In this document: in pieces, positions 1 to 64,000 of the stretch
Position numbering within the stretch: position 1 is the first letter of the stretch
Layout: each line of letters opens with the position of its first letter
Assembly (NCBI GenBank): GCA_018266845.1
Contig: JAFDZO010000007.1
Span: forward strand, 1,917-65,916
Length of the DNA: 64,000 nucleotides
Source: Bacteroidota bacterium
Lineage (GTDB): Bacteria > Bacteroidota > Ignavibacteria > Tepidaquicellales > Tepidaquicellaceae
Reading direction: 5' to 3'
Made by a program: the position numbers and the translations under genes
Notes under the pieces: generated by a model
Databases searched by the model: none
Seen by the model: only the letters and a program-made list of their open reading frames with translations
Told to the model about the DNA's origin: nothing

Positions 1-120
1 TACGGAAGGATTAAAAACTTCGGGCAGACTGTGAAAGCACTTTGCCGAATGTATGCACATATCCGGTTTCCAAAAAATTGTTATTTCTCCGTTGCTGTAT
101 GTCTTATCAAATTTTGACAT
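1..120 (-). CDS. [4Fe-4S] mono-cluster protein, N-terminal part (cut by window edge)
   Basis: The minus strand reads 40 codons from an ATG at 118-120 with no stop before the window edge. The peptide contains [17 protein letters not shown] followed by LPEVFNPSV. This matches the start of the divergent [4Fe-4S] mono-cluster domain (Fer4_19 type), where the two cysteines of CIHSAKC are cluster ligands and the WKP and LPEVF segments are typical. The start overlaps the end of the symporter gene by 14 bases, so it is probably the third gene of the metallo-hydrolase/symporter operon. Function is probably electron transfer or redox sensing. The remaining ligands lie outside the window. Confidence 0.75.
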
Positions 121-1603
121 TTTTCTTTGAAGGAAAAATTAAGTGAAATATATTGGCAACAATTATTGTTACCGAAACACCGATTATAATGTACCACGTA
201 TAGGCAATGGTAGTGAATTTTATTATATAAATCATCACCATTATACCCGCTATAAACCCTAAGATGGCTTCTGCCTGATTTATTTTTTTAAAGAAAATTC
301 CCAGCAAAAAAGTTCCTAAAAGTCCGCCATAGGTAAATGATGCTATACTAAGCCCAAGCTCTACAACCGGATTTTTTGTATCTGTAAACAGCATTGCGCC
401 GCCTATTAAAACGATTCCCCAGACAAGCGTAAACAACTTTGAATACATTATCTCTTTTTTGTTATCGCCTTCCTTGTGTGATTTTCTGAACAAATCAAGG
501 TAAGTGGAAGATGCAAGCGAGCTGATTGCCGATGAAAGCGTTCCCATAGCAGATGCAAGTATTCCTGCAATAACTAACCCTATAATTCCCGTAGGGAGTT
601 TTTCAATTATAAACTTCGGGAAAATTTCATCTGAAGATGTAAGCGCCTGTCCGTTAGAACCGAAAGTTAACTGAGCAAACGGAACTCCTTTATAAAACGC
701 AAACAGACAAAGCCCAAGGAACATAAAGAATGCGAACTGAATAACAATCACGGAAGCATCAAGCATCAAAGCTTTTTGAGAATCCTTTTTATCTTTGCAG
801 CCGAGAAGCCTTTGCACAAGAAGCTGGTCTGTTCCGTGCGAAGCCATTGTTAAAAACGTTCCGCCTAATATTGCCCCCGCAAACGTATAGGGGGAAGCGA
901 AGAAATCTGTCCATGATTTAAACGAAGTAAAGTTAAAAATCTGAAACTTATCCTGTCCGTTTGCCGATGCAAAAGTAAACACATCAGCTACTCCATTCGG
1001 CAAATCGTTCAGTATCACAAGCATCGCAAAAATAGCTCCGCCTATATAAATGAAAAGCTGTATTACATCAACAGCAACAACAGCTTTTAATCCGCCCAGA
1101 TATGTATAAATTAACGTTGCAACACCGATGATTGCAATACTTGTGGGGTAGTCAAGTCCCGTTATAATATGCACAGGAATTGCCGTAGCAAAAAGCCTCA
1201 CACCTGAAGCAAGTACGCGTGTTACAATAAATGTAGTGGAAGTAATTTTTCTGAGCAAATCACCGAAGCGTTTACCGAGGAAATCATAGGCAGTTTCAAG
1301 ATTGCCGTTGTAGTAGGCAGGAATAAAAATGAAAGTTACAAGCAGCCTTCCTATAAAATATCCAAAGATAAGCTGCATAAACATCATATTGCTTTTGTAT
1401 GCAAGCCCGGGGATGCTGATAAATGTCAGCGTGCTTGTTTCGCTTGCCACGATAGAAAATCCCACCGACCACCACGACATATTTTTACCGCCGAGGAAAT
1501 AATCTTTTGTATTTTTTATTTTTCCGGCTTTGAAAATGCCGAAAACTATACTGCCTACTAAATAGACTATGACTATTGCGTAGTCAAGCGCGGAAAAATT
1601 CAT
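107..1603 (-). CDS. Sodium:solute symporter (SSS family)
   Basis: This 498-residue integral membrane protein has about 13 hydrophobic segments and a short N-terminus. The segment [11 protein letters not shown] (residues about 36-46), followed by the [10 protein letters not shown]-like stretch, is typical of the SSS/SLC5 family, which uses the inward sodium gradient to import small solutes (sugars, amino acids, organic acids, sialic acid). The length is normal for the family. The gene starts 6 bases after the metallo-hydrolase stop, so the two are co-transcribed. The substrate cannot be read from sequence. A ligand linked to the neighbouring hydrolase is possible but not shown. Confidence 0.88.
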
Positions 1604-1609
1604 TAAACT

Positions 1610-2455
1610 TTATAGGTTAAATTTTTCTTTTACAAAATATCCTTTTTCCCCTAAGCCGATTTTTGCTGCTTCGCTGTAAGGGTCATGCTCGAAGAAAACC
1701 GTCCAGTTTTCATCGGCAATATTCTTTAGATACTTTCTTTTTTCTTCTAATGTAGTTAAAGGAAACAAGTCGTAACCCATAATGTATGCAAGCGGAACGT
1801 GTCCGGCAGTAGGAATCAAATCGGCAAGATAAAATAAAGTCTGCTCTCCGTCGGAAGCTTTTATTAGCTGCATGTGCGAAGTATGTCCGTTCACAGGGCA
1901 TAATGTTATCACATCATCAAACTTGTTTTCGCCATCGTAAAATTTTAAAACTTTTTTATCTTCAAGAATTTTGTAATTCTCGGGGAAAAAACTTGCCTTA
2001 TCCCGCTCAGTGGGATTCATCGCCCATTCATATTGCTTTCTCTGCACATGATAAGTTGCATTAGGAAATGATAACTGCAATTGATTATCCTTATCGTAAT
2101 AAGTATTTCCGCCGGCATGGTCAAAGTGCAGGTGCGTTAAAATTACGTCCGTTACATCTTCTCTTTTAAAGCCCTTTTCTTCTAAAGATTTTTCAAGAGT
2201 GTATTGTGAGTAATCCACGTCATAAATTTTATTGATCTTTTCAGAAAGCTTATAACCTATGCCTGTATCAATTAAAATTTTTCTTTCGCCGCTATCAAAT
2301 AAAAGAGCGCGCGTGCACATATCTATTCTGTTAAAATCATCTGAAGGATTCGTTTTAGTCCATAAGTTTTTCGGAACAACGCCGAACATTGCCCCGCCAT
2401 CCAGCTTAAATAAACCGGTTTGAACTGAGTGAAGATTGTAATCGCCTATTTTCAT
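1610..2455 (-). CDS. MBL-fold metallo-hydrolase (lactonase-like)
   Basis: This 281-residue cytoplasmic protein has no signal peptide. The metallo-beta-lactamase signature HLHFDHAGG gives His108, His110, Asp112 and His113 as zinc ligands. Further His residues follow at NGHTSHMQ and FEHDPY, and Asp in YLADLIP is the expected bridging ligand. The overall arrangement, with a long N-terminal region before the motif, resembles the AHL-lactonase/AttM-like branch, so hydrolysis of a lactone or ester is a fair guess. It is the first gene of a minus-strand unit with the symporter. The actual substrate is unknown. Confidence 0.85.
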   Translation of the reverse strand: MKIGDYNLHSVQTGLFKLDGGAMFGVVPKNLWTKTNPSDDFNRIDMCTRALLFDSGERKILIDTGIGYKLSEKINKIYDVDYSQYTLEKSLEEKGFKREDVTDVILTHLHFDHAGGNTYYDKDNQLQLSFPNATYHVQRKQYEWAMNPTERDKASFFPENYKILEDKKVLKFYDGENKFDDVITLCPVNGHTSHMQLIKASDGEQTLFYLADLIPTAGHVPLAYIMGYDLFPLTTLEEKRKYLKNIADENWTVFFEHDPYSEAAKIGLGEKGYFVKEKFNL

Positions 2456-2563
2456 TAATCTTTGATTGGAACTACAATTATAGGCAATATGCAGGTAAAA
2501 TTATATTCAAAATTCAATTTTATTATCCTATTTTCAGGCAGTATAACTATTGAATAAAAACTA

Positions 2564-3637
2564 ATGAAACGTTTAGCAGTTTGTATATTATTATTTGCTT
2601 CAGTTTTATCTTATGCCCAAAATGCAAATACTTTTTTCCCCCCCGCGCCCGGTTATAAATGGTATTACAAAAATACCCCTCTTGATACATTAAATAATCC
2701 GCAGGAAACTGCATCCACATACAGGATTGACAGCTTTGCATTTAACGGAAACTACAAAGGGTTAGAGGCAAGCATCGTGTATTCCAAACAAAGGCTGCTT
2801 ACTATAAATCAGCCCTCGCCATACACTGATACCGCCTATCATAACTTTCAGACAACAAACGGCTGGGAGTATTTACAGTTTGGAAATCTTGATTCTATTC
2901 CTTTCATAAGCCAATTAGGGTTAGTGAATTTTTTCAAGGGACTCGAAGGATGGTATTCGACTTATCGCTATGCGCAGACGGTTAACTCCACCTATAATCT
3001 GTTTTCAAAAGATACTTCCATTGTTTATAACGGCACAACTTACCCGTTAAGATTCAAAACGGACGGCAAAAGGCTGAACGATGAAACGGTTTCTACTATC
3101 AACGGGAATTATCTATCAAAAAAATTTATTGTTACTGTAAATTTAAGCTATCTCCTTACTGTGCCTCCGCTTCCGCCCGTGCCTATTTCAATTTTGAACA
3201 GACCGGATACAGTGTGGATTGCCTCTAATGTGTGGATTGTAAAAGAAGCTGCGCCGACTCAGATAGTTGACTTGAGTAATCTTGGACAGGCTGTGAGATT
3301 TGCTTTTCCGGGTGAAATTGTAACTTTAACTTTTCCTCCATCTGCTATCGAGCCGGTAAGTTCGGAAATTCCTGCCGGATACTCTTTAAGACAAAATTAC
3401 CCGAATCCGTTTAATCCTGCTACGAAAATCTCGTTCGATATTCCCGCATCATCGCACGTAAATCTTTCTGTCTATAATATGCTTGGCAAGGAAGTCGAAA
3501 CGCTTGTTAATGAAAATCTAAAAGCAGGTAAATATGAAGTGAGCTTTAACGGCAGCAGCCTTTCAAGCGGAACTTATTACTATAAATTAACTACGGGAAA
3601 ATTCACCATTTCAAAAGTAATGACACTAATTAAGTAA
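2564..3637 (+). CDS. Secreted protein with type IX secretion sorting domain
   Basis: The protein has 357 residues with a signal peptide (about residues 1-18, ending SYAQ). The central 250 residues match no family I recognise. The last 85 residues form a type A T9SS C-terminal sorting domain, with LRQNYPNPFNPATKISF near residue 276, then the LSVYNMLGKEVETLVN and SSGTYYYKL strands and a final ISKVMTLIK. Such domains direct the protein through the Por/T9SS outer-membrane machine and are usually cleaved off. The stop overlaps the start of the next gene by one base, so the two are a translational pair. Passenger function is unknown. Confidence 0.85.
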   Translation: MKRLAVCILLFASVLSYAQNANTFFPPAPGYKWYYKNTPLDTLNNPQETASTYRIDSFAFNGNYKGLEASIVYSKQRLLTINQPSPYTDTAYHNFQTTNGWEYLQFGNLDSIPFISQLGLVNFFKGLEGWYSTYRYAQTVNSTYNLFSKDTSIVYNGTTYPLRFKTDGKRLNDETVSTINGNYLSKKFIVTVNLSYLLTVPPLPPVPISILNRPDTVWIASNVWIVKEAAPTQIVDLSNLGQAVRFAFPGEIVTLTFPPSAIEPVSSEIPAGYSLRQNYPNPFNPATKISFDIPASSHVNLSVYNMLGKEVETLVNENLKAGKYEVSFNGSSLSSGTYYYKLTTGKFTISKVMTLIK

Positions 3638-4590
3638 TGAAAAAATTTTTAATCATCATAGCAGTACTTTGTTTAACACTATCATTCAGCAAAAAAGCTA
3701 ATGCCGTAACTCTTCAGGGAAAAGTTGTTTACGATACCGTACTGACGGCTGTATCATCAGGGTATGTAAAGGCATTGAAGTTAAACAAACTAAACTTAAC
3801 CCTTTCAAAAGTTGATTCCGTTAATATCGGAGCGGGAGGAACATACACACTAAATGTAAACACCGGCGATACGGTTTACATAGTTGCTTACGCCTCTGCA
3901 TTTCTGGATTTTGTGCCCGGCTATTATCCCGGAACAAACAACTGGATTACCGGAACTGCAATAATAGCAAATACTGCCCAGACAAATTTAGATGTAAAAG
4001 TAAGAAAGCTTTATAACTCTACCTTTCCGGGAAGAATAACCGGAACTGTATCTTACAATAACGGAGTGCCGCTTAAAGATGCTATCATTTACCTGAAGAC
4101 TCAGATTGGAGAAATGATTAGCTATGGTATTTCAAATGCGGACGGAAGCTATTCCATTCCAAATGTTGCTGAAGGAAGTTACCTGATGACTACAAACAGA
4201 ATTGCATTCAATAACACATCCGTATTCGGAGTTGAACTGAATTACGCATTCGGAACAGAGCTTCCAAACCAAAATTTCAGCTTACAGCAAACAGTATCAA
4301 TAAGACAGATTGGAACTGAAACACCCGATAAGTTTATATTGTTTCAAAATTATCCCAATCCTTTCAATCCCCAAACTAAAATTAAATTCAGTTTAGCCAA
4401 AGCATCTGATGTAAAGCTTGCTGTATTTAATTCACAAGGTAAATTAGTACAAGAAGTTCTTAACCGGTACATCCCCGCTGGTTCATTTGAAATAGATTTC
4501 GATGCGAAAAATTTGTCATCAGGAATCTATTATTACAAAATTGAATCCAATGAATTTTCTTCAACGAAGAAAATGACATTAGTTAAGTAA
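3637..4590 (+). CDS. Secreted protein with carboxypeptidase-regulatory-like and T9SS sorting domains
   Basis: The 317-residue product has a signal peptide (about 1-23). The region around residues 128-215, with GRITGTVSYNNGVPLKDAI and ADGSYSIPNVAEGSYLMT, reads as a carboxypeptidase-D regulatory-like beta-sandwich. This fold is common as a spacer or binding module in exported Bacteroidota proteins. The C-terminus is a second T9SS type A sorting domain, with FILFQNYPNPFNPQTKI near residue 232 and a final KKMTLVK. The gene starts within the stop of the preceding secreted protein (ATGA overlap), which suggests coupled translation and joint surface export. No catalytic motif was seen. Confidence 0.85.
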   Translation: MKKFLIIIAVLCLTLSFSKKANAVTLQGKVVYDTVLTAVSSGYVKALKLNKLNLTLSKVDSVNIGAGGTYTLNVNTGDTVYIVAYASAFLDFVPGYYPGTNNWITGTAIIANTAQTNLDVKVRKLYNSTFPGRITGTVSYNNGVPLKDAIIYLKTQIGEMISYGISNADGSYSIPNVAEGSYLMTTNRIAFNNTSVFGVELNYAFGTELPNQNFSLQQTVSIRQIGTETPDKFILFQNYPNPFNPQTKIKFSLAKASDVKLAVFNSQGKLVQEVLNRYIPAGSFEIDFDAKNLSSGIYYYKIESNEFSSTKKMTLVK

Positions 4591-4600
4591 AACATACTAG

Positions 4601-7441
4601 TTGAAAAAAGGCATCCTACTTGCGCTGCTTTTTCCAATCTCGCTTTGTTTCTCCCAGCCGACTTCATGGAGCAGCAAAGGTATTGGAGGCGGCGGAGCTA
4701 TATACGCTCCTTCTATAAGTCCATTCAATCCCAATAAAGTGAACATTGCTTGCGATATGAGCAACTATTTTTACTCTTATGACTTTGGGACAAATTTTAC
4801 GGCTTACCATTATCAGAACATTCTTGTATTTCGTAACTCTATTGTCAGATACACTAATGATTCTAATACCTGTTATAATCTTAGAAACATAGGAGGAGGA
4901 TATTCTCCCGTAAAATCAATTGATGGGGGAATGACATGGGTTAATTTGGTTAACCCTGCATCTTCATCCAGCGCTTTTAAGTGCTACGATTTATATGCAA
5001 GTCCTTTCAGGAATGACCAGATTATCGTAAGCGATAAATATAGTCTGTACATTTCAAATAATGGCGGAACAAATTTCAGCGCTGCTTTCTTTACAGCAGG
5101 AGCAACGCGCGGAATGCACCTTGCGGGAGTTTATTTTGATGATAATAATACCGATATATATGTCTGCACAAATAAAGGCGTATTGCTTTCAACAAATGCA
5201 GGAGCAAGTTTCTCCGCATATCAAAATATTCCCGGTATAGATACAACAAATTATGATATTGTCTCTTTTGAAGGAAGTAAGCAAGGAAGCGCAATAAAAT
5301 TTGTATGCGCAGCGGTTTCAAATAACGCAACACCTCACATAATTGAAAGTAAATCTGCCCCAACTTTTAAAAATCTATATTCTATCAATTGGGGAGAGCC
5401 TTCATGGAAATCTATAAAAGCATCCCTTCCCGATTCGTCAGTAGATAAACCTTTCTTCGTTAGAATGGTTCCCAATGATACTTCAACATTTTACCTCGGA
5501 GGAACAACTACAGTCGCTTTCAATGGAAGCCATGCCGTTCAGTCCGTTTACAAAACAACAAATGGCGGAGCTAATTTTACAAGTGTATTTCTTACTGCAT
5601 CAAATGTTGGGAATAATGGGATTTTCTATACAGGCTGGTACGGATACTCTAATGATGCTCAACTATACACACACAATTGGTATGGCGGTTCTGAAACTGC
5701 CGGAATTTGTGTTGACCCGAACGATAAAAACCGGGTAATCGTAACAAACTCTTCCGCTCCGCATAAAACTACTGATGGTGGAGTAACGTGGACTCAGGCT
5801 TATGTAAATCCTGCTGACCAAAATAATGCAGGAGCTTTAGTTCCTTCCTATAAAAATTATGCTACAAACGGATTGGAAACTACTGTTTGTTATAATTTAA
5901 TGTGGGCAGATTCTCTTACGCAGCTTGCCAGCTTTGCAGATTTGCTCTTAGTACGCTCTACAGATGCGGGAAACAAATGGCACTTTGCATACAAAGGATT
6001 TCCGAATAATCAGAGGATTAATGATGTAGGTATGATTATAAAAAGCACATTCAACGGTTATTTATATGCTTGCACAGGAGAAATTCTCGGCTCAAACGGA
6101 ATATGGGATGATTCAATGGTTGACCCGACTAATCGCAATGGAGCAATATCTTTTTCAACAGATAAGGGAGCGAACTGGGATACATTGTTTAACTTCCGCT
6201 CTATAGTATCTTCAATCTGCTTTGACCCGAACAATCCCAAAAGGATGTATGCTTCAGTAATGAATTATCAAGGCAGCGTTCCGCCGAAATCAGCAGGAGG
6301 AATTTATGTTTGCAATGATGTTACAATACTGCCGGCAGTGTTTACACCGCTAAGCATTCCGGGCAGAACTCAGGGACATCCTGTTTCCATACAAGCTCTG
6401 AATGATTCATCATTGATTGCAGTTTATACAGGAAGAACAAGACTGAATACTTTTAACTTTACTGATAGCTCAGGTGTTTTTTATAGTACAGACGGGGGAT
6501 CAAACTGGCAGGATAGAACGCAAACAGGTATGAAATATTTTACACATTCATTGACAATTGACCCATATGATGTTGCGCAAAATACTTGGTTAGCCTGCAC
6601 ACGCCAAACAAATTTTCTTGGCAGCGCGTCGCAGCCCGGTATTTGGAAAACAACAAACCGCGGAGTAAACTGGACAAAGATTTTTGACTCTTCATCAGTG
6701 CGGGTTGATTTTCACCCCGCGCGCGCCAATGAAATGTATATATCAACTGAATCGGTCGGACTTTACTATGCAGTTAATACCAATACATCGCCTTCGTTCA
6801 CAAAACAAAATCAATATCCATTCCGCACCCCCACAGGAGTGTTTTTTAATCCATACAATTCAAACGAAGTTTGGATAACTAGCTTGGGTAACGGAATGAG
6901 AGTAGGTTATACAAACTACGCTTTACCTTTAACTGTAACAATAAACGCTTTTCTTGAGGGTTCTTTCGATGGAGTAAATCAGTCATCGGATACTTTGACA
7001 TTATATATAAGAAGTTCTTCAGCGCCTTATACGATTATAGATTCTTCAAAAGCTATAGTCAGCAATCTCGGAGTGAGTAACTTCAGTTTTACAAATACTC
7101 CCGCGGGAAGTTATTACTTAAGCGTTAAAAATAGAAACATGATTGAAACATGGTCGGCTTCTCCGGCAGCAATAGTAAATGGAAGTAATTCCTACGATTT
7201 TTCTGCTTCGCAATCTTCAGCCTATGGCTCTAATTTATTTTTAAAATCAGGGAAGTGGTGCTTTTATAATGGTGATTTAAATCAGGACGGATTTGTAAAC
7301 GGAAACGATTTCACAGTGTTTTCATCTCAATTTGGAACTAATGGTTATTTAGTTTCTGATTTAAACAATGACGGTTTTGTAAACGGAAACGATTTTACAT
7401 CGTTTTCAAATTCATTCGGCAGGCAATCATTACATCCATAA
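4601..7441 (+). CDS. Large secreted BNR/sortilin-like beta-propeller protein with C-terminal dockerin-like repeats
   Basis: The 946-residue product starts at TTG; this start gives a clean signal peptide (KKGILLALLFPISLCFS). Repeated segments of the form SxDxGxTW (for example SIDGGMTWVNL, KTTDGGVTWTQ, YSTDGGSNWQD, KTTNRGVNWTK) are BNR/Asp-box turns, as in VPS10/sortilin-like and GH74-like propellers. The last 60 residues carry two Ca-binding repeats, DLNQDGFVNGNDFTVFSSQ and DLNNDGFVNGNDFTSFSNS, which form a dockerin-type pair. Unlike its two upstream neighbours it has no NYPNPFNP sorting domain. It may bind or cleave polysaccharide, but no catalytic residue is identified. Only 10 bases separate it from the gene before. 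Confidence 0.8.
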   Translation: MKKGILLALLFPISLCFSQPTSWSSKGIGGGGAIYAPSISPFNPNKVNIACDMSNYFYSYDFGTNFTAYHYQNILVFRNSIVRYTNDSNTCYNLRNIGGGYSPVKSIDGGMTWVNLVNPASSSSAFKCYDLYASPFRNDQIIVSDKYSLYISNNGGTNFSAAFFTAGATRGMHLAGVYFDDNNTDIYVCTNKGVLLSTNAGASFSAYQNIPGIDTTNYDIVSFEGSKQGSAIKFVCAAVSNNATPHIIESKSAPTFKNLYSINWGEPSWKSIKASLPDSSVDKPFFVRMVPNDTSTFYLGGTTTVAFNGSHAVQSVYKTTNGGANFTSVFLTASNVGNNGIFYTGWYGYSNDAQLYTHNWYGGSETAGICVDPNDKNRVIVTNSSAPHKTTDGGVTWTQAYVNPADQNNAGALVPSYKNYATNGLETTVCYNLMWADSLTQLASFADLLLVRSTDAGNKWHFAYKGFPNNQRINDVGMIIKSTFNGYLYACTGEILGSNGIWDDSMVDPTNRNGAISFSTDKGANWDTLFNFRSIVSSICFDPNNPKRMYASVMNYQGSVPPKSAGGIYVCNDVTILPAVFTPLSIPGRTQGHPVSIQALNDSSLIAVYTGRTRLNTFNFTDSSGVFYSTDGGSNWQDRTQTGMKYFTHSLTIDPYDVAQNTWLACTRQTNFLGSASQPGIWKTTNRGVNWTKIFDSSSVRVDFHPARANEMYISTESVGLYYAVNTNTSPSFTKQNQYPFRTPTGVFFNPYNSNEVWITSLGNGMRVGYTNYALPLTVTINAFLEGSFDGVNQSSDTLTLYIRSSSAPYTIIDSSKAIVSNLGVSNFSFTNTPAGSYYLSVKNRNMIETWSASPAAIVNGSNSYDFSASQSSAYGSNLFLKSGKWCFYNGDLNQDGFVNGNDFTVFSSQFGTNGYLVSDLNNDGFVNGNDFTSFSNSFGRQSLHP

Positions 7442-7454
7442 AATTTTCAATTTT

Positions 7455-7481
7455 GTAGAGACGCACGAGATGCGTCTCTAC
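7455..7481. repeat. GTAGAGACGC palindrome between convergent genes
   Basis: A perfect 11-base inverted repeat, GTAGAGACGCA (7455-7465) and TGCGTCTCTAC (7471-7481), encloses a 5-base loop. It sits between the stop codons of two converging genes. No T-run follows on either strand, so it is not a classical terminator, although it could stop or protect transcripts. Related copies occur at 31411-31429, 37601-37627 and 38878-38902. Confidence 0.8.
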
Positions 7482-7500
7482 AATACTCCCTTTTAAAACT

Positions 7501-8361
7501 TTACTTATCCTTCTTGCTTCCCTTCTGCTCTTTTAATTTATTCTCTGCATCTTTTATGAATGTCATCAGCTTAGTATTCATATCTTTATCTTTCGTCTGC
7601 TTTAATGCAGCGTTCCAGTCATCAATAGCTGATTTATAGTCTTCCTGATTATAATAGGCTTGACCCCTGTTGCTATAGGCAAGCACAACTTCTGTATTCA
7701 ACTGAATTGCCAATGTAAAATCATTTACCGCGTAGTCATAGTTTTTAAGCCTTAGGTTCGCATTTCCCCTGTTAAAAAACGCCTTGCCAAATTCAGATTT
7801 GTTTTCAATCGCTTTGGAATAACTTTCGACTGCATCGCTGTATTTTTCAAGTTCGAAATATGCCAGTCCCATGTTATAATATGCTTCAGCAAAGCCCGGC
7901 TTTATTTTCACAGCCTCTTGATAATCTTTTATTGCGTCTTCATATTTCTTATCCATATAGTTCAGAAGCCCGCGGTTATAATGCGGGTCGGCATAATCTT
8001 TCCTCAGCGCAACTGCCTTATCAAAATCCTTCATTGCGCCTTCATGGTCGTTAAGTTCTATTTTAATCTTCCCCCTTCTGTTGAAAGCTTCGGGGTAATC
8101 CGGTTTCAATTCAATCGAGCTTGAAAAATCAGCCGCGCTTTTTTCATATTCCTTCAAGAAATAATACGACGTGCCTCTTTCAAAATAATACGCCGCATCT
8201 TTTTTAATTTCCAAAGCCTGAGTAAGCAGCTTTACAGCATCATCGTAATTTGAATTGCCCATCTCAGACTTCGCCTTCTTATACAGGTCATCGGCATCCT
8301 GCCCTTTTGCAATGCCGAGCGTCGTAAAAATTATCGCCAGAAGAAGTAAAAAAGTTTTCAT
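7501..8361 (-). CDS. Secreted TPR-repeat protein
   Basis: The 286-residue product has a signal peptide (about 1-20, ending AKGQ), followed by about seven consecutive tetratricopeptide repeats, with phrases such as ALEIKKDAAYYFERGTSYY, SIELKPDYPEAFNRRGK and AVKIKPGFAEAYYNMGLAY. The end is Lys-rich. TPR arrays are protein-protein interaction scaffolds, and this one would act in the periplasm or at the outer membrane. No enzymatic domain is present. It lies downstream of a barrel-protein gene but a hairpin terminator separates them, so it is probably transcribed alone. Its partners are unknown. Confidence 0.85.
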   Translation of the reverse strand: MKTFLLLLAIIFTTLGIAKGQDADDLYKKAKSEMGNSNYDDAVKLLTQALEIKKDAAYYFERGTSYYFLKEYEKSAADFSSSIELKPDYPEAFNRRGKIKIELNDHEGAMKDFDKAVALRKDYADPHYNRGLLNYMDKKYEDAIKDYQEAVKIKPGFAEAYYNMGLAYFELEKYSDAVESYSKAIENKSEFGKAFFNRGNANLRLKNYDYAVNDFTLAIQLNTEVVLAYSNRGQAYYNQEDYKSAIDDWNAALKQTKDKDMNTKLMTFIKDAENKLKEQKGSKKDK

Positions 8362-8377
8362 AGTTTTATAAAATAAA

Positions 8378-8402
8378 AATCCCTTTTAAAATAAAAGGGA
8401 TT
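8378..8402 (-). terminator. Intrinsic terminator after the barrel-protein gene
   Basis: The inverted repeat AATCCCTTTT/AAAAGGGATT has a 5-base loop. Read on the minus strand it is followed by TTTTATTTTAT. It lies 22 bases past the stop of the outer-membrane protein gene. Confidence 0.75.
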
Positions 8403-8424
8403 GCCTGCTATCGGAAACTAAAAT

Positions 8425-9171
8425 TTAATCTATCGCAAATCTAACGCCTGTGAAAAATCCAAGGCTTGAGGTAGAAACTTTATCAACATAACGTGTGCTT
8501 CCAAGATTGTTCAATCCGCCATATTCATACTTAGCCCCTAAAATAACACTAGTCAAAGGAGCGATTTTGTAATTTGCAGTTAGGGTTCCATTCAATCCTA
8601 AATCAAAATTTTTATATCCTAATCCTGATTTTTCATCCGTTGAAAGAAGTATGCCCAAGTATGGACCGCCATTGAATGTAAGCCCGACCTTATCGGTTAT
8701 CATCCCTCCAAAATTAAAGTTCATTGGAATGTTCAAATAATTATTGGAAATTTTCTGCGCTCCGGTCGGGAGAGAATTTGCCGTAGTAGTATCTATAGGA
8801 GAAGTTACTTCAAAATTCTTCCCATTGTAGTCTAAACCCGATGAGAATTGAAATGAATCGAATACTCTAACAAAAAAAAGCGCCCCAATATTGAAACCGG
8901 CTTTTGAACCGGTATTATAAGCTCCTATGCCGTTCTGCTGAGTAACGCTTGCGCTTGTGCTCGTTCCGCCTAATTTTAAATCAACGTAAAAATCCAAAAA
9001 CTTTCCCGACTTCTCCTGAAAATCTTTATGCGCGAGTTTATAATCTTTGTTCAGTTTGCTTTGTTCGTTTTTGGAAATTCCCGATTTGATAAATTCCGGC
9101 TTCCAGTCTGCGTAAGCGCTTATTGAAGTTAAAACAAACGCCAATAATAAAATTAATTTTAAATTTTTCAT
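8425..9171 (-). CDS. Outer-membrane beta-barrel protein (PorT-like family)
   Basis: The 248-residue product has a signal peptide (about 1-21, ending SAYA). From about residue 60 onward it is built of alternating amphipathic strands with Gly/Asn turns (FYVDLKLGG, FNIGALFFVRVFDSFQFSSGLDYNG, YLNIPMNFNFGG, SVILGAKYEYGGLNNLG), and it ends in an aromatic-containing last strand, GFFTGVRFAID. This is the pattern of the small outer-membrane barrels abundant in Bacteroidota. It is probably structural or a pore. No specific function can be named. Confidence 0.75.
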   Translation of the reverse strand: MKNLKLILLLAFVLTSISAYADWKPEFIKSGISKNEQSKLNKDYKLAHKDFQEKSGKFLDFYVDLKLGGTSTSASVTQQNGIGAYNTGSKAGFNIGALFFVRVFDSFQFSSGLDYNGKNFEVTSPIDTTTANSLPTGAQKISNNYLNIPMNFNFGGMITDKVGLTFNGGPYLGILLSTDEKSGLGYKNFDLGLNGTLTANYKIAPLTSVILGAKYEYGGLNNLGSTRYVDKVSTSSLGFFTGVRFAID

Positions 9172-9197
9172 TTTATGTTTTAAATTAATATTCTTTG

Positions 9198-11144
9198 TTA
9201 TTCAACAGTTTGTAACTGTAATTGTTCCCATTCCTGAGTAAGCTGTTCGGCTTTTTTTCTTGCGGAATTGTACTCGTCAGTAGTCTTTTGTATGTCAGTG
9301 CCGGATTTGTAAAAATCCTCATTAGCCATTAATAATTCAAGTTCTTTTATTTTATTTTCGCACTTCTCAAGTTCCTTCTCTACAGTTGTAATTCTCTTTT
9401 TTAGCTCGCTGTTTTTTTTCTGCTGCTCTGCTTTGCGTTTCTTCTCTTCATTTTTATCTGCGTGAGAAACTTCCTTTTTTATCTCCTGCTTCATTACAAC
9501 GGGCTGCTGCTCAACTTTCGTTTTTTGTTTGTCCGTTTTTTCTTTCTCTTCAAGGTAATAAGAACAGTTGCCGTAGAAAACTTTTATCTTCTTATTTTTT
9601 ACTTCGATAACCTTATCCACTATTCCGTCAATAAAATCCCTGTCATGCGATACAATCAAAACTGTGCCTTCATATTTCCTCAATGCGTGCATCAGGACTT
9701 CCTTTGATTTCATATCAAGGTGATTTGTCGGCTCATCAAGTATCAAAAAATTTGACGGCTCAATGAGCATCTTCGCAAGTGATAATCTCGACTTCTCCCC
9801 TCCCGAAAGCACTGCCACCTTCTTAAAAACATCATCGCCTCTGAACAAAAAGCTGCCGAGTATTGTACGTAAGCTTTTTCTTATATCTCCCGTCGCTGCC
9901 TCTTCCATTGTTTCAAGCACCGTCTTATCGCCTGCCAATTCTTCCGCCTGATTCTGCGCATAGAATTTTTTATTCACCAGATGCCCGTCTTTAACTACAC
10001 CATCAAAATCTTTATCTATATCTGCGATGATTCTTGTAAAGGTTGATTTCCCCGCGCCGTTCACTCCGACAAGAGCAATCTTTTCGCCTCTTTCAATTAT
10101 CAAATCCAATCCTTCAAGAACGTTATTCACTCCGTCGTATGTTTTTGTAAGACCTTCAATCTCAATTGTAATTTTTCCAGAGTGAGTCGCAGGCGGAAAT
10201 GAAAATGCAACTGCCGCTTCTTCATCTTCTATCTCGATTAAATCCAGCTTATCAAGCTGCTTTATTCTGCTCTGAACTGCCTTTGCCTTAGATGCCTTAT
10301 ATCTGAAGCGCTCTATAAATTTTTCCTGCTGCTTTAAATATTTCTGCTGGTTGTTATACTGATTTTCAAGAAGCTCTTTTCTTACTGCTTTTTCCTTTTT
10401 ATAGAAAGAATAATTTCCTCCGTACTCAGTAACATTGCCCATAGAAATTTCAATCGTGCGGGTGGTAAGATTATCAAGAAAATTCCTGTCGTGCGAAACA
10501 AGCACAATCGCTCCCTGATAATTCTTCAGATAATTCTCCACCCAAATTAATGATTCAATATCAAGATGGTTCGTCGGCTCGTCAAGTAAAAGTATGGAAG
10601 GATTTTGAAGCAGAAGTTTTGCAAGGGCAATTCTCATCTGCCATCCGCCGCTGAACTCATCAGTCAGTCTCTCAAAATCTTTTTCAAAAAATCCCAGACC
10701 GATTAATATTTTTTCTATCTTCGATTTTAATGTATATCCGTCAAGCGCCTGAAATCTTTCCTGCAGCTCTCCGTATTCATTCAGCAAATCCATAAAATCG
10801 TCATTGCCCGGCTCGGGATGATTGCTCATTTCATTTTCAATTTCAGTAAGCTCTTCCTGAATTTTATTTATATCTCCCGCCGATGAATATACCTCCTCAT
10901 ACAGAGTATTGCCTTCGTATCTTATTCCTTCCTGCGGAAGGTATCCCATTGTAGTATGGCGTGAAAGCGCCACTTCCCCGGAATCAGGCTTATTTATCAA
11001 AGCCATGATTTTCAGGAGCGTTGACTTTCCCTGTCCGTTAGAGCCGACAAGAGATACTCTTTCCTTGCCGCCTACGCGGAGTGAAACTTCATCGAATAAT
11101 ACTCTTGCGCCGAATGCAACCGTTATGTCAGTTAATGAAATCAA
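9198..11144 (-). CDS. ABC-F family ATPase (ribosome-associated translation factor type)
   Basis: This 648-residue soluble protein carries two ABC ATPase domains and no membrane segment. The first has GSNGQGKST (Walker A, about 34-42), a FSGGW signature and LLLDEPTNHLD. The second (about 325-535) has GVNGAGKST, LSGGEKSR and LILDEPTNHLD. Between them lies the basic helical linker typical of ABC-F proteins. After about 560 comes a Lys/Glu-rich coiled-coil tail like that of Uup-type members. ABC-F proteins bind the ribosomal E site and help stalled translation, or protect against antibiotics. Which subgroup this belongs to (YdiF/Uup-like) is inferred from the tail only. Confidence 0.92.
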   Translation of the reverse strand: MISLTDITVAFGARVLFDEVSLRVGGKERVSLVGSNGQGKSTLLKIMALINKPDSGEVALSRHTTMGYLPQEGIRYEGNTLYEEVYSSAGDINKIQEELTEIENEMSNHPEPGNDDFMDLLNEYGELQERFQALDGYTLKSKIEKILIGLGFFEKDFERLTDEFSGGWQMRIALAKLLLQNPSILLLDEPTNHLDIESLIWVENYLKNYQGAIVLVSHDRNFLDNLTTRTIEISMGNVTEYGGNYSFYKKEKAVRKELLENQYNNQQKYLKQQEKFIERFRYKASKAKAVQSRIKQLDKLDLIEIEDEEAAVAFSFPPATHSGKITIEIEGLTKTYDGVNNVLEGLDLIIERGEKIALVGVNGAGKSTFTRIIADIDKDFDGVVKDGHLVNKKFYAQNQAEELAGDKTVLETMEEAATGDIRKSLRTILGSFLFRGDDVFKKVAVLSGGEKSRLSLAKMLIEPSNFLILDEPTNHLDMKSKEVLMHALRKYEGTVLIVSHDRDFIDGIVDKVIEVKNKKIKVFYGNCSYYLEEKEKTDKQKTKVEQQPVVMKQEIKKEVSHADKNEEKKRKAEQQKKNSELKKRITTVEKELEKCENKIKELELLMANEDFYKSGTDIQKTTDEYNSARKKAEQLTQEWEQLQLQTVE

Positions 11145-11254
11145 TTTCTTTTTACAATAAAATTAGCCCTAAAGATACCGATTACATGTAAAAATTTATA
11201 TGGATTTCAATTTCACCGAAAAATTGACAAATTATTTTTAACACACTTAAAAAA

Positions 11255-11776
11255 ATGAACTTCTCACTCGAAAAATCAATGGAGATTCTTGAAAGAACTC
11301 CGAATGTAATTAAAGAATTATTAGACGGGCTTTCCGGCGATTGGACAATGCAGAACGAAGGCGGCGATACTTGGACTCCCTATGACGTTCTCGGACATTT
11401 AATTCACGGCGAACTTGCTGACTGGATTGGAAGAACTGATATAATTTTGTCAGATGGTCCAGATAAAAATTTCAAGCCCTTCGATCGCTTTGCGCAGTTT
11501 GAAGAAAGCAAAGGAAAGACTCTAAAAGATTTAATCGGAGAGTTTATGATACTGCGCATAATGAATCTGCAAAAATTGAAAGAGAGAAACATCACGGAAA
11601 ATGATTTGAACAAAACAGGCATCCATCCTGTTTTTGGTGAAGTAACACTAAAGCAGCTTTTATCAACATGGGCAGTTCACGATTTGAATCACCTTTCGCA
11701 AATAATCCGAACAATGGCTTATCAATATAAAGATGAAGTCGGTCCTTGGAGAGAGTATTTAAGAATTGTAAAGTGA
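11255..11776 (+). CDS. DinB-family protein
   Basis: The 173-residue protein has the DinB/YfiT four-helix-bundle layout. The three metal-binding histidines are visible as DVLGHLIHGE (about residue 48) and WAVHDLNHLSQI (about residues 141-152). Family members are metal-dependent enzymes of low-molecular-weight thiol and related chemistry (for example bacillithiol transferases), or have unknown roles. It stands alone, divergent from the ABC-F gene, with a TTGACA-like box about 30 bases upstream. The substrate cannot be inferred. Confidence 0.85.
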   Translation: MNFSLEKSMEILERTPNVIKELLDGLSGDWTMQNEGGDTWTPYDVLGHLIHGELADWIGRTDIILSDGPDKNFKPFDRFAQFEESKGKTLKDLIGEFMILRIMNLQKLKERNITENDLNKTGIHPVFGEVTLKQLLSTWAVHDLNHLSQIIRTMAYQYKDEVGPWREYLRIVK

Positions 11777-11947
11777 GTTGTGAGGTATGAATTATGAGGT
11801 ATGAATTATGAATTATGAATTATGAATTATGAATTATGAATTATGAATTATGAATTATGAGGTGTGAATTATGAATTATGAGGTGTGAATTATGAATTAT
11901 GAGGTATGAGGTATGAATTATGAATTATGAGGTATGAATTATGAGGT
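11777..11947. repeat. Heptanucleotide tandem tract, GAATTAT/GAGGTAT units
   Basis: The tract begins right after the DinB stop codon. About 24 units of 7 bases follow in register, mostly GAATTAT with interspersed GAGGTAT or GAGGTGT variants, including an uninterrupted run of eight GAATTAT units. It contains no gene. Similar 7-base-period tracts with other motifs occur elsewhere in the window. Confidence 0.95.
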
Positions 11948-11950
11948 TAC

Positions 11951-12090
11951 AAAGAATAACGGATAACGAATAATGAATAACGGGTAACGAGCAACGAATA
12001 ACGAGCAACGAATAACGAGCAACGAATAACGAGCAACGAATAACGGGCAACGAATAACGAGCAACGAACAACGAGCAACGAATAACGGGC
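11951..12090. repeat. Heptanucleotide tandem tract, AACGAAT/AACGAGC units
   Basis: This tract directly follows the GAATTAT tract but uses a different 7-base motif, mainly alternating AACGAAT and AACGAGC (a 14-base higher-order unit), with AACGGGC variants. It runs to the base before the stop codon of the histidine kinase gene, and so fills the whole rest of the intergenic gap. Confidence 0.95.
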
Positions 12091-13815
12091 TTAAAACTTC
12101 AATATAAACTTAGAGCCTTTTCCTTCTTCTGACTCGGCGTGTATTTCTCCTCCCATTAGTTCGGTAAGTTTTTTTACTATAGAAAGACCCAAGCCTGTGG
12201 AGCTTTCTCCGGCAGTGGGCTTATTGCTCGTCTTAGCAAATTTTTTAAAAATATTTTTCATCTCATTCTCTTTAATCCCCAAACCGCAGTCAATAACTTC
12301 TATAAATTTCTTTTCTTCCTGTTTATAAATTTTCACGGTTACCGGACTTCCCGGATAAGAATATTTTACGGCATTAGAAAGTAAATTGCTGATTATTTCT
12401 CTAAAGGCAATCCTATCTGATTTTATCATTACATCGCCGTTACTTTCTACATTGAATGATATTTTCTTGTTCACAATCTGCTCCTGCATTTCCTCTATAA
12501 TTTCATTTACTGCTCCAACAGCATTTACATCCTCCGGTTTCAGATTATAGTCCCCTCTCTCTATTGCATTCACATCAAGCAGATGCTTTATTATCTCCTG
12601 CATTTTGTTTGTAACAGCTTCGGTTTTTTCCAGTCTCTTTATAATATCTTCCTGTGAAAAACGGGCAATGTTTCTTTTTAAATGAGATACCGAAAGCAAT
12701 ATGCTGCTCAATGGATTTTTCAAATCGTGGGCAACAAGCCCGAGGAATTCATTTTTTTCTTCATTCAGTCTTACAAGCTCCACATTTCGCAGGCGCTCTA
12801 TTTCCGCTTTCTGCTTTTCATGTTCAACCTTATATGAAATCTCAAGCTCATTTATACTTCTTAAAGTATCTTCATCTAGTCTTTTAGATTTTAGCGAGTG
12901 AAATTTCTGATAATACTCCAATGCTGTTTTATAATCTTCAAGAACAGTATAAGCAGTTGAATACGATTCGTAAATATGCTCCCTGAAAACTTCCAGATGT
13001 TTATCTATCATCATCTCGCATTTTCTAAGATACTCCAGCCCCTTCTCGGGGTTTCCCTTGTTAATGTAATTCAACGCATAATTCTCATAGCAGATAATCA
13101 GCCACTCCTTATTGCCCCTCTTCTCAAAAATACTTATAGCCTTATCATAATATTCTTCAGCAATATCAAATTTTTCTTTATGAAAATGCACCAAACCTAA
13201 AACAACATAAGTTTCTCCTAAAATAGAATCATCTCTGTAAGTGAATAATTGATTTAAGCATACTATAGCATAATCTTTCGCATTTTTGTAGTTTTGCAAA
13301 TCAAGGTAACACTTAGCTATATTCAAAATGATAAGGCTGAGATTTTCATTATCTCCTATCTCTCTTTTTATTTTCAGCCCCTGCTTGTAGCTTGATATTG
13401 CCTTCTCAAAATTACTAATGCTGTAATGAACTGAGCCGAGATTGTTTATTACGTTCGATGCCATCACCATATCGTTTTCTTTCATAGCTTCATCATAGCA
13501 TATCTGAAGGCAGTCAATGGCTTTTGAATAGTTTCCTGTTTTGCCGTAAGTCATCCCCAAGCGAAGCAAAATGCCGGTCAGCTCTACATGCTCATTTTCG
13601 CCTTTGTAAAAAAAATACGCCTTGTCTAAAAACCTTATGGCATCAATAAATTTTTCGCTTTTTAAATAGCATGACCCAAGCGAGTAATAAAGAAACGAAG
13701 CCTCATTGCCGCTTAGCTCATCCTCAGCAATTAATTCAATCTCTTTCAGCCTTAAAATTTTTTCGTCATTGCTGAGAGATTTACTATTGATAATATTTTT
13801 TACCCATTCAAACAT
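12091..13815 (-). CDS. Soluble TPR-containing sensor histidine kinase
   Basis: The 574-residue protein has no signal peptide or membrane segment. Residues about 1-310 are tetratricopeptide repeats (for example AIDCLQICYDEAMKEND, AISSYKQGLKIKREIGD). They are followed by a coiled coil, then a HisKA domain with the phospho-acceptor in VAHDLKNPLSSI (about 365), and an HATPase_c domain with SNLLSNAVKYS, DCGLGIKENEM and GLGLSIVKKL. It is a cytoplasmic kinase that senses through protein contacts. No response regulator is adjacent. The kinase at 49373-51166 has the same architecture and nearly identical signature segments, so the two are paralogs. Confidence 0.92.
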   Translation of the reverse strand: MFEWVKNIINSKSLSNDEKILRLKEIELIAEDELSGNEASFLYYSLGSCYLKSEKFIDAIRFLDKAYFFYKGENEHVELTGILLRLGMTYGKTGNYSKAIDCLQICYDEAMKENDMVMASNVINNLGSVHYSISNFEKAISSYKQGLKIKREIGDNENLSLIILNIAKCYLDLQNYKNAKDYAIVCLNQLFTYRDDSILGETYVVLGLVHFHKEKFDIAEEYYDKAISIFEKRGNKEWLIICYENYALNYINKGNPEKGLEYLRKCEMMIDKHLEVFREHIYESYSTAYTVLEDYKTALEYYQKFHSLKSKRLDEDTLRSINELEISYKVEHEKQKAEIERLRNVELVRLNEEKNEFLGLVAHDLKNPLSSILLSVSHLKRNIARFSQEDIIKRLEKTEAVTNKMQEIIKHLLDVNAIERGDYNLKPEDVNAVGAVNEIIEEMQEQIVNKKISFNVESNGDVMIKSDRIAFREIISNLLSNAVKYSYPGSPVTVKIYKQEEKKFIEVIDCGLGIKENEMKNIFKKFAKTSNKPTAGESSTGLGLSIVKKLTELMGGEIHAESEEGKGSKFILKF

Positions 13816-13839
13816 TTCTGTTTCTGCTTTTCATTCGAA

Positions 13840-14739
13840 TTATTTCACTTTGTTTCTGATAATTCTCACCGCATCAATTACTCTCGGTCCCGGGCGAAAG
13901 ACAACGTTGTTATCTACAACTATAAAGTTATTTTTCTTCACGGCATCCGAAACGCTGAGATGTTTTGATAGCTCATCTATTTCAACCTTCAGCTTATCGG
14001 TTTTTGTTGTATCATAAGGAAGCAAAATTGAAGCAGGATTTTTAACAGTAATATCTTCGTAGCTGATTGTGGGATAGTCCATGGAAGACTCGGCATAAAT
14101 ATTTTTTAAACCGCCAAGCTCCATAATTTCATTAATGAACGAAGTTTTACTCGCCGTCATTATAGGGTTTGTGCCGATGATAACAATACATTGAGATTTT
14201 TCTTTCGTTTCAGAAAGCAGCTTCAGGCTGTCTCTTTCATGAAGCAGTTTGCTGCTTAAAGCTGCTGCCTCTTTTTCCATCCCTGTCAGCTTTCCGAGAC
14301 TGTTCAGCATGGAAGCAACTCCGTTTACATTCTTCGCGTTCAGCACAAAAATTTTTATTCCCAGATTTTGCAGAGTCTGGTACATAGGGCGGTTAGTGGA
14401 TTCCACCGTAATCAGCACAACGTCCGGCTTCAAGGAAGCAATCAATTCATAGTTTGCATTATCATACCCGCCGACTTTCGTTTTCTGCTTTGCCTCCGGC
14501 GGGTAATCACAAAATTCGGTAACGCCCACAACTAAGTTCTGCGCGCCGATAGCGTATAAACCTTCGGTGATGTTGGGGGCTATTGAAACAATCCGCTTTG
14601 GAAAGGAATCAAATTTTACCTCCACGCCTAAATCATCTTTAAGAGAAAATTTTGATTGGGTAACTTCGGGATTTTTTTTTCCGCAGGAAGAAAGAACGAA
14701 AGAGAAAAAAAATAAAATAAAAATTTTTTTAATAGACAT
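13840..14739 (-). CDS. Periplasmic binding lipoprotein of a metal-chelate ABC importer (BtuF-like)
   Basis: The ATG at 14739 is chosen because it gives a lipoprotein signal ending LSSCGKK; the reading frame extends further upstream to a GTG. The mature part is a helical-backbone binding protein (Peripla_BP_2), shown by the opening KRIVSIAPNITEGLYAIGA, the segment VGVTEFCDYPPEAKQKTKVGG and then LIASLKPDVVLI. BtuF-type cobalamin receptors carry the same EFCDYPPEA-like stretch, so cobalamin is the first guess and an iron-siderophore the alternative. No permease or ATPase gene lies beside it. Length is about 299 residues from this start, normal for the family. Confidence 0.85.
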   Translation of the reverse strand: MSIKKIFILFFFSFVLSSCGKKNPEVTQSKFSLKDDLGVEVKFDSFPKRIVSIAPNITEGLYAIGAQNLVVGVTEFCDYPPEAKQKTKVGGYDNANYELIASLKPDVVLITVESTNRPMYQTLQNLGIKIFVLNAKNVNGVASMLNSLGKLTGMEKEAAALSSKLLHERDSLKLLSETKEKSQCIVIIGTNPIMTASKTSFINEIMELGGLKNIYAESSMDYPTISYEDITVKNPASILLPYDTTKTDKLKVEIDELSKHLSVSDAVKKNNFIVVDNNVVFRPGPRVIDAVRIIRNKVK

Positions 14740-14751
14740 TTGAAAAATTTG

Positions 14752-14949
14752 CATTAATCCCACCCTTCAGGGCAGGGTTGGAAAGTCCTAGATTACTCCG
14801 TCCCAAACCCCCGTTCGGGACGGAAAAACTCGTAAACATTCCTAAACAGGGATTTGGGAATGAGAAAAACAATTTACATTAATCCCACCCTACAGGGCAG
14901 GGTTGGAAAGTTTAAAGTACTCCGTCCAAAACCCCGTTTGGGACGGAAA
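14752..14949. repeat. Direct doublet of a two-hairpin repeat (REP-like)
   Basis: Two copies of a roughly 73-base unit lie at 14752-14827 and 14877-14949. Each begins CATTAATCCCACCCT and holds a G/C-rich hairpin around CAGGGCAGGGTTGG, then a second hairpin, TCCGTCCC paired with GGGACGGA (one mismatch in copy 2). Between the copies lies another inverted repeat, CATTCC/GGAATG (14837-14862). The first copy overlaps the upstream start region of the lipoprotein gene. Confidence 0.85.
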
Positions 14950-15186
14950 CTATCCGTAAAACTATGTTTTATAATTTCATATAACATGCTTCCTTACAAA
15001 GCTGAGCTTTGCAATACATGAAACATCACTTTATATAAAAAATCACTTAATGCCGCTCAAAAAAATCAATAAAAAACAAATACTTAAATCGCAGTCCGAA
15101 AATTGCCCAAATAAATATATATTTTTACATTTATTTATTCACCAAGCTCTGGATTAAGCGTAAGTTCTCAAAAACCTCCAAAAACT
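14950..15186. other. Intergenic remainder without a recognisable gene
   Basis: This AT-rich stretch lies between the hairpin doublet and the end of the GATase-like gene. The only structure I see is a short palindrome, AAAGCT-g-AGCTTT, at 14998-15010. No open frame of credible length was found. Confidence 0.6.
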
Positions 15187-16452
15187 TCACGTTTTTAGCT
15201 TTTTTTTCTTCGCCGCCGGAAATAGCACATTGTTCAAAATCAGCCTATACCCCGGTGAGCTTTTATAGAGGTTCAGGTCAGTCGGCGGGTCTCCCACCGC
15301 ATGCTGGTAATCCTCCGGGTCATGCCCTCCATAAAAAGTGAACGTCCCCCTCCCGTAATTGCCATGAATATACTTTACAAAATCCGTGCCTTCATTCATC
15401 GCAAGGATTGTAACATCCTTCTTCAGGTACTCCTTCTTAAATGCCGTTGTCTGCCCCATAAAGCCCCTCACCAATGCAGTATGATTTTGATTCAGCATTG
15501 TCGGCACCGGATCATACTTAGCGGAAAAATCAACCAGCTTAAAATAATCATTCTGCGGACCAAGCATCACCATATCGTTAGTCGCATCTATAGTAGAATA
15601 CTCATATACGTAAGGGTTAAGCTCAATCTTAAAGTTTTCAAACGCTATATCCTCGCTGAAATCAAGTTTGCCGTTTGCCTCCTGGTCATACCCGTCACCG
15701 TCATACATTGCATCAGCTATATCGGTAAACCGCGAAGCAAGCGCAATATCATAGGTATCCGTTGCGGAGCACATCGTAAATAAAAATCCTCCATTGGAAA
15801 CATATTCCTTCAGCTTTCCTACAACGGCAAGTTTCAGTTTCGATACCTTAGAAAATCCCAGCTTAGCAGCCATCTGTTCGTTAACATTTTTTTGCTGAAC
15901 ATACCACGGCGACATTCCGAACGTACCGAAAAATTTCCCGTATTGTCCTGTAAAATCTTCATGGTGCAGATGAAGCCAGTCATAGCCCTTCAGTTTTCCC
16001 TCCAATACTTCTTCATCCCAAAGCTTATCATAGGGAATTTCCGCATACTCAAGCACAAGCTGAACTGCGTCATCCCACGGCAGCGCATTCGGAGGAACAT
16101 AAACCGCTATCTTCGCAACTTTCTCCAGACGAACCAAATCCATATTGCTTTTTTCATCCTTTACATCTGCGTAAACCTGCGCTGTTTGTGTTCCGTTAAG
16201 CAGTTCGTAAGAAACATTTTTCAGCTGGCACTCGCCTACAATTTCGGGAGAATACTCATACATAAAAGCGCCGCCTCTGTAGTTCAAGAGCCAGTCAAGC
16301 TCTCCGCCTTTTAATAAATAACGGTAAGCAATTCCGTATGCCTTTAGATGGTTTGTCTGGTCAGGTTCCATAGGAACTAAAACCTTTACCTGAGCAATAG
16401 AGGGCACTGCTATAAAAAAAATCAGAAGGGATTTTAATATATTTTTAATCAC
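15187..16452 (-). CDS. Secreted GATase1-like protein of the family often mislabelled asparagine synthetase B
   Basis: The 421-residue product has a signal peptide (about 1-20, ending SIAQ). It contains segments I recognise from a conserved Bacteroidota family: HLKAYGIAYRYLLKG, WLLNYRGGAFM, YDWLHLHHEDFTGQYGKFFG, MCSATDTYDIALA and FYGGHDPEDYQH. Databases often call this family asparagine synthetase B, but it has neither an N-terminal Cys Ntn domain nor an ATP-pyrophosphatase domain. The layout instead suggests a glutamine-amidotransferase-like flavodoxin fold acting outside the cytoplasm. The enzymatic role is unknown. It is a single gene divergent from tsaD. Confidence 0.75.
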   Translation of the reverse strand: MIKNILKSLLIFFIAVPSIAQVKVLVPMEPDQTNHLKAYGIAYRYLLKGGELDWLLNYRGGAFMYEYSPEIVGECQLKNVSYELLNGTQTAQVYADVKDEKSNMDLVRLEKVAKIAVYVPPNALPWDDAVQLVLEYAEIPYDKLWDEEVLEGKLKGYDWLHLHHEDFTGQYGKFFGTFGMSPWYVQQKNVNEQMAAKLGFSKVSKLKLAVVGKLKEYVSNGGFLFTMCSATDTYDIALASRFTDIADAMYDGDGYDQEANGKLDFSEDIAFENFKIELNPYVYEYSTIDATNDMVMLGPQNDYFKLVDFSAKYDPVPTMLNQNHTALVRGFMGQTTAFKKEYLKKDVTILAMNEGTDFVKYIHGNYGRGTFTFYGGHDPEDYQHAVGDPPTDLNLYKSSPGYRLILNNVLFPAAKKKKLKT

Positions 16453-16513
16453 AAATAAAAATTAATTTTATTATTCAAATAAATAAGGTCAAATATAAAG
16501 GTCATTGGAATAA

Positions 16514-17560
16514 ATGAAAATTCTTGCATTCGAGACTTCCTGCGATGAAACCTCTGCCGCCGTTTTAAATTGCGATGATAGTAACAACAAAGTTTTATCG
16601 AATATCATTTCCTCTCAATTGTTTCACTCCGAATTTGGCGGAGTTGTTCCCGAAATTGCTTCGCGTGAGCATTTAAAAAATATATCCCATATTACAAAGC
16701 AGGCGCTCGAAAAAGCAAACATTACTTTAAAAGATATTGATTTAGTCTGCGCGACTTCAGAACCCGGGCTTATAGGCGCTTTGCTTGTCGGATTAAACTA
16801 TGCCAAAGCTCTTGCCTGCGCTATTAAAAAGCCTTTCGTACCTGTTAATCATATTTTATCCCATTTGTTTTCAAATATGCTTTCAGGTCAGCAGGAAAAA
16901 TTTCCTTTTATAGGATTAATTGTTTCCGGCGGGCATACACTGCTCGTTCTGGTTAAAAATTATACGGATATAAAAATTTTAGGTTCAACTATAGACGACG
17001 CTGCGGGAGAGGCTTTTGATAAGGTTGCAAAAATTCTGGGACTCGGTTATCCGGGCGGACCCGTTGTTGATAGGTTTGCAAAACAAGGAGATTATAGATA
17101 CCACAAATTCCCTTTGGCAATTGTTAAAGATACTGAGCATGATTTTTCTTTCTCAGGAATAAAAACATCAGTGTTATATTACTTACGTAAAATAAATTTT
17201 AACGATGTAAAAAATGACAAGCTGATTGCTGATGTGTGCGCAAGCTTTCAATATGCCGTTGTAGAAAGCCTTTACAAAAGAACACTGGATGCCTGCAAAA
17301 AGCACGGAGTGAAAATCATTTCAGTATCGGGGGGAGTTTCGGCAAACTCTGCTCTGAAAGAAAAATTTAACTCACTTAAAGAAAATGGATTCGAAATCTA
17401 CTTTCCCGAAATACAGTTCTCAATGGACAATGCTGCTATGATTGGGCTGACGGGTTACTTGAAATATATAAACTCAAACAACAAAGATTATTATATAGCT
17501 GAAAGTCTGAAAACCAATGCAAAGGCGAGGCTGGATTATGAAAAGTTTGAATTAATTTAG
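16514..17560 (+). CDS. tsaD: tRNA N6-adenosine threonylcarbamoyltransferase TsaD
   Basis: The 348-residue length is normal for TsaD. The ASKHA-fold signatures are present: LAFETSCDETSAAV at the N-terminus, VNHILSHLFSNM (metal-binding histidines about 115-119), IGLIVSGGHTLLV, DDAAGEAFDKVAK and SVSGGVSANS. TsaD, with TsaB and TsaE, transfers the threonylcarbamoyl group from TC-AMP to A37 of ANN-decoding tRNAs. It is cytoplasmic and nearly universal. No tsaB or tsaE is adjacent. It is divergent from the GATase-like gene with about 60 bases between the starts. Confidence 0.97.
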   Translation: MKILAFETSCDETSAAVLNCDDSNNKVLSNIISSQLFHSEFGGVVPEIASREHLKNISHITKQALEKANITLKDIDLVCATSEPGLIGALLVGLNYAKALACAIKKPFVPVNHILSHLFSNMLSGQQEKFPFIGLIVSGGHTLLVLVKNYTDIKILGSTIDDAAGEAFDKVAKILGLGYPGGPVVDRFAKQGDYRYHKFPLAIVKDTEHDFSFSGIKTSVLYYLRKINFNDVKNDKLIADVCASFQYAVVESLYKRTLDACKKHGVKIISVSGGVSANSALKEKFNSLKENGFEIYFPEIQFSMDNAAMIGLTGYLKYINSNNKDYYIAESLKTNAKARLDYEKFELI

Positions 17561-17570
17561 ATGCTTATTT

Positions 17571-17595
17571 GATTCCGGCTTTCAACGGAATGACA
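17571..17595. repeat. Short hairpin downstream of tsaD
   Basis: GATTCCG (17572-17578) and CGGAATG (17587-17593) form a 6-base stem with an 8-base loop just after the tsaD stop. The sequence resembles the dispersed GATTCCCGC...GCGGGAATGAC-type extragenic palindromes. No T-run follows. Confidence 0.5.
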
Positions 17596-17719
17596 AACTA
17601 TTTTAGAGATTAGAAAGCTGAGTTTTGTTCTGCTTTATACTTGCCTCCTTATACTATAACTAAATTTTACAATAGATTTTAAAACTGCTTAAAGTTAATT
17701 TTCATTAATAAATAATCCA

Positions 17720-17815
17720 ATGAGCTTAAAAGCAATAATAATTTCTTTTTTAGTTTCTACTCTGATTTTACTTCTTTCTATGCTTCCGAAGTTTTTAAAA
17801 GAAAAGAAAAACTAA
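17720..17815 (+). CDS. Possible 31-residue single-span membrane protein
   Basis: A short frame beginning ATGAGCTTAAAAGC encodes a Lys residue, then about 18 hydrophobic residues (IIISFLVSTLILLLSMLP) and a basic tail, FLKEKKN, which is the normal layout of a tiny inner-membrane protein. It lies in the gap between tsaD and the convergent hybrid kinase. There is no family recognition and no clear ribosome-binding site. It could be chance in AT-rich DNA. Confidence 0.35.
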   Translation: MSLKAIIISFLVSTLILLLSMLPKFLKEKKN

Positions 17816-17823
17816 AGAATATC

Positions 17824-20421
17824 TTAAAAAATATCCTCTGTTTTTCTGTTGCGGATTTTTTCGTAGGCGCGAAGCAGACTATCGGAAAGCTTCACTATAT
17901 CTATCGGTTTTAAGATAACATCATTCATTCCCACCTCAAAACACTTATTATATTCTTCTTCGAGCGCAGAAGCAGTAAGGGCAACTATATAGATGTTTCT
18001 ATTATTAAATTTATCATCAGGCAGCGCTCTAATTGCAAGTGTGGTTTCAAGTCCGTCCATTACAGGCATCTGAACGTCTGTAATAATTAAATCATATCTC
18101 TGCTCTTCAATTTTTTCCAGCACTTCTTTTCCATTGGAAACAATCTCAGCTTTGTACCCAAACCGTTCGAGAACTTTTGCAATAAGTTTTTGATTAATGA
18201 GATTATCCTCCGCTAAAAGAATTTTTAACGGATACTTTTCGCTAAATACTTTATCAATCTTGTGATAACCGTTCGCTTTATGTTCTGCCTCCTGATGCGT
18301 CTTTACATCAGTGGCTTTTGCTTTAATATTGAAATAGAATACCGAACCTTTGCCGACAATACTTTCTACCCAAATATTACCTTCCATCAGTTCGCAAAGG
18401 CGTTTGCAGATAACAAGACCAAGCCCCGTGCCGCCGAACTTTCTTGTGTTTGAAGAATCAACCTGACTAAACGGCTTGAACAGCTTATTAATTTTATCCG
18501 GTGGAATTCCGATGCCGGAATCAATAACGCAAAACTTTAACTGCCATTTCTTTTCATCAAACAAATACTCTGCATCCACTTTAATTATCACTTCTCCTTT
18601 ATTCGTAAACTTAACCGAATTGCCGACTAAGTTCATCAGTATCTGCCTTATGCGCACCTCGTCGCTTGAAACGATTTCAGGAGTATTTTTGCCGAAGACT
18701 CTTAGCAGCTTAATGCCTTTTTCAGTAGCCCTGATGCTTAAAGTGCTGATAACATCATCCACACATTTTATTAAATTAAACGGCTTATCTTCAAGCTCAA
18801 ACTTGCCGGACTCAATCTTGCTGAAATCAAGGATGTCATTAATAATGTTAAGAAGATTTGTTCCGCTGATGCGAATCGTCTTCATATAGTCTTCTTGTTC
18901 CTTTTCAAGCTTTGTGCCGAGCAGAAGTTCCGTGAATCCGATAATCGCATTCATAGGAGTACGGATTTCATGAGACATCATAGCAAGGAATTCACTCTTT
19001 GTTTTATTAGCTTTTTCGGCAGCTACTTTCGAGTCAATTAAATCTTTTTCCTGTTTTTTTCTGTTGGTAATATCCCTTATTATTCCGCTGATAGCAATAA
19101 TTTTCCCTTCATCATTTTTAATAAGTGAAGCTGTCATATAAATCGGGAAAAACGAGCCGTCTTTTTTCCGCTCAATTTTTTCTCCTGCCCATCCGCCGTC
19201 ATTTGTAAGCGCTTTAAAAATGCTCTCGGAAACGTCAGGCTCATCACCGTTTACAACCGAGATATGTTTTCCGATTAGCTCATCAATTCCGTACTGATAA
19301 AGATTCGATGCAGTTTCATTATAATATAAAATATGCCCGGAAATATCGCAGATAATAACAGCATCAAGCGAGTTTTTAATACAGTGAGAAAATAGCTTCA
19401 GGCTTTCCTGTGTTTCTTTTCTTACCTTTACCTCGTCTTCGATTTTTTTCTTCTGAATAAAAAATCCCTCAATAAGCTTTGCAATTTCACTGAATTCAGA
19501 GTGCTGAAGTTTTATCGGCTGAAGCTGTGAAACATCTTCCGTTATTAAACTTTTTGAAACAGCATTTAGAGGTCTTGTTACCCATCCGTAAAGTGAGAGC
19601 AGAAGAATAATAATTAGTATAATGGAAAATACTACGTAGAGGATAAAATAGAACGTGGAGGTTTTTAAAATTTCTTTTGCAACGGGAGAATCAATTGTTA
19701 TCTGAACTTTAGCAATTGGCTTATTTTCATAATCACGTATAATTTTGAAAACATTAATTATTCCGTTATCAAGTTTTTGAACCGTTTCAACTGTATCTCC
19801 GCCTGCAATTTCGACAAGGGAGGTTCTGTTTCCTGTAAGGTCAGTTAAGCCGTTCATATAGTCTCTATCCCAAAGTTTTCCCAGAAGAAAAAAACCTTGA
19901 ATGGGAGTGTTTCTCGCATTATCACCTGTAACGTGAACAGTCGCGGCTTTCACTTCCATAAGTCCTTTTGTTGTATTTACAAAAAAACTTGGTGTCTTTG
20001 AAAACCTGAAAACTTCTTTTATTTTTTCTTTAGCTAAAGGAAACTCTTTGTAAGGTCCGTCAATTGAACTGTTTGAATAGATTAAGTCGGTATTCAAATC
20101 ATAAACATAAGCGGCAGAATAGTTGTAGCTTTTGGCAAGAAGGAAATCAATGTTTTCTTTTGCAAATTCCCTGTCCCGTGTTTTTAGAAACTGCACCATC
20201 TCTGACCATATTGTCAAATCATAATTGGCAACTGTTTCCATCATTTTACTATTCAGTGAAACTACTTTATCATAATACTCTGCTCCCTCTTTAGTAATGT
20301 CTCCGTAAATTCTGTCAACCTTTTGCTTCTCAAGAATATTTAGCATAAATAATCCCGCTATAAAAAGCGCGACTACAACTGTCAATAATACAACAACTCT
20401 ATTTCTTATGCTGCCTGTCAT
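17824..20421 (-). CDS. Membrane-bound hybrid sensor histidine kinase/response regulator (CHASE4-like, PAS, HisKA, HATPase, REC)
   Basis: The 865-residue protein starts with a membrane segment (about 8-29). A periplasmic domain of about 225 residues follows, whose DLTIWSEMVQFLKTRDREF stretch resembles CHASE4. A second membrane segment (about 257-282) leads to a linker, a PAS domain with PAC end (IKNSLDAVIICDISG to GIIRDITNRKK), HisKA with MMSHEIRTPMNAIIG, an HATPase domain (DSGIGIPPD, GGTGLGLVICKRL) and a receiver domain (LLAEDNLINQKL, LIITDVQMPVMDG, with phospho-acceptor Asp in ITDVQMP). No Hpt domain or partner regulator is nearby, so output is probably a phosphorelay elsewhere. Confidence 0.93.
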   Translation of the reverse strand: MTGSIRNRVVVLLTVVVALFIAGLFMLNILEKQKVDRIYGDITKEGAEYYDKVVSLNSKMMETVANYDLTIWSEMVQFLKTRDREFAKENIDFLLAKSYNYSAAYVYDLNTDLIYSNSSIDGPYKEFPLAKEKIKEVFRFSKTPSFFVNTTKGLMEVKAATVHVTGDNARNTPIQGFFLLGKLWDRDYMNGLTDLTGNRTSLVEIAGGDTVETVQKLDNGIINVFKIIRDYENKPIAKVQITIDSPVAKEILKTSTFYFILYVVFSIILIIILLLSLYGWVTRPLNAVSKSLITEDVSQLQPIKLQHSEFSEIAKLIEGFFIQKKKIEDEVKVRKETQESLKLFSHCIKNSLDAVIICDISGHILYYNETASNLYQYGIDELIGKHISVVNGDEPDVSESIFKALTNDGGWAGEKIERKKDGSFFPIYMTASLIKNDEGKIIAISGIIRDITNRKKQEKDLIDSKVAAEKANKTKSEFLAMMSHEIRTPMNAIIGFTELLLGTKLEKEQEDYMKTIRISGTNLLNIINDILDFSKIESGKFELEDKPFNLIKCVDDVISTLSIRATEKGIKLLRVFGKNTPEIVSSDEVRIRQILMNLVGNSVKFTNKGEVIIKVDAEYLFDEKKWQLKFCVIDSGIGIPPDKINKLFKPFSQVDSSNTRKFGGTGLGLVICKRLCELMEGNIWVESIVGKGSVFYFNIKAKATDVKTHQEAEHKANGYHKIDKVFSEKYPLKILLAEDNLINQKLIAKVLERFGYKAEIVSNGKEVLEKIEEQRYDLIITDVQMPVMDGLETTLAIRALPDDKFNNRNIYIVALTASALEEEYNKCFEVGMNDVILKPIDIVKLSDSLLRAYEKIRNRKTEDIF

Positions 20422-20585
20422 TCTGATGTTTGTAAAATATGTTAAAAAATTATAAAATTAAAGAAAAAAAGTAGTCATACGACTATGTTTTTTACTGCAA
20501 AATAAGAAGTGAAATTTAAGATTTTGTAAAATTTTCTAAATTGAATATAAAACTTTAAAAGGGTAATTTTGATAAATTTTGATAA

Positions 20586-21269
20586 ATGAATATTAAGAAT
20601 TTATTTCTTGCATCGCTATTTATTTCATTTGCAGTTATTGCCGGATGCAACAAAAAAGAAGAGCCTCAGCAAACATTCATTCCCCCGCCGCAGGAAACTT
20701 CATCCGATAAAGAAAAAGAATTAAAAGAAAAAGAAGAATTTCTAAAGCTGAAAGAAGAAGAGCTAAAGAAACAGGGAATTCAGGACACATCTTCAAATAA
20801 AAAAGAAATAAAAAAAGATACGCTCGCCACTGTAAAAGATACTTCAAAAGTAAAAAAGGAAGTTAAGAAGGAAGAGCAGAAAAAAAAGTTTACTGAAAAA
20901 GAAAAAGAGCTGAATAAAAAATTCAGCGACCCTAAAGCAGCAGTAAAAGATTATCTAGAATATATTAAAAGAGGTGTATCTGAAGAAGGCAGCTTTGACG
21001 GAAATATGAAGAAAGCCAGCGAAGTATGGGAATCCGGTTCTGTTGATAAATTCAAAGCAAACTATAAGAACACTAAAAAATTTGTTCTTATGACTGACCC
21101 TGAAGTGGTATCTCAGAAAGGCTCAACCGCAGTAATAAAAGTAAAAGTTAAAAAAACCGACAAAGTAAAAGGCAAAGAAGTTGAATCGGATTTGACGGTA
21201 ACATACACGCTGACCGCAGACACAAACGGAAAGTGGAAAATAAAAAGCAACACAGTAAAGAAAAATTAA
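20586..21269 (+). CDS. Lipoprotein with charged coiled-coil segment
   Basis: The 227-residue product has a lipobox ending VIAGCNKKEE (Cys about 21). Residues about 45-115 are a Lys/Glu-rich, probably coiled-coil or disordered stretch. The C-terminal 115 residues (AVKDYLEYIKRGVSEEG, then LTVTYTLTADTNGKWKIKSNTV) resemble small NTF2-like/DUF4878-type lipoprotein domains. Two copies of TTTTGATAAA lie just before the start codon. It is 16 bases upstream of sucD and may be co-transcribed with it. Function is unknown. Confidence 0.7.
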   Translation: MNIKNLFLASLFISFAVIAGCNKKEEPQQTFIPPPQETSSDKEKELKEKEEFLKLKEEELKKQGIQDTSSNKKEIKKDTLATVKDTSKVKKEVKKEEQKKKFTEKEKELNKKFSDPKAAVKDYLEYIKRGVSEEGSFDGNMKKASEVWESGSVDKFKANYKNTKKFVLMTDPEVVSQKGSTAVIKVKVKKTDKVKGKEVESDLTVTYTLTADTNGKWKIKSNTVKKN

Positions 21270-21285
21270 ATTATTTAAAATATAA

Positions 21286-22350
21286 ATGAGCGTATTAGTT
21301 AACAAAAAAACAAAAGTAGTTGTTCAAGGAATAACCGGAGGCGAAGGAACTTTTCACTGTTCGCAAATGCTCCAATATGGCACAAACGTAGTTGCAGGTG
21401 TTACGCCGGGAAAAGGCGGCACCGAATATTCAGGAAAAGGCGAAGACATGTTCACACGCCCTGTCCCTGTATTTAATACAGTAAAAGACGCTGTAGATGC
21501 TACAGGCGCAGATGCTTCAGTAATTTTTGTACCTGCTCCTTTTGCAGCAGATGCAATCATTGAAGCGGCGGATGCGGGAATTCACGTAATAGTTTGTATC
21601 ACAGAAGGCATACCTACAAAAGACATGATTAGAGCTTATGATTTTGTTCAGAAAAAAAACAGCCAGGGAGGCAACGTAAGATTTATCGGACCGAACTGCC
21701 CGGGAATCATCACGCCCGATGAATGTAAAATAGGTATCATGCCGGGATTCATTCATAAAAAAGGAAGAGTCGGAGTTATTTCAAGAAGCGGTACTTTAAC
21801 ATACGAAGCAGTTGCGCAGACTACAGCGCTTGGATTAGGACAGTCAACCTGCATAGGTATCGGCGGCGACCCCGTTATTGGAACAAGATTCATTGATGCG
21901 ATGAAACTATTCAACGAAGACCCGAACACAGATGCAATTTTAATGATTGGTGAAATCGGAGGAAGCGCTGAAGAAGAAGCAGCATATTATGTAAAGAAAA
22001 ATGTGAAGAAGCCCGTCATCGGATTTATAGCGGGAAGAACTGCTCCTCCCGGAAGAAGAATGGGACATGCAGGCGCAATAATTGCCGGCGGAAAAGGAAC
22101 TGCGGAAGAAAAGCTTGCAGTTATGAGAAGCTGCGGAATCATTACGGTTGAATCACCTGCTGATTTAGGAATTACCGTTAAAAATGCTTTAGATAAAAAA
22201 GCAAAGAAAACTGCTCCAAAAAAAACAGTTAAAAAATCTGCCAAGCCTGCGCCTAAAAAAGCAGAGGCAAAAAAACCTGTAAAGAAAGCAGCAGTAAAAA
22301 AATCTGTAAAGAAAGCGCCGGCGAAGAAAAAAACTACAGCAAAGAAATAA
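21286..22350 (+). CDS. sucD: Succinate-CoA ligase alpha subunit with a histone-H1-like C-terminal tail
   Basis: Residues 1 to about 300 are a Suc[29 protein letters not shown], the CoA-binding region, [11 protein letters not shown], and the active-site phosphohistidine segment [21 protein letters not shown] small insert follows GKGGTEYS compared with the usual GGTHLGLPVF. The enzyme forms succinyl-CoA plus phosphate and NDP from succinate, CoA and NTP, with a beta subunit not present in this window. The family normally ends at about 290 residues. Here 50-odd residues of Lys, Ala, Pro and Thr repeats ([19 protein letters not shown] type) follow in frame, like histone H1 or bacterial HctA-type tails. 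Confidence 0.9.
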
Positions 22351-22372
22351 ATTTAATACAAAACACAAAAAG

Positions 22373-22426
22373 CTCTAACTTGCACAAAATTTGATTTATG
22401 GGCTTTTGTGATTTTATGCTTTAGAG
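22373..22426 (+). terminator. Long imperfect hairpin after sucD
   Basis: CTCTAA (22373-22378) pairs with TTAGAG (22421-22426) and CACAAAA (22383-22389) with TTTTGTG (22404-22410), giving a two-part stem followed by TTTAAAATTT. It is a plausible terminator or attenuator between sucD and folB. Confidence 0.5.
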
Positions 22427-22447
22427 TTTAAAATTTAGGAAACACAA

Positions 22448-22813
22448 GTGACGACAATAAAAATAAATAATGCAAAGTTTTACGCTTATCACGGAGTTTT
22501 GGACTATGAGAAACAGTATGGAAATCTCTTTGAAGCGGATATTGAAATGCACTGCGATTTATCGGGATTAAAAGACTCCGATGATTTAGGAAAAACCGTT
22601 GATTATCTCGCCGTATATAACAAAGTAAAAAAGATTTTTCATGACGAAAAATTCCATTTAATCGAAAGCGTCAATCAAAAAATCTGCGACATGGTTCTTG
22701 ATGAATTTGAACTTGTTAAGAAAGTAATTGTAAGCATCAGGAAACCAAATGCGCCGCTTGGAATAATTGATTCAGTTGAAATCAAAAACGAGAAATTAAA
22801 ACTAAATGATTAA
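22448..22813 (+). CDS. folB: Dihydroneopterin aldolase
   Basis: The 121-residue protein starts at GTG. The FolB signature KFYAYHGVLDYEKQYGNLFEADIEM (the YHGV segment with its catalytic Tyr and the following Glu) is clear, with the pterin-binding Glu in HLIESVNQKICDMV and the final KPNAPLG segment. FolB cleaves 7,8-dihydroneopterin to 6-hydroxymethyl-dihydropterin and glycolaldehyde in folate synthesis. The next gene, folK, uses its product and overlaps its 3' end by 8 bases, so the two are translationally coupled. Confidence 0.93.
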   Translation: MTTIKINNAKFYAYHGVLDYEKQYGNLFEADIEMHCDLSGLKDSDDLGKTVDYLAVYNKVKKIFHDEKFHLIESVNQKICDMVLDEFELVKKVIVSIRKPNAPLGIIDSVEIKNEKLKLND

Positions 22814-23300
22814 AGTTTTTCTCGGTTTGGGTTCAAATATCGGCGACCGAAAAAAGTACCTCCATGAAGCAGTTGAGGAAATAAAAAAAATCCGCTCCAC
22901 GGAGATGCAAAAAATTTCCTCTATATATGAAACCGAGCCATGGGGATTTTCAGAGCAGGACGAATATCTTAATGCAGTAGTTGAAATTAAAACAGAAGTC
23001 AATTTCTCCGGGCTTTTAAAAGAGATTAAAGAGATAGAAAAAAGATTAGGGCGCGACAAAACCGATAAATGGAAATCAAGAAAAATTGATATAGATATTT
23101 TGTTTTACGGAGATACCATTCACGCTGAAGAGAATCTCCAAATTCCTCATAAACATATCGAAGACAGAAATTTCGTATTGGTACCGTTAAATGAGATTGA
23201 ACCGGATTTTATACATCCGGTTTTAAGCAAAAAAATTTCTGAAATTTTAAAAAACTCGAAAGATAAATTGAAAGCAAGGTTCCATTCTGAATTTGAGTAA
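22806..23300 (+). CDS. folK: 2-amino-4-hydroxy-6-hydroxymethyldihydropteridine pyrophosphokinase
   Basis: The 164-residue length is normal for HPPK. Motifs are FLGLGSNIGDR (N-terminal), SSIYETEPWGF, LNAVVEIKT, and the metal and substrate site KWKSRKIDIDILFYGD with paired Asp residues, then IPHKHIEDRNFVLVPL. HPPK transfers pyrophosphate from ATP to 6-hydroxymethyl-dihydropterin, the step after FolB. It overlaps both folB (8 bases) and the deoxynucleoside kinase gene (8 bases), so the operon is tightly packed. folP is not in the window. Confidence 0.95.
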   Translation: MIKVFLGLGSNIGDRKKYLHEAVEEIKKIRSTEMQKISSIYETEPWGFSEQDEYLNAVVEIKTEVNFSGLLKEIKEIEKRLGRDKTDKWKSRKIDIDILFYGDTIHAEENLQIPHKHIEDRNFVLVPLNEIEPDFIHPVLSKKISEILKNSKDKLKARFHSEFE

Positions 23301-23946
23301 GGTTAGATACATAGCAATCGAAGGTGTAATAGGCGCAGGAAAAACCACGCTTTCAAAAAGACTAAGTGAATCGCTCAATGCCCAGCTTGTGCTGGAAGAT
23401 TTTGACGAGAATCCTTTTCTTGAAAGATTTTACGATAATCCTAAAGCATACGCTTTCCATACACAGATTTATTTTTTATTGAGCAGATTTAAACAGCTTC
23501 AGCAGTTGAAACAGCCCGAGCTTTTTCACGAGTACATAGTAGCGGACTACATCTTTGAAAAAGATAAAATTTTTGCTTACTTAAACCTGCATGATGACGA
23601 ACTCAAGCTATACGAAACTATTACATCTAACATAGAAAAATCCGTGGTAACACCTGACCTTATTGTATATTTACAATCCACTACTGACAGACTGATGAAC
23701 AACATAATGTACAGAAACAGAAGCTACGAGCAGAACATGTCGCGTGAATATATTAATGACCTTAATGAAGCATACAATTATTTTTTCTTCAGATACAGAG
23801 GAAGCAAAGTGATGATAGTAGATACTAACGAAGTAGATTTTTTAAACAACGAGCAGGATTACCAGAATCTATTAAGCGAAATCCTGAAATCAGACCACCC
23901 TTCTCTTTCTTATTTCAACCCTGCTTCAAAGAGGATTGCCAAATGA
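23293..23946 (+). CDS. Deoxynucleoside kinase (dGK/dAK-type)
   Basis: The 217-residue protein starts at TTG within folK's end. The P-loop is IEGVIGAGKTTLSKRL (about 8-23). Other signatures are LEDFDENPFLERFY, the substrate-site EYIVADYIFEKDKIFA, the LIYL-type strand VTPDLIVYLQST and the Arg-rich lid YRNRSYEQNMS. It phosphorylates deoxynucleosides for salvage in the cytoplasm. The dGK/dAK-type subgroup is inferred from resemblance to Bacillus and Bacteroidota enzymes. It overlaps the next small gene by 4 bases. Confidence 0.9.
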   Translation: MSKVRYIAIEGVIGAGKTTLSKRLSESLNAQLVLEDFDENPFLERFYDNPKAYAFHTQIYFLLSRFKQLQQLKQPELFHEYIVADYIFEKDKIFAYLNLHDDELKLYETITSNIEKSVVTPDLIVYLQSTTDRLMNNIMYRNRSYEQNMSREYINDLNEAYNYFFFRYRGSKVMIVDTNEVDFLNNEQDYQNLLSEILKSDHPSLSYFNPASKRIAK

Positions 23947-24131
23947 TTAGATACTTTGCCATAATAATTATAACAGTTTTTGTTTACTATACGATTAAAT
24001 TTATTGGCAGAGTTTTTTTAAACAGTATGACAAAAAAGACTTCTCAGCCGCCTGACTATTCCGCTGCGAAACCGAAACACAACCTTGATAAATCAAAGGC
24101 AATAGACGCTCAGTTTGAAGAATTAAAATAA
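23943..24131 (+). CDS. Small membrane-anchored hypothetical protein
   Basis: The 62-residue product has one N-terminal membrane segment (IRYFAIIIITVFVYYTIKFI) and a short polar, Pro/Lys-rich cytoplasmic tail ending AIDAQFEELK. The start overlaps the kinase stop (ATGA) and the next gene follows after 5 bases, so it is clearly an operon member. I do not recognise the family. Size and layout resemble the small DUF4834-like proteins of Bacteroidota. Confidence 0.7.
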   Translation: MIRYFAIIIITVFVYYTIKFIGRVFLNSMTKKTSQPPDYSAAKPKHNLDKSKAIDAQFEELK

Positions 24132-24136
24132 CTGAA

Positions 24137-25237
24137 TTGGCGCTAAAACTACTAAAATCAATTTCAAAAAAACGGAACATCAGCGCTGGAAAAATTTCCC
24201 CTGATAAAATCAAAAACATTTTGATTGTCCGCCAGCACAACCAGCTTGGCGATATGTTATGTTCCCTTCCTTTATTTGCCGCTGTTCGGAAAAAATTTAG
24301 CAATGCTGAAATTACACTTGTCGCTTCGCCTGATAATTTTGAGATATTGAATTCCCCTTCCAATAAGTATATTGACCACATCATACTTTACAAGAAAGAT
24401 TCTCCGAAAAGTTTATTGAGCTTTTACAATAAATTAAAGAAAAGAAAATACGATATTGGTATTGTGCCTTCAACGGTTTCATTTTCCAAAACATCTCATT
24501 TGATTAATCATCTTTCAGGAGCAAAAATCAGAGTCGGAGTTTCAAAAACTTTGACAAAAGACGGGCATATGATTAACGAAAGCGATTTTTTACTTGATAT
24601 AAAAAAAGAATTCAGCTGGGATAAGGAGAAAATTCATCAATGGCAAAGAAACCTCTCCATAGGAGAGGAGATAGGATGCCGGCTTTCGCAGGAAGAAATT
24701 CAAAATGTCTCACTGAATTTAAGCAGGAGCGAAATTTCTTTTGCTGAAAAATTTTATTCTTCATATTTTTCAAATGACGATAATATCTTTATCGGGCTGC
24801 ACATAGGAGCCGGCAAACCTCCCAACAGATGGAGCGCAAAAAATTTTGTTGAACTGGCAAAAAAGCTGACTGAAAATAAGAAAGTAAAATTATTGGTTAG
24901 CATAGGTCCTATGGATTATGAAGCTGCAGATGATTTCAAAAGGCAGGCTGCAGCGCAGAAATTAAAAATGGTTTTTATAGAAAATGAGAAAATACGAAAT
25001 CTTGCTGCAATTCTTTCCAAGCTTGATTTATACATAACAAATGATACCGGAACCATGCATGTCGCAGGATTTGTGAAAACAAAATTGATTTCTCTTTTTG
25101 GACCTACACCCGGATGGGAGTGGGCGCCGAGATTTGCGAATCAGCACTATCTGCAATCCGCTTCCGGTGATATAAATGAAATTTCCCCCGTAGAAGTATT
25201 TAAAGAATCACAAAAAGTTTTAAAATTAATATTTTAA
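24137..25237 (+). CDS. Glycosyltransferase family 9 (ADP-heptose:LPS heptosyltransferase-like)
   Basis: The 366-residue protein starts at TTG. The N-terminal ILIVRQHNQLGDMLCSLPLFAAVRKKF is the GT9 hallmark, with Asp in LGDM as the catalytic residue. The C-terminal half has FIGLHIGAGKPPNRWSAKNFVELAKKL and YITNDTGTMHVAG with LFGPTPG, which form the nucleotide-sugar site. GT9 enzymes add heptose (or another sugar) to the lipopolysaccharide inner core at the inner membrane. The exact sugar is not certain. It is in the fol/kinase/ppx operon, with 3 bases before the next start. Confidence 0.9.
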   Translation: MALKLLKSISKKRNISAGKISPDKIKNILIVRQHNQLGDMLCSLPLFAAVRKKFSNAEITLVASPDNFEILNSPSNKYIDHIILYKKDSPKSLLSFYNKLKKRKYDIGIVPSTVSFSKTSHLINHLSGAKIRVGVSKTLTKDGHMINESDFLLDIKKEFSWDKEKIHQWQRNLSIGEEIGCRLSQEEIQNVSLNLSRSEISFAEKFYSSYFSNDDNIFIGLHIGAGKPPNRWSAKNFVELAKKLTENKKVKLLVSIGPMDYEAADDFKRQAAAQKLKMVFIENEKIRNLAAILSKLDLYITNDTGTMHVAGFVKTKLISLFGPTPGWEWAPRFANQHYLQSASGDINEISPVEVFKESQKVLKLIF

Positions 25238-25240
25238 GAA

Positions 25241-26794
25241 TTGGAAATCTTAGGCGCAATTGATATAGGAACAAACTCGTTTCATTTAGTAGTCGCTAAA
25301 ATTAACAGCAACAAAACCTTCACCGTCCTTACAAAGGATAAGGAAGTTGTAAGGCTTGGCAACGCTTCAAATGATATGAAATATATTTCGGAAGAAGCAA
25401 TGCTAAGAGGAATTTCTGTTCTTAAAAGATTCAAGCTTGTATGCCAGTCATTTGAAGCACAAAAAATAAGAGCTGTTGCAACAAGCGCAACCCGTGAAGC
25501 GCTGAACAGAGATGAGTTTATTCATAGGGTAAAAAATGAAACAGGTATAGAAATTGAGGTGATTTCAGGAACCGAAGAAGCGCGGTTAATATATTTAGGC
25601 GCGCTGCAGGCATTGCCGATTTATAATGATAAAGTTCTTTTAATAGATATTGGAGGCGGAAGCACAGAGTTTTTAATAGGAAAAAGGGGAAATATAAAAT
25701 ACGCTAACAGCATAAAGCTTGGCGCTGTAAGAATGACGCAAAAATTTTTTACAGATGACAAAATTAAAAAAAGCGCTGTCGAAGAAGCACGGCTTTTTGT
25801 AAAAGGAGTCATCACGCAGGTTTCAAGGGAGATAAAGAATGAAGAGGTTGACTTAGTAGTCGGAACATCCGGCACGATAACCAATATCGGTTTCATTATC
25901 AGGGCTGACGATAAATTTGAATTTGAAGACAGCATAAATATGAACAGGTACACTTACGATAAAGCAGGGTTAGAATCGGCAGTAAAAAAAATTTTAAAAG
26001 CTGAAACACACAGCGACAGGCTGAAAATTCCCGGTATTGACCCGAAACGTTCTGACATTATTACTGCCGGCGCGGTAATATTGGAGCAAATTTTTGAAGA
26101 GCTTAAAGTGAAGAAACTTACAATTTCAAATTACGCTCTCCGCGAAGGAATAATTTTCGATACAATATCAAATTACGCAGGTGAAGATGTATCGGTACAT
26201 TTATCAAATGTGAGGTATAAAAGTGTCATAAGTCTTGGAGAAAAAATGAACTATGACGGAAAACATGCCGAGCAGACAAGAAGCATTGCCGTTAAGATTT
26301 TTGATTTTCTCAGCGGAAGATATTCACTAAGTGAAAATGACGAGGAATGTCTCGAGGCTGCATGCCTGCTGCATGATATAGGCTATTTCATTTCTCACTC
26401 TCAGCACCACAAACATTCTTATTATATAATAAGAAATTCAGAATTGCTCGGCTTCAACGAAAATGAAATTGAATTGATAGCAAATATTTCCCGCTACCAC
26501 AGGAAATCGCACCCGAAAATAAAACATGAAAACTTTAACAAACTGGATATTGAAACTCAGGATAAAATAAGGAAACTTTCGGGAATATTACGAATAGCGG
26601 ACACATTGGATAGAAGCCACAAATCACTTGTGAACTCGCTTTCATTGCGAATTGAGGAGAATACCTTAGTTATTACAGTCGGGACTAAAAATAATCAGGA
26701 ACCTGTTCTCGAAATATGGGGCGTAAACCTGCGTAAAGAATTATTTGAAACTTCGTTTGGATTGAACGTGAAAGTCCAATTTGAAAAAAATTAA
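25241..26794 (+). CDS. Ppx/GppA-family exopolyphosphatase with C-terminal HD domain
   Basis: The 517-residue protein starts at TTG. The ASKHA motifs are GAIDIGTNSFHLVVA, VATSATREALNRDEF, SGTEEARLIY, LLIDIGGGSTEFL and VVGTSGTITN. The C-terminal part (about 325-500) has an HD-type segment, AACLLHDIGYFISHSQHHKHSYY, with ISRYHRK later. This two-part layout is that of Ppx/GppA enzymes, which hydrolyse polyphosphate and/or pppGpp. The gene ends the plus-strand operon and overlaps the stop of the convergent proteasome-like gene by 4 bases. Confidence 0.92.
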   Translation: MEILGAIDIGTNSFHLVVAKINSNKTFTVLTKDKEVVRLGNASNDMKYISEEAMLRGISVLKRFKLVCQSFEAQKIRAVATSATREALNRDEFIHRVKNETGIEIEVISGTEEARLIYLGALQALPIYNDKVLLIDIGGGSTEFLIGKRGNIKYANSIKLGAVRMTQKFFTDDKIKKSAVEEARLFVKGVITQVSREIKNEEVDLVVGTSGTITNIGFIIRADDKFEFEDSINMNRYTYDKAGLESAVKKILKAETHSDRLKIPGIDPKRSDIITAGAVILEQIFEELKVKKLTISNYALREGIIFDTISNYAGEDVSVHLSNVRYKSVISLGEKMNYDGKHAEQTRSIAVKIFDFLSGRYSLSENDEECLEAACLLHDIGYFISHSQHHKHSYYIIRNSELLGFNENEIELIANISRYHRKSHPKIKHENFNKLDIETQDKIRKLSGILRIADTLDRSHKSLVNSLSLRIEENTLVITVGTKNNQEPVLEIWGVNLRKELFETSFGLNVKVQFEKN

Positions 26795-27834
26795 CCTACT
26801 TTATACCCGCGCAAAAATCTTTCCATTTTGTTTTTATTTTTTGATGCTTTAAGAAAAGCAGCATTCATTTCTTTGAAAGATTTTTTTCTTTTATAAATCA
26901 GTTCATCTATAATTTCAAACGCGTTATTATCCGAAATGTAATTTCCATAATACGCCTGCACAAGTTCGCTTGCAAGCTTTGCTTTTGAATCCATCACTTC
27001 AATAAGCCTTTCATCGGGGGAATCCTTAGTTCCGTCAAGATAAATAATATTAAAATATCCGCCGACTCCCATATTGAAGCGCGCTGCCGCATTAGTTGCC
27101 CGGATAAGCTGGATAATTCCTTCAACCCTGTCAATTTTATTTCTTCTCTCACTGACGGTTTTCACGCCGGAATAAGCTGCAAAAATTATCTGGGAAGCAT
27201 CCGAGCCGGAGCCTACGGTTTCAAAAATGCTCGGCACTAAATCAATTGTCATATCCGTTTTCATATTCAGCTTGAATATTTTAAACTCCCCTGTCTCATC
27301 AAATCCGCAGACAATTGCTGCGTTAAGAAAAACTCCGTCTGCCTCTTCAGCGTCCTTCCAGTTTATTAATCCGAAAACTTTATCTTTAACATCCTTCTGG
27401 CTGATTTCGATTTTTTTATTTTCCCTGTCGTTGTAAAATCCCTGATTAAAATCTTTGCTTTCAAAGCTGAAATATCCTTTGATAATATCATTCACATGCC
27501 TGTGCTTTACCTTCATCATTTCTTCAAATCCGATTTGAGCAATTTCATCAATGGTTTTTAAATGCTCAATTCTTTCTCTTGTTTTATTTTTAAGCTCCTC
27601 ATATTCCCTCGTAATCCTTAACTTCATGCCCTTGCGGACTTCGTCTCCGATTGCAGTTGTGCCCGTTCCGCCGTATAAAACTTCCAGCTTGAGAGCTTTC
27701 CTGATTGAAGTCGGGACAATCTGCTGAATTTTATCCGAAGACATCATTCTTCTTACATCACCGATTGTTGTCTGCTCATCGCAGCACATAGCTCCTGTAT
27801 TTTTATCAAACTTTATTGCGTTAATTACTGTCAT
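26791..27834 (-). CDS. Proteasome/HslV-fold Ntn-hydrolase-like protein, predicted active (Thr1)
   Basis: I can place this 347-residue protein only at fold level. After removal of Met1 the N-terminus is Thr, then VINAIKFDKNTGAMCCDEQ. Asp is at mature position 18 and Lys (SSDKIQQI) at 34, a spacing of 16, as between Asp17 and Lys33 of HslV. YGGTGTTAIGDEV matches the HslV AGGTADAF segment and ETVGSGSDASQIIFAAY matches IGSGGPYAQAAARAL. VGGYFNIIYLDG resembles the late SGG strand. It is longer than HslV (about 175) or Anbu (about 250) because of an insert (about 75-165) and a C-terminal extension. It ends the unit begun by the crotonase. Substrate and assembly state are unknown. Confidence 0.65.
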   Translation of the reverse strand: MTVINAIKFDKNTGAMCCDEQTTIGDVRRMMSSDKIQQIVPTSIRKALKLEVLYGGTGTTAIGDEVRKGMKLRITREYEELKNKTRERIEHLKTIDEIAQIGFEEMMKVKHRHVNDIIKGYFSFESKDFNQGFYNDRENKKIEISQKDVKDKVFGLINWKDAEEADGVFLNAAIVCGFDETGEFKIFKLNMKTDMTIDLVPSIFETVGSGSDASQIIFAAYSGVKTVSERRNKIDRVEGIIQLIRATNAAARFNMGVGGYFNIIYLDGTKDSPDERLIEVMDSKAKLASELVQAYYGNYISDNNAFEIIDELIYKRKKSFKEMNAAFLKASKNKNKMERFLRGYKVG

Positions 27835-27856
27835 GGCTTTGCTAAAAAATTTTTAA

Positions 27857-28885
27857 TTATACTTTATATCCTCTCAGGTAAAGATTTAGCTCTTCTTTGT
27901 TTTTACACCCGGCAAACATTTCCTTTTCCAAATCATCCAGCCTTGGGTTTTTGGTAAAAAATATTTTTTCGATTAAATGAAAACATGTTTCCTTTTTGAT
28001 GAACCCCTTATCATAGGCAGATACGATTTCCTTAGCTAACTGCGATAAATCCCCTGTAATTTCCAAAAATCTTTCCTTGTGGGTTTTCCCTTTTCCGTTT
28101 ATATAAATTATGTTGTAATATCCGCCGACTTCATTGCTCCGTTCCAGAGTTGTATTGGTAACTCTTATTAGTTCTACAATTCCGAAAACTTTGTCAATCC
28201 CGTCTCTTCTTTGATTTAGGACAAGCGAGTTAATAAGGTTTGTAAAATAAAGCGAAGTAGAGGTTGAACCTGCTCCCAGCGCATTATACAATCCTGTAGA
28301 AAGATAAAATTGCGTTGAGCCTCCGTAAAAATCATACGAGCAGAATCCGCTGCTGTCTGTTCCGATAACCATTCCGCTGTTATCAAAAATATCTTTACAG
28401 CCCGGCGCTCCATCGTTTGTAATTATTTTCAAAGCCTTGCTGATAACCTTCTCTTCTTTTATCTCAATCTTTTTTTCATCCTGCATGTAATGCCCGCGGA
28501 TGAGGTCTTTTGCCGTAAAGCCGAAAAGACCGTATAATTTTTTATCAACTTTATCTCTCGTTACTTCCTGAAAAACTTCAAATGCTATTCTGCCGATTTC
28601 CTCAACAGAGTTAAAACCATCCTTTGCATCATTCGTTCTTTTATAAAGAGCAAATTTCTTCGACAGCTCATTTTTCGTTTTTATTATTACTTCATTAGTA
28701 AAAGCAATTGCCCCGGTTCCCCCGTAAATTGCCTCTATTCCAAACTCATTGCTCATTTCTTCCGTGAGCAGCGACTGAAGGCAATCTGCTATCTGCGCCC
28801 TTCTTCTACCGAGGATATAATATTCTTCATCTGTTATTATCGCCCCTGAATAGCTGTTAAACTTCAAGGAATTTACTAAACCCAT
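27857..28885 (-). CDS. Proteasome/HslV-fold paralog, predicted inactive (Gly1)
   Basis: The 342-residue product is collinear with the downstream gene product: GLVNSLKFNSYSGAIITDEE, IYGGTGAIAFTNEV, GLFGFTAKDLIRGHY, LGAGSTSTSLYFTNLI, VGGYYNIIYINGKG and a shared ending, LYLRGYKV (LRGYKVG in the partner). At the catalytic positions, mature residue 1 is Gly instead of Thr, the Lys is replaced (region ADCLQSL) and the Ser of GSG is Ala; only Asp remains. This is what a structural, non-catalytic subunit would show, as proteasome alpha or inactive beta subunits do. It is 4 bases after the crotonase gene and 22 before the partner, so co-expression is near certain. Confidence 0.65.
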   Translation of the reverse strand: MGLVNSLKFNSYSGAIITDEEYYILGRRRAQIADCLQSLLTEEMSNEFGIEAIYGGTGAIAFTNEVIIKTKNELSKKFALYKRTNDAKDGFNSVEEIGRIAFEVFQEVTRDKVDKKLYGLFGFTAKDLIRGHYMQDEKKIEIKEEKVISKALKIITNDGAPGCKDIFDNSGMVIGTDSSGFCSYDFYGGSTQFYLSTGLYNALGAGSTSTSLYFTNLINSLVLNQRRDGIDKVFGIVELIRVTNTTLERSNEVGGYYNIIYINGKGKTHKERFLEITGDLSQLAKEIVSAYDKGFIKKETCFHLIEKIFFTKNPRLDDLEKEMFAGCKNKEELNLYLRGYKV

Positions 28886-28889
28886 AACC

Positions 28890-29729
28890 TTATTTTGATT
28901 TTCTTACTTTCTTATAATTAATTTTTCTTTTCTGATTAAAAGCTGAAATACCTTCTTTCACTTCACCTGAAAGATTGTGAATCGAAAGCCAGTCCCTCGC
29001 ATGACCTATTGTAGTGTGCCATGAAACATCGCGCCAGTAATTCAGCTGCTGCTTTGCATAGCGCAAACATTCGGGTAATTTGTTGAATAATTTCTCTGCC
29101 ATAATATCAACTGCTTCATCAAGCTTTTCATAAGGCACAACCTGATTTACAAGCCCCCAATCGAGAGCTTTAACAGCAGGAATTTCCTCGCACAAAAACA
29201 GAATTTCTCTGGCTCTTCTATCACCGACAAGTATCGGCAAAAACTGCGTAGCGCCTGCTGCTGCAACGCTTCCTCTGGCTGCCCCGACCTGCCGGATGAT
29301 AATATGGTCTGCGGCAATTGCAAGGTCGCAGCTCATATTAAGTTCATTCCCGCCCCCGACTACCATTCCGTTTAAGCGCGCAATCGTCGGTTTACCGATA
29401 TTACGCATTACTTCATGAAGCTGGATAAACTCGTACATCCATTTGTAGTAGTCATTAGGATTGCCAAGAAAATATTTTTGCTGTTCGTCGAGGTCAGCGC
29501 CGGTTGAAAAAGCGCGTTTTCCTTTTCCCGTAAGAACTACAACAGCGATTTTATCATCCCAGGCAGCATCTTTAAAGCATAAGATAAGCTCCTGTATCGT
29601 TTCTAAATCAAGACAATTGAGCTTTTTTTCGCGGTTAATTGTAATAACAGCTTTATAGTCCTTCTTTTCGTAAATTAAATTTTTTAGCTTGGATTTTTTA
29701 GGTAAGTAAGACTGAAATTTATCGGACAT
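28890..29729 (-). CDS. Crotonase-superfamily protein, BamA/Oah-like
   Basis: The 279-residue crotonase has GKGKRAFSTGADLDEQ (first oxyanion-hole segment) and LNGMVVGGGNELNMSCDLAIA (second). The stretch after it, IIRQVGAARGSV then AAAGATQFLPILVGDRRARE and FLCEEIPAVKALDWGLVNQVVP, resembles 6-oxocyclohex-1-ene-1-carbonyl-CoA hydrolases (BamA/Oah) more than ordinary enoyl-CoA hydratases, as does the late KQQLNYWRDVSWHTTIGHARDWL region. BamA opens the alicyclic ring in anaerobic benzoyl-CoA breakdown, but is longer (about 380), and no other ring-degradation gene is adjacent. It is the first gene of a unit with the two proteasome-like genes. Substrate is uncertain. Confidence 0.75.
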   Translation of the reverse strand: MSDKFQSYLPKKSKLKNLIYEKKDYKAVITINREKKLNCLDLETIQELILCFKDAAWDDKIAVVVLTGKGKRAFSTGADLDEQQKYFLGNPNDYYKWMYEFIQLHEVMRNIGKPTIARLNGMVVGGGNELNMSCDLAIAADHIIIRQVGAARGSVAAAGATQFLPILVGDRRAREILFLCEEIPAVKALDWGLVNQVVPYEKLDEAVDIMAEKLFNKLPECLRYAKQQLNYWRDVSWHTTIGHARDWLSIHNLSGEVKEGISAFNQKRKINYKKVRKSK

Positions 29730-29825
29730 ATGTGTGGTTAAAAATATATAAGTAACAATTACAGAGAAAAAATAAAAGTTCTAAATTCTTACATATCCAA
29801 AAAAATATACCTCACTAATAATTAC

Positions 29826-29854
29826 TTGACTTATACTGACGTTTTATCTAATTT
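29826..29854 (+). promoter_or_regulatory. Candidate sigma-70-type promoter for the TPR gene
   Basis: TTGACT (29826-29831) and TAATTT (29849-29854) are separated by 17 bases, and lie 39 bases before the start codon at 29893. This is a match by eye only; primary sigma factors of this group may prefer other boxes. Confidence 0.4.
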
Positions 29855-29892
29855 AATCCTGACTCATTTCAAGCAATTTAACACAGGTAAAA

Positions 29893-31284
29893 ATGGAAAA
29901 TTTCGATGATCTTGATTATTATGACTCAAACAACAAAAACGATGATGAAAAAAAGAGAATCTCAAAATTAGAAGAAGAAACTCTTAGCAACTTAGACGCA
30001 GAAAATCTTGAAGAGCTTGTAAATCTTTATTTTGATAAAGCAGACTTTGAAAAGGCGCTCAACTATGTAAATGTGCTCCTCGATTTATACCCCTACTCCA
30101 CTGACGCTTGGCACAAAAAAGCATTGATTCTTGACAGCCTTGGAAGATTTGATGAAGCAATTGAATTCTTCGATAAAGCTCTCACGCTAAACCCGAACGA
30201 CATTGACCTCTATATAAACAGAGGTGTCGCGCTTGATAACTCCGAAAATTTCGAAAAAGCAATCAGCAATTTCCAAAAAGCACTTTCCTTTAATCCCGAA
30301 AATCTTGATGCAATGTTCAATCTCGGATTGACGTTTGAGAAAATGGAGAGATTTTCAGAAGCAAGCGAATGCTTTGAGAAAATTATTAAGCTCTACCCGG
30401 AAAATATTGATGCTTATTACGAGCTTGGCTATTGCTACGATTTTCTTGAAAGACTTGATGAATCACTTGTCGCTTATGATATGCACCTGAATAAAAATCC
30501 TTTAAACTTTAACTGCTGGTACAATAAGGGAATTGTCCTTAACCGGATGGGGCGCTATATGCAGGCTATTGAAAACTATGAAATGTGCCTCGCAATAAAG
30601 AGCAACTTTGCGCCGGCATGGTATAACTGCGGAAATGCTTATGCCTCCATAGGAAGATTTTATAAAGCAATAGAGTATTACCAGACTTCTTTAAAGTTTA
30701 AAAAAGATAATTCCTTTGCGCTCCAAAATCTCGGAAATTCGTTTGAAGAAATCGGAGAGTATAACGAGTCAATAAAATATTTTTCAGAAGCAATAAGATA
30801 TGATGTTAAGAATTACGAATCATTTTACGGACGGGGAAACTGTTACTTCAATCTGAAAGAATATGAAAAAGCCATTGAAGATTTAAAATCGGCTTTGGTG
30901 CTTTGTAAAGATTATTCTGATATTTGGTATCTCAAAGGCGATGCCGAGTTTGCTTTAGGAAAGCTTGATGAAGCAAAAAAAAGCTATGAAACCGTTATAA
31001 ACCTCGACAATGATAATTATGATGCGTGGTTTGATTACGGATGCGTGCTTTGCGACCTAAAGAACTACGATGATGCTATCAAAGCGCTTGATGAAAGCCT
31101 GAAATTAAATCCATCGTGGGCAGACCCGCATTTTGAAAAAGCAAAAATCCATTTTTCATTGGGAAATCTGGAACAGGGAGTTTTCTCATTAGAGCATGGA
31201 TTTAAGTTAAGCCCCGAAGAAAGATTTGAATACGATTTTAATAACGACTGGCGAAAGATTCTTGAGTTCTTAACTCAAAGGTAA
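29893..31284 (+). CDS. Cytoplasmic TPR-repeat protein
   Basis: The 463-residue protein has an acidic, Asn/Asp-rich N-terminus (about 1-40), then about twelve consecutive 34-residue tetratricopeptide repeats: ALNYVNVLLDLYPYSTDAW, AIEFFDKALTLNPNDIDLY, AISNFQKALSFNPENLDAM and onward to ALDESLKLNPSWADPHF. There is no signal peptide, membrane segment or catalytic domain. Long TPR superhelices are protein-binding scaffolds. It is transcribed alone, divergent from the crotonase operon, and is followed by a strong terminator. The partner is unknown. Confidence 0.9.
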   Translation: MENFDDLDYYDSNNKNDDEKKRISKLEEETLSNLDAENLEELVNLYFDKADFEKALNYVNVLLDLYPYSTDAWHKKALILDSLGRFDEAIEFFDKALTLNPNDIDLYINRGVALDNSENFEKAISNFQKALSFNPENLDAMFNLGLTFEKMERFSEASECFEKIIKLYPENIDAYYELGYCYDFLERLDESLVAYDMHLNKNPLNFNCWYNKGIVLNRMGRYMQAIENYEMCLAIKSNFAPAWYNCGNAYASIGRFYKAIEYYQTSLKFKKDNSFALQNLGNSFEEIGEYNESIKYFSEAIRYDVKNYESFYGRGNCYFNLKEYEKAIEDLKSALVLCKDYSDIWYLKGDAEFALGKLDEAKKSYETVINLDNDNYDAWFDYGCVLCDLKNYDDAIKALDESLKLNPSWADPHFEKAKIHFSLGNLEQGVFSLEHGFKLSPEERFEYDFNNDWRKILEFLTQR

Positions 31285-31310
31285 TAACCCCAAATAAAAT
31301 ATTAATACGT

Positions 31311-31340
31311 CAAAGGCGCTTTCACAGCGCCTTTTTTGTT
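31311..31340 (+). terminator. Intrinsic terminator of the TPR gene
   Basis: AAAGGCGCT and AGCGCCTTT form the stem around the loop TTCAC, followed by a T-run (TTTTTTGTTT). It lies about 30 bases after the stop codon. Confidence 0.9.
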
Positions 31341-31410
31341 TGGAAAAAAATTATACAGAGACACAAAATTTTACTTCTACACGACCGTATTAACTTCCCT
31401 AAAACAAAAA

Positions 31411-31478
31411 AGACGCATTGAACGCGTCTCTACTTACAATTAAATCTCAATACCCACTACTCAATACTCAATACTCAT
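31411..31478. repeat. AGACGC palindrome followed by a short ACTCAAT heptamer tract
   Basis: AGACGC (31411-31416) and GCGTCT (31424-31429) form an inverted repeat of the same family as 7455-7481. From about 31444 to 31478 the sequence runs in 7-base steps (CTCAATA, CCCACTA, CTCAATA, CTCAATA) up to the stop of the ftsE gene. Confidence 0.7.
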
Positions 31479-32146
31479 CAAGACTTCAATCTCACATCGT
31501 ACAATTTCTTTTCTTTAATCTGAACAATTCTTTTATCCTTCATCTTCCGTACAATTTCAAAATTATGAGTTGAAAGAATTACCGCCGTCCCGAAAAGATT
31601 TATTTCGTTTATCAGCTTTATTATTTCCATTGATACAAACGGGTCAAGATTTCCCGTCGGCTCGTCTGCAATCAAAAGCACAGGGTCATTAATAATTGCC
31701 CGCGCTATTGCAAGGCGCTGCTGCTCTCCGCCGGATAAATCATAGGGCATTTCATTTACCTTATCAATCAAACCGACTTTTGATAAAGCGTCAAACACCT
31801 TTCTTTTAATAAATTCCTTTTTCATCCCCTCTATATATAACGGCATTGCAGCATTTTCAAAAACGTTTCTGTCGTGCAGAATTTTGAAATCCTGAAACAC
31901 AACTCCAAGCTTCCTTCTTAAAAACGGAATTTCTTTTTTTTCTATCCTTGCAGAATTAAAATTATCAACCACAACATTTCCCCTCGTAGGAAACAGCTCA
32001 AGATAGATTAACTTCAAAAGAGTGCTCTTCCCTATTCCGCTCTCGCCGACAAGAAAAACAAATTCGCCTGCATTGATTTTCAAATCAATATTATCAAATA
32101 CCTGCTTGTTCGGATATGAATATGAAACGTTCTGAAATTCTATCAT
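31478..32146 (-). CDS. ftsE: FtsE-like cell-division ABC ATPase
   Basis: The 222-residue ABC ATPase has Walker A GESGIGKST (about 35), Q-loop in LGVVFQDFKILHDRNVFENAA, signature DLSGGEQQRLAIARAI and Walker B VLLIADEPTGNLD, with the switch His in LSTHNFEIV. The FQDFKIL...NVFENAAMPL form is characteristic of FtsE rather than of other small export ATPases. FtsE with FtsX regulates peptidoglycan hydrolases at the division site. ftsX is not adjacent here. Its start overlaps the stop of pdxA by 4 bases, so it is the last gene of the LytR_C-rsfS-pdxA-ftsE run. Confidence 0.85.
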   Translation of the reverse strand: MIEFQNVSYSYPNKQVFDNIDLKINAGEFVFLVGESGIGKSTLLKLIYLELFPTRGNVVVDNFNSARIEKKEIPFLRRKLGVVFQDFKILHDRNVFENAAMPLYIEGMKKEFIKRKVFDALSKVGLIDKVNEMPYDLSGGEQQRLAIARAIINDPVLLIADEPTGNLDPFVSMEIIKLINEINLFGTAVILSTHNFEIVRKMKDKRIVQIKEKKLYDVRLKS

Positions 32147-33159
32147 GATACTACAAATAAGTTACGGTTTTTTGCAATTTTTCTTGCGAGTTTAATTGCC
32201 TTTAGAGTGCTTTTTATATTTGCTACTCCCCTGCCTGCAATATCATAGGCAGTGCCATGGTCCGGTGAAGTGCGGACAAAGTCAAGACCGGCTGTAAAAT
32301 TTACACCTTTATCGAATGCAAGCATCTTAAACGGAATCAAGCCCTGATCGTGATACATAGCAAAGGTTAAGTCATAATTTTTATATTTTCCCGTTGCAAA
32401 AAAGCCATCGGACGGGAATGGTCCCTGTATATTGAACCCAAAATCCCTCAGTTCCTTTATTGTCGGGAGAATAACTTCTTCTTCTTCTTTTCCTATCATT
32501 CCGCCATCGCCGGCGTGAGGATTAAGCCCCAGCACAGCAATACGAGGCTCGACCTTTTTAAAATCTTTTATCAAAGAATTATTGATAAGGATAATTCTTT
32601 CAATCAGTTTCTCCCTTTCAATTTCAGCTTTTACTTTCTCAACAGGTATATGAATCGTTGCAAGCGATACAGCAATTTTTTTTGAATACAGAATCATCGC
32701 AGAAGCAAAGGCATTCGAGAGCGAAGTGAGCATTTCAGTGTGTCCGTTGAAATTATAGCCCCCTAAATTTAATGCTTCCTTTGAAATCGGCAAAGTAACT
32801 ATGGCATCTGCCTTTTTCTCAAGGCACATTTTAGCTGCCGCCTTGATGCAGTCGCCGGAATACTTGCCCGATGATTTATCAATCTCGCCGATTTTCACAT
32901 CAAATTTAGGTGATGCAGGAATTTCACAAATAAGCTCCGACGGAATTTCATTCAGGTTAAAAATCTGAGCGTAATAATCCAATATTTTTTTTGAGCCTGC
33001 AATTTTTAAATTGAAGACCATAAAAAAATTTGTCTCGTTGTAAATTTTCAGAAGAATTTCAGGACCAACACCGTTTGCATCACCCTGCGTCAGCAGAATG
33101 AGCGGCTCGTTCGATTTATGCTCTTCGGGACCGGATTTTATTACGCTTACTAATTTCAT
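32143..33159 (-). CDS. pdxA: 4-hydroxythreonine-4-phosphate dehydrogenase
   Basis: The 338-residue length is normal for PdxA. Signatures are LTQGDANGVGPEI (N-terminal), GYNFNGHTEML (metal-binding His), LGLNPHAGDGGMIGKEEE (second metal His and substrate Asp) and MYHDQGLIPFKML (third His). The enzyme oxidises 4-phosphohydroxy-threonine with NAD in deoxyxylulose-dependent pyridoxal phosphate synthesis. Overlaps of 4 bases with both the upstream rsfS and downstream ftsE genes show translational coupling. pdxJ is not in the window. Confidence 0.95.
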   Translation of the reverse strand: MKLVSVIKSGPEEHKSNEPLILLTQGDANGVGPEILLKIYNETNFFMVFNLKIAGSKKILDYYAQIFNLNEIPSELICEIPASPKFDVKIGEIDKSSGKYSGDCIKAAAKMCLEKKADAIVTLPISKEALNLGGYNFNGHTEMLTSLSNAFASAMILYSKKIAVSLATIHIPVEKVKAEIEREKLIERIILINNSLIKDFKKVEPRIAVLGLNPHAGDGGMIGKEEEEVILPTIKELRDFGFNIQGPFPSDGFFATGKYKNYDLTFAMYHDQGLIPFKMLAFDKGVNFTAGLDFVRTSPDHGTAYDIAGRGVANIKSTLKAIKLARKIAKNRNLFVVS

Positions 33160-33509
33160 TTATCTTCTACCTCGGTAACTTCAGCATCTGCCCAAAGCCC
33201 TTCGAGGTTATAAAATTTTCTTACATCAGGTAAAAAAATGTGCGCTACAACATCCACAAAATCGAGCAGTACCCAATTTAGATTCGAGTAACCTTCATTG
33301 TGCCACGGCTTTTCATCCATCTTTTTGGTTTCTTTCATAATGTGGTCGGCAATTGCCTTCACCTGCGTATCGGATGAGGCAGTGCATACAACAAAATAGT
33401 CTGATACCGTAGTTAATTTTCTTATATCAAGAATTCTTACTTCGGCGCCTTTTTTTTCTATAATTAACTTTGAAATTTTCTTAGCAAGTTCAGTAGAGTT
33501 TTTCGTCAT
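33156..33509 (-). CDS. rsfS: Ribosome silencing factor RsfS (Iojap family)
   Basis: The 117-residue protein shows the RsfS pattern: IIEKKGAEVRILDIRKLTTVSDYFVVCTASSDTQVKAIADHI, then WVLLDFVDVVAHIFLPDVRKFYNLEGLWADAE in pieces. RsfS binds ribosomal protein uL14 on the large subunit and blocks subunit joining when nutrients are scarce. It overlaps pdxA by 4 bases and the LytR_C gene by 4 bases. In many Bacteroidota rsfS sits by ftsH, which is not the case here. Confidence 0.95.
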   Translation of the reverse strand: MTKNSTELAKKISKLIIEKKGAEVRILDIRKLTTVSDYFVVCTASSDTQVKAIADHIMKETKKMDEKPWHNEGYSNLNWVLLDFVDVVAHIFLPDVRKFYNLEGLWADAEVTEVEDK

Positions 33510-33976
33510 TTGGTTTTCTCTAAAAATGGTTTTAAATTCTTGAAGTCTTTCCCGATTACAACTGTTACATCGAGGTAAAGGCTTTTATTTATCTGCTGGG
33601 TGATATTACTCTCGTTTACGCCTAACGCAGAAGCCACTGCATAAGCCGTTTTTTTATCTCCCTTTCTGTCTATGATAGTAGTTTTTTCAAAATCCTTGTA
33701 CTTGCTGTTCCCCATTTCGACCACATCAAATCCTTTTTTCCTCAGGAATTCCGTAAACTTAGATGCAATGCCCGATTCAGTCGTTCCGTTTTGCACGTCC
33801 ACCTGCGCTGTCAGGTTCGGCTGGTTAGTTATCTTGCTCGTATCAGTAACCTGCGCGGGATTTTTTTCTTTAGATTTTATTGAGTTTGTTACCAGAGAAA
33901 ATGTAAGGTAGCCGACAACTACAACAAGGATAATTATTACTGAATTAAGCAGGTAATTTAAAAAATTCTTTTTCAT
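33506..33976 (-). CDS. Membrane-anchored LytR C-terminal-domain protein
   Basis: The 156-residue product has one N-terminal membrane segment (LLNSVIIILVVVVGYLTFSLV), a Ser/Thr/Lys-rich spacer, and then a LytR_C domain with VDVQNGTTESGIASKFTEFL, KGFDVVEMGNSKYKDF and KTAYAVASALGV. This domain is found alone or attached to LytR-CpsA-Psr enzymes, and probably binds cell-wall or envelope ligands outside the inner membrane. It is the first gene of the run leading to ftsE. No catalytic LCP domain is present. Confidence 0.8.
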   Translation of the reverse strand: MKKNFLNYLLNSVIIILVVVVGYLTFSLVTNSIKSKEKNPAQVTDTSKITNQPNLTAQVDVQNGTTESGIASKFTEFLRKKGFDVVEMGNSKYKDFEKTTIIDRKGDKKTAYAVASALGVNESNITQQINKSLYLDVTVVIGKDFKNLKPFLEKTK

Positions 33977-34001
33977 TAAATACTCAGGTTCTAAAAATAA
34001 A

Positions 34002-34030
34002 AAAACCGGAACGAAACTACTTCCGGTTTT
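34002..34030 (-). terminator. Intrinsic terminator of the small exported-protein gene
   Basis: AAAACCGGAA and TTCCGGTTTT form a 10-base stem with a 9-base loop. On the minus strand the right arm continues into TTTTTTTATTTTT. It separates the exported-protein gene from the LytR_C operon. Confidence 0.9.
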
Positions 34031-34055
34031 AACAATTGCCGATATTTAAAATTTT

Positions 34056-34532
34056 CTATCTTCCGTAAATGCCATTATAAAAAGGATTGTAATATCCGTA
34101 CGGGTCATTTTGCAAATTTCTGTATTCAAATTTCAAATATGAGTTATCTGAAATTTTGTAGTCAACCGATGCCCTTGATAAAAACACGCCTGAAAAATCT
34201 TTCTGCATCTGGTTTGAATAGCTTGCTCCGTGAACAGAGCTTGCAAACGGAGAATACTGCATGGAAACATCTGCGCTTACGGAAAGTTTATCGTTGAACT
34301 TATAATTCATTGAGTTCGTGTAGGTCGTGAGAGAGATATTTCCGTAAGAAGAGCTTAGCATCGAAACGTTAAAAGAATGAGACATCGAGAAATTTTTCGG
34401 GTTGAAAAACCCGAGTATCAGATTTCCCGTAGTGGAAGCATAAGGATTCTTCTTCGTTTCAATAGGTTTGAACTGAGAGAAACCGGTATTAATAATTACA
34501 AGGGATAATACAACAATCAGAAAATGTTTCAT
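34056..34532 (-). CDS. Small exported protein of unknown function
   Basis: The 158-residue product has a signal peptide (about 1-19, ending NTGFS). The mature part alternates short Ser/Tyr-rich strands (FNVSMLSSSYGNISLTTYTN, LSVSADVSMQY, ASVDYKISDNSYLKFEYRN), which suggests part of a beta-barrel or beta-sandwich in the envelope, and it ends in a Tyr/Asn/Pro-rich stretch. I do not recognise a family. Its own terminator lies 26 bases downstream, so it is probably monocistronic. Confidence 0.65.
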   Translation of the reverse strand: MKHFLIVVLSLVIINTGFSQFKPIETKKNPYASTTGNLILGFFNPKNFSMSHSFNVSMLSSSYGNISLTTYTNSMNYKFNDKLSVSADVSMQYSPFASSVHGASYSNQMQKDFSGVFLSRASVDYKISDNSYLKFEYRNLQNDPYGYYNPFYNGIYGR

Positions 34533-34678
34533 TAATGATATTAGTTAGTGTAAAATTCATTGATTATAACAGAAATGTCAATGTAAAAATTCAATTTAAA
34601 TCGTTTATTCTCACTTAAAATTTTCATATCTTAGTAACCTCTCTATCATTTAATTCACTTTACAAAATATAGTTCCCA

Positions 34679-36916
34679 ATGTCATTGGATTTAAGCATTC
34701 TCAACGAAGAACAGAGAAGAGCAGTTGAAGAAATTGAAGGACCGAGCATAATCATAGCCGGCGCCGGAAGCGGTAAAACAAGAGTTCTAACTTACAAAAT
34801 AGCGCATCTCATCGAATCAGGTGTCAGCCCCTATGAAATTCTTGCGCTGACATTCACAAACAAAGCAGCAGCCGAAATGAAAGACCGTATCGGCAAGCTG
34901 GTGGAAATCAACGCCGATAGAATCTGGATGGGCACGTTTCATAGCATCTTTGCGCGCATTCTCCGGTTTGACGGGGAAAAAATCGGTTTCGATAGAAACT
35001 TCACAATTTATGATTCTGACGATTCTGCAAATGTTGTAAAGCAGATAATGCAGAATAAAAATATGTCTATTGAAAACCCCACGCCGAAAAGTATTCATTC
35101 GGAAATCAGCAAGCAGAAAAATAAACTCATCACACCCGAAGCGTATTCGATGTACGCGAAATCGCCTTTTGAAAGACGAGTTGAAGAGATTTATCCCGTT
35201 TATCAGGAAACTTTACTGAAAAGTAATGCAATGGATTTTGATGACCTGCTGATGAAACCAATTGATTTATTTCATAACAATCCCGACGTTCTTGATAAAT
35301 ATCAGGAGCGTTTCAAATTCATTTTAGTTGACGAGTATCAGGATACAAACCGCGCGCAGTATCAGATTGTAAAAATGCTTGCGCAAAAATATAAAAATAT
35401 TACGATAGTCGGAGACGATGCGCAGTCAATTTATAAATGGCGCGGCGCGGAGATACAAAATATTTTTGATTTTGAAGAAGATTTTGCCGGCAGAAAAATT
35501 TTTAAGCTGGAGCAAAACTACCGCTCCACAAAAAAAATCCTCGCGCTTGCAGATGATGTAATAAAGCGCAACAGGAAACAGTTCAAAAAAGATATTTGGA
35601 CCGATAACCACGACGGCGAGCAGGTCGTCCTGCTTGAAACAATGTCCGATAAAGATGAAGCATACAAAGTTACCCGATACATCACCGAAGAAATTTATAA
35701 GCAAAAATATAACTTCAAAGATTTTGTAATTCTCTACCGCACAAATGCGCAATCGAGAATTATAGAAGACTCCTTACGCCATAACGGCATTCCGTATCTT
35801 ATTGTCGGCGGCATACGTTTTTATCAGAGAAAAGAAATTAAAGATATAATTGCTAACTTAAGAATAGTTGTAAACCCCAATGATAATGAATCACTCATTC
35901 GTATCTTGAACATAAAAGAAGGGGTTGGAAAAACGACTATTGATAAATTGAGTAAAGCTGCAGAGTTGGAAGGCAAGCAGCTCATCGAAATTATTAAAAA
36001 CATTGATGATTATCCTGAGTTCGGCGGTCGCGCAAAAATTTTGCTTTCGGAAGTATGGAAGTTTGCATCAAAGTACAAATATCTTAAAGACGAAATGTCC
36101 CTCACCGAGCTTGCAAAAAGCATCATTGATGAAACGGGCTTAATGTATAAACTTCGTCTTGAAAACACTCTCGAGTCAGAGGAGCGCTTAAGCAACTTGC
36201 AGGAATTAATTTCAGCAATCGCCGAGTATGATGATAATACCGATGACGCAACGCTGGAAGGATTTTTACAGGAAGTTTCGCTCGTTGCCGATATTGATAC
36301 GCTCGATGAAAAAAAGAATGCTGTAACGCTTATGACAATTCACGCTGCAAAGGGACTTGAGTATCCCGTTGTTTTTATTACGGGACTTGAAGAGGGGCTT
36401 TTCCCTTCGATGAATTCCATTTCCTCGCAGGAAGATATTGAAGAAGAGCGCCGTCTGTTTTACGTTGCCGTTACCCGCGCAAAAAATAAGCTCTATCTTT
36501 CTTATGCAAATATGCGCTATCGCTTTGGAACGCCTTCGTATCAGATGAAGTCTAAGTTTATCAAAGAAATTTCCGATAATATTTACAGCGAGCATATTAA
36601 GTACGAAGGAATGAAAATTCCGCAGGCAAAAAAAGCCACGACTTCGCAAGGATACAGAAGCCAGAGCATTTCAGTTGCCTTCAACGCAAACAAAGCTGCA
36701 TATAAAAAGGAAGAGAATTTTTCACAGGCAGAAGATACTTTCTCCGACATTAAAAAAGGCGTGATTGTAAATCACAGCACGTTCGGCAAGGGCAGAGTGC
36801 TTGATGTTACCGGCAAAGGCGTTGATAAAAAAGCAGAAATTTATTTTGATGATATTGGCTTGAAGAAAATTGTGCTGAAGTATGCGAAGATGACCGTCTA
36901 TAATTCTGAATTATGA
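34679..36916 (+). CDS. pcrA: UvrD/PcrA-type superfamily 1A DNA helicase
   Basis: The 745-residue length fits PcrA/UvrD (720-770). Helicase motifs: LNEEQRRAVE (Q motif), AGAGSGKTRVL (I), LTFTNKAAAEMK (Ia), FILVDEYQDTN (II), GDDAQSIYKWRGA (III), LEQNYRS (IV), VTLMTIHAAKGLEYPVVF (V) and EERRLFYVAVTRAKN (VI). The last 60 residues form the Tudor-like RNA-polymerase-binding fold (IVNHSTFGKGRVLDVTGKG). It unwinds DNA 3' to 5' in nucleotide-excision repair and in rescuing stalled replication or transcription. Single gene, followed by a heptamer repeat zone. Confidence 0.95.
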   Translation: MSLDLSILNEEQRRAVEEIEGPSIIIAGAGSGKTRVLTYKIAHLIESGVSPYEILALTFTNKAAAEMKDRIGKLVEINADRIWMGTFHSIFARILRFDGEKIGFDRNFTIYDSDDSANVVKQIMQNKNMSIENPTPKSIHSEISKQKNKLITPEAYSMYAKSPFERRVEEIYPVYQETLLKSNAMDFDDLLMKPIDLFHNNPDVLDKYQERFKFILVDEYQDTNRAQYQIVKMLAQKYKNITIVGDDAQSIYKWRGAEIQNIFDFEEDFAGRKIFKLEQNYRSTKKILALADDVIKRNRKQFKKDIWTDNHDGEQVVLLETMSDKDEAYKVTRYITEEIYKQKYNFKDFVILYRTNAQSRIIEDSLRHNGIPYLIVGGIRFYQRKEIKDIIANLRIVVNPNDNESLIRILNIKEGVGKTTIDKLSKAAELEGKQLIEIIKNIDDYPEFGGRAKILLSEVWKFASKYKYLKDEMSLTELAKSIIDETGLMYKLRLENTLESEERLSNLQELISAIAEYDDNTDDATLEGFLQEVSLVADIDTLDEKKNAVTLMTIHAAKGLEYPVVFITGLEEGLFPSMNSISSQEDIEEERRLFYVAVTRAKNKLYLSYANMRYRFGTPSYQMKSKFIKEISDNIYSEHIKYEGMKIPQAKKATTSQGYRSQSISVAFNANKAAYKKEENFSQAEDTFSDIKKGVIVNHSTFGKGRVLDVTGKGVDKKAEIYFDDIGLKKIVLKYAKMTVYNSEL

Positions 36917-37046
36917 ATTATGAATTGATTACTATGGGATAGAATACGTTTGAAATCTAAAAATTTGAAATCTGAAATTAACTTAATCTTATTTCTTATA
37001 TTAAATTTATAATTCATAACTCATAATTTATAATTCATAATTAAAA
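36913..37046. repeat. ATAATTC/GAATTAT repeat zone
   Basis: GAATTATGAATTATGAATT overlaps and follows the pcrA stop. From about 37008 to 37043 the inverse motif ATAATTC/ATAACTC runs in 7-base steps (TTCATAA, CTCATAA, TTTATAA, TTCATAA). The two blocks are inverted relative to each other, 75 bases apart, and could pair in single-stranded form. Confidence 0.8.
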
Positions 37047-37048
37047 AT

Positions 37049-37453
37049 ATGAACTGGTTACTCAAAAGTGAGCCTGACGTTTACAGTTGGGACGACCTCG
37101 TAAAAGATAAAAAAGCCGTGTGGGACGGCATCAATAACAACGCCGCGCTGAAGCACATGCGCGATATGAAAAAAGGGGAGCTGTGCATTATCTATCATAC
37201 GGGAGATGAGCGGCAGGCAGTCGGTATTGCTGAAATTACAAAAACGGTTTATCCCGATCCCAAGCTTGACGACCCAAAAAGATTAGTATTCGATATAAAG
37301 CCGAAGAAGAAATTAAAAAATCCAATCGGCATTGCCGATATAAAAGCCGACCCGTTTTTTAACGACTGGCTCTTCGTAAGAATAGGAAGGTTATCCGTTG
37401 TTCCCGTTACAGATGAACAGTGGGAAAAGCTGATGAAAATGGCGGGAGAGTAA
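37049..37453 (+). CDS. EVE-domain protein (THYN1-like)
   Basis: The 134-residue protein is a single EVE domain: MNWLLKSEPDVYSWDDL, AVWDGINNNAALKHMRDM, GELCIIYHTGDERQAVGIAEI and PFFNDWLFVRIGRLSVVP. EVE belongs to the PUA-like superfamily and is thought to bind modified nucleic-acid bases such as methylcytosine derivatives. The length and the KSEPDVYSW start are typical. It is a stand-alone gene between two repeat zones, with no restriction gene directly beside it. Confidence 0.9.
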   Translation: MNWLLKSEPDVYSWDDLVKDKKAVWDGINNNAALKHMRDMKKGELCIIYHTGDERQAVGIAEITKTVYPDPKLDDPKRLVFDIKPKKKLKNPIGIADIKADPFFNDWLFVRIGRLSVVPVTDEQWEKLMKMAGE

Positions 37454-37465
37454 TTTAGAATTATG

Positions 37466-37591
37466 TCCCGCTAAAGCGGGATTTGATAACTGATAAAATT
37501 CAGAATTATGAATTACAAATAAAGTGTTTTCGTTACTAAGCTCCTGCTTCGTAACGAAAAACACCGCCGTTGTTGGTCTCTGACCAACAAC
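37466..37591. repeat. Cluster of three palindromes after the EVE gene
   Basis: Three separate hairpins lie in 126 bases. TCCCGC/GCGGGA with loop TAAA is at 37466-37481. GTGTTTTCGTTAC/GTAACGAAAAACAC, with one bulged base and a 14-base loop that holds AAGC/GCTT, is at 37524-37564. GTTGTTGGTC/GACCAACAAC with a 3-base loop, TCT, is at 37569-37591. No gene is seen here. A degenerate copy of the last hairpin lies at 38787-38809. Confidence 0.85.
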
Positions 37592-37600
37592 CACAATACA

Positions 37601-37685
37601 GTAGAGACGCAATACTTTGCGTCTCTAACACAACTCATGAAAGACGCATTTAATGCTGCCCGCCTAGACTTGGCGGGGTCTCTAC
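37601..37685 (-). repeat. Structured repeat element C (inverted partner of the element at 38819-38902)
   Basis: On the minus strand the element begins GTAGAGAC and ends GTCTCTAC. Inside are the stems CCCGCC/GGCGGG (loop AAGTCTA) and GCAT/ATGC (loop TAA), and the hairpin formed by AGAGACGCAAA and TTGCGTCTCT. Copy D on the other side of the desaturase gene has the same order of parts in the opposite orientation, with changed but still complementary stems. Confidence 0.8.
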
Positions 37686-37799
37686 AAACACCAAACGACA
37701 TCTGAAAACTACTTCCCCTTTCCTAATAATTTGTAACCTCTTCTTTCATCCCAAAAATATTATATTAAATATTAATATTAGATCACGCGCCGCCTCATT

Positions 37800-38630
37800 T
37801 CACTCAGCGCTTCCGGCAAGGAAGGAATTATGCGAAGCAAGTTTTTTACTCCCAATTTTCTTACTTCGAAACGGTCTAAAAATAAGGATAAGCTGTTTTA
37901 AATAATTGTAACTCGGATAATTTGGATTTTGCAATCCATATTCCGGTAAAACATTTTTCTCAGGCAGGTAAGCTGTTCCCCACAGCCAATCCCACAAAGA
38001 TAATTTCGTTGCGAAATTTACTCCGCACTTTGAATATGCCTTATGATGATGCCATCTGTGAAGCTGCGGTCCGTTAAAAATGTAAATTAAAGGTCCGTGA
38101 TTTACCCTGATGTTTGAATGATTATACATTCCCCACACAGAATCCAAAGTAGCTTTTATTATTGGAACCTCCGGGCTTGCCCCTAAAAGAATAATCGGCG
38201 CAAACTCAAAAGTTTGCGCAATAAGAATTTCAATCGCATGAGAACGCGAGCCTACAAGCCAGTCAACTTCAGGAGTCGCATGCGCCGCCTCGTGTGTTCT
38301 CCAAAAAAATTTATTAGAATGCTGCAAACGATGAAACCAGTATTGCCAGATTTCATGAATCAAAAAGAAAAAAATTATCTGAATAATTAAAGGAAATTTA
38401 GAAGCAATTTGAAAATGTGAGAAACCTGTCCACGCATCAAGCGCTTGAATAATATTAGCAATAAGAATTCCGCAAAAATAGCTTTGAACAATTGTGTACC
38501 AAAATAAATCCATCCAATAACCTTCGCGGAAAATTTTATACCCTTTTTGATAGGGTATAATTCTTTCAAGGATTGTGAGAACTATTGCCCATAAAATTAT
38601 AATAATTGCAGACGAGATGGCTAATGTCAT
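37800..38630 (-). CDS. Sterol desaturase/fatty acid hydroxylase-family membrane enzyme
   Basis: The 276-residue protein has about four to five membrane segments. The di-iron histidine clusters of the superfamily are visible: HEIWQYWFHRLQHSNKFFWRTHEAAH (as HxxxxxxxHRxxH and HExxH) in the middle and HRWHHHK after PLIYIFNGPQL near residue 205. Such enzymes hydroxylate or desaturate C-H bonds of lipids with O2 at the inner membrane. The substrate may be a fatty acid, a carotenoid or a hopanoid-type lipid. The squalene genes are 9 kb away, so a link is speculative. It is flanked on both sides by inverted structured repeats. Confidence 0.88.
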   Translation of the reverse strand: MTLAISSAIIIILWAIVLTILERIIPYQKGYKIFREGYWMDLFWYTIVQSYFCGILIANIIQALDAWTGFSHFQIASKFPLIIQIIFFFLIHEIWQYWFHRLQHSNKFFWRTHEAAHATPEVDWLVGSRSHAIEILIAQTFEFAPIILLGASPEVPIIKATLDSVWGMYNHSNIRVNHGPLIYIFNGPQLHRWHHHKAYSKCGVNFATKLSLWDWLWGTAYLPEKNVLPEYGLQNPNYPSYNYLKQLILIFRPFRSKKIGSKKLASHNSFLAGSAE

Positions 38631-38700
38631 AAGAAATACTTAAACAATTTCTTACTCCCTGAGCCATTTGAGAGCGAGTTTATAAAAATAATACTAATAA

Positions 38701-38777
38701 ATTTAATTAGCAAACTCTTTGAATCTCAGCATATAAATTCTGGAATTTTTTTATTCAAAAAACTAGCCTAATTAAAT
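38701..38777. repeat. Ten-base inverted repeat next to element D
   Basis: ATTTAATTAG (38701-38710) and CTAATTAAAT (38768-38777) are perfectly complementary and bracket 57 AT-rich bases upstream of the desaturase gene. The right arm ends 4 bases before the palindrome copy at 38781. Confidence 0.5.
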
Positions 38778-38780
38778 TAT

Positions 38781-38902
38781 GCCGTCGTTGCTGGTCTCTG
38801 ACTAACAATTAAAAATTTGTAGAAACCCTGCCAAGTCGGGGCAGGCAGCGATACTCGCCTCTCCCGTACATATAAACGAGACGCAAAGTATTGCGTCTCT
38901 AC
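38781..38902 (+). repeat. Structured repeat element D with preceding degenerate palindrome
   Basis: 38787-38809 is a degenerate copy of the GTTGTTGGTC/GACCAACAAC hairpin. From 38819 the element reads GTAGAAAC, then CCTGCC/GGCAGG (loop AAGTCGG, 38827-38845), GCGA/TCGC (loop TAC, 38848-38858), then GAGACGCAA/TTGCGTCTC (38878-38899), and closes with GTCTCTAC at 38902. It is collinear with the reverse complement of 37601-37685. Confidence 0.8.
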
Positions 38903-38962
38903 GAACAACCAACAACGGACAACCAATAACGAACAACCAATAACGAATAACTGACAACGAAA
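38901..38962. repeat. Heptamer tract of ACGAACA/ACCAATA units
   Basis: About eight 7-base units (ACGAACA, ACCAACA, ACGGACA, ACCAATA, ACGAACA, ACCAATA, ACGAATA, ACTGACA) continue directly from element D. Confidence 0.85.
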
Positions 38963-38993
38963 ACTCCTGTCAAGCCAATTCAAAAAAAATTCA

Positions 38994-39059
38994 CCTATTA
39001 CTGCTAATAGGCAGCTTCCGGTTGTTTTCATATTTCATAATAACTAAATTACCCGGAAG
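38994..39059. promoter_or_regulatory. Inverted repeats in the leader of the HTH gene
   Basis: CCTATTA/TAATAGG with a 4-base loop (38994-39011) is followed by CTTCCGG (39014-39020) and its complement CCGGAAG (39053-39059). Both lie in the 100 bases before the start at 39093. They may be operator or transcript structures; there is no direct evidence. Confidence 0.4.
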
Positions 39060-39092
39060 TTTTTTTAAACTAAAACGAGGAAAAATACAATT

Positions 39093-39782
39093 ATGTACAA
39101 CATGAACGTAAAAATGAAATTCATCGAAATGAGGGCGGCGGGAATGCCGATGTATAAAATCGCCGATGAAATAGGAGTGCACCGCGTTACCTTAATACGC
39201 TGGAATAAAGAGCTTGCCGCTTATATTTTAATTGCAAAGCAGGATATTGTTGACGAGCTTCTGCTGGAAAACAACTGCATAAAGTTAAAGCGCACTGAAG
39301 TGCTCTCAAGACATCTCGCAAAGATGTATGAGAAGCTTGATATGTACGCAGAGCAGCCGGAAAAAAGCGCGGAGTACGGCAAAACACTTGATAACATTTC
39401 AAAGCTGACACGCCTGCTGCTGATGGAAACATCAAGCCGCGGACCGGAGAATGTTTTGCTGGATAAGCACGACGATGAAAAAGCTTCGGTTGGAATTACA
39501 AGCGCGCTGCTGGTAACGGATAACGAAAAATTTGACAGGTACAGCGAAGGCGATAATTCGGAGTATAAGCCGGAGATTGAAAAATATGAAAATAATCTTA
39601 CTCTGAAAACGGGAGAGATGCTGCACACGGGCGAAGAAAGCATTCAGAATATTTTTGATAAGCATCCTGTGCTACAGGAAATTTTTAACAGGAGCATTAA
39701 ACGCAGCTCGGAAAAAATCAAAGCTGAAATAATTTATAACGAAAATGAAAAAGCATCGCCAAGGATGGATTATGCAATGTGA
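39093..39782 (+). CDS. HTH protein resembling phage terminase small subunits
   Basis: The 229-residue protein opens with a helix-turn-helix, MKFIEMRAAGMPMYKIADEIGVHRVTLIRWNKEL (in pieces: KIADEIGVHRVTLIRW, about 25-40). A long helical segment (about 45-115) follows, then a polar, probably disordered tail. The HTH plus long helix recalls terminase small subunits and transposase-type HTH proteins. No terminase large subunit, portal or transposase is near. Codons are more G/C-rich than in neighbours (many GAG, CTT, GCG), hinting at transfer. It sits alone in a repeat-dense zone. Could also be a domesticated regulator. Confidence 0.5.
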   Translation: MYNMNVKMKFIEMRAAGMPMYKIADEIGVHRVTLIRWNKELAAYILIAKQDIVDELLLENNCIKLKRTEVLSRHLAKMYEKLDMYAEQPEKSAEYGKTLDNISKLTRLLLMETSSRGPENVLLDKHDDEKASVGITSALLVTDNEKFDRYSEGDNSEYKPEIEKYENNLTLKTGEMLHTGEESIQNIFDKHPVLQEIFNRSIKRSSEKIKAEIIYNENEKASPRMDYAM

Positions 39783-40135
39783 GCTAAATTTTGTAATGGG
39801 GAAATAGTAATAATCAGGATTTTCAAAATCTGAATAAAAGAATTGCAACTTGAAATTTGAAACCGAAAAGAATGTTACTTTTTTGTTACTATTAGTAACA
39901 CAATACCGTGCTTTGAATAGAAATATTTTAAAAAATGGAAGCGATTTTCCCTTCCTTTTTAAAGAGGGGGTCAGAATGTTACAAAAATGTTACTCTTAAC
40001 TGTTCCGACGCAGGAGCATCGGAACAAGAAGTAAAATGTTACAATAATGTTACTTTGTTCAATTAACAATTAGGAATTAGAAATTAACAACGAGCAACGA
40101 ATAACGAACAACTAACAACGAGCAACTGACAACTA
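39783..40135. repeat. Intergenic zone with five AATGTTAC motifs, hairpins and a heptamer tract
   Basis: AATGTTAC occurs at 39871-39878, 39975-39982, 39986-39993, 40035-40042 and 40046-40053. The last four form two pairs spaced 11 bases. GTTAC/GTAAC at 39885-39899 and TGTTCCGA/TCGGAACA (about 40000-40025) are hairpins. From about 40081 to 40146 a 7-base tract (AACAACG, AGCAACG, AATAACG, AACAACT and so on) runs into the end of the activase gene. No gene is seen. Confidence 0.8.
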
Positions 40136-43100
40136 TCAACTAGCAACTAAATCAGATTTCTTCCTGAACTTTTCCGGGATAACAATCTCAACTTCCCTCT
40201 GCGGTTTCGGGAAAAACCCGCTAGTGCTATGACCAATGTTCTGCTCGCGTAGATGCTTTTGCAGCTCAAGCTGAACGCGGATTTTTCTTTCGTACTCCTT
40301 CAGCTTTTCTTCGATAGTAAGTATCTTGTTCTTTTTTGCGACCATGTCTTCGCGGTAGCGTTTTAAGAAGTAGCTTATGGTTTCAATACGGATTTTTATA
40401 GCGCCCGTCGGTTTGTTCTCATCAATATCTTTGAATGAGAAATAAGGTGTTCCCGATGACTCGACAATTTCCTGAACTACAGTATAAATCGGCGCATCGT
40501 GTCCGCACTTGAACGAAGAAAGCTCAAGCGCAACTAAGTTAGGATGACGCGCAGTAAATTTTGAAGCCCAGACCTTGCGGGATGTATTTTCAGAGTAAGA
40601 ATTTTTCCATACGTCTTCAATATCCATGGGCGAGCGGATAATTCCGGCTCTTACTTCATCGCCAAAAAGATTTTCAAGGGTTTCGTCGTCCGTGGGCAAA
40701 GCATCCTGAAAGAAAACCGGATAGCCGAGCTTCTGGAACTCTTCAAGAATTTCGTGATTAATACCTGGGTCATTGTGATAAGGTCTGCCTAAAAGAACAA
40801 TACCTATTCTGTCTTCGCGTTCAAGCTGATTAAGAACTTCCTTTGATTTCCATTTCAGGTCATCAAAGAACCGGCTCAATGCTTTGTATCCTTCTTTAAC
40901 GGCGCGTTTGTTTTCTTCCTCTGAAAGCCCGAGGCGTTCATGAAATTCTTTATATAATTGTCGTGCTGTAAGCTGTTCATTATTAAGCTGAATGAAGGGA
41001 CACAGATATTCAAGTCCCGACTCCTTAAACAAATCACCTTCCTTAGTGAAGGCAGCTTTTGCCGCTTCTATAGTTGCAGTGATTGTTGGGCAGGCAGTAT
41101 GTGCCTGAGCATATTCTAAATCCGATGGCATTGTATCAACAATCGGTGCAAAAATAAAATCTAACTTTTTCTTTTTATGTTGTACGTAAACAAGATTATG
41201 AACATGAGGGATAGCAACTTTCGAAGGAAAACACGGGTCAATGCTTCCGCGTTTTGCTCCGGCTTTATACATTTCTTCAGAGGTATATTCGCTGAATACA
41301 AAATTTCCCAGCTTAATGCCAAGCGACTCAAAATATGCAGTGAAGAACGGAGTATGCGAATACATATTAAGCAGACGCGGCATTCCGATAACAATTTTTT
41401 CGCGCTGCGAAATTTTTTCAAGCTGTTTTGAAATATGCTCTTCGGCTTGCTTGTTCTTTAATAATCTTTTTATTGGAGAATTGTAAACTCTTGCTTTAAT
41501 TTCTTCCTCTGTATCTTTTACTGTCGGCGGTTTAACAGGCATCCATACTTTTGTTGCTGCTTCATCCACCATGTTGGGATTTGCTTTCTTGATTGCATCA
41601 AGTCCTGATTTGATTCCTTTCATATCGGCAATATCTTCAACGGTTCCCTTTTCGCAAGTAGCAATAATTAAACGCTGAATGCCTGCTTCCATAGGGACTT
41701 TTGATTTCGGGTTAACAATTTTTTCCGGCTGAATAATATTAAGCTCGACAAATTTTTTCTTTTCCTCTTCAAAATGTTCAGGTTCAATATGTTCAGTCTT
41801 AACATCTATAAAAGTTCTGAGGCATTTATTCTTGCAGAAGTAACACCGAGTATCTTCGGAGCGCGTTGTCTTGTATAAAATTTGCGATACTTTTTCCAGA
41901 CCTATAAATTGTGTCCTATGTCCGTTGTGATATAATCGCGCGGCTTCAATACCGCAGCCAATTGCTCCGGCTTCACCTGTGTGCTTATGAACATAAATAT
42001 TTGGAGTAATGCCTGAGCCTTTGAATCTTTCTTCGATAAAATCCACCTGTGATTTTACTGCAGCGAGATTATGCTGGGTTCCGCCCTGCAATACAAAAGT
42101 AGAGCCGAGTTTTGCAAGATTTGGGATTTGAGAAACATAAAGCCAGATATTTTTCGGAAGAACGTTTGCTAAGCCAGCCATGATTTCTTCTGCTTTCCAG
42201 CCTTGTCGCTGGAAGTCAACAATATCAGACTGCATAAATACAGCGCAGCCGTAACCAAAGGTAGGGAAAGTTTTAGCAGAAAAAGCAACGTTTGCAAACT
42301 CTTCTACTTCATATCCGAAACCTTGTGCAGTTGACTGAAGGAAGTAACCGTTACCTGCAGAGCATTGAGTATTGAGTTTGAAATCAACAACGCGTCCCTG
42401 ATTGAGAATTATGATTTTTATATCCTGTCCCCCGACATCGCAAATAACATCTGTCTGCGGATAGAAATGAAGTCCTGCCTGAGTGTGTGCAACAGTTTCA
42501 ACGAGGGCAACGTCTGCGTGAAGAACGTCTTTCAAAATATCTTTTGCATAGCCGGTAGTTCCGACACCAAGGATTTCCAAAGTTGCGCCCTGCGCTTCGA
42601 CCTGTTCCTGAATTTTGCCAAGTATATCAATACAGTCTTCAATCGGATTTCCCTTTGAAAGCTGATATGCTTTTACTAAAACTTGTTTATCAAGTGATAC
42701 TAGCGCTGCTTTTGTAGAAGTTGAGCCGCCGTCAATTCCTATAAATCCGCGTACAATTTCTCCCGGCTTAAACGTTGCGGGAGTAAACTTTTCTACTTTA
42801 TATTTTTGAATGAAGGCATCAAGCTCTTCGGGAGATTTTGAAAGTCCCGTTGTATTTCCGGTTGAGTTAAGTTTCTTTTCAGCTTCACGTCCGAATTTTA
42901 TATAATCTTCTAAACCTTTATAACCTTTATAAACACCAATATGATTTTCCTCTTCTTTACCGAATTCAACTGCGCCGATAGCAGCAAAGTATTGAGCGTT
43001 ATCGGGAACACGGATAAGCTCTTCAATTGGTTTATCGGGAACCTGTACTTTTCTTTCCTGCCAAATCTTCGGAATATTGGAACGCCAGCAGTCAATCATT

Positions 43101-43798
43101 CCCTTAATAAATGTATTCGGACCGCCAAGCAAAAGCACTTCAGGCTTCAATGTATGACCTCGGGTAAGAACGGAAATATTTTGTTGTATGATGGATTCAA
43201 AAAGAGAAGCCATTAATTCATCGGCAGGTACGCCTGATTTTTGCAAACCGTTAATATCGGTCTCTGCAAAAACTCCGCATTTGCCGGCAACGGGATGGAG
43301 GCGTAATCCTTCGTATCCCATATTGCAAAGTTCCGCAGCGGGAATTTTCAGCTTGGCATTTATTTTATCTATCACTGCGCCGGTACCGCCTGCGCATTTA
43401 TCGTTCATCGAGGGAATCTTTTTCTTCTTCCCTGTTTCTTCATCTTCTTTGAAGATTATTATTTTAGCATCTTGTCCGCCAAGTTCGATAACTGATAATG
43501 TATTCGGATATAATTTTTCTACAGCAAGAGAAACTGCATTCACTTCCTGTACAAACTTTGCTCCAACGTGTTTACCTATGTTCGCGCCGCCGGAGCCTGT
43601 TATAAAAATTCTTACATCGAAAGGATTTGTTATCTTGCAGTCTTCTTCTATTTTTTTAAGAAGCTCTAATGATTTTTCGGGCTGCTTTGTATCGTGGCGC
43701 TGATAATCAGACCAAATTATTTCATCAGTAGCTGCATCAATGACAACTGCCTTTACTGTTGTAGAACCGACATCAAAACCTATATAAAATTTGGACAT
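40136..43798 (-). CDS. Acyl-CoA dehydratase activase-related protein (two BadF/BadG/HgdC ATPase domains plus DUF2229)
   Basis: The 1220-residue protein has one ASKHA ATPase domain at the N-terminus (YIGFDVGSTTVKAVVIDA, FITGSGGANIG, VIELGGQDAKII, NDKCAGGTGAVID) and a second at about 355-640 (GFIGIDGGSTSTKAALV, CDVGGQDIKII, LNTQCSAGNGYFLQ). A cysteine cluster CYFCKNKC follows near 655, then a DUF2229-type region with IGMPRLLNMYSHTPFF, and a final basic coil. Related activases use ATP to inject a low-potential electron into 2-hydroxyacyl-CoA dehydratases or benzoyl-CoA reductases. The likely partner is the protein at 44489-46267. What reaction it serves here is unknown. Confidence 0.85.
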   Translation of the reverse strand: MSKFYIGFDVGSTTVKAVVIDAATDEIIWSDYQRHDTKQPEKSLELLKKIEEDCKITNPFDVRIFITGSGGANIGKHVGAKFVQEVNAVSLAVEKLYPNTLSVIELGGQDAKIIIFKEDEETGKKKKIPSMNDKCAGGTGAVIDKINAKLKIPAAELCNMGYEGLRLHPVAGKCGVFAETDINGLQKSGVPADELMASLFESIIQQNISVLTRGHTLKPEVLLLGGPNTFIKGMIDCWRSNIPKIWQERKVQVPDKPIEELIRVPDNAQYFAAIGAVEFGKEEENHIGVYKGYKGLEDYIKFGREAEKKLNSTGNTTGLSKSPEELDAFIQKYKVEKFTPATFKPGEIVRGFIGIDGGSTSTKAALVSLDKQVLVKAYQLSKGNPIEDCIDILGKIQEQVEAQGATLEILGVGTTGYAKDILKDVLHADVALVETVAHTQAGLHFYPQTDVICDVGGQDIKIIILNQGRVVDFKLNTQCSAGNGYFLQSTAQGFGYEVEEFANVAFSAKTFPTFGYGCAVFMQSDIVDFQRQGWKAEEIMAGLANVLPKNIWLYVSQIPNLAKLGSTFVLQGGTQHNLAAVKSQVDFIEERFKGSGITPNIYVHKHTGEAGAIGCGIEAARLYHNGHRTQFIGLEKVSQILYKTTRSEDTRCYFCKNKCLRTFIDVKTEHIEPEHFEEEKKKFVELNIIQPEKIVNPKSKVPMEAGIQRLIIATCEKGTVEDIADMKGIKSGLDAIKKANPNMVDEAATKVWMPVKPPTVKDTEEEIKARVYNSPIKRLLKNKQAEEHISKQLEKISQREKIVIGMPRLLNMYSHTPFFTAYFESLGIKLGNFVFSEYTSEEMYKAGAKRGSIDPCFPSKVAIPHVHNLVYVQHKKKKLDFIFAPIVDTMPSDLEYAQAHTACPTITATIEAAKAAFTKEGDLFKESGLEYLCPFIQLNNEQLTARQLYKEFHERLGLSEEENKRAVKEGYKALSRFFDDLKWKSKEVLNQLEREDRIGIVLLGRPYHNDPGINHEILEEFQKLGYPVFFQDALPTDDETLENLFGDEVRAGIIRSPMDIEDVWKNSYSENTSRKVWASKFTARHPNLVALELSSFKCGHDAPIYTVVQEIVESSGTPYFSFKDIDENKPTGAIKIRIETISYFLKRYREDMVAKKNKILTIEEKLKEYERKIRVQLELQKHLREQNIGHSTSGFFPKPQREVEIVIPEKFRKKSDLVAS

Positions 43799-43810
43799 TC
43801 GAATTACAAT

Positions 43811-44029
43811 TTATTTATCCTGCTTAGAATTATATTTTTGCTTATGATCAGAAACAAAAGAAATCTGTTTTTGTCTTTCGCGAAAATCGTGTAATATATT
43901 ATCTGCATTTTGATTAATCTCTTTGGCAGTAAGGTTTCTTTTCCCCAACTTATGTTTAACTTCAATAAGTTCCCATAACATTGGATCTGCTTTTTTGCTA
44001 TATTTGTTTTCCGATTTTATGTTAACCAC
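43811..44029 (-). CDS. Putative antitoxin of the PIN module
   Basis: The 72-residue, highly charged protein (Lys/Asn/Asp-rich) contains SKKADPMLWELIEVKHKLG and a predicted helix, NADNILHDFRERQKQIS. Its start overlaps the end of the PIN-domain gene by 8 bases, which is the coupling expected of a toxin-antitoxin pair in toxin-first order. I do not recognise a DNA-binding fold. The assignment rests on position, size and charge. Confidence 0.55.
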   Translation of the reverse strand: MVNIKSENKYSKKADPMLWELIEVKHKLGKRNLTAKEINQNADNILHDFRERQKQISFVSDHKQKYNSKQDK

Positions 44030-44504
44030 TTCTATTAACTCCTATACTGTTTAACGTTACAATCTCAATTAACTTTAAACTATTTTGTTTATTAATTCTA
44101 TGAACATCCATAATAGATTCTATGTTTAAAAAGTGCTTAAAATTCCATGAAACAATTGCATCAATATGATTTAATGAAGCACAAGTAATATGTATAGTAT
44201 TGTTGATTTCCTTTGAAAGAATTTTAGATTCATTTTGATATTGCCGGGATAAATCCAAAATTTCATCCGTAATTTTTAAAATATTAAATTTACTATTCTC
44301 TATAAATTCAAACATTGTATCTCTTTTGATAATATTTTTAGTTGCATCGATCTCTTCAAGCACAATAACGGAAATATAGCAATTATAATTTAACAAGTTA
44401 TCCGCAAACCAATTTTGAGTCGTAATTTGTCTATCCGAATTATTAGAATCAAAATAAGCTGAAATTACCGATGTATCAAAATATAACTTTAATCTCGAAG
44501 ACAA
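44022..44504 (-). CDS. PIN-domain protein, putative VapC-like toxin
   Basis: The 160-residue protein fits a PIN ribonuclease. KLYFDTSVISAYFD gives the first acidic residue (Asp10), ISVIVLEEIDAT the conserved Glu (about 51) and HIDAIVSWNFKHFLNIES the Asp plus the WNFKH pattern common near the third acidic site. PIN toxins of VapC type cleave tRNA or rRNA. The start overlaps the end of the CoA-dehydratase-like gene by 16 bases and the stop overlaps the putative antitoxin. The pair thus lies between two genes expected to work together. Confidence 0.75.
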   Translation of the reverse strand: MSSRLKLYFDTSVISAYFDSNNSDRQITTQNWFADNLLNYNCYISVIVLEEIDATKNIIKRDTMFEFIENSKFNILKITDEILDLSRQYQNESKILSKEINNTIHITCASLNHIDAIVSWNFKHFLNIESIMDVHRINKQNSLKLIEIVTLNSIGVNRSG

Positions 44505-46267
44505 TTTTCTATTGCGGTTGTTTTTATTCCTTCTTTCTTCATAATTTCAGCTACATCTAAAATAAAGTTTGCTCCGACTCCTGAAATTCCTTTGCGATGC
44601 GAAACATGGAAGAAAGGCTTTTGTAAGTCTTCACGGGTTTCAACAAACGCTTTAATTTCTTCAAGAGAATATCCCGTCTTTGCAAGGCATTCGTTATATT
44701 CGTTTTTTGCTTTTGCTTTGGCTTCACCGAGCGCCATCTGAACTCTTGAATGCGCATTAACATCTCCTTCCCCTGAGGTTTCTATAGGAAGGAAAATCAT
44801 ATCTTTGTAAACTGATGTAACAACTGACTGCACGCCGTCAGATTGTGTAGAAGGCATACAGCCGAACGGCTTAAGTGAAAGCACCATATGGCAGAGATTG
44901 TTAATAGTGTAATAAATACTCTTACCGACTTCAAGATGCCCTTCTCCGCCCTCTACTCTTGAGTTATAAAATTTATGAGCAAGGTCTTTTAAAATTTTCT
45001 GGTCAACAATTTCGTGTGGCATATTATCCAAAGCTTTTCTTACTCTGTTATATTCTCTTTCAAAAATTTTCTCTGCAAGAGTAAGTACGAACATATTTTG
45101 TTTATACTTTTTCTTAAGCTCAAGTTTTTCTTTTAATGATAATTTGTCGGTTAAATCTTTATCCAGCTTTAAACCTTTCTCATCTTTATTAACTTCTTTT
45201 GCCTGATGAAGCATATATAAAATCCAAGTTGCAATCGGCTCGACTACAAGCTGCGCTCCTTCCCTTTCAAGGAATGGAAACATATTAAAATTGCCGTCGC
45301 CTTCAGTTGTCTGCGCCCAGAACTCACCAGTGATTTTTACAATCGGCTTCATTCTTGTGCGGTCAACTTTTATTGCATTAAATTTTTCTCTTATTTCATG
45401 AACCGTTTCTATATAATAATCACCTAAAATCTGGTCAATAAATTTTGAGACATAATCCGAAGAAGGAATAAATGATAAAAGCTTTCCAATCTTTGTATTA
45501 AAATCAAAATGGCTTTTTGTTCTGAACTTCTGATAAACCATTTCAATTGCCTCATCCAGAACTTTATCTGTTTCACCCTTATTTATTTCGTAAGGTCTTA
45601 TCTGATAAGCTATGTCATTCAATAAATCACCTATCATCATTGCGTTCAGAAGTCCAAGGAAGAAATCCAGATTCATTTCAAGACCTGCTTCAGCTTCTTC
45701 CTGTGAAAGACCACCTGTTTGCTGAAAAATTATGACTCTGAATCCGTCAAAGCCTGAATTTCTCAATGCCAAACGATACTCCGCTTCATACATTCCAAAG
45801 CGGCAGGGACCGCAAGCACCGGCTGTGAAGAACACATAATTTTCTTTTATCTCTTCGCGTGTTTTTCCCTGCGCCTCTAAATTCTGAAGATGCTGAACAA
45901 GATTTCCAACTGTAAAATAAGTGGGATTGCATTGCCCGTTGTTTCCGTATTCTTTACCAAGCTGGAATGCTTTTTTATCAGGTACGGGAATATAATCCGT
46001 TTTATAGCCCAGTCCTTCGAGTGCCCCTTTAATAAGCTTTTCATGTTTCCATGTTAAACCGCCGAAAAGGATAGTGGTGTTTTCTCTCTCGTTTTTCTTA
46101 AAAGCTCTCTCAAAGGGTCTTTTGAAGTGATCAATTTTTTTAGCTTCAACGCCGTACTCCTGCTCAAGACGCTTTCTTTCTTTTATAAGAAGATCTTGAA
46201 CGTAATCTTCGGAGATAAAATCTTTATCCCGGAATTTTAACTCTGATATTGGAATAACAGTTGACAT
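44489..46267 (-). CDS. 2-hydroxyacyl-CoA dehydratase-like subunit (HgdB/BcrC-related)
   Basis: The 592-residue protein has RENTTILFGGLTWKHEKLI, YGNNGQCNPTYFTVGNLV, FFTAGACGPCRFGMYEAEYR and SLKPFGCMPSTQSDGVQS. Several conserved Cys residues (QCNPTY, ACGPCRFG, FGCMPS) could ligate a [4Fe-4S] cluster, as in HgdB/BcrC-type subunits. In many bacteria a region like this is fused to the activase as one protein of about 1,400 residues; here it is separate. It is translated first, then the PIN pair, then the activase. 5 bases separate its start from the stop of hpnE. Confidence 0.8.
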   Translation of the reverse strand: MSTVIPISELKFRDKDFISEDYVQDLLIKERKRLEQEYGVEAKKIDHFKRPFERAFKKNERENTTILFGGLTWKHEKLIKGALEGLGYKTDYIPVPDKKAFQLGKEYGNNGQCNPTYFTVGNLVQHLQNLEAQGKTREEIKENYVFFTAGACGPCRFGMYEAEYRLALRNSGFDGFRVIIFQQTGGLSQEEAEAGLEMNLDFFLGLLNAMMIGDLLNDIAYQIRPYEINKGETDKVLDEAIEMVYQKFRTKSHFDFNTKIGKLLSFIPSSDYVSKFIDQILGDYYIETVHEIREKFNAIKVDRTRMKPIVKITGEFWAQTTEGDGNFNMFPFLEREGAQLVVEPIATWILYMLHQAKEVNKDEKGLKLDKDLTDKLSLKEKLELKKKYKQNMFVLTLAEKIFEREYNRVRKALDNMPHEIVDQKILKDLAHKFYNSRVEGGEGHLEVGKSIYYTINNLCHMVLSLKPFGCMPSTQSDGVQSVVTSVYKDMIFLPIETSGEGDVNAHSRVQMALGEAKAKAKNEYNECLAKTGYSLEEIKAFVETREDLQKPFFHVSHRKGISGVGANFILDVAEIMKKEGIKTTAIENCLRD

Positions 46268-46272
46268 AATTT

Positions 46273-47583
46273 TTAGAATTTTTCGGATATTATTTTTGAA
46301 CTTTTTATAGCGCTTTCAATTGTCGCCGGTAATCCCGTATTTGTCCAGTCTCCGGCAATAAAAAAATTAGTAAGTTCTGTAACCTGATCAGGTCTTTTAT
46401 CAATACACAAATTATCGGGAATAAAAGTTGCACGCTTCTCTTTTATAATCTTGTAATCTTTTACTCGCAGACTCTCAAAACCTGTGATACATTTAGATAA
46501 ATCTGAAATACACCGGCTAAATATTTTTTCAGCCGGCTCCTCTGTAAACTCATCAAGGAAATCCGAAGCGCTGATTACAATTGAAAGATGGTAGGGGTTT
46601 CTTTTGAAAATCCACTGGACCTTTGTGCCAATGAGACCTGTCATTCCGAAAGAATTATTCTTCAATAAATTTCCCGGAATCTCATTTTCAAAAAATAAAT
46701 GAAGTGAAATTATTGAAGAAGAATTTATATTGCCCCTGCCTTTAAAATATCTATTATAATCTTCATTTTCAAATAAATCTGTAAATCTGAAAAAAGGTAC
46801 TGCCGAAACATAGTAATCCGAAAAAATCTTTTCCCCTTTTTCATTTTCTATGTATTCGACTTTATTTTCTTTAATTTTAATTTTTGATACCTTTTCTTTT
46901 AGTGTAAATCCAATGTTATTTTTTTTAAAATACTCTGCTGCGCCGTAAATAAATAATTCGTTCAGATTTGTTTTTGGGATTACCAGGCTTGAAAATTCCT
47001 TTTTTGAAAACCCGTTCTTTAAAATATCAAGAAAAATTTTGCAATTAATGTTTTCAGGCTTCGCATTGAATACTGCAAAGATAAAGGGCTCCCAAAAATA
47101 TTTGATTAGTCTTTCTTTTTGATTAATTTTTCTCAAAAGCTCGGAAACATTTTTTAATGATTCTAATTTTTTGTCTGTAAAAATCTTATAAATCATTAGA
47201 ACGGAAATCTTATCGGAAAAATTAAGAGCTTTATATGTTAGCAGCGCCGTTAAAAGATTAAACGGAGCAGGAAGGTTGTAGGTTTTTAAATTGAAAGAAT
47301 TTTTACCCGTATCATAAAAATTAACTTCAAGATTTTTTTGGAAGTCTAATTTATTGTAAGCCCCTATGGCTTTAAGGTACTCAAATGTATTTTGATACCA
47401 TCCGGCTAAAATATGCTGACCGTTATCGAAGTAAAGGTTTTTCTCTCTATCGTAAAAAGCATAAGCCCTGCCGCCTAATTTTGGAGAGGATTCAAGCAAC
47501 CGGATATTGCAGCCTTTTTTATGCAGAAAAACTGCTGCCGAAAGACCTGCCAAACCGCCTCCTATAACAGTTACTTTTTTCAA
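46273..47583 (-). CDS. hpnE: Hydroxysqualene dehydroxylase (HpnE)
   Basis: The 436-residue FAD-dependent oxidoreductase has the Rossmann start VTVIGGGLAGLSAAVFLHKKG, the GGRAYAFYD segment and the C-terminal FAD site NFFIAGDWTNTGLPATIESAIKSS. It resembles phytoene-desaturase-like amine oxidases. Placed directly after hpnC and hpnD it is best read as HpnE, which reduces hydroxysqualene to squalene. A carotenoid desaturase is the alternative reading from sequence alone. The gap to hpnD is 45 bases. Confidence 0.88.
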   Translation of the reverse strand: MKKVTVIGGGLAGLSAAVFLHKKGCNIRLLESSPKLGGRAYAFYDREKNLYFDNGQHILAGWYQNTFEYLKAIGAYNKLDFQKNLEVNFYDTGKNSFNLKTYNLPAPFNLLTALLTYKALNFSDKISVLMIYKIFTDKKLESLKNVSELLRKINQKERLIKYFWEPFIFAVFNAKPENINCKIFLDILKNGFSKKEFSSLVIPKTNLNELFIYGAAEYFKKNNIGFTLKEKVSKIKIKENKVEYIENEKGEKIFSDYYVSAVPFFRFTDLFENEDYNRYFKGRGNINSSSIISLHLFFENEIPGNLLKNNSFGMTGLIGTKVQWIFKRNPYHLSIVISASDFLDEFTEEPAEKIFSRCISDLSKCITGFESLRVKDYKIIKEKRATFIPDNLCIDKRPDQVTELTNFFIAGDWTNTGLPATIESAIKSSKIISEKF

Positions 47584-47628
47584 GTCAGTAGTTGAAAATG
47601 AATATTAGTGTTTGAATTAAACAATTGA

Positions 47629-48510
47629 TTAGGGGATAGTATTATATCCTAATTTGCGGTTGTCTTTAAAGTTATAAAGAAGTTTATACTTAAAGAAAAC
47701 TCCGAAGGTAATGTAAATCTTTGTAAGCTTAGAAACTTTTGCTTTCTTCTTGAAGACATTGTAATTCATCTTCTCAATTTTCTCAAGAATTCTGAAATAA
47801 ATATGCTCCATAATTCTTGCAGCAAACATTAACCCCTTATCATCTTTAGATAAAGATTTGTTCGCCTTTTCATAAAACTCGTGCGCCCGTTTGCATTCGT
47901 ATTCCATCAAAGCAATGAAAGATTCATTATATTTATTTGCAAGCAAATCTTCTTCCGTGTAACCGAACTTTTCCATGTCTTCTTTGGGAAGATAAATTCT
48001 GCCATTATCAGCATCAATTTTTATATCCCTCAAGATATTTGTTAACTGCAATGCAACACCAAGATTAACAGCAAACTCTTTTGTGCTTTTATTTTTATAC
48101 CCGAATATTTCAATGCACATTAGCCCAACAGTAGCAGCGACACAATAGCAATATTGATAGAGTTCATCGAAAGTTTTATACCGCTGATTCTGCAAATCCA
48201 TTTCCATTCCCTTAATAAGCTCAAAGAAAGGCTCTACAGGAATATTATACTTGCGTATAATCTTATCGAGATGATTTAATAAAGAATATTTTGATTTGCC
48301 TTGTGAAGCTAATTCAAACTCATTTTTCCACTCGCGGATTTTTTTATACTTTACTTCTACTGAATCAGAGTTTTCATCCACAATATCATCGGTCTTTCGA
48401 CAAAAAGCATAGACGGTATTTATCGCATCGTTTTTTTCTTTAGGAAGCAAAGAAAACGATGAGAGAAAATTGGATTTGCTTTGAGATGCTATTTGTCTTT
48501 GTTCTTTCAA
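47629..48510 (-). CDS. hpnD: Presqualene diphosphate synthase (HpnD)
   Basis: The 293-residue trans-isoprenyl diphosphate synthase has the first Asp-rich motif in AFCRKTDDIVDE (about 36-47) and the second in LTNILRDIKIDADNGRIYLP (about 165-184). HpnD joins two farnesyl diphosphates to presqualene diphosphate. Phytoene synthase is the closest alternative, but the adjacent second synthase and HpnE-like gene support the squalene route. The start overlaps hpnC by 4 bases. Confidence 0.88.
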   Translation of the reverse strand: MKEQRQIASQSKSNFLSSFSLLPKEKNDAINTVYAFCRKTDDIVDENSDSVEVKYKKIREWKNEFELASQGKSKYSLLNHLDKIIRKYNIPVEPFFELIKGMEMDLQNQRYKTFDELYQYCYCVAATVGLMCIEIFGYKNKSTKEFAVNLGVALQLTNILRDIKIDADNGRIYLPKEDMEKFGYTEEDLLANKYNESFIALMEYECKRAHEFYEKANKSLSKDDKGLMFAARIMEHIYFRILEKIEKMNYNVFKKKAKVSKLTKIYITFGVFFKYKLLYNFKDNRKLGYNTIP

Positions 48511-49373
48511 AAAATTGTTTTTAATAAAATCTTAAACTTATCGCTCGATGTAATTATAGGGCGGTGAGACAAAGTCCTGTAATTTAACTTTTCTATTTTA
48601 TTAATAACAGTCATTCCCCCGTAAAAAGTTGCCTTAAGTTCATACTTTAATCTTCCGCTAACTTTATCCGGGAGAGAATTTCCTTTCTCATATATTTCCT
48701 TAGTTTTTTCTATTAGTTCTTTGATGATATAAACATAACTTTCATCTTCAATCTTATTGTAAAGATTTTGATAACTATAATTATTTTTCCTAATTAATTC
48801 ATTTGGAATATAGACACGGGAAATTTCTAAATCACGGGATACATCCTGCCAAAAATTTATTAGCTGAAGACCTGTACAAATATAATCCGACAGTTCAAAT
48901 AATTCTGCATCATTGTAGCCAAATATGTAAAGCACTAAGTGCCCCACCGGATTTGCAGAATATTTAGAATACTCCAATAATTCATCAAACGTTTCATATT
49001 TATCTTTTACCGAATCCTGTTTGAACGCTTTAAGAAGATTTTGGAGCTCAATAGCGGGAACATTCAAATCCCGCAAGGTTTTATACAAAGCAACAAAAGT
49101 AAACTTTGTTGCGTCGTTTAAATTCTCAAATTCACCAGAAGTTATTTTTTGAAGCTCAAATTCTAACCGGTTTAATTTTTCAAGCTTTTGTTCGGAAGTT
49201 AAAATAGAAGAGTCCGCTATATCATCTGCATATCTTGCAAAAGAGTAAACTGCATAGACATATTTTCTTTTTTCTTTGGGGATTAGAAAAGAAGCTACCG
49301 GAAAATTTTCATAGTGGGCTTTAGTGATTTTTTCACAATACAAAAATGCCTCATCGAAATTGACTCCCTGCAT
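48507..49373 (-). CDS. hpnC: Hydroxysqualene synthase (HpnC)
   Basis: The 288-residue protein is the second squalene/phytoene-synthase-family member of the operon. Motifs are VYSFARYADDIADS (about 41-54) and LINFWQDVSRDLEISRVYIP (about 170-189). HpnC converts presqualene diphosphate to hydroxysqualene. The order C-D-E matches the known three-enzyme bacterial squalene route. Its start codon overlaps the stop of the upstream histidine kinase gene by one base. No squalene-hopene cyclase is in the window, so the fate of squalene here is open. Confidence 0.88.
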   Translation of the reverse strand: MQGVNFDEAFLYCEKITKAHYENFPVASFLIPKEKRKYVYAVYSFARYADDIADSSILTSEQKLEKLNRLEFELQKITSGEFENLNDATKFTFVALYKTLRDLNVPAIELQNLLKAFKQDSVKDKYETFDELLEYSKYSANPVGHLVLYIFGYNDAELFELSDYICTGLQLINFWQDVSRDLEISRVYIPNELIRKNNYSYQNLYNKIEDESYVYIIKELIEKTKEIYEKGNSLPDKVSGRLKYELKATFYGGMTVINKIEKLNYRTLSHRPIITSSDKFKILLKTIF

Positions 49374-51166
49374 TAACTATTTTCGAGTTTAAATTTTACC
49401 CTGAAGTTGCTTCCTTCGCCATAAACACTTTCGCACCATACTTCGCCATCCATTGACTCAATCAGTTTTTTAACGATAGATAATCCGAGACCGGTAGAAT
49501 TTTCTCCGGCAGTGGGCTTAGTGCTTAGTTTGGAAAATTTCTTAAAAAGCTTAGACATCTCTTCCTGCTTTATTCCCATACCCTCATCTATAAATGAAAC
49601 AATAACGTTTTCCTTTGGTTCATTAATTTCACACTTAATTGTTACTTCCGATTTTAGCGGGGAATATTTGATGGCATTAGAAAATAAATTTTCAAAAACC
49701 TCCATAAGCCCGGCATAATCTCCCATGATATAAACATCCTGTAAATCGGAAATCATGTTCAGCTTTATTCCTTTTCTTTCAGTGAGAACGTGGTTATCCG
49801 ATATAATTTTGTCAAGTATATCAAGTACATTAATTTTTTTCCTGTTTAGATTTATTCTGCCGCTTTCTATTGCATTTATATCAAGAAAATTCTTAATAAT
49901 ATCCTGCATTCTCATTGAGGTTAGCTCTATCTGCTCAAGCTTTCTGTCAACCTGTTCCGGTGAATATTTATCCTTCAATTTTCTCAAAGCAGCTACCGAA
50001 AGAGAGATTGCGCTTAACGGGTTTTTCAAATCGTGCGCCGCGATGCCGAGGAACTCATTCTTCTCATTATTCAGCTCAACCAATTTTTCATTTGCAGTTT
50101 TAAGTTCCTCGTTAATTGAACGCTGAAACTCCGCCTCCTGCTGAATAAGTTCAACCCTGTGCATAACATTCAGATACTCGATTTTTGAATTAGACGAGTC
50201 CTTAAATGTTTCCGATACTAAGGTATAACTCTTCCTGTAGTACTCGCAGGCTTTTTGAAAATCCCCAATTTTATAATAAACCATTCCATACAAATCAGTC
50301 ATATTGGGAATAATGTGAGTGTAGTTGTTTTCCAAAGAAAGCTCGGAGCACTTGTCAAGGCTTTCCAGCGCTTTTTCCGGCATTTCAAAATTATAATATA
50401 AAGAGGCTTTTAAGTAATACAATTCTGCCGTATAATAATCAAAATTATGCTCGATGCTAAGGGCATGTGATTTGTCATAGTATTCTAAGGCTTTTTGGAG
50501 GTTTTTGTGGTAATCGGCAGCAAGATTACCCAGATTATTGTAGCAAATCAAAATCCCCTGCCAATCCTGCATTTTTTGCTTGATTTCAAGGGCTTCGGAA
50601 TAGTATTTCTCACAATGCTCATACTCGCGCTTTTCAAAGTACACATTCCCAAGATTTATAAGTATCATTGCCCTGCCCTTTTCGTCTAAAAGCTCGTCCT
50701 TTATTTTCAGAGCAAGATTCAAGTAATCAAGAGCGTTGTCAAATTCCTGCAAATGGAGGTAAGAATTTCCTATTGTATTACAGCAAGTGGATTCCAACAG
50801 GCGATTCTTGGTTTTTCGGGTGATTTTTAAGGATTCAAAGGCGTTTTTCAGGCTTTCGGCAAAATCGCCGTATTTGTACTGGCAAACGGCAATCAGGTTG
50901 CGGCAATCGGCTTCTTCGCTTTGCAATCCCAACGCTATGAAAATAGGCAGAGCCTCAAGGTTTTTTTCGAGGGATTTCTCATACAGGGTGCCCCGGTAGT
51001 ATATCCGCCCGGACAAAAGAAGGGCTTTTGCCAGCAGGGTTTCGCTTTTTTTCTCACGGGCGATGGCTTCTATTCTGAGCGCTTCCTCGAGGGCTTTTTC
51101 GCGGTCTGAGTCTATGAGCTTCTGGTATTCCTCTAAAACTGTATGTAGTACGTTCTCATCCATCAA
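49373..51166 (-). CDS. Soluble TPR-containing sensor histidine kinase
   Basis: The 597-residue protein lacks membrane segments. Tetratricopeptide repeats fill residues about 1-330 (for example ALDYLNLALKIKDELLDEKG, ALEYYDKSHALSIEHN). A coiled coil follows, then HisKA with LGIAAHDLKNPLSAISLSV and HATPase_c with DEGMGIKQEEM and GLGLSIVKKLIES. The same architecture and very similar kinase core occur at 12091-13815. It is the first gene of the run containing the squalene genes (1-base overlap with hpnC), which is unusual for a kinase and may mean shared expression only. No response regulator is near. Confidence 0.92.
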   Translation of the reverse strand: MMDENVLHTVLEEYQKLIDSDREKALEEALRIEAIAREKKSETLLAKALLLSGRIYYRGTLYEKSLEKNLEALPIFIALGLQSEEADCRNLIAVCQYKYGDFAESLKNAFESLKITRKTKNRLLESTCCNTIGNSYLHLQEFDNALDYLNLALKIKDELLDEKGRAMILINLGNVYFEKREYEHCEKYYSEALEIKQKMQDWQGILICYNNLGNLAADYHKNLQKALEYYDKSHALSIEHNFDYYTAELYYLKASLYYNFEMPEKALESLDKCSELSLENNYTHIIPNMTDLYGMVYYKIGDFQKACEYYRKSYTLVSETFKDSSNSKIEYLNVMHRVELIQQEAEFQRSINEELKTANEKLVELNNEKNEFLGIAAHDLKNPLSAISLSVAALRKLKDKYSPEQVDRKLEQIELTSMRMQDIIKNFLDINAIESGRINLNRKKINVLDILDKIISDNHVLTERKGIKLNMISDLQDVYIMGDYAGLMEVFENLFSNAIKYSPLKSEVTIKCEINEPKENVIVSFIDEGMGIKQEEMSKLFKKFSKLSTKPTAGENSTGLGLSIVKKLIESMDGEVWCESVYGEGSNFRVKFKLENS

Positions 51167-51548
51167 AAATGGTGAAAAAAGCGAATTTTTGCAGAGTTTT
51201 GTTTGGTAAGTGAATATAGCAAAGAAAAATGTTAAAAAAAGCGGAAAATTGGGGATTTAAAACGGCGAAAAAATTGGGGGGCTAAATTGCTGAAAAAACT
51301 ATGGGTGAAACTTACGCCCCCTCGTAAGTTTTGAGATAAGATATTGTTTTTACAGATTTTAAATACTATGCTTAAAATGACAATCTCTGTAAAATCATAT
51401 ATTTACCTTCAAGCTCATAATCAAAGAAACACTGATGGTTATGATTTTTATGATGGCACAGATTTAATGCATTTAGGAATATTAAATATAATGTTGGTAT
51501 AAATTATTTATCGCTTGGTAATTTTCATTCTAATCCTATTAATAAACT
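51167..51548. other. Gap with one hairpin and no confident gene
   Basis: AAACTTACG (51308-51316) and CGTAAGTTT (51323-51331) form a 9-base stem with a 6-base loop, and could terminate transcription on either strand weakly. A 44-codon plus-strand frame at 51368-51502 has no recognisable features. The rest is AT-rich and featureless, and probably includes the promoter of the kinase operon. Confidence 0.6.
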
Positions 51549-52727
51549 TTACTCTATTTCTTCCTCAGTGGGCTTGGAATTAAAAAAATCACTATCAATT
51601 GTGAAAGTTGTAATTTGTTTTTTCTTAACGGCAACATTATGTTCAACTAGAAGTTCGATAAGTTTATCACCATTAATTAGAGTAATCGGTGCTGCGCCTT
51701 TTTCAAAGGCAGCATCTTTAGCTCCTTTAGAAAAGTCAGATGTGGTTATGATTGTTCCCTTTACTGCATCAAACCTATGCAAACTGCCCCTCAAAGAATC
51801 CAGTACTCCCCTTTGAATATTTGAAGATGATTTTTTTACCTGCACCACTTCTTTTACGGAAGTAATTCCGTTTTCAATAATTCCAGTCACATCTACCCCC
51901 TTATCGTTAGTTGCAGAAGTCACTCTTACATCATAGTATCCTATCTCTTCCAGTAAATCTTTAATCAAATTTTCAAATGCGTATGAATGCATATCCTTTA
52001 GCTTATTTTTTAAAATCTCTTTTTGTTTTTTAATATAAATCTCAATTTGGTTTGTAAGTTCTAAACTTTCATTTACATCAATACTTTCTTTAGCAATAAA
52101 TAAATTGTTATCAAATGACGAAAGATATTTTTTACCTGCCTCATTGATCTGATAAAATTTTCCCTCTCTCCTTAAGTAACCTCTCGCACAAAGGTTCACA
52201 AGTCTTCTTCTCAACGAATCCTTAATAATACTTTCCTTTCGATAGTTCGAATTTTCCAGAAGATAATTTTGCCAATCTTGCAAAAATGCTTTTCTACTTG
52301 AATCATTATTTAGAGAGACTAAGTATAAAATATAAACGCACCCTTCTTCTGTATCTACTTCTCGCACGATGCTATTTTCTTTACTTGATATAAAAATCCT
52401 CCCTTTATCTGTAAGTTTATAGATCCCGTTTATACTTTCTATTAATTTATACCCATTCATTAAAAACTGTATCCCCGCAATGTGCCTGGGATTAACAATT
52501 TTACCGGATTTTTCCCATATTTCTTTAGCGAGGTCTTTGTCTTTCCCATGAAGCCTTCCTATAATCCATTCATCAGGGTTTTGCCAGTCGGCTGGATCTT
52601 GTGGAGTTCCTTTTAAATCTAAAATACTCTGCCACATAGATTTTAATTCAGCTTCGTTTTTCCCGTCTATTGTTTTCAGGAATCTTTTCACTCTTTCGTA
52701 AATAGGAAATAATGGAATTTTTAACAT
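51549..52727 (-). CDS. Mrr-like type IV restriction endonuclease
   Basis: The 392-residue protein has winged-helix-like N-terminal regions (MLKIPLFPIYERVKRFLK onward, about 1-230) like the Mrr N-domain. The C-terminal Mrr catalytic domain starts at MHSYAFENLIKDLLEEIGYYDV, continues with NDKGVDVTGIIENG and reaches the PD-(D/E)xK core EVVQVKKSSSNIQRGVLDSLRGSL, then GTIITTSDFSKGAKDAA. Mrr enzymes cut methylated foreign DNA. No methyltransferase is adjacent, consistent with a type IV enzyme. It is a single gene in an AT-rich accessory region. Confidence 0.85.
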   Translation of the reverse strand: MLKIPLFPIYERVKRFLKTIDGKNEAELKSMWQSILDLKGTPQDPADWQNPDEWIIGRLHGKDKDLAKEIWEKSGKIVNPRHIAGIQFLMNGYKLIESINGIYKLTDKGRIFISSKENSIVREVDTEEGCVYILYLVSLNNDSSRKAFLQDWQNYLLENSNYRKESIIKDSLRRRLVNLCARGYLRREGKFYQINEAGKKYLSSFDNNLFIAKESIDVNESLELTNQIEIYIKKQKEILKNKLKDMHSYAFENLIKDLLEEIGYYDVRVTSATNDKGVDVTGIIENGITSVKEVVQVKKSSSNIQRGVLDSLRGSLHRFDAVKGTIITTSDFSKGAKDAAFEKGAAPITLINGDKLIELLVEHNVAVKKKQITTFTIDSDFFNSKPTEEEIE

Positions 52728-53221
52728 TACTTTAATATTTTTCAGTGTAATAAAAAACTCTATATATTGAAACCAACTACTAACTTAATTCAATTTTTTT
52801 AATCCCTCATGTCTGCTCACATCTTAAGCCACCCAACCATTTGTTAAAAATAAAAAACTAAAAAATTAGACTCCTCATTTGGAGTTAAAGACTAACTTTA
52901 TATTAGATATTAAAATTTGTATTTAATTTATTTTTACAAGTAAATCAAATTATTAATTTCCTTGTTCTTTTGAAAGGAAATTTTAAATTATAGAATAAAC
53001 ATTCATAGCTGTAAACTATTATCGATGACCTTATATCAAAAGAGCACACCTTTTTAAGCAAAACTACAAGGAAATTACTTTTTACTATCCTTCTGCCGAA
53101 TTTAAAAAGCAGAACTCCCTTCCACTCTTCACTTTTAATTTTAAAACTTGTATTTTGCAGGCGGGCTTTTTTCAATTTACAATTAACATTCAATTAGCGA
53201 TTGAGGAAAAGAGAAACTTTT
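52728..53221. other. AT-rich gap with one hairpin
   Basis: The only structure seen is AATTTCCTT/AAGGAAATT (52955-52963 and 52974-52982, 10-base loop). Shortly before the small membrane gene lies ACTTGTATTTTGCAGG, which resembles the stretch TCCTTATTTTGCAGG found upstream of the E1 dehydrogenase gene at about 61150; both could be Bacteroidota-type -7 boxes (TAnnTTTG-like). No credible gene. Confidence 0.5.
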
Positions 53222-53392
53222 ATGGAGCAAGAATTAAATCAAGGGCTTGATCTAAGTTCATCGCAGCCGGAGAAAAAATCCGCAGTTGGAAATTTTTTAG
53301 CTAAGTGCGTGATATGGATTTCCGTTGCCGCTACGATTATGATTATTTACTGGTCGGTGAAGATGTTTGTGGTGGGAAATACTTTTAGGTAA
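53222..53392 (+). CDS. Small single-span membrane protein
   Basis: From the ATG at 53222 the frame encodes 56 residues: a polar N-terminus (MEQELNQGLDLSSSQPEKKS), one membrane segment (CVIWISVAATIMIIYWSVKMF) and a short end, VVGNTFR. A TTG 21 bases upstream is possible, but ATG is preferred; GAGG lies about 15 bases before it. No family is recognised. It is transcribed divergently from the Mrr-like gene. Confidence 0.55.
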   Translation: MEQELNQGLDLSSSQPEKKSAVGNFLAKCVIWISVAATIMIIYWSVKMFVVGNTFR

Positions 53393-53519
53393 ATTTTAGG
53401 TTACGAAGTGATGGAATAGCAACTCTCATCTGCCTCTCTGTTTTTTACAGCAGCCTGAAACAATAAAACACGAAACTTTTAATTTGCAGCTATTAACTAA
53501 TTTATAAAAAGATTTTTTT

Positions 53520-53624
53520 GGGCGCGCCTTGCGAACCGCAGGTTCGCAAGGCGGCACCTGCAAAATTGAAGAATTCAATTTTGCAGGAGTCGCCTGTCCC
53601 GATTTCATCGGGACAGGCGCGCCC
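53520..53624. repeat. Four-way-junction element A
   Basis: The 105 bases pair almost completely. The closing stem is GGGCGCGCC (53520-53528) with GGCGCGCCC (53616-53624). Arm 1 is TTGCGAACC/GGTTCGCAA with loop GCA (53529-53549). Arm 2 is a 21-base stem (53550-53570 with 53574-53594, one A-A mismatch, one G-T pair) with loop GAA. Arm 3 is TGTCCCGAT/ATCGGGACA with loop TTC (53595-53615). No base is left unpaired between the arms. It is not a tRNA: the loops are 3 bases. Confidence 0.9.
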
Positions 53625-53637
53625 CGGTAAGCTAAGA

Positions 53638-54060
53638 CTATTGCGCTTTGCGATAGCTAATCATCCAATGCACGCCGAACTTATCAGTGAACATTCCGAA
53701 ATAATCACCCCAGAAAGCATCACTCATAGGCATCATAACGCTTCCCCCGGAGGAAAGTCCGCTGAAAATCCTGTCAGCGTCTTCTTTGCTGTCAACACTG
53801 ATTGAGATTTGCAGATTGTTTCCCTGATTCAATTTTAAATGTGAGGGCGCATCGCTTGCCATTAGCATACTTTGCCCAACGGGAAGCGAAACGTGCATAA
53901 TTCTGTTATCATCGGCAGGATTTTTATCCGGCATTGGAACGTCGGCAGGAACATCTTTGTAGCGCATGACAAAAGCAAACTCGCCGCCGAATACCGATTT
54001 GTAAAAGTTGAATGCTTCTTCTGTATTTCCGTCAAATGAGAGATAAGGATTTAACTGCAT
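53638..54060 (-). CDS. VOC-family protein, PhnB-like
   Basis: The 140-residue single glyoxalase/VOC domain begins MQLNPYLSFDGNTEEAFNFYKSVFGGEF, which is the PhnB-like (DUF1338-unrelated) opening, with the central HVSLPVGQSMLMASDAPS and the end DKFGVHWMISYRK. VOC proteins bind a divalent metal and small molecules (detoxification, antibiotic binding), but PhnB-like members mostly have no assigned reaction. It lies first inside the block bounded by elements A and B. 42 bases separate it from the next VOC gene upstream. Confidence 0.85.
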   Translation of the reverse strand: MQLNPYLSFDGNTEEAFNFYKSVFGGEFAFVMRYKDVPADVPMPDKNPADDNRIMHVSLPVGQSMLMASDAPSHLKLNQGNNLQISISVDSKEDADRIFSGLSSGGSVMMPMSDAFWGDYFGMFTDKFGVHWMISYRKAQ

Positions 54061-54102
54061 TATTTTATTTTTAAGTTTGAAAAATATGTTTAAAGTAAAA
54101 AA

Positions 54103-54588
54103 TTACTTCCCTCCTGCTGCATCTTCTAACTTTTGAATATCAATCTTTTTCATCTGATACAATGCGTTCAATACTCTTTTTGTTACATCTCCTCCTTTTG
54201 CAATAAGTTCGAATAAGCGCTTGGGAGTAATCTGCCATGAAAGCCCGAATTTATCTTTCAGCCAGCCGCATTGTGATTCCTGACCGCCGTCAGCAGTGAG
54301 CGCGCTCCAGTATTTATCAACTTCCTCTTGTGAATCACAATTGATGACAAATGATACAGCTTCATTAAATTTAAAATGAGGACCTGCATTCATTGCTCCA
54401 TATTTTACTCCGTCAAGTTCAAACGAAAGCGTAAATACCGAGCCTTCTTCCTTGCCCGTCATCTTTGCGCTATCGGCATCAAGGTATCTTACTTCAGTAA
54501 TTTTTGAATTAGGAATTAAAGATGTATAAAGCTTTACAGCTTCTTCTGCTTGTGAATCGTACCACAAATATGGCGTTACTTTTGACAT
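54103..54588 (-). CDS. VOC-family protein, PhnB-like (3-demethylubiquinone-9 3-methyltransferase-like fold)
   Basis: The 161-residue VOC protein has KVTPYLWYDSQAEEAVKLYTSLIPNSKI, FTLSFELDGVKYGAMNAGP, FKFNEAVSFVINCDSQEEVDKYW and CGWLKDKFGLSWQITPKRL. This is the layout of proteins wrongly named 3-demethylubiquinone methyltransferases in databases; no methyltransferase fold is present. Function is unknown, probably small-molecule binding. It is a close functional neighbour of the VOC gene at 53638 and probably shares its transcript. Confidence 0.87.
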   Translation of the reverse strand: MSKVTPYLWYDSQAEEAVKLYTSLIPNSKITEVRYLDADSAKMTGKEEGSVFTLSFELDGVKYGAMNAGPHFKFNEAVSFVINCDSQEEVDKYWSALTADGGQESQCGWLKDKFGLSWQITPKRLFELIAKGGDVTKRVLNALYQMKKIDIQKLEDAAGGK

Positions 54589-54697
54589 AACAATTTTGAT
54601 TTATGTTTTTAAAAATTTTTAGATGGTGATAGTATTTAGAACTATTATTAATTATTCTATATTTATTTCCGACAAAGCCGATACCATCGTTGCAGGA

Positions 54698-55105
54698 CTA
54701 ATTAGTTGTAGGCATTTGGCTCATATCCATATAAGCAAATTCCCAATTATGCCCGTCTAAGTCTTTAAACCCCCAGTTATACATCCAGCCGTAATCCTGT
54801 TTTGGATTTTCAATACCGCCCGCTTCGGTTGCCTTTTTCACATAATCGTCTATCTCTTCTTTATTTTCTGCGGAGAGGCATATAATTGCTTCATTGCATT
54901 TTGATGTATCGGCAATTTCTAACTTAGTGAAGCTTTTAAAGAACGGCTCTACTAAAAGCATTGCAAAAATATTCTCGCCTACAATCATACATGTAGCATT
55001 CTCATCTGAAAATTGAGGATTAAAAGTAAAACCGAGCTTTGCAAAGAACTCTTTTGATTTTTCCAAATTCTTTACAGGAAGATTAACAAAAATTTGTTTA
55101 GCCAT
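54698..55105 (-). CDS. VOC-family glyoxalase-like protein
   Basis: The 135-residue single VOC domain has QIFVNLPVKNLEKSKEFFAKLGFTFNPQ, TCMIVGENIFAMLLVEPFF and the end YGWMYNWGFKDLDGHNWEFAYMD. The metal-binding Glu in WEFAYMD and the LPVKNLEKSKEFF start are typical. It is probably co-transcribed with the DHFR-like gene upstream (11-base gap). Substrate is unknown. Confidence 0.87.
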   Translation of the reverse strand: MAKQIFVNLPVKNLEKSKEFFAKLGFTFNPQFSDENATCMIVGENIFAMLLVEPFFKSFTKLEIADTSKCNEAIICLSAENKEEIDDYVKKATEAGGIENPKQDYGWMYNWGFKDLDGHNWEFAYMDMSQMPTTN

Positions 55106-55116
55106 TTTATTTTAAA

Positions 55117-55683
55117 TTATTTTTTGATTTTGTAAATTAGTTTTATAACTGCTGAATCGTAAACTTTCGATTCTATTAAATTCAATTTTGTCATATCAAC
55201 ATCTTTAAACATAGGTGTTCCTTCACCAAGTATAACGGGATTGAGAAAAATCCGAAGCTCATCTAATAAATTCAGTCTAATGAATTCCTGCACAATACTC
55301 GGGCTTCCGAATATCATCATATCTTTGCCTTCTTCATTTTTCAGCTTTGTAATTTCTTCTTTTATATTGTCTTTTATCTGAATTGTATTGTTCCACAACT
55401 CTTCATTAATAGTTTTTGAAAAAACAATTTTTTTCACGTCCTGCACCCACTTTGCGTGATCGAGAGAAACTTCATCTACATTTTCTTTTTCCAACAGAGT
55501 GGGCCAGTAATTCTTCATCATGTAATACACCACCCTGCCATAAATCGCCGTATCTACTTTGTGAATGCTTTGCATTACTTCTTTATACATATCGGGCGGA
55601 AGACTTACCCAGCTTAATGAGCCTTCAGTATCGGCAACAAAGCCGTCCAAAGACATGTGCATTAATGAAACTATTTTTCTCAT
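55117..55683 (-). CDS. Dihydrofolate reductase-family protein (RibD C-terminal-like)
   Basis: The ATG at 55683 (MRKIVSLMHMSLDGFVAD) is chosen, because the family start RKIVxxxxxSLDGFxA follows it directly; an upstream in-frame ATG would add 7 residues. The protein is about 188 residues with DTAIYGRVVYYMMKNYWP, KKIVFSKTI, DMMIFGSPSIVQEFI and the end LIESKVYDSAVIKLIYK. The family is NADPH-binding and of DHFR/RibD fold, mostly of unknown substrate and not the housekeeping DHFR. Neighbours are VOC genes, a common pairing in accessory regions. Confidence 0.87.
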   Translation of the reverse strand: MRKIVSLMHMSLDGFVADTEGSLSWVSLPPDMYKEVMQSIHKVDTAIYGRVVYYMMKNYWPTLLEKENVDEVSLDHAKWVQDVKKIVFSKTINEELWNNTIQIKDNIKEEITKLKNEEGKDMMIFGSPSIVQEFIRLNLLDELRIFLNPVILGEGTPMFKDVDMTKLNLIESKVYDSAVIKLIYKIKK

Positions 55684-55831
55684 GATAATATTTTTATACT
55701 TCATTTTGCCACAAAATCTCTAAAACACTAAACGAACAAAATTACACAAAATTTTTATTTAATAATTTAAATTTCTTAGATTTGTTTAGTGAAGTTTAGT
55801 GGATTTAGAGTTTTAGTGTTTAAAATTTAAT

Positions 55832-56191
55832 TTACATTTGAATAAATGTTTTAAATCCACCATACATCATTTTGCTCATATCAAAAAGCGGTTTCATCGT
55901 CATCATTTTTTTCATTTCAGGGTCTTCCATCATTGCCTTATTCACTTTATCACGGTGCTTTTTATTTTTAAACCCTACAAACGAACTTATAAGAACTTCG
56001 TTCTTCTTTAATTTCATCAAAGCCGGAAACAATTCAGGCGAGAGGTCATCGCCCATAAATTCCCTATATTCCAACGCTCCCAATTTTTCCATTACTTTGC
56101 CGAACTTATGAGCAATCTTTTTATAAGCTGCTAATTTTGCTTTTGGAACCTGTAGTAGAAAAACATCTACGTATCCGTTTGGCTTCTTCAT
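55832..56191 (-). CDS. DUF1428-family protein
   Basis: The 119-residue protein opens with GYVDVFLLQVPKAKLAAYKK, then VMEKLGALEYREFMGDDL and LISSFVGFKNKKHRDKVNKAMMEDPEM, the recognisable DUF1428 pattern (a dimeric ferredoxin-like alpha-beta barrel). The end FDMSKMMYGGFKTFIQ is also typical. Biochemical role is unknown. Such genes often travel with VOC and DHFR-like genes, as here. Confidence 0.88.
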   Translation of the reverse strand: MKKPNGYVDVFLLQVPKAKLAAYKKIAHKFGKVMEKLGALEYREFMGDDLSPELFPALMKLKKNEVLISSFVGFKNKKHRDKVNKAMMEDPEMKKMMTMKPLFDMSKMMYGGFKTFIQM

Positions 56192-56311
56192 TTTAATGAT
56201 ATTTAATTTTTTAAGTTGTACAAATATACAGGCATTGATTTAATACTCAAAGAGGTAAATACGGCAATCTAAGGGGTTGAATACGACAAAGAGGTTTTTT
56301 ATTTTATTAAT

Positions 56312-57295
56312 ATGAAAAAGCATATTTCAATTCTCATTCCCAAAGGGCATACCAGCCTCGTTAACATTGAAGGCACGCACCAGATATTTAACGAAGTAAA
56401 CTCCCTCTTAACATCCATAGGAAGAAATCCGGTTTTTGATGTTCAGCTTGTCGGGCTTTCGCGCGAAACTCCACAAAGAAACGGCTTATTCAAAATCTCC
56501 CCAGATGTATTAATATCCGAAGTAAAGAAAACCGATTTGATAATTATTCCTGCGATTCACGGACCCGTAGAAACCGCGCTGGAAAATAACAAAGAATTTA
56601 TTCCGTGGATTATTCACCAGTACAAAAACGGAGCAGAGATTGCGGCAATGTGCATAGCGACTTTTTTCCTTGCAGGAACGGGTTTGCTAAATGGAAAACA
56701 ATGCGCTACTCACTGGAGATTTACGAATGAATTCAGGAAAAAATTTCCCGAAGCAAATCTTGTTGACGATAAAATTATGACTGAAGACGACGGAATATAC
56801 ACAAGCGGAGGCGCGTATTCTTTTTTAAATCTTAATTTATATCTTATAGAAAAATTTGCCGGACGAGATGTTGCGATACTAATTTCAAAAGCTTTTATGA
56901 TTGATATAGATAAAAACAGCCAGTCCCCCTTTATAATCTTTCAGGGACAAAAAGCGCATGAAGATGACTCAGTAAAAAAAGTGCAGAACTACATAGAAGA
57001 AAATTTTAGAGAAAAAATCTCAGTAGATGAGCTTGCTAAAGAATTCGCGCTTAGCAGAAGAAGCCTTGAAAGAAGATTTAAAACAGCAACATCAAATACT
57101 GTTACTGAATATATTCAGCGGGTAAAAATTGAAGCAGCTAAGAAATGCCTGGAATCAACAAGCGAAAATGTGAACGAAGTTATGTACGGCGTGGGATATT
57201 CTGACCCGAAGGCATTCAGAATTATTTTTAAAAGAATCACAGGGCTTTCACCCGTAGCATACCGGAATAAATATAATCCGGCTGTTGCCGCATAA
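56312..57295 (+). CDS. GlxA-type transcriptional regulator (DJ-1/PfpI domain plus AraC HTH)
   Basis: The 327-residue protein has an N-terminal DJ-1/PfpI-like domain (about 5-190: ISILIPKGHTSLVNIEG, DLIIIPAIHGP, AAMCIATFFLAGTGLLNGKQCATHW with the nucleophile-elbow Cys) and a C-terminal double HTH of AraC type (about 225-320: VQNYIEENFREKISVDELAKE, LSRRSLERRFKTAT, VMYGVGYSDPKAFRIIFKRITG). It probably controls neighbouring accessory genes. It is divergent from the DUF1428/DHFR/VOC set, the expected arrangement for a local regulator. Confidence 0.92.
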   Translation: MKKHISILIPKGHTSLVNIEGTHQIFNEVNSLLTSIGRNPVFDVQLVGLSRETPQRNGLFKISPDVLISEVKKTDLIIIPAIHGPVETALENNKEFIPWIIHQYKNGAEIAAMCIATFFLAGTGLLNGKQCATHWRFTNEFRKKFPEANLVDDKIMTEDDGIYTSGGAYSFLNLNLYLIEKFAGRDVAILISKAFMIDIDKNSQSPFIIFQGQKAHEDDSVKKVQNYIEENFREKISVDELAKEFALSRRSLERRFKTATSNTVTEYIQRVKIEAAKKCLESTSENVNEVMYGVGYSDPKAFRIIFKRITGLSPVAYRNKYNPAVAA

Positions 57296-57296
57296 T

Positions 57297-57680
57297 CTAT
57301 TCCTTTTCAGAAAAAAAGTATTCTACCAGAGCAGCAGCGCTTACACCCAGTGTGTATGCGAAAATGTCGCTCCATAGAAATCCAAACCCAAGCACCAATC
57401 CTCCCAATGTTGTATTCCTTATGCTTTCTATCCACGGCGCATGATATAACTGGCTTATCTCTATGCAGTAACTGAATGCAAGAGCAATAAACGCCACCTT
57501 AATTGTGCTCTTCTTATTGAAAACAAACGCAAACATAAAGAACACCATAGCTGCCCAAAGGGAATCTCCAAGGTAATCGTTTACAATAACAGGAAAAATG
57601 AACGAGTATTTTCTGGAAAGAAGACCGCAGATGATTACAAATGTGAAAATGAGAAAATACAGAAGGCGGTTTCGTTTCAT
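57297..57680 (-). CDS. DUF2809-family membrane protein
   Basis: The 127-residue protein has four hydrophobic spans: LLYFLIFTFVIICGLLSR, LWAAMVFFMFAFVF, VAFIALAFSYCIEISQLYHAPW and IFAYTLGVSAAALVEYFF. The GLLSRKY, SLWAAMVFF and SYCIEISQLYHAPW segments are DUF2809 features, and the family is distantly VanZ-like. Function is unknown. Its stop is 2 bases from the stop of the convergent GlxA-type gene. It is the last gene before element B. Confidence 0.85.
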   Translation of the reverse strand: MKRNRLLYFLIFTFVIICGLLSRKYSFIFPVIVNDYLGDSLWAAMVFFMFAFVFNKKSTIKVAFIALAFSYCIEISQLYHAPWIESIRNTTLGGLVLGFGFLWSDIFAYTLGVSAAALVEYFFSEKE

Positions 57681-57752
57681 AAAAAATAATACTTCAATGT
57701 AACTAAATAAAAAGTATCAAAATTTTTCTGTTCCGGTTTCACACGGCTCAAC

Positions 57753-57861
57753 GGGGTGCCCTCCGTCCCGATTTTCAATCGGGACGTGCGTAAAACAAGA
57801 AATTGAAAATTTAAATTTCTTATTTTGTTCACATGAACCTTCGGTTCGTGGAGGGCACCCC
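57753..57861. repeat. Four-way-junction element B
   Basis: The closing stem GGGGTGCCCTCC (57753-57764) pairs with GGAGGGCACCCC (57850-57861). Arm 1 is GTCCCGATT/AATCGGGAC with loop TTC (57765-57785). Arm 2 is 57786-57804 with 57814-57832, 15 of 19 paired, AT-rich, 9-base loop. Arm 3 is ATGAACC/GGTTCGT with loop TTC and one G-T pair (57833-57849). Junction bases are all used, as in element A, but the two short arms are in the opposite order. Confidence 0.88.
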
Positions 57862-57871
57862 CGATTGCTTA

Positions 57872-57906
57872 AAACAAAAAAGCTCTTACATATCTGTAAG
57901 AGCCAT
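57872..57906 (-). terminator. Intrinsic terminator after the VOC gene at 57969
   Basis: GCTCTTAC/GTAAGAGC (57882-57889 and 57896-57903) with a 6-base loop is followed on the minus strand by TTTTTTGTTTT. It terminates the minus-strand gene ending at 57969. Confidence 0.8.
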
Positions 57907-57968
57907 GCAGTGATTATAAGCGGAATTTTGCGTCAACTTCTTTAGTCAAAGATTTCCTAAAACATCTA

Positions 57969-58430
57969 TTACGATTTATTATTCAATTGCTCGGCAAGTG
58001 CAACCATAATTCCTTCAGGACCTCGTACATAACAGAGGCGGTACATATCTTCGTATTGGGTAATTTCGCCTATGGTTTCACCACCATGCGTGCGTAAGCG
58101 CTCAACAACATCATCGATATTGTCAACAGCAAACATAATGCGACGTATACCGAGAGTATTCACTGGTGTATTTTGGGGTTCAATTCTGACAGCTGCCGGT
58201 GTATGGAACTTATCGAGTTCTATCCTGCCTTGACCGTCAGGAGTGCGCAGCATTGCTATTTCACATTTAACATTCTCAAGTCCTACAAGCAGGTCTACAA
58301 ACTTCCCTTCAACAGGTGTCTGACCTTCCAACTCCATGCCAAGCTCAATAAAGAATGCTTTGACGGCTTCAAGATCATCAACGACAATCAGGACATTGTC
58401 CATTCGGAGCATTTTATCTTTTGAAGCCAT
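57969..58430 (-). CDS. VOC-family protein (glyoxalase-like)
   Basis: The 153-residue VOC domain has LRMDNVLIVVDDLEAVKAFFIELGMELEGQ, CEIAMLRTPDGQGRIELDKFHTP, RRIMFAVDNIDDVVERLRTHGGE and YRLCYVRGPEGIMVALAEQL. The metal ligands expected of glyoxalase I-like proteins fit His and Glu at these places (IELDKFH, GIMVALAE). The substrate is unknown. It is the fourth VOC gene in 5 kb but lies outside element B, with its own terminator, next to the tRNA gene. Confidence 0.87.
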   Translation of the reverse strand: MASKDKMLRMDNVLIVVDDLEAVKAFFIELGMELEGQTPVEGKFVDLLVGLENVKCEIAMLRTPDGQGRIELDKFHTPAAVRIEPQNTPVNTLGIRRIMFAVDNIDDVVERLRTHGGETIGEITQYEDMYRLCYVRGPEGIMVALAEQLNNKS

Positions 58431-58459
58431 GAAATTTTTGTAATTATTCTTACAAGAAA

Positions 58460-58552
58460 TGGCGGAAGGGGAGAGATTCGAACTCTCGTTAAGGGTTTAC
58501 CCCCTAAGACGGTTTAGCAAACCGTTGGTTTCAGCCACTCACCCACCCTTCC
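58460..58552 (-). tRNA. tRNA-Ser(GCT)
   Basis: On the minus strand GGAAGGG (acceptor) pairs with CCCTTCC; then the D arm, an anticodon stem GGTTT/AAACC around loop with anticodon GCT (58516-58518 complement), a long variable arm as in serine tRNAs, and T arm GAGAG-TTCGAAT-CTCTC. Discriminator G and an encoded CCA follow. It reads AGC/AGT codons. Confidence 0.96.
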
Positions 58553-58649
58553 GGGTTTAAACAAGCTGAAAAAATTATGAATTAAAATTCCGAAAAATTA
58601 TTTCTATTTTCAATGACATTCAAAATAATTATTAAATAATTTTCAAAAT

Positions 58650-58970
58650 ATGCCGCACAAACACATAGACAGCCACAGTTTTAAAGAAAAAATGCAAAAT
58701 CAGGAGTATGTAATAATTGACGTTAGAACTTCAGAAGAGCATAACACAAAAAAAATCGCTCACTCATTGCAGCTTGATTTCTACGCTCCTGATTTCCAAT
58801 CGCAGATTGAAAAACTGGATAAGGATAAAGTTTATCTCGTTTACTGCCGCTCCGGCAACAGAAGCGGGCAGGCAATGGATATGATGAAGAACATGGGATT
58901 TGAGGAAGTCTATAATCTCGATGGCGGAATTATCGGCTGGGAAGCGAATAATCTGGAATTTGTAAAGTAG
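58650..58970 (+). CDS. Single-domain rhodanese-like protein
   Basis: The 106-residue cytoplasmic rhodanese domain has YVIIDVRTSEEHNTKKI (start of domain), the active loop YCRSGNRSGQA with catalytic Cys about 71, and the end YNLDGGIIGWEANN. It transfers sulfur between thiosulfate or persulfide donors and thiol acceptors. It lies 75 bases before a fused metallo-hydrolase/rhodanese gene and the two probably act together in sulfide or persulfide handling. Confidence 0.92.
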   Translation: MPHKHIDSHSFKEKMQNQEYVIIDVRTSEEHNTKKIAHSLQLDFYAPDFQSQIEKLDKDKVYLVYCRSGNRSGQAMDMMKNMGFEEVYNLDGGIIGWEANNLEFVK

Positions 58971-59004
58971 CTGATAGTATTAAGTAGTGGGTAGTAAGTA
59001 GTGA
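58970..59004. repeat. Short heptamer tract of AGTAGTG-like units
   Basis: Immediately after the rhodanese stop the sequence runs TAGTATT, AAGTAGT, GGGTAGT, AAGTAGT, GAGTAAA, again in 7-base steps. Confidence 0.6.
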
Positions 59005-59044
59005 GTAAAAATTTATATAAAACAAAAACCCAAAAATCTTTAAA

Positions 59045-60373
59045 ATGAAAATAGAACAATTTTACGACGAAAATTTAGCTCACGCATCTTATGCTATTTT
59101 AAGCGAAAATGAAATTGCGCTCGTTGACCCTGCCAGAGACCCGAAGCCGTATCTTGATTTTGCAGATGCAAACAATGCAAAGATAACAGCTGTGATAGAA
59201 ACACATCCGCATGCCGATTTTGTAAGCTCGCATGCAGAGATAAACAGAAAAACAGGGGCAAAGATTTACGTCAGTAAATTGTTAAATCCGCTTTATGAAT
59301 ACACGCCTTTTGATGACGGCGATGTTATCGCTCTCGGAAAAATTCAGCTTAAGGCAATCAATACTCCCGGGCACTCCCCCGATAGCATTAGCGTTATCAT
59401 CACGGATGAAAACGGCAAAGACTATGCAATTGCTTCCGGCGATACGCTTTTCATAGGAGATGTGGGCAGACCCGACCTCCGCGAAAAAGCAGGTGCTATT
59501 CAAAAAGCGCGTGAAGACCTTGCAAAAATGATGTATGAAAGTATCAATGAAAAATTGTTGAAGCTTTCCGATGACCTGCTTGTTTATCCCGCTCACGGCG
59601 CAGGCTCGCTCTGCGGAAAAGCATTAAGCCAGGAAAGAGTAAGCACGCTTGGCAAACAACGAAAAGAAAATTACGCTCTTCAGCCGATGGGCGAGGAAGA
59701 ATTTGTAAAAGTTTTATTGCAGGACCAGCCGATGATTCCGAAATATTTCGGTAACTCCGTTGAAATGAACAGAAAAGGCGCGCCTGATTTTGATGCAAGT
59801 GTTAATGCAGTTCCATTGTTAGATAAAAACGCAAAGCTGGAAGAAGATACAATTGTAATAGATACCCGTTCAAAAGATGAATACGGTAAAGGACATTTGA
59901 AGGGTTCGATAAATATTCCCGAAAGCAAAAGTTTTGAAACGTGGCTTGGAGCAATTGTTGCTCCCAACGAAAATTTTTACCTGATTTGCGAAACCGAAGC
60001 GAAGTGCAGGGAGATGATTGCAAGAACTGCAAGAATAGGATACGAAGGATTGATAAAAGGAGCGTTGACAAATCCCGATATTGCAAATGAAAAATCAATA
60101 GAATTTGACTATGATTCATTCAAAGAAAATTCTTCATTCTTTAATATAATTGATGTAAGAAATTTCGGAGAGAGAAGGGACAGAGTAATTTTTGAAAAAA
60201 GCGAGTTCATCCCGCTTCATCAATTAAGAGAAAGACTTGATGAAGTAAAAACAGATAAGCCTGTTGTAATTCATTGCGCCGGCGGAATGCGCTCCGCAAT
60301 CGCGCAAAGCATTGTGCTAAGCAAAAAAGATGTACAGGTTTTTGATTTGGGAGAGAGGGTGAGGGAGTTTTAA
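59045..60373 (+). CDS. Persulfide dioxygenase-like MBL hydrolase fused to two rhodanese domains
   Basis: The 442-residue protein begins with an MBL-fold domain (about 1-240). ETHPHADFVSSHAEI is the metal motif of the ETHE1/persulfide dioxygenase type, and NTPGHSPDSISVII, ASGDTLFIGDVGRPDLR and YPAHGAGSLCGK give further ligands. Two rhodanese-like domains follow: TIVIDTRSKDEYGKGHLKGS with no clear catalytic Cys, and NIIDVRNFGERR with VVIHCAGGMRSAIA (Cys present). This family oxidises glutathione or related persulfides to sulfite. Its stop overlaps a small minus-strand gene by 4 bases. Confidence 0.9.
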   Translation: MKIEQFYDENLAHASYAILSENEIALVDPARDPKPYLDFADANNAKITAVIETHPHADFVSSHAEINRKTGAKIYVSKLLNPLYEYTPFDDGDVIALGKIQLKAINTPGHSPDSISVIITDENGKDYAIASGDTLFIGDVGRPDLREKAGAIQKAREDLAKMMYESINEKLLKLSDDLLVYPAHGAGSLCGKALSQERVSTLGKQRKENYALQPMGEEEFVKVLLQDQPMIPKYFGNSVEMNRKGAPDFDASVNAVPLLDKNAKLEEDTIVIDTRSKDEYGKGHLKGSINIPESKSFETWLGAIVAPNENFYLICETEAKCREMIARTARIGYEGLIKGALTNPDIANEKSIEFDYDSFKENSSFFNIIDVRNFGERRDRVIFEKSEFIPLHQLRERLDEVKTDKPVVIHCAGGMRSAIAQSIVLSKKDVQVFDLGERVREF

Positions 60374-60531
60374 TCAGCTTTTTTTCTTCTTGAAGCTGCA
60401 ACACTTTTACCAGCTTTCTTTTTAGATTTTATCTTTTTCATTATTGCTCTGAAATCTTTCAAATCCTTTTCAGACCATTCTTTTGATTTAATATTTAAAT
60501 CAATATTTTTCGGTTCTTTTATTAAAGCCAT
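60370..60531 (-). CDS. Small basic protein, putative antitoxin-like partner
   Basis: A 53-residue frame starts at ATG 60529-60531, only 2 bases after the stop of the gene at 60534. It encodes MALIKEPKNIDINLNIKSKE, a helical stretch with WSEKDLKDFRAIMKK, and a Lys/Arg-rich end, SVAASRRKKAD. Size, charge and tight coupling suggest a toxin-antitoxin-like pair. The end overlaps the convergent persulfide dioxygenase gene by 4 bases. Confidence 0.55.
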   Translation of the reverse strand: MALIKEPKNIDLNIKSKEWSEKDLKDFRAIMKKIKSKKKAGKSVAASRRKKAD

Positions 60532-60533
60532 AT

Positions 60534-61043
60534 TTATTTTTTAAAATATAATGAAACTAAATGTTTTGCGGCATTAGTTTCAATGAACATTCTTTGCCCT
60601 CTAAAATGAGTAGCTCCTAATATTTTTTTGTAATGTTTAATTAAATTTGTTTTTGCATCAAAAGCGACAAATCCCTCATATCCTTTTTCAAATGATACTT
60701 TACAGGCATAAGCTACAAGATTGCCAGGGACTCCAAGATAAACTTTATTTTTTCCTAGATTAAATTTTGAACTTTCAATTAGCCTCATAAAAATATGATC
60801 TTTTTTATCCTCTATGCTCAAAAGACCTTGAATTACATTAGGATTATTGACTGTGCTTAGTTTGTAAACTTCACAGTTTTCATTTTTAATTTCTATTTCC
60901 CAATCAAAATTCCATTCAGATTCATAGATAAGATAAATATCTTTTTCTATTAACCTAACAATTGCTGTATCGAAAACTTCCCCAGTCAAAGAATTTTCTA
61001 TCGAATTGGTTAGTTTATCTATAAAAATGGAGAAGGATTTCAT
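60534..61043 (-). CDS. Hypothetical protein with GNAT-like C-terminal segment
   Basis: The 169-residue protein has an N-terminal part (MKSFSIFIDKLTNSIENSLTG) rich in charged strands. The C-terminal segment YLGVPGNLVAYACKVSFEKGYEGFVAFDAKT then HYKKILGATHFRGQRMFIETNAAKHLVSLYF has the order seen in GNAT acetyltransferases: a helix after a V/P-G-N loop, a xGYEGFVAFDA strand, and a late beta-strand with Tyr. I recall similar Bacteroidota hypothetical proteins paired with a small gene. The classical Q/RxxGxG/A motif is not obvious, so GNAT is a suggestion. Confidence 0.5.
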   Translation of the reverse strand: MKSFSIFIDKLTNSIENSLTGEVFDTAIVRLIEKDIYLIYESEWNFDWEIEIKNENCEVYKLSTVNNPNVIQGLLSIEDKKDHIFMRLIESSKFNLGKNKVYLGVPGNLVAYACKVSFEKGYEGFVAFDAKTNLIKHYKKILGATHFRGQRMFIETNAAKHLVSLYFKK

Positions 61044-61251
61044 AAAAAATTTTTCAGCAAAATTACAAATTCCGAATAATTCTTACAGTATTAAAAACAT
61101 CCCCGCAATTTTTTTCCGTCCTTTTCTGTTAAACATATTAAATTCAAAAATTCCTTATTTTGCAGGTTCGCCTCAAAATGTCTTTCAATAAACCTCTAAA
61201 TAAGGTATATTTAAGGTTCACGTTTAAATTATTACTAAAAAAATACAAAGC

Positions 61252-63360
61252 ATGAGCGAAGAGCAAATGGAGGATATTCTTGTGAATTCCGAAACTAAAA
61301 AAAACGGTGTAAAAAAATCAAAAGCCTCCAAAGAATCAAAAGAAAAAGATAAATTCCACGGTCTCTCAGAAGTTCAGTTAAAAGAAGCTTATATGATAAT
61401 GCTTCGTTCAAGACTGAATGACGACAGAGTAGATACTCTCATAAAACAAGGCAAGGCAACATTTTTAATTTCAGGTTCGGGACATGAAGGCATTCAGGTT
61501 GCTATGGGTATGGCAATGAAGGCAGGCAAAGACTGGCTTTATACATATTACAGGGATAATGCAATCTGTATGGCAATGGGAGTTACAGTTGAAAACATGA
61601 TGCAGCACTCTATGGGAAAAGCTACGGACACATTTTCAGGCGGAAGACAGATGCCTATGACTATCGGCAGTCAGCAGTTCAGAATTCCGACAGCATCTCT
61701 CACAACAGGTTCACAATATTTAGAAGCAGCCGGCGCAGCTTTGGCAGAAGTTTATAAAGGCACTGACGCAGTTGCATATGCAGGCGGCGGTGAAGGCTCA
61801 ACCTCAGAAGGTGAATTCTGGGAAGCCGTTAACTGGGCTTCAAGAGATAGGCTCCCTATGATTTTTGTTATTCAGAATAATAAGTTTGCTATCTCGGTTC
61901 CGATTCATCAGCAGACTGCAGGCGGCTCTGTTTACAAAGCCACTGCGGGATTTGAAGGATTGAGAAGAGTTGATATAGACGGAACAGATTTCCTTGCAAG
62001 CTATGCAGCATGTAAAGAGGCAGTTGAGCATGCAAGAGCGGGCAAAGGTCCGACACTTATTCATGCGAATGTTGTACGCTTGCGTTCACACTCCGCATCG
62101 GATGCTCAGGAAAAATACAGAGACAAACTTGAACTTGAAGAAGATTTAAAGAAAGACCCGCTATTAAAGCTTGAAAATATTCTTATCGAAAACAACATCA
62201 TCACAAAAGAAGATGCTGAAAGAATAAGAAAAGAAGTTTTTGATGAAGTATTAAAAATTGCAGACGATGTATGGGCACAGCCATCACCTGAAGCTTCTAC
62301 AGTGGAAGATTATCTTTTCTGCCCAGCAGATGAGCAGACTCCGATTGAATATGAAAAAACCGTTCCTGCAGGCGACCCTGTTGTAATGGTTGATGCAATC
62401 AATCACGCATTGCACGAAGAGATGGAAAAAAATCCGAACATGATTATTTACGGTGAAGACGTTCAGGATAATAAAGGCGGTGTGTTTACAGCTACAAGAG
62501 GTTTGACAAATAAATTCGGCGCTAACAGATGCTTTAACTCTCAGCTTGCGGAAGCTTCAATTGTAGGTACCGCCATCGGCGCTGCAATTGCAGGATTAAA
62601 GCCCGTTGTGGAAATTCAGTTTGCAGATTACATCTGGCCCGCAATGATGCAGATAAGAGATGAGCTTGCAATGTACAGATACCGTTCGAACAATACATTC
62701 CCTGCACCCGTAGTAATAAGAACAGCCTGCGGAGGATATATTAACGGCGGACCGTACCACTCACAAAATATCGAAGCGATTTTTGCAAAGTGCGCAGGTA
62801 TTTATATTGCATACCCTTCCAATGCAGCAGATGCAAAGGGATTGTTAAAAACTGCATGCCAGTTGAAAGACCCTGTGCTTTTCTTAGAGCATAAGTTTTT
62901 ATACAGACAGGGATTTGCAAAATCACCTGAACCGGATAAAGATTACTATCTGCCGTTCGGTAAAGCTGCTGTAAAAACCGAAGGCGATGATATTACAATC
63001 GTTACCTACGGAGCAATGGTTGATAAGGCAATGAGAGCTGCGAAAGAAATGGCTAAGCAGGGAGTAGGTGTTGAAGTAATTGACATAAGAACTATAGTTC
63101 CGCTTGATATGGATACAATTCTAAATTCAGTTAAGAAGACGGGCAAAGTGATTGTGTTCCATGAGGATTCCAAATTTATGGGATTCGGCGCAGAGATAGC
63201 TGCACAGATAGCAGAACAGGCATTCACGTATCTTGATGCCCCTGTGAAGAGAGTTGCAGGATTGCATGTTCATGTTCCTTACCATTCAAATCTGGAAAAA
63301 GCTGCTTTACCGCAGAACGACTGGATTTTGAAAGCATGCGAGGAACTTGCAGCATACTAA
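61252..63360 (+). CDS. Fused E1 alpha/beta 2-oxoacid dehydrogenase (2-oxoisovalerate dehydrogenase type)
   Basis: This 702-residue protein joins both E1 subunits. After a Lys/Ser-rich N-terminus (about 1-35) comes the alpha domain: SGSGHEGIQVAMGMAM, YRDNAICMAMG, and the thiamine-diphosphate motif GGEGSTSEGEFWEAVNWASR ending in IQNNKFAIS. The beta domain starts about 375: VMVDAINHALHEEMEKNP, YGEDVQDNKGGVFTATRGL, NSQLAEASIVGTAIGAA, and the C-terminal transketolase fold (IDIRTIVPLDMDTI). It decarboxylates a branched 2-oxoacid, or pyruvate, in a complex with E2 and E3 not seen here. A terminator follows 30 bases on. Confidence 0.92.
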   Translation: MSEEQMEDILVNSETKKNGVKKSKASKESKEKDKFHGLSEVQLKEAYMIMLRSRLNDDRVDTLIKQGKATFLISGSGHEGIQVAMGMAMKAGKDWLYTYYRDNAICMAMGVTVENMMQHSMGKATDTFSGGRQMPMTIGSQQFRIPTASLTTGSQYLEAAGAALAEVYKGTDAVAYAGGGEGSTSEGEFWEAVNWASRDRLPMIFVIQNNKFAISVPIHQQTAGGSVYKATAGFEGLRRVDIDGTDFLASYAACKEAVEHARAGKGPTLIHANVVRLRSHSASDAQEKYRDKLELEEDLKKDPLLKLENILIENNIITKEDAERIRKEVFDEVLKIADDVWAQPSPEASTVEDYLFCPADEQTPIEYEKTVPAGDPVVMVDAINHALHEEMEKNPNMIIYGEDVQDNKGGVFTATRGLTNKFGANRCFNSQLAEASIVGTAIGAAIAGLKPVVEIQFADYIWPAMMQIRDELAMYRYRSNNTFPAPVVIRTACGGYINGGPYHSQNIEAIFAKCAGIYIAYPSNAADAKGLLKTACQLKDPVLFLEHKFLYRQGFAKSPEPDKDYYLPFGKAAVKTEGDDITIVTYGAMVDKAMRAAKEMAKQGVGVEVIDIRTIVPLDMDTILNSVKKTGKVIVFHEDSKFMGFGAEIAAQIAEQAFTYLDAPVKRVAGLHVHVPYHSNLEKAALPQNDWILKACEELAAY

Positions 63361-63389
63361 TGAAGTATAAAATTTAGATTGATAAATAG

Positions 63390-63414
63390 AACCCAAGTCC
63401 GCTTGGGTTTTTTT
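63390..63414 (+). terminator. Intrinsic terminator of the E1 gene
   Basis: AACCCAAG/CTTGGGTT with loop TCCG is followed by TTTTTT. It lies 29 bases past the stop codon. Confidence 0.92.
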
Positions 63415-63430
63415 ATACCTAAAACTACCT

Positions 63431-64000
63431 ATGAAAAAAATAATCGCAGTATTCTTTTTTTTAATCTCCGGGCTTTATGCGCAGGATAAAAACATTGACG
63501 TTCTGAGTTATTCGCTGAATTTGGATTTTACGAATAACTTCAAACAAAATGCAAGTTATGTTTTCAACGGAAATGAAGTAATAAAGATAAAGGCTGTAAA
63601 TGAGATAAGCTCTTTTACCATCAATGCCAACAATGCTTCACTAAAAATTGAGGGAGTCTCTATTGCCGGAAAGTCATTCGTTCATGAAAAGGATGAAGTA
63701 AAAATTAATTTAGACAGAACATACCAAACAGGAGAGGAATTTGAAATTGGGGTAAGTTATTCCCATAAAAAATTTTTTGATACGGCATTCTATGTCGGCA
63801 AAGGAATTATTTATACTGACTGTGAGCCTGACGGCGCAAGGTGCTGGTTCCCATGCAAAGATTATCCGAATGATAAAGCACTCTTTGAAATAAGAGGAAA
63901 AGTTCCTGCAAATGTTTTGCTTGGTTCTAACGGAATGCTTATTGACTCCGTTTCTGACGGAAAGTTCACAACTTACACTTGGCGGGAAGATTATCCTATG
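63431..64000 (+). CDS. M1-family metallopeptidase, N-terminal part (cut by window edge)
   Basis: From ATG 63431 the frame is open to the window end (190 codons). A signal peptide (KKIIAVFFFLISGLYAQ) is followed by the beta-saddle start of M1 aminopeptidases: DVLSYSLNLDF, FNGNEVIKIKAVNEI, and DGARCWFPCKDYPNDKALFEI, where the family usually has ARxWFPCxDxPxDKAxF. The catalytic HExxH lies beyond the window. It is probably a periplasmic or outer-surface peptidase. Confidence 0.85.
   Translation, partial: MKKIIAVFFFLISGLYAQDKNIDVLSYSLNLDFTNNFKQNASYVFNGNEVIKIKAVNEISSFTINANNASLKIEGVSIAGKSFVHEKDEVKINLDRTYQTGEEFEIGVSYSHKKFFDTAFYVGKGIIYTDCEPDGARCWFPCKDYPNDKALFEIRGKVPANVLLGSNGMLIDSVSDGKFTTYTWREDYPM

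Follow-up and report, generated by a model that had tools for sequence, protein, structure and literature searches.

A 44-unit heptamer array between convergent genes of an Ignavibacteria genome, tentatively read as a lone arm of an S23-type element

The gap between two convergent genes in a genome of the Ignavibacteria (GenBank assembly GCA_018266845.1) is occupied by 44 gap-free head-to-tail 7-base units, which were recovered by direct reading, TRF and our own scripts at positions 11781–12088 of the window, i.e., the whole 64,000-nucleotide stretch of contig JAFDZO010000007.1 that was analysed. This target array belongs to a repeat class of its genome that is intergenic, mostly abuts gene ends and in part forms inverted pairs. 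S23 genes (PF05635), in this genome as well as across many phyla, tend to have tandem arrays at either side, mostly inverted and matched in word and period. We tentatively read the target as a lone, gene-less, slippage-expanded arm of a 23S-rRNA-intervening-sequence/S23 hairpin-type element, a reading that is plausible and may well be wrong.

The target and its neighbours lie in the window as follows:

11255 to 11776, plus strand: DinB_2-family gene (open reading frame; PF12867, E 1.5e-11), with a TGA stop at 11774–11776
11781 to 11948, plus strand: first half, comprising 24 units, most of them TGAATTA or TGAGGTR, also TGAGGTT (TRF, scripts)
11949 to 11955, plus strand: bridging unit ACAAAGA, with the 7-base register unbroken across it
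11956 to 12088, plus strand: second half of the array, 19 units, mainly ATAACGA / GCAACGA (ATAACGR/GCAACGA kind), in 14-base alternation
12091 to 13815, minus strand: convergent gene of a TPR histidine kinase (open reading frame; HisKA, HATPase_c, TPR), with its stop codon at 12091–12093

The array begins 4 bases past the DinB-like stop and ends 2 bases short of the kinase stop codon; it spans the gap between the convergent genes, as the preliminary description had stated, without ending exactly at a stop codon as had also been claimed, and the units counted there (about 24 and about 18) agree with those listed above. The lag-7 score reached 81 in the first half and 26 in the second, compared with a maximum of 11 in 60 copies of the window generated by an order-2 Markov model, which confirms that adjacent 7-base arrays are real and not a chance product, while a lag-14 score of 81 in the second half bears out the 14-base higher-order repeat described for it. 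The two motifs had been called unrelated, and their words do differ, but AATTATG (n = 16) and AACGR (n = 18) occupy one 7-base register, and the array at 40060–40149 shows the same change of words, from AATTA to AAC[GT]R, with the same offset. The sub-words aligned in this comparison were chosen freely by us, so the agreement is worth only a factor of 7, and with moderate support the "two motifs" may be one continuous array whose words changed. A repeat collapsed or expanded during assembly is very improbable: the genome is a draft in 46 contigs, but the units are imperfect and ordered, and similar arrays were found elsewhere in this genome and in most of the relatives searched, one of them assembled in 8 contigs.

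Heptamer arrays were surveyed at a score threshold of 11, lower than that of a first strict survey, and leaving out loci L013 and L022–L028, which had partly been picked for known matches. In 698 kb of this genome (G000; window included), 17 period-7 and 8 period-14 arrays were detected (2.3 and 0 in shuffled sequence), 14 and all 8 of which, respectively, were intergenic. The corresponding counts were 14 and 5 in 400 kb of G001, a member of the same genus (shuffled 2.3 and 0.7), 4 and 1 in 200 kb of G025 (0 and 0), and 0 and 1 in 200 kb of G014 (0.3 and 1.0). Other periods were raised as well (e.g., period 15 with 14 arrays in G001, none intergenic, and period 21 with 9 arrays in G000, 3 of them intergenic); among intergenic arrays, period 7 was the leading one in G000, G001, and G025. 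Further members in the window are:

31451 to 31477, minus strand: short array of reverse-complement GAGTATT words, flush with a gene end
36902 to 37042 (36902–36926 and 37004–37042), no strand assigned: inverted pair without a gene, belonging to the same repeat class, in a 132-bp gap
38901 to 38961, plus strand: array of ACGAACAACCAATA (TRF, lag scan)
40060 to 40149, plus strand: array with the AATTA-to-AAC[GT]R change (lag scan, word register)

By eye, palindromic repeats of the GTAGAGACGC / GCGTCTC type adjoin the heptamer arrays at 31410–31477 and 38880–38961, and a palindrome of this type accompanies a 49-base tandem array of 16.7 copies at locus L016 (7358–8168).

In the four samples, 49 arrays lay in gaps between genes; 39 of these were no more than 10 bp from a gene boundary (11.2 expected under random placement in the same gaps), and 30 of the 37 one-sided arrays lay at stop codons, a nearness that may be inflated because ORF ends were called mechanically and the arrays are rich in stop codons. 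The purine-rich strand of these 37 arrays pointed into the gap in 24 cases and out of it in 10, with 3 unclear; the second half of the target and the array at 40060 have the opposite polarity, which speaks against the S23-arm reading of the target. Within 600 bp, 12 of the 39 intergenic arrays of G000 and G001 had an inverted partner and 7 a direct one (cut-off taken from a reversed-sequence control, at its 95th percentile), and the 27 without an inverted partner above that threshold likewise weigh against an origin as S23 arms. A majority of one-directional arrays is what would be seen if they had grown by ordinary slippage without S23 ancestry, with some property of replication favouring slips of 7 bases where gaps tolerate them, and with S23 elements doing no more than borrowing this process for their arms. 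This alternative is possible, if doubtful; the 14-base alternation and the runs of words in the target resemble local expansion, and over-representation of heptamers in bacteria has already been published (PMC4692102).

The frequent contact with stop codons would also suit a functional element of the 3' region, such as a terminator, an mRNA stabiliser or a protein-binding site common to both convergent transcripts, and the target strand folds somewhat better than its shuffles (z −2.0). Against such a role, which we consider quite unlikely, no terminator-like site was found in 11600–12300, a Rfam scan of 11000–14500 gave no match even at E 1, the words vary between array sites, and no array is present at the orthologous place in G001, where a different ORF of 235 aa overlaps the DinB-like stop and is followed by the next conserved gene. 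The lack of an array in G001 and the closeness of arrays to gene ends were also counted in favour of the S23-arm reading. The target was thus either gained in this lineage or lost in that of G001. The observations lend no support to the array being a binding site for a protein that recognises 7-base-periodic DNA, for which a search had been proposed in the preliminary description. Promoter-like matches numbered 13 in 11600–12300, compared with 2.9 in shuffles, and fell mostly on the minus strand inside the repeat. The kinase gene found no full-length match in G001 above 36% identity (parts reach 46%), and it was dismissed as cargo of an element, since nothing links it to the array.

Two inverted array pairs in this genome enclose a gene of 116–119 aa that belongs to PF05635 (23S_rRNA_IVP). 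Six such S23 genes are present, all on contigs other than that of the target, and by inspection each of them is flanked left and right by inverted tandem arrays; both flanks were detected by the lag-7 scan at L109, L111, L112, and L114, the right one alone at L110 (short arm) and neither at L113, where the units are 8 bases long. All three of the genome's S23 proteins tested (L109, L022, and L112) matched TIGR02436 (four helix bundle protein), the best named match of the S23 query was a MAG of the Ignavibacteriae (61% identity), and the one solved structure that matched was PDB 2gsc (XCC0516). The arrays of this genome outnumber its six S23 genes, a further point against treating such arrays as S23 arms. 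At L114, the heptamer arm that precedes the S23 gene continues the S23 frame without a stop codon and would encode ISNFRFQISNL-like repeats, and N-termini may be misannotated through in-frame arms of this sort. No mobility enzyme was identified; a reverse transcriptase, considered as the mover because of a bAvd match below the cut-off, was rejected, as the genome has no PF00078.

An alignment of ten S23 proteins (a Bacteroidota-like query) matched 588 loci, and the best 80 of these yielded 75 usable ones. In this broad set, the mean local lag-7 score was 9.8 to the left and 10.0 to the right of the gene (other lags 3.3–5.3), and the left flank scored 19.4 against the reverse complement of the right one, compared with 9.7 for swapped partners; relative to the distribution of swapped pairs, 51 of the 75 loci exceeded the 95th percentile and 22 also the 99th. 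For control ORFs (n = 267), the lag-7 scores were 4.7 and 4.1, and true pairs scored 10.8, compared with 10.3 when swapped; after removal of four ORFs located at S23 loci (n = 263), the values were 4.6 and 4.0, with 10.7 for true pairs. Among the few controls that reached a score of 9, lag 7 was the commonest (11 of 26 on the left; 5 of 19 on the right, there tied with lag 12), as expected where heptamer arrays are frequent. The relatives set (29 usable of 35 family-search loci) reached 11.7 and 13.9 at lag 7, and 24.6 against 13.3 for swapped partners; here 15 of the 29 loci exceeded the 95th percentile of the swapped-pair distribution, but only 3 reached beyond the 99th.

When 106 S23 loci were scored for period, 46 could be called on both sides, 39 on one side only and 21 on neither; the left and right periods were equal in 45 of the 46 (7/7 in 35, 8/8 in 6, and 9/9 in 4), the sole discordant element having periods of 7 and 9. 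The sharing of one period by different words is indeed the puzzle, as had been pointed out earlier; strict uniqueness of the number 7 fails for the class, as 8- and 9-base arms exist. Of 119 elements examined, 77 had words on both sides, and in 57 of these the left and right arms had a word class in common, compared with 3.7% of swapped pairs. Such inverted arms, matched in word and period and including matched 8- and 9-base ones, are left unexplained by ordinary slippage. Folds with at least 15 arm-to-arm pairs were predicted for 96 of the 119 elements, for 36 of 119 when the right flank was swapped and for 21 of 80 control genes. Selection on arm pairing at the RNA level was rejected: in 90 elements with an arm alignment, G.U and A.C mismatches stood at 108:121 (p 0.43), with no RNA-specific signal, so that copying or formation at the level of DNA, and not maintenance through RNA folding, may account for the symmetry of the arms, whose words differ from one element to the next. 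The same ratio, which gives no sign that S23 elements maintain arm pairing in RNA, also counts against a functional 3' element.

Among the printed loci (n = 17), the same period was present on both sides in Acidobacteriaceae (L188), Betaproteobacteria (L189), Sedimentisphaerales (L195), and Planctomycetota (L210); this was also the case for Chloroploca (L211), Cloacimonadota (L214), Parvularculaceae (L220), and Bacteroidota loci. Two Methanophagales loci had an arm period on one side only, and by period score no arm was seen in Gemmataceae (L167), Opitutae (L176), Nitrospirales (L185), and Bowmanella (L207). A search of twelve non-Bacteroidota genomes returned 30 loci, of which 12 were repeats by sequence and 18 new, 17 of these being usable; they scored 10.1 and 7.7 at lag 7 (3.1–5.1 at other lags) and 18.1 against 8.6 for swapped partners, and 13 of the 17 exceeded the 95th percentile. 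On plasmids, 24 records matched the S23 protein, and the 13 loci analysed, 12 of them cyanobacterial, gave 20.5 when the left flank was matched to the reverse-complemented right flank, compared with 10.6 for swapped partners. Inverted arms were present on plasmids of Nostoc edaphicum, Nostoc C052, Nostoc ATCC 53789, Calothrix brevissima, Anabaena, Geminocystis, and Azospirillum, and weaker inverted ones on those of Stanieria and Picosynechococcus (8-base), while the direct orientation of the arms in Pseudanabaena and Nostoc HK-01, and weak arms at the Calothrix 7716 and Aulosira loci, do not favour the S23-arm reading. Three armed S23 genes of cyanobacterial plasmids (L296, L297, and L305) lie within CRISPR-associated clusters (cas6/cas4 twice, cas10/cmr3 once), and another (L293) lies between genes for ribonucleotide reductase subunits.

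Across 40 genomes, the density of S23 genes was correlated with that of the array pattern (rho 0.52, falling to 0.40 once the reversed pattern was included), with kinship ignored, a single word family counted, and a reversed "control" that happens to be a frequent heptamer word in some genera and hence not a clean background. This reversed pattern (heptamer AAGTATT) had 192–430 matches per strand in G002, G006, G017, and G024, which indicates that word preference differs between lineages. Three genomes free of S23 had only 1, 4, and 7 pattern matches, reversed pattern included, which tells against ordinary slippage, although some S23-bearing genomes had equally few: G011 (2 genes, 0 matches) and G014 (4 genes, 3 matches) are nearly without GAATTAT-type arrays, contrary to what the S23-arm reading would lead one to expect.

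Filled and empty sites were compared directly in Azospirillum lipoferum 4B, in which a plasmid locus (L303) lies in a 23S rRNA gene (RF02541) that carries an intervening sequence, and a 23S copy on another plasmid (L306) does not. Over 584 bases on one side of the site and 644 on the other, the two copies are identical, and 473 bases in L303, comprising the arms and the S23 gene, replace a 19-base hairpin-like stretch of L306; no target-site duplication was seen at this pair. In this one 23S gene, the element thus stands in place of a native hairpin, and the exactness of the pair means that the arms belong to the element there. None of 24 other S23 loci matched Rfam at the gathering score, which places them outside known rRNA. 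A second comparison concerned the gap between a nitrilase-like and a DPD-like gene (named by eye). The start of the DPD-like gene was sought in 40 genomes and gave 19 matches, of which 12 were examined (strong ones, or G017 at a contig end) and 7 weak ones left out. An S23 element with arrays lies in the gap, near both neighbours, in G000, G001, G002, G006, and G017, while in G007, G009, G010, G012, G013, G021, and G022 the gap has neither an S23 gene nor a lag-7 array.

The target itself shares with S23 elements a tandem arm of 7–9-base units near a gene boundary. It has no inverted second arm within 600 bp (scores of 9 and 9 for inverted partners, compared with 10 and 10 in the reversed control), its two halves score as direct and not inverted partners, neither an intact nor a decayed S23 gene was seen beside it (the neighbours being DinB_2 and the kinase), and only isolated single words, with no further array, occur nearby. 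With neither an S23 gene nor an inverted partner at the site, its descent from an S23 element is inferred. Among the six S23 elements of this genome, one (L111) has the target words AATTATG and AACTCAT in its arms, but target words also turn up in 8 of 113 foreign elements, and the second-half words are found in none of the genome's own S23 arms, both of which are unfavourable to this descent; matches of second-half words to the arms of L219 and L128 were dropped as weak. This sharing lends descent thin support, and ordinary slippage would likewise be consistent with so few words in common. MITEs are gene-less transposon derivatives with terminal inverted repeats and target-site duplications, and the target has no inverted partner that could form such repeats.

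If the target is indeed a lone S23-type arm, the element would replace hairpins or gaps beside stop codons, and its arms would grow and shrink by replication slippage, whole units at a time, so that words would drift and spread along an array while its register is kept. Loss of the S23 gene and of the other arm would then leave a one-directional array between the convergent genes, probably without a dedicated function today. It is unlikely, though conceivable, that the scattered bacterial arrays of 7-base (7–9-base) units, including those of cyanobacteria, Xanthomonas, and Bacteroidota, are largely arms or footprints of one class of hairpin-replacing elements in which only S23 is conserved. 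S23 proteins are widespread, and if this were true, one class of elements would explain both the long-known excess of heptamer repeats and the spread of 23S intervening sequences. If arms and arrays are one, the questions about S23 intervening sequences and about heptamers could be tested through filled and empty sites, and heptamer arrays would become candidate markers of past element sites.

The closest known system is the intervening sequence of 23S rRNA with its S23 gene (PF05635, TIGR02436). In Coxiella, it has terminal inverted repeats around the S23 gene and three tandem GACAGAT heptamers, varying in number by strain, before the start codon; rRNA copies of such elements are excised by RNase III, and the function and origin of 23S intervening sequences are called unclear (PMC4990558). 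The elements described here are alike in having inverted arms with heptamers (GACGGAT/GACAGAG in the Azospirillum 23S gene), whereas the target is intergenic, has neither an S23 gene nor a second arm, and counts 44 units. The heptamers of Xanthomonas (GGGAATC) and Nostoc (GGGGA(C/T)T) form mostly intergenic arrays like the target but with different words; inverted ("convergent") pairs number 70 and 75 in two xanthomonads, G-quadruplexes are discussed, Calothrix heptanucleotides are mentioned, and the heptamer excess is said to have received little further study (PMC4692102). Direct repeats of TAACTGA, which occur in Beggiatoaceae, cyanobacteria, and some Bacteroidetes and reach as many as 43 copies in several members of the last two groups, resemble the target as heptamer direct repeats, but they consist of one fixed word and, in a Beggiatoa-type genome, mostly precede start codons (PMC4679880). 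Both papers describe heptamer arrays without S23: the terms "S23" and "XCC0516" occur 0 times in the available text of PMC4692102, and "S23", "four helix", and "intervening" are absent from that of PMC4679880. Within the open literature searched, and as far as the available texts go, the Coxiella paper alone was found to mention heptamers in an S23 element (PMC4990558). A general link between S23 elements and heptamer arrays was not found in the open literature; subscription papers were outside the scope, so a claim that the link is unpublished would be weak. Cyanobacterial short tandemly repeated repetitive (STRR) sequences are built of 7-base units. The target resembles them in its several intergenic tandem 7-base units with sequence variants, and the comparison with cyanobacterial heptamers proposed in the preliminary description proved fruitful at plasmid-borne S23 loci, where the cyanobacterial heptamer–S23 link was examined and inverted arms of the same kind flank 8 of the 12 S23 genes.

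Follow-up and report, generated by a model that had tools for sequence, protein, structure and literature searches.

The B element and its surroundings

In the analysed window, a stretch of 64,000 nucleotides, an element of 109 bases (B) is located between two open reading frames, and a second member of the same family (A) is found on the other strand. The features of the locus, with the paired arms of the elements termed P1 to P4, are the following.

57297..57680, minus strand: ORF of 127 aa, putative VanZ-like by inspection, start about 70 nt from B
57753-57861, 109 bases: element B, the whole cloverleaf of closing stem and three hairpins
57753..57764, plus strand: 5' strand of P1, GGGGTGCCCTCC, its outer portion agreeing with the family terminal repeat GGGGCGCC
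57765..57785, plus strand: P2 hairpin of 21 nt, 9 bp with a 3-nt loop (GTCCCGATT-TTC-AATCGGGAC)
57786..57832, plus strand: P3, the long AT-rich arm of 47 nt, interrupted by internal mismatches (2x2 and 1x1)
57833..57849, plus strand: P4 hairpin of 17 nt, 7 bp with a 3-nt loop (ATGAACC-TTC-GGTTCGT)
57850..57861, plus strand: 3' strand of P1, GGAGGGCACCCC, the partner of GGGGTGCCCTCC
57881..57904, minus strand: hairpin with T tail resembling an ordinary intrinsic terminator, in the gap that separates B from the glyoxalase-like ORF and outside the element
57969..58430, minus strand: ORF of 153 aa, putative glyoxalase/VOC-like by inspection, on the other side of B
53520..53624, minus strand: element A, second family member, 85.8 bits with the covariance model
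53616-53624 / 53520-53528 (P1), 53595-53615 (P2), 53550-53594 (P3), 53529-53549 (P4): arms of A in minus-strand reading

The first-pass annotation had described B as a four-way design with arms abutting without spare bases, and its coordinates and stems turned out to be exact: the closing stem P1 comprises 12 bp, and the four-way junction contains zero unpaired bases. P3 is not perfectly paired; it carries the mismatches listed above, and its terminal loop is enlarged in this copy. A was rightly assigned the same four-way design, but it is read from the minus strand and its arm order matches that of B only after reverse complementation. Its closing stem, given before as GGGCGCGCC/GGCGGCGCCC, is in fact GGGCGCGCC/GGCGCGCCC (53520-53528 / 53616-53624). 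Folded as single-stranded DNA, B reached -34 kcal/mol compared to -15.7 +/- 2.7 kcal/mol for dinucleotide shuffles (z = -6.92), and 0/200 shuffles were equally good. In a sliding RNA-fold scan no other part of the window folded as strongly as A and B, and a sequence-blind scan of the window for four-way junctions yielded exactly these two. An ortholog of the VanZ-like ORF is present in the sister genome, but the element is not found beside it. As the glyoxalase-like ORF is also missing from the corresponding place of that genome, a larger change occurred at the B site.

Copies, anatomy and orthologous sites

Plain DNA similarity detected B, one relative in its own genome, two in the same-genus genome G001 and one reduced hairpin. 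With so few members found in this way, a covariance model was required. The model (R1), built on five seed copies, identified 18 copies in the source genome (3.53 Mb, 46 contigs, 98% complete), namely 16 intact ones, the broken L057 and the reduced L059, and 12 copies in G001, the only sister species sampled. A 13th G001 copy was found by a sequence-blind scan (C2:1684128-1684234). In total, about 30 scattered copies were obtained, all of them in the source bacterium or in the single sister species that was sampled. The strict sequence-blind scan of 1.75 Mb of G001 gave 9 matches, 6 of them family members, 1 another repeat and 2 chance-like, while eight shuffles of the scanned contig yielded 0, 0, 0, 0, 0, 1, 0 and 0 four-way-junction matches. 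A looser version of the scan returned AT-rich chance matches, and the results given here rest on the stricter scan only. We are aware that the copies were mostly found by a model which rewards pairing, so that too few degenerate ones are counted and the covariation values are somewhat too high; this bias is limited by the shape-only scan and by the orthologous sites described below.

Using the covariance model, 0 copies were found in 57 other relatives (59 including source and sister) and 0 in 292 further genomes from the class (294 in all), both with stricter filters under which weak matches are lost. The family sample comprised 28 other genomes, one of them in the same genus, and of the 152 genera sampled only one has the element. 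When 84,980 species genomes and IMG/VR were scanned for the pattern, with the window's own genome possibly not included, the matches were nested hairpins or coincidences. Rescored by the model, the best of these matches reached 19.6 bits and was a P1+P2-type hairpin, no cloverleaf, and folding of the eight genome matches gave no cloverleaf either.

The family element measures about 105-115 bp and is dispersed in intergenic DNA. In the 29 curated copies P1 comprises 8-13 bp with a GGGGCGCC-like outer core (GGCGC or GGTGC in 28/29), and the arms have median lengths of 19 nt (P2), 47 nt (P3) and 17 nt (P4), with loops of mostly 3 nt. P3 is mostly AT-rich, with AAATTGA...TCAATTT frequent close to its tip. 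The identity of the family is its shape: a closing inverted repeat, P1 with its conserved outer core, and three abutting palindromes. Mean sequence identity among the 29 copies was 61% versus 48% for a shuffled baseline and equal within and between both species. For 13 of the 29 the nearest neighbour belonged to the other species; the sub-types therefore probably predate the species split. The most similar pair was 82% identical and near-identical copies were not present, so that recent transposition is not visible. Most copies carry all-purine or all-pyrimidine triplets in the P2 and P4 loops (GAA/TTC, GGA/TCC, AAA/TTT). In B, L043, L064 and L072 a 2x2 mismatch (CG versus GA, AA or TT) sits at the base of P3, at a distance of three pairs from the junction, and persists while the remaining arm is re-paired. 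Three decay forms were found: P3 is disrupted in L057, P2 is enlarged in L058, and L059 (1501-1550; C22:43239-43288 of the own genome) consists of P1 and P2 only, which are joined in a single perfect hairpin, as would result if P3 and P4 had been cut out exactly at the junction or were still to be added.

The comparison with the sister genome covered contig C2, 560 kb of C5 and four 20-kb pieces. At two loci (L041/L066 and L056/L065), both in poorly alignable intergenic DNA, the flanks were orthologous on both sides and a cloverleaf was present in both species with its stems largely replaced. No element stands in the sister at L042, L043, L057, L040, L059 and B, as well as at L037 by model search. 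This adds up to 2 shared and 7 absent orthologous sites, where absence may reflect a loss in the sister instead of a lack of gain. Gain or loss of the family thus takes place at individual sites, and its shape outlasts its letters where it is kept. Two further pairs (L050/L077 and L053/L072) have one flanking gene and the P4 type in common, which falls short of demonstrating strict orthology. The genes next to the copies are arranged in tandem, convergently or divergently, with no consistent orientation or neighbour gene. About 12 of the 29 copies lie 30 nt or less from a stop codon; on contig C2 of the sister 10/10 tested copies were intergenic, and 4/10 were found within this distance compared to 16% of intergenic bases. 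Left of the L057 element a hairpin cluster (TTACGAAGCTCCAGCTTCGTAAGG, GAAACTGCGTTTC, CCGTCCCAAAC..GTTTGGG-CGG) occurs as two direct copies, and most of this stretch is missing at the orthologous site of the sister. An AT-rich 280-bp repeat lies near two cloverleafs (L038 397-676 and L050 1097-1369), 87.5% identical and in opposite orientation.

Maintenance of the fold and relation to known repeats

Aligning the copies and scoring compensatory change, the check proposed with the first-pass annotation, revealed stems that differ and compensation that is near-total. With arms assigned by hand from the folds, the share of Watson-Crick pairs in the 29 copies was 96.5% for P1, 96.1% for P2, 99.5% for P4 and 83% for P3, the last counted without allowing for bulges. 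The 7 bp of P4 were paired in 203/203 cells. When the 3' strands were swapped among copies, canonical pairing amounted to 61% (P1), 71% (P2), 55% (P4) and 48% (P3). In the five seed copies both-sided changes were found at 22 pairs versus 9.4 in shuffles, and covariation was 0.418 versus 0.167 (0/500 shuffles as high); shifting the pairing register by 1-3 columns abolished the signal. Altered stems with retained pairing had been taken as pointing to selection on structure. The observation stands, but compensation is not in itself proof of selection, because template switching between the arms of inverted repeats also yields both-sided changes without it (PMC8794818, PMC8604942). The near-constant arm lengths, the complete pairing of P4 and the survival at two orthologous loci suggest selection or a copying requirement.

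G-U pairs are tolerated in an RNA fold, but not in a DNA palindrome or cruciform, as the opposite strand then has A-C. In the elements they made up 21/1363 pairs (1.5%) versus 38/433 (8.8%) in the tRNAs of the sister genome. Moreover, loops were found exactly inverted with unchanged arms, as for template switching: in P2 identical inner arms enclose TCC in L065 and L073 (GTCCCGCT|TCC|AGCGGGAC) versus GGA in L066, and in P4 they enclose GGA in L043 and L053 (CTTTCGCC|GGA|GGCGAAAG) versus TCC in L072. Arm homogenisation together with loop inversion is documented for template switching between inverted-repeat arms (PMC8604942), a process that makes and keeps perfect hairpins via multi-base compensatory changes (PMC8794818). 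A search of the element against Rfam 15 gave no family at the gathering threshold, and weak matches in E-value mode remained far below the gathering scores. A T-rich tail, on either strand, was observed in only 3/29 copies; lacking such tails, the element was rejected as an intrinsic terminator. Given the rare G-U pairs, the inverted loops and the mixed orientation to genes, the fold is most likely maintained as DNA rather than RNA. Covariation is commonly read as proof of a functional RNA. With very strong covariation, few G-U pairs and inverted loops, the family offers a natural test case for DNA-level fold maintenance, be it by template switching or by cruciform or single-strand recognition, versus selection on RNA. 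In practice, RNA discovery based on covariance could mis-call such repeats as new riboswitches.

Among known systems, REP, BIME and REPIN sequences are likewise short, dispersed intergenic palindromes with single-stranded hairpin folding and variable stems, often located at gene ends. REPs are single hairpins of 20-50 nt behind an unpaired GTAG-type tag, occur in hundreds of copies and are tied to RAYT genes (PMC8266576, PMC3733652), whereas the cloverleaf family has 105-115 bp, four stems and 16-18 copies. A GTAG tag near the ends was absent in nearly all of the 29 copies, and G-T pairs, common in GTAG REPs (PMC3733652), are rare here. The RAYT/Y1 transposase (PF01797) had 0 matches in G001 with its 13 copies and was matched in most relatives without the element; as the mobiliser it is thus unsupported. 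Bacteroidetes and Chlorobi are among the hosts of CGTC-tagged palindromic repeats, for which a dedicated transposase is not known (PMC3733652). CGTC stands at the meeting point of P1 and P2 in many cloverleaf copies and is missing from many others; in contrast to the unpaired tag of those repeats (PMC3733652), GTC is paired inside P2 here, about 13 nt from the element end.

With MITE/ERIC-type elements the family shares size, terminal inverted repeats (P1), intergenic position, the lack of coding capacity and presence or absence at orthologous sites. It differs from them by its three internal palindromes, a sequence nearly free to vary and the lack of a target-site duplication: the direct-repeat score was 3.67 versus 3.54 +/- 0.17 for mismatched flanks (494/2000 as high), and duplications that seemed genuine on inspection, such as GCAATTC/GCAACTC at L063, did not pass the permutation test. 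A candidate parent insertion sequence would end in GGGGCGCC...GGCGCCCC. Integron attC sites, recognised as folded single-stranded DNA, also keep structure with little sequence; however, they form one long hairpin instead of a four-way cloverleaf, the cloverleaf copies are single and dispersed beside ordinary genes, and the core pair RYYYAAC/GTTRRRY was present in none of the 29 copies checked. Template-switch mutation at quasipalindromes, a process rather than a family, shares arm homogenisation and loop inversion, but its usual descriptions concern single hairpins or the stems of RNA genes, not a dispersed multi-arm repeat. Overall, the family works like a REP or MITE, but by tag, size, copy number and transposase it is not a REP.

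We favour, with a probability of roughly 0.55, a dispersed, non-autonomous, genus-restricted palindromic DNA repeat of REP/MITE-like type, whose pairing is kept by template switching and a constraint on the DNA fold. The folded single strand, either lagging-strand template or extruded cruciform, would be what was copied or recognised, and between copying events template switching during replication would re-perfect each palindrome. Letters would turn over while the fold persists, and copies losing the fold would decay, as in three examples. Mobility of the element is presumed here. Arm order, near-constant lengths, the P1 core and the 203/203 pairing of P4 are beyond the reach of template switching, from which we infer an additional constraint on shape, acting via copying (only folded copies spread) or via use (the junction is read). 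Counting against this explanation are the absence of near-identical copies, the missing target-site duplication, the lack of an identified cognate mobilising gene, a copy number low for a MITE or REP and the recurring 2x2 mismatch of P3, which template switching should erase. More tentatively, the cloverleaf might be the substrate of a DNA-processing machine (transposase, recombinase or junction-binding protein) reading the four-way shape and not the sequence. If it is read in this way, it could conceivably represent a mobile element or site specified by shape, its letters drifting freely as template switching re-perfects the stems. Shape as the recognition signal itself would add a four-arm form to the single-hairpin DNA elements (REP, IS200/IS605 ends, attC).

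A selected four-way-junction fold of a lineage-specific structured RNA (3'-UTR or 5'-UTR element, small RNA), resembling a riboswitch class or ornate motif, would agree with the strong covariation and the fixed architecture. In several copies the recurring P3 mismatch looks like the internal loop of an RNA, and certain P4 loops are readable as UUCG-type. Nevertheless, the G-U share far below that of tRNAs, the mixed gene orientation without a consistent neighbour, the missing Rfam match at gathering threshold and loops that are inverted, not conserved, make this RNA unlikely. Palindromes adjacent by chance and perfected by template switching alone, with neither function nor mobility, would be expected to leave the loop inversions and both-sided changes observed as their footprint, and other palindromic hairpin clusters exist in the genus. 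We consider such a mutational by-product improbable: the common four-arm order, lengths and terminal core of about 30 copies are left unexplained, the differences in occurrence at orthologous sites imply that the element is copied or lost whole, and the 7-bp arms of P4 are fully paired, though inversions in yeast were observed solely with arms longer than 9 bp (PMC8604942).

The copies near stop codons (about 12/29, and 4/10 on C2 versus 16% of intergenic bases) would suit a bidirectional transcription terminator or a stabiliser of mRNA 3' ends that spreads together with genes, as ERIC/REP do at the ends of genes. With T-rich tails in just 3/29 copies, counting either strand, and several copies between divergent genes, this role is very unlikely. 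We regard as highly improbable a chromosomal site for a structure-specific, junction- or cruciform-binding protein, serving for instance nucleoid or supercoiling control; the near-perfect four-way geometry, the conserved outer P1 core and the intergenic, dispersed distribution would fit, but the copies are few and often absent at orthologous sites.

Further repeats of the window and the sister genome

Besides the cloverleafs, tandem repeats of 7 nt/14 nt (GAATTAT..., AACGAGCAACGAATAAC...) form long arrays at window positions 11746-12114 and 40047-40161, and other parts of the window contain related pieces. The sequence-blind scans of G001 yielded a second type of nested palindrome, rich in CCCCTCC/GGAGGGG (C2:1473055-1473162 and C2:1471111-1471226). 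Further strong hairpins (GTTGTTGGTCTCTGACCAACAAC; AGAGACGCAATACTTTGCGTCTCT) lie at window positions 37501-37630 and 38776-38905. One hairpin of these two stretches, GAGACGCAAT, was found again in the genome at L002 and L006, indicating several palindromic repeat types in the lineage.
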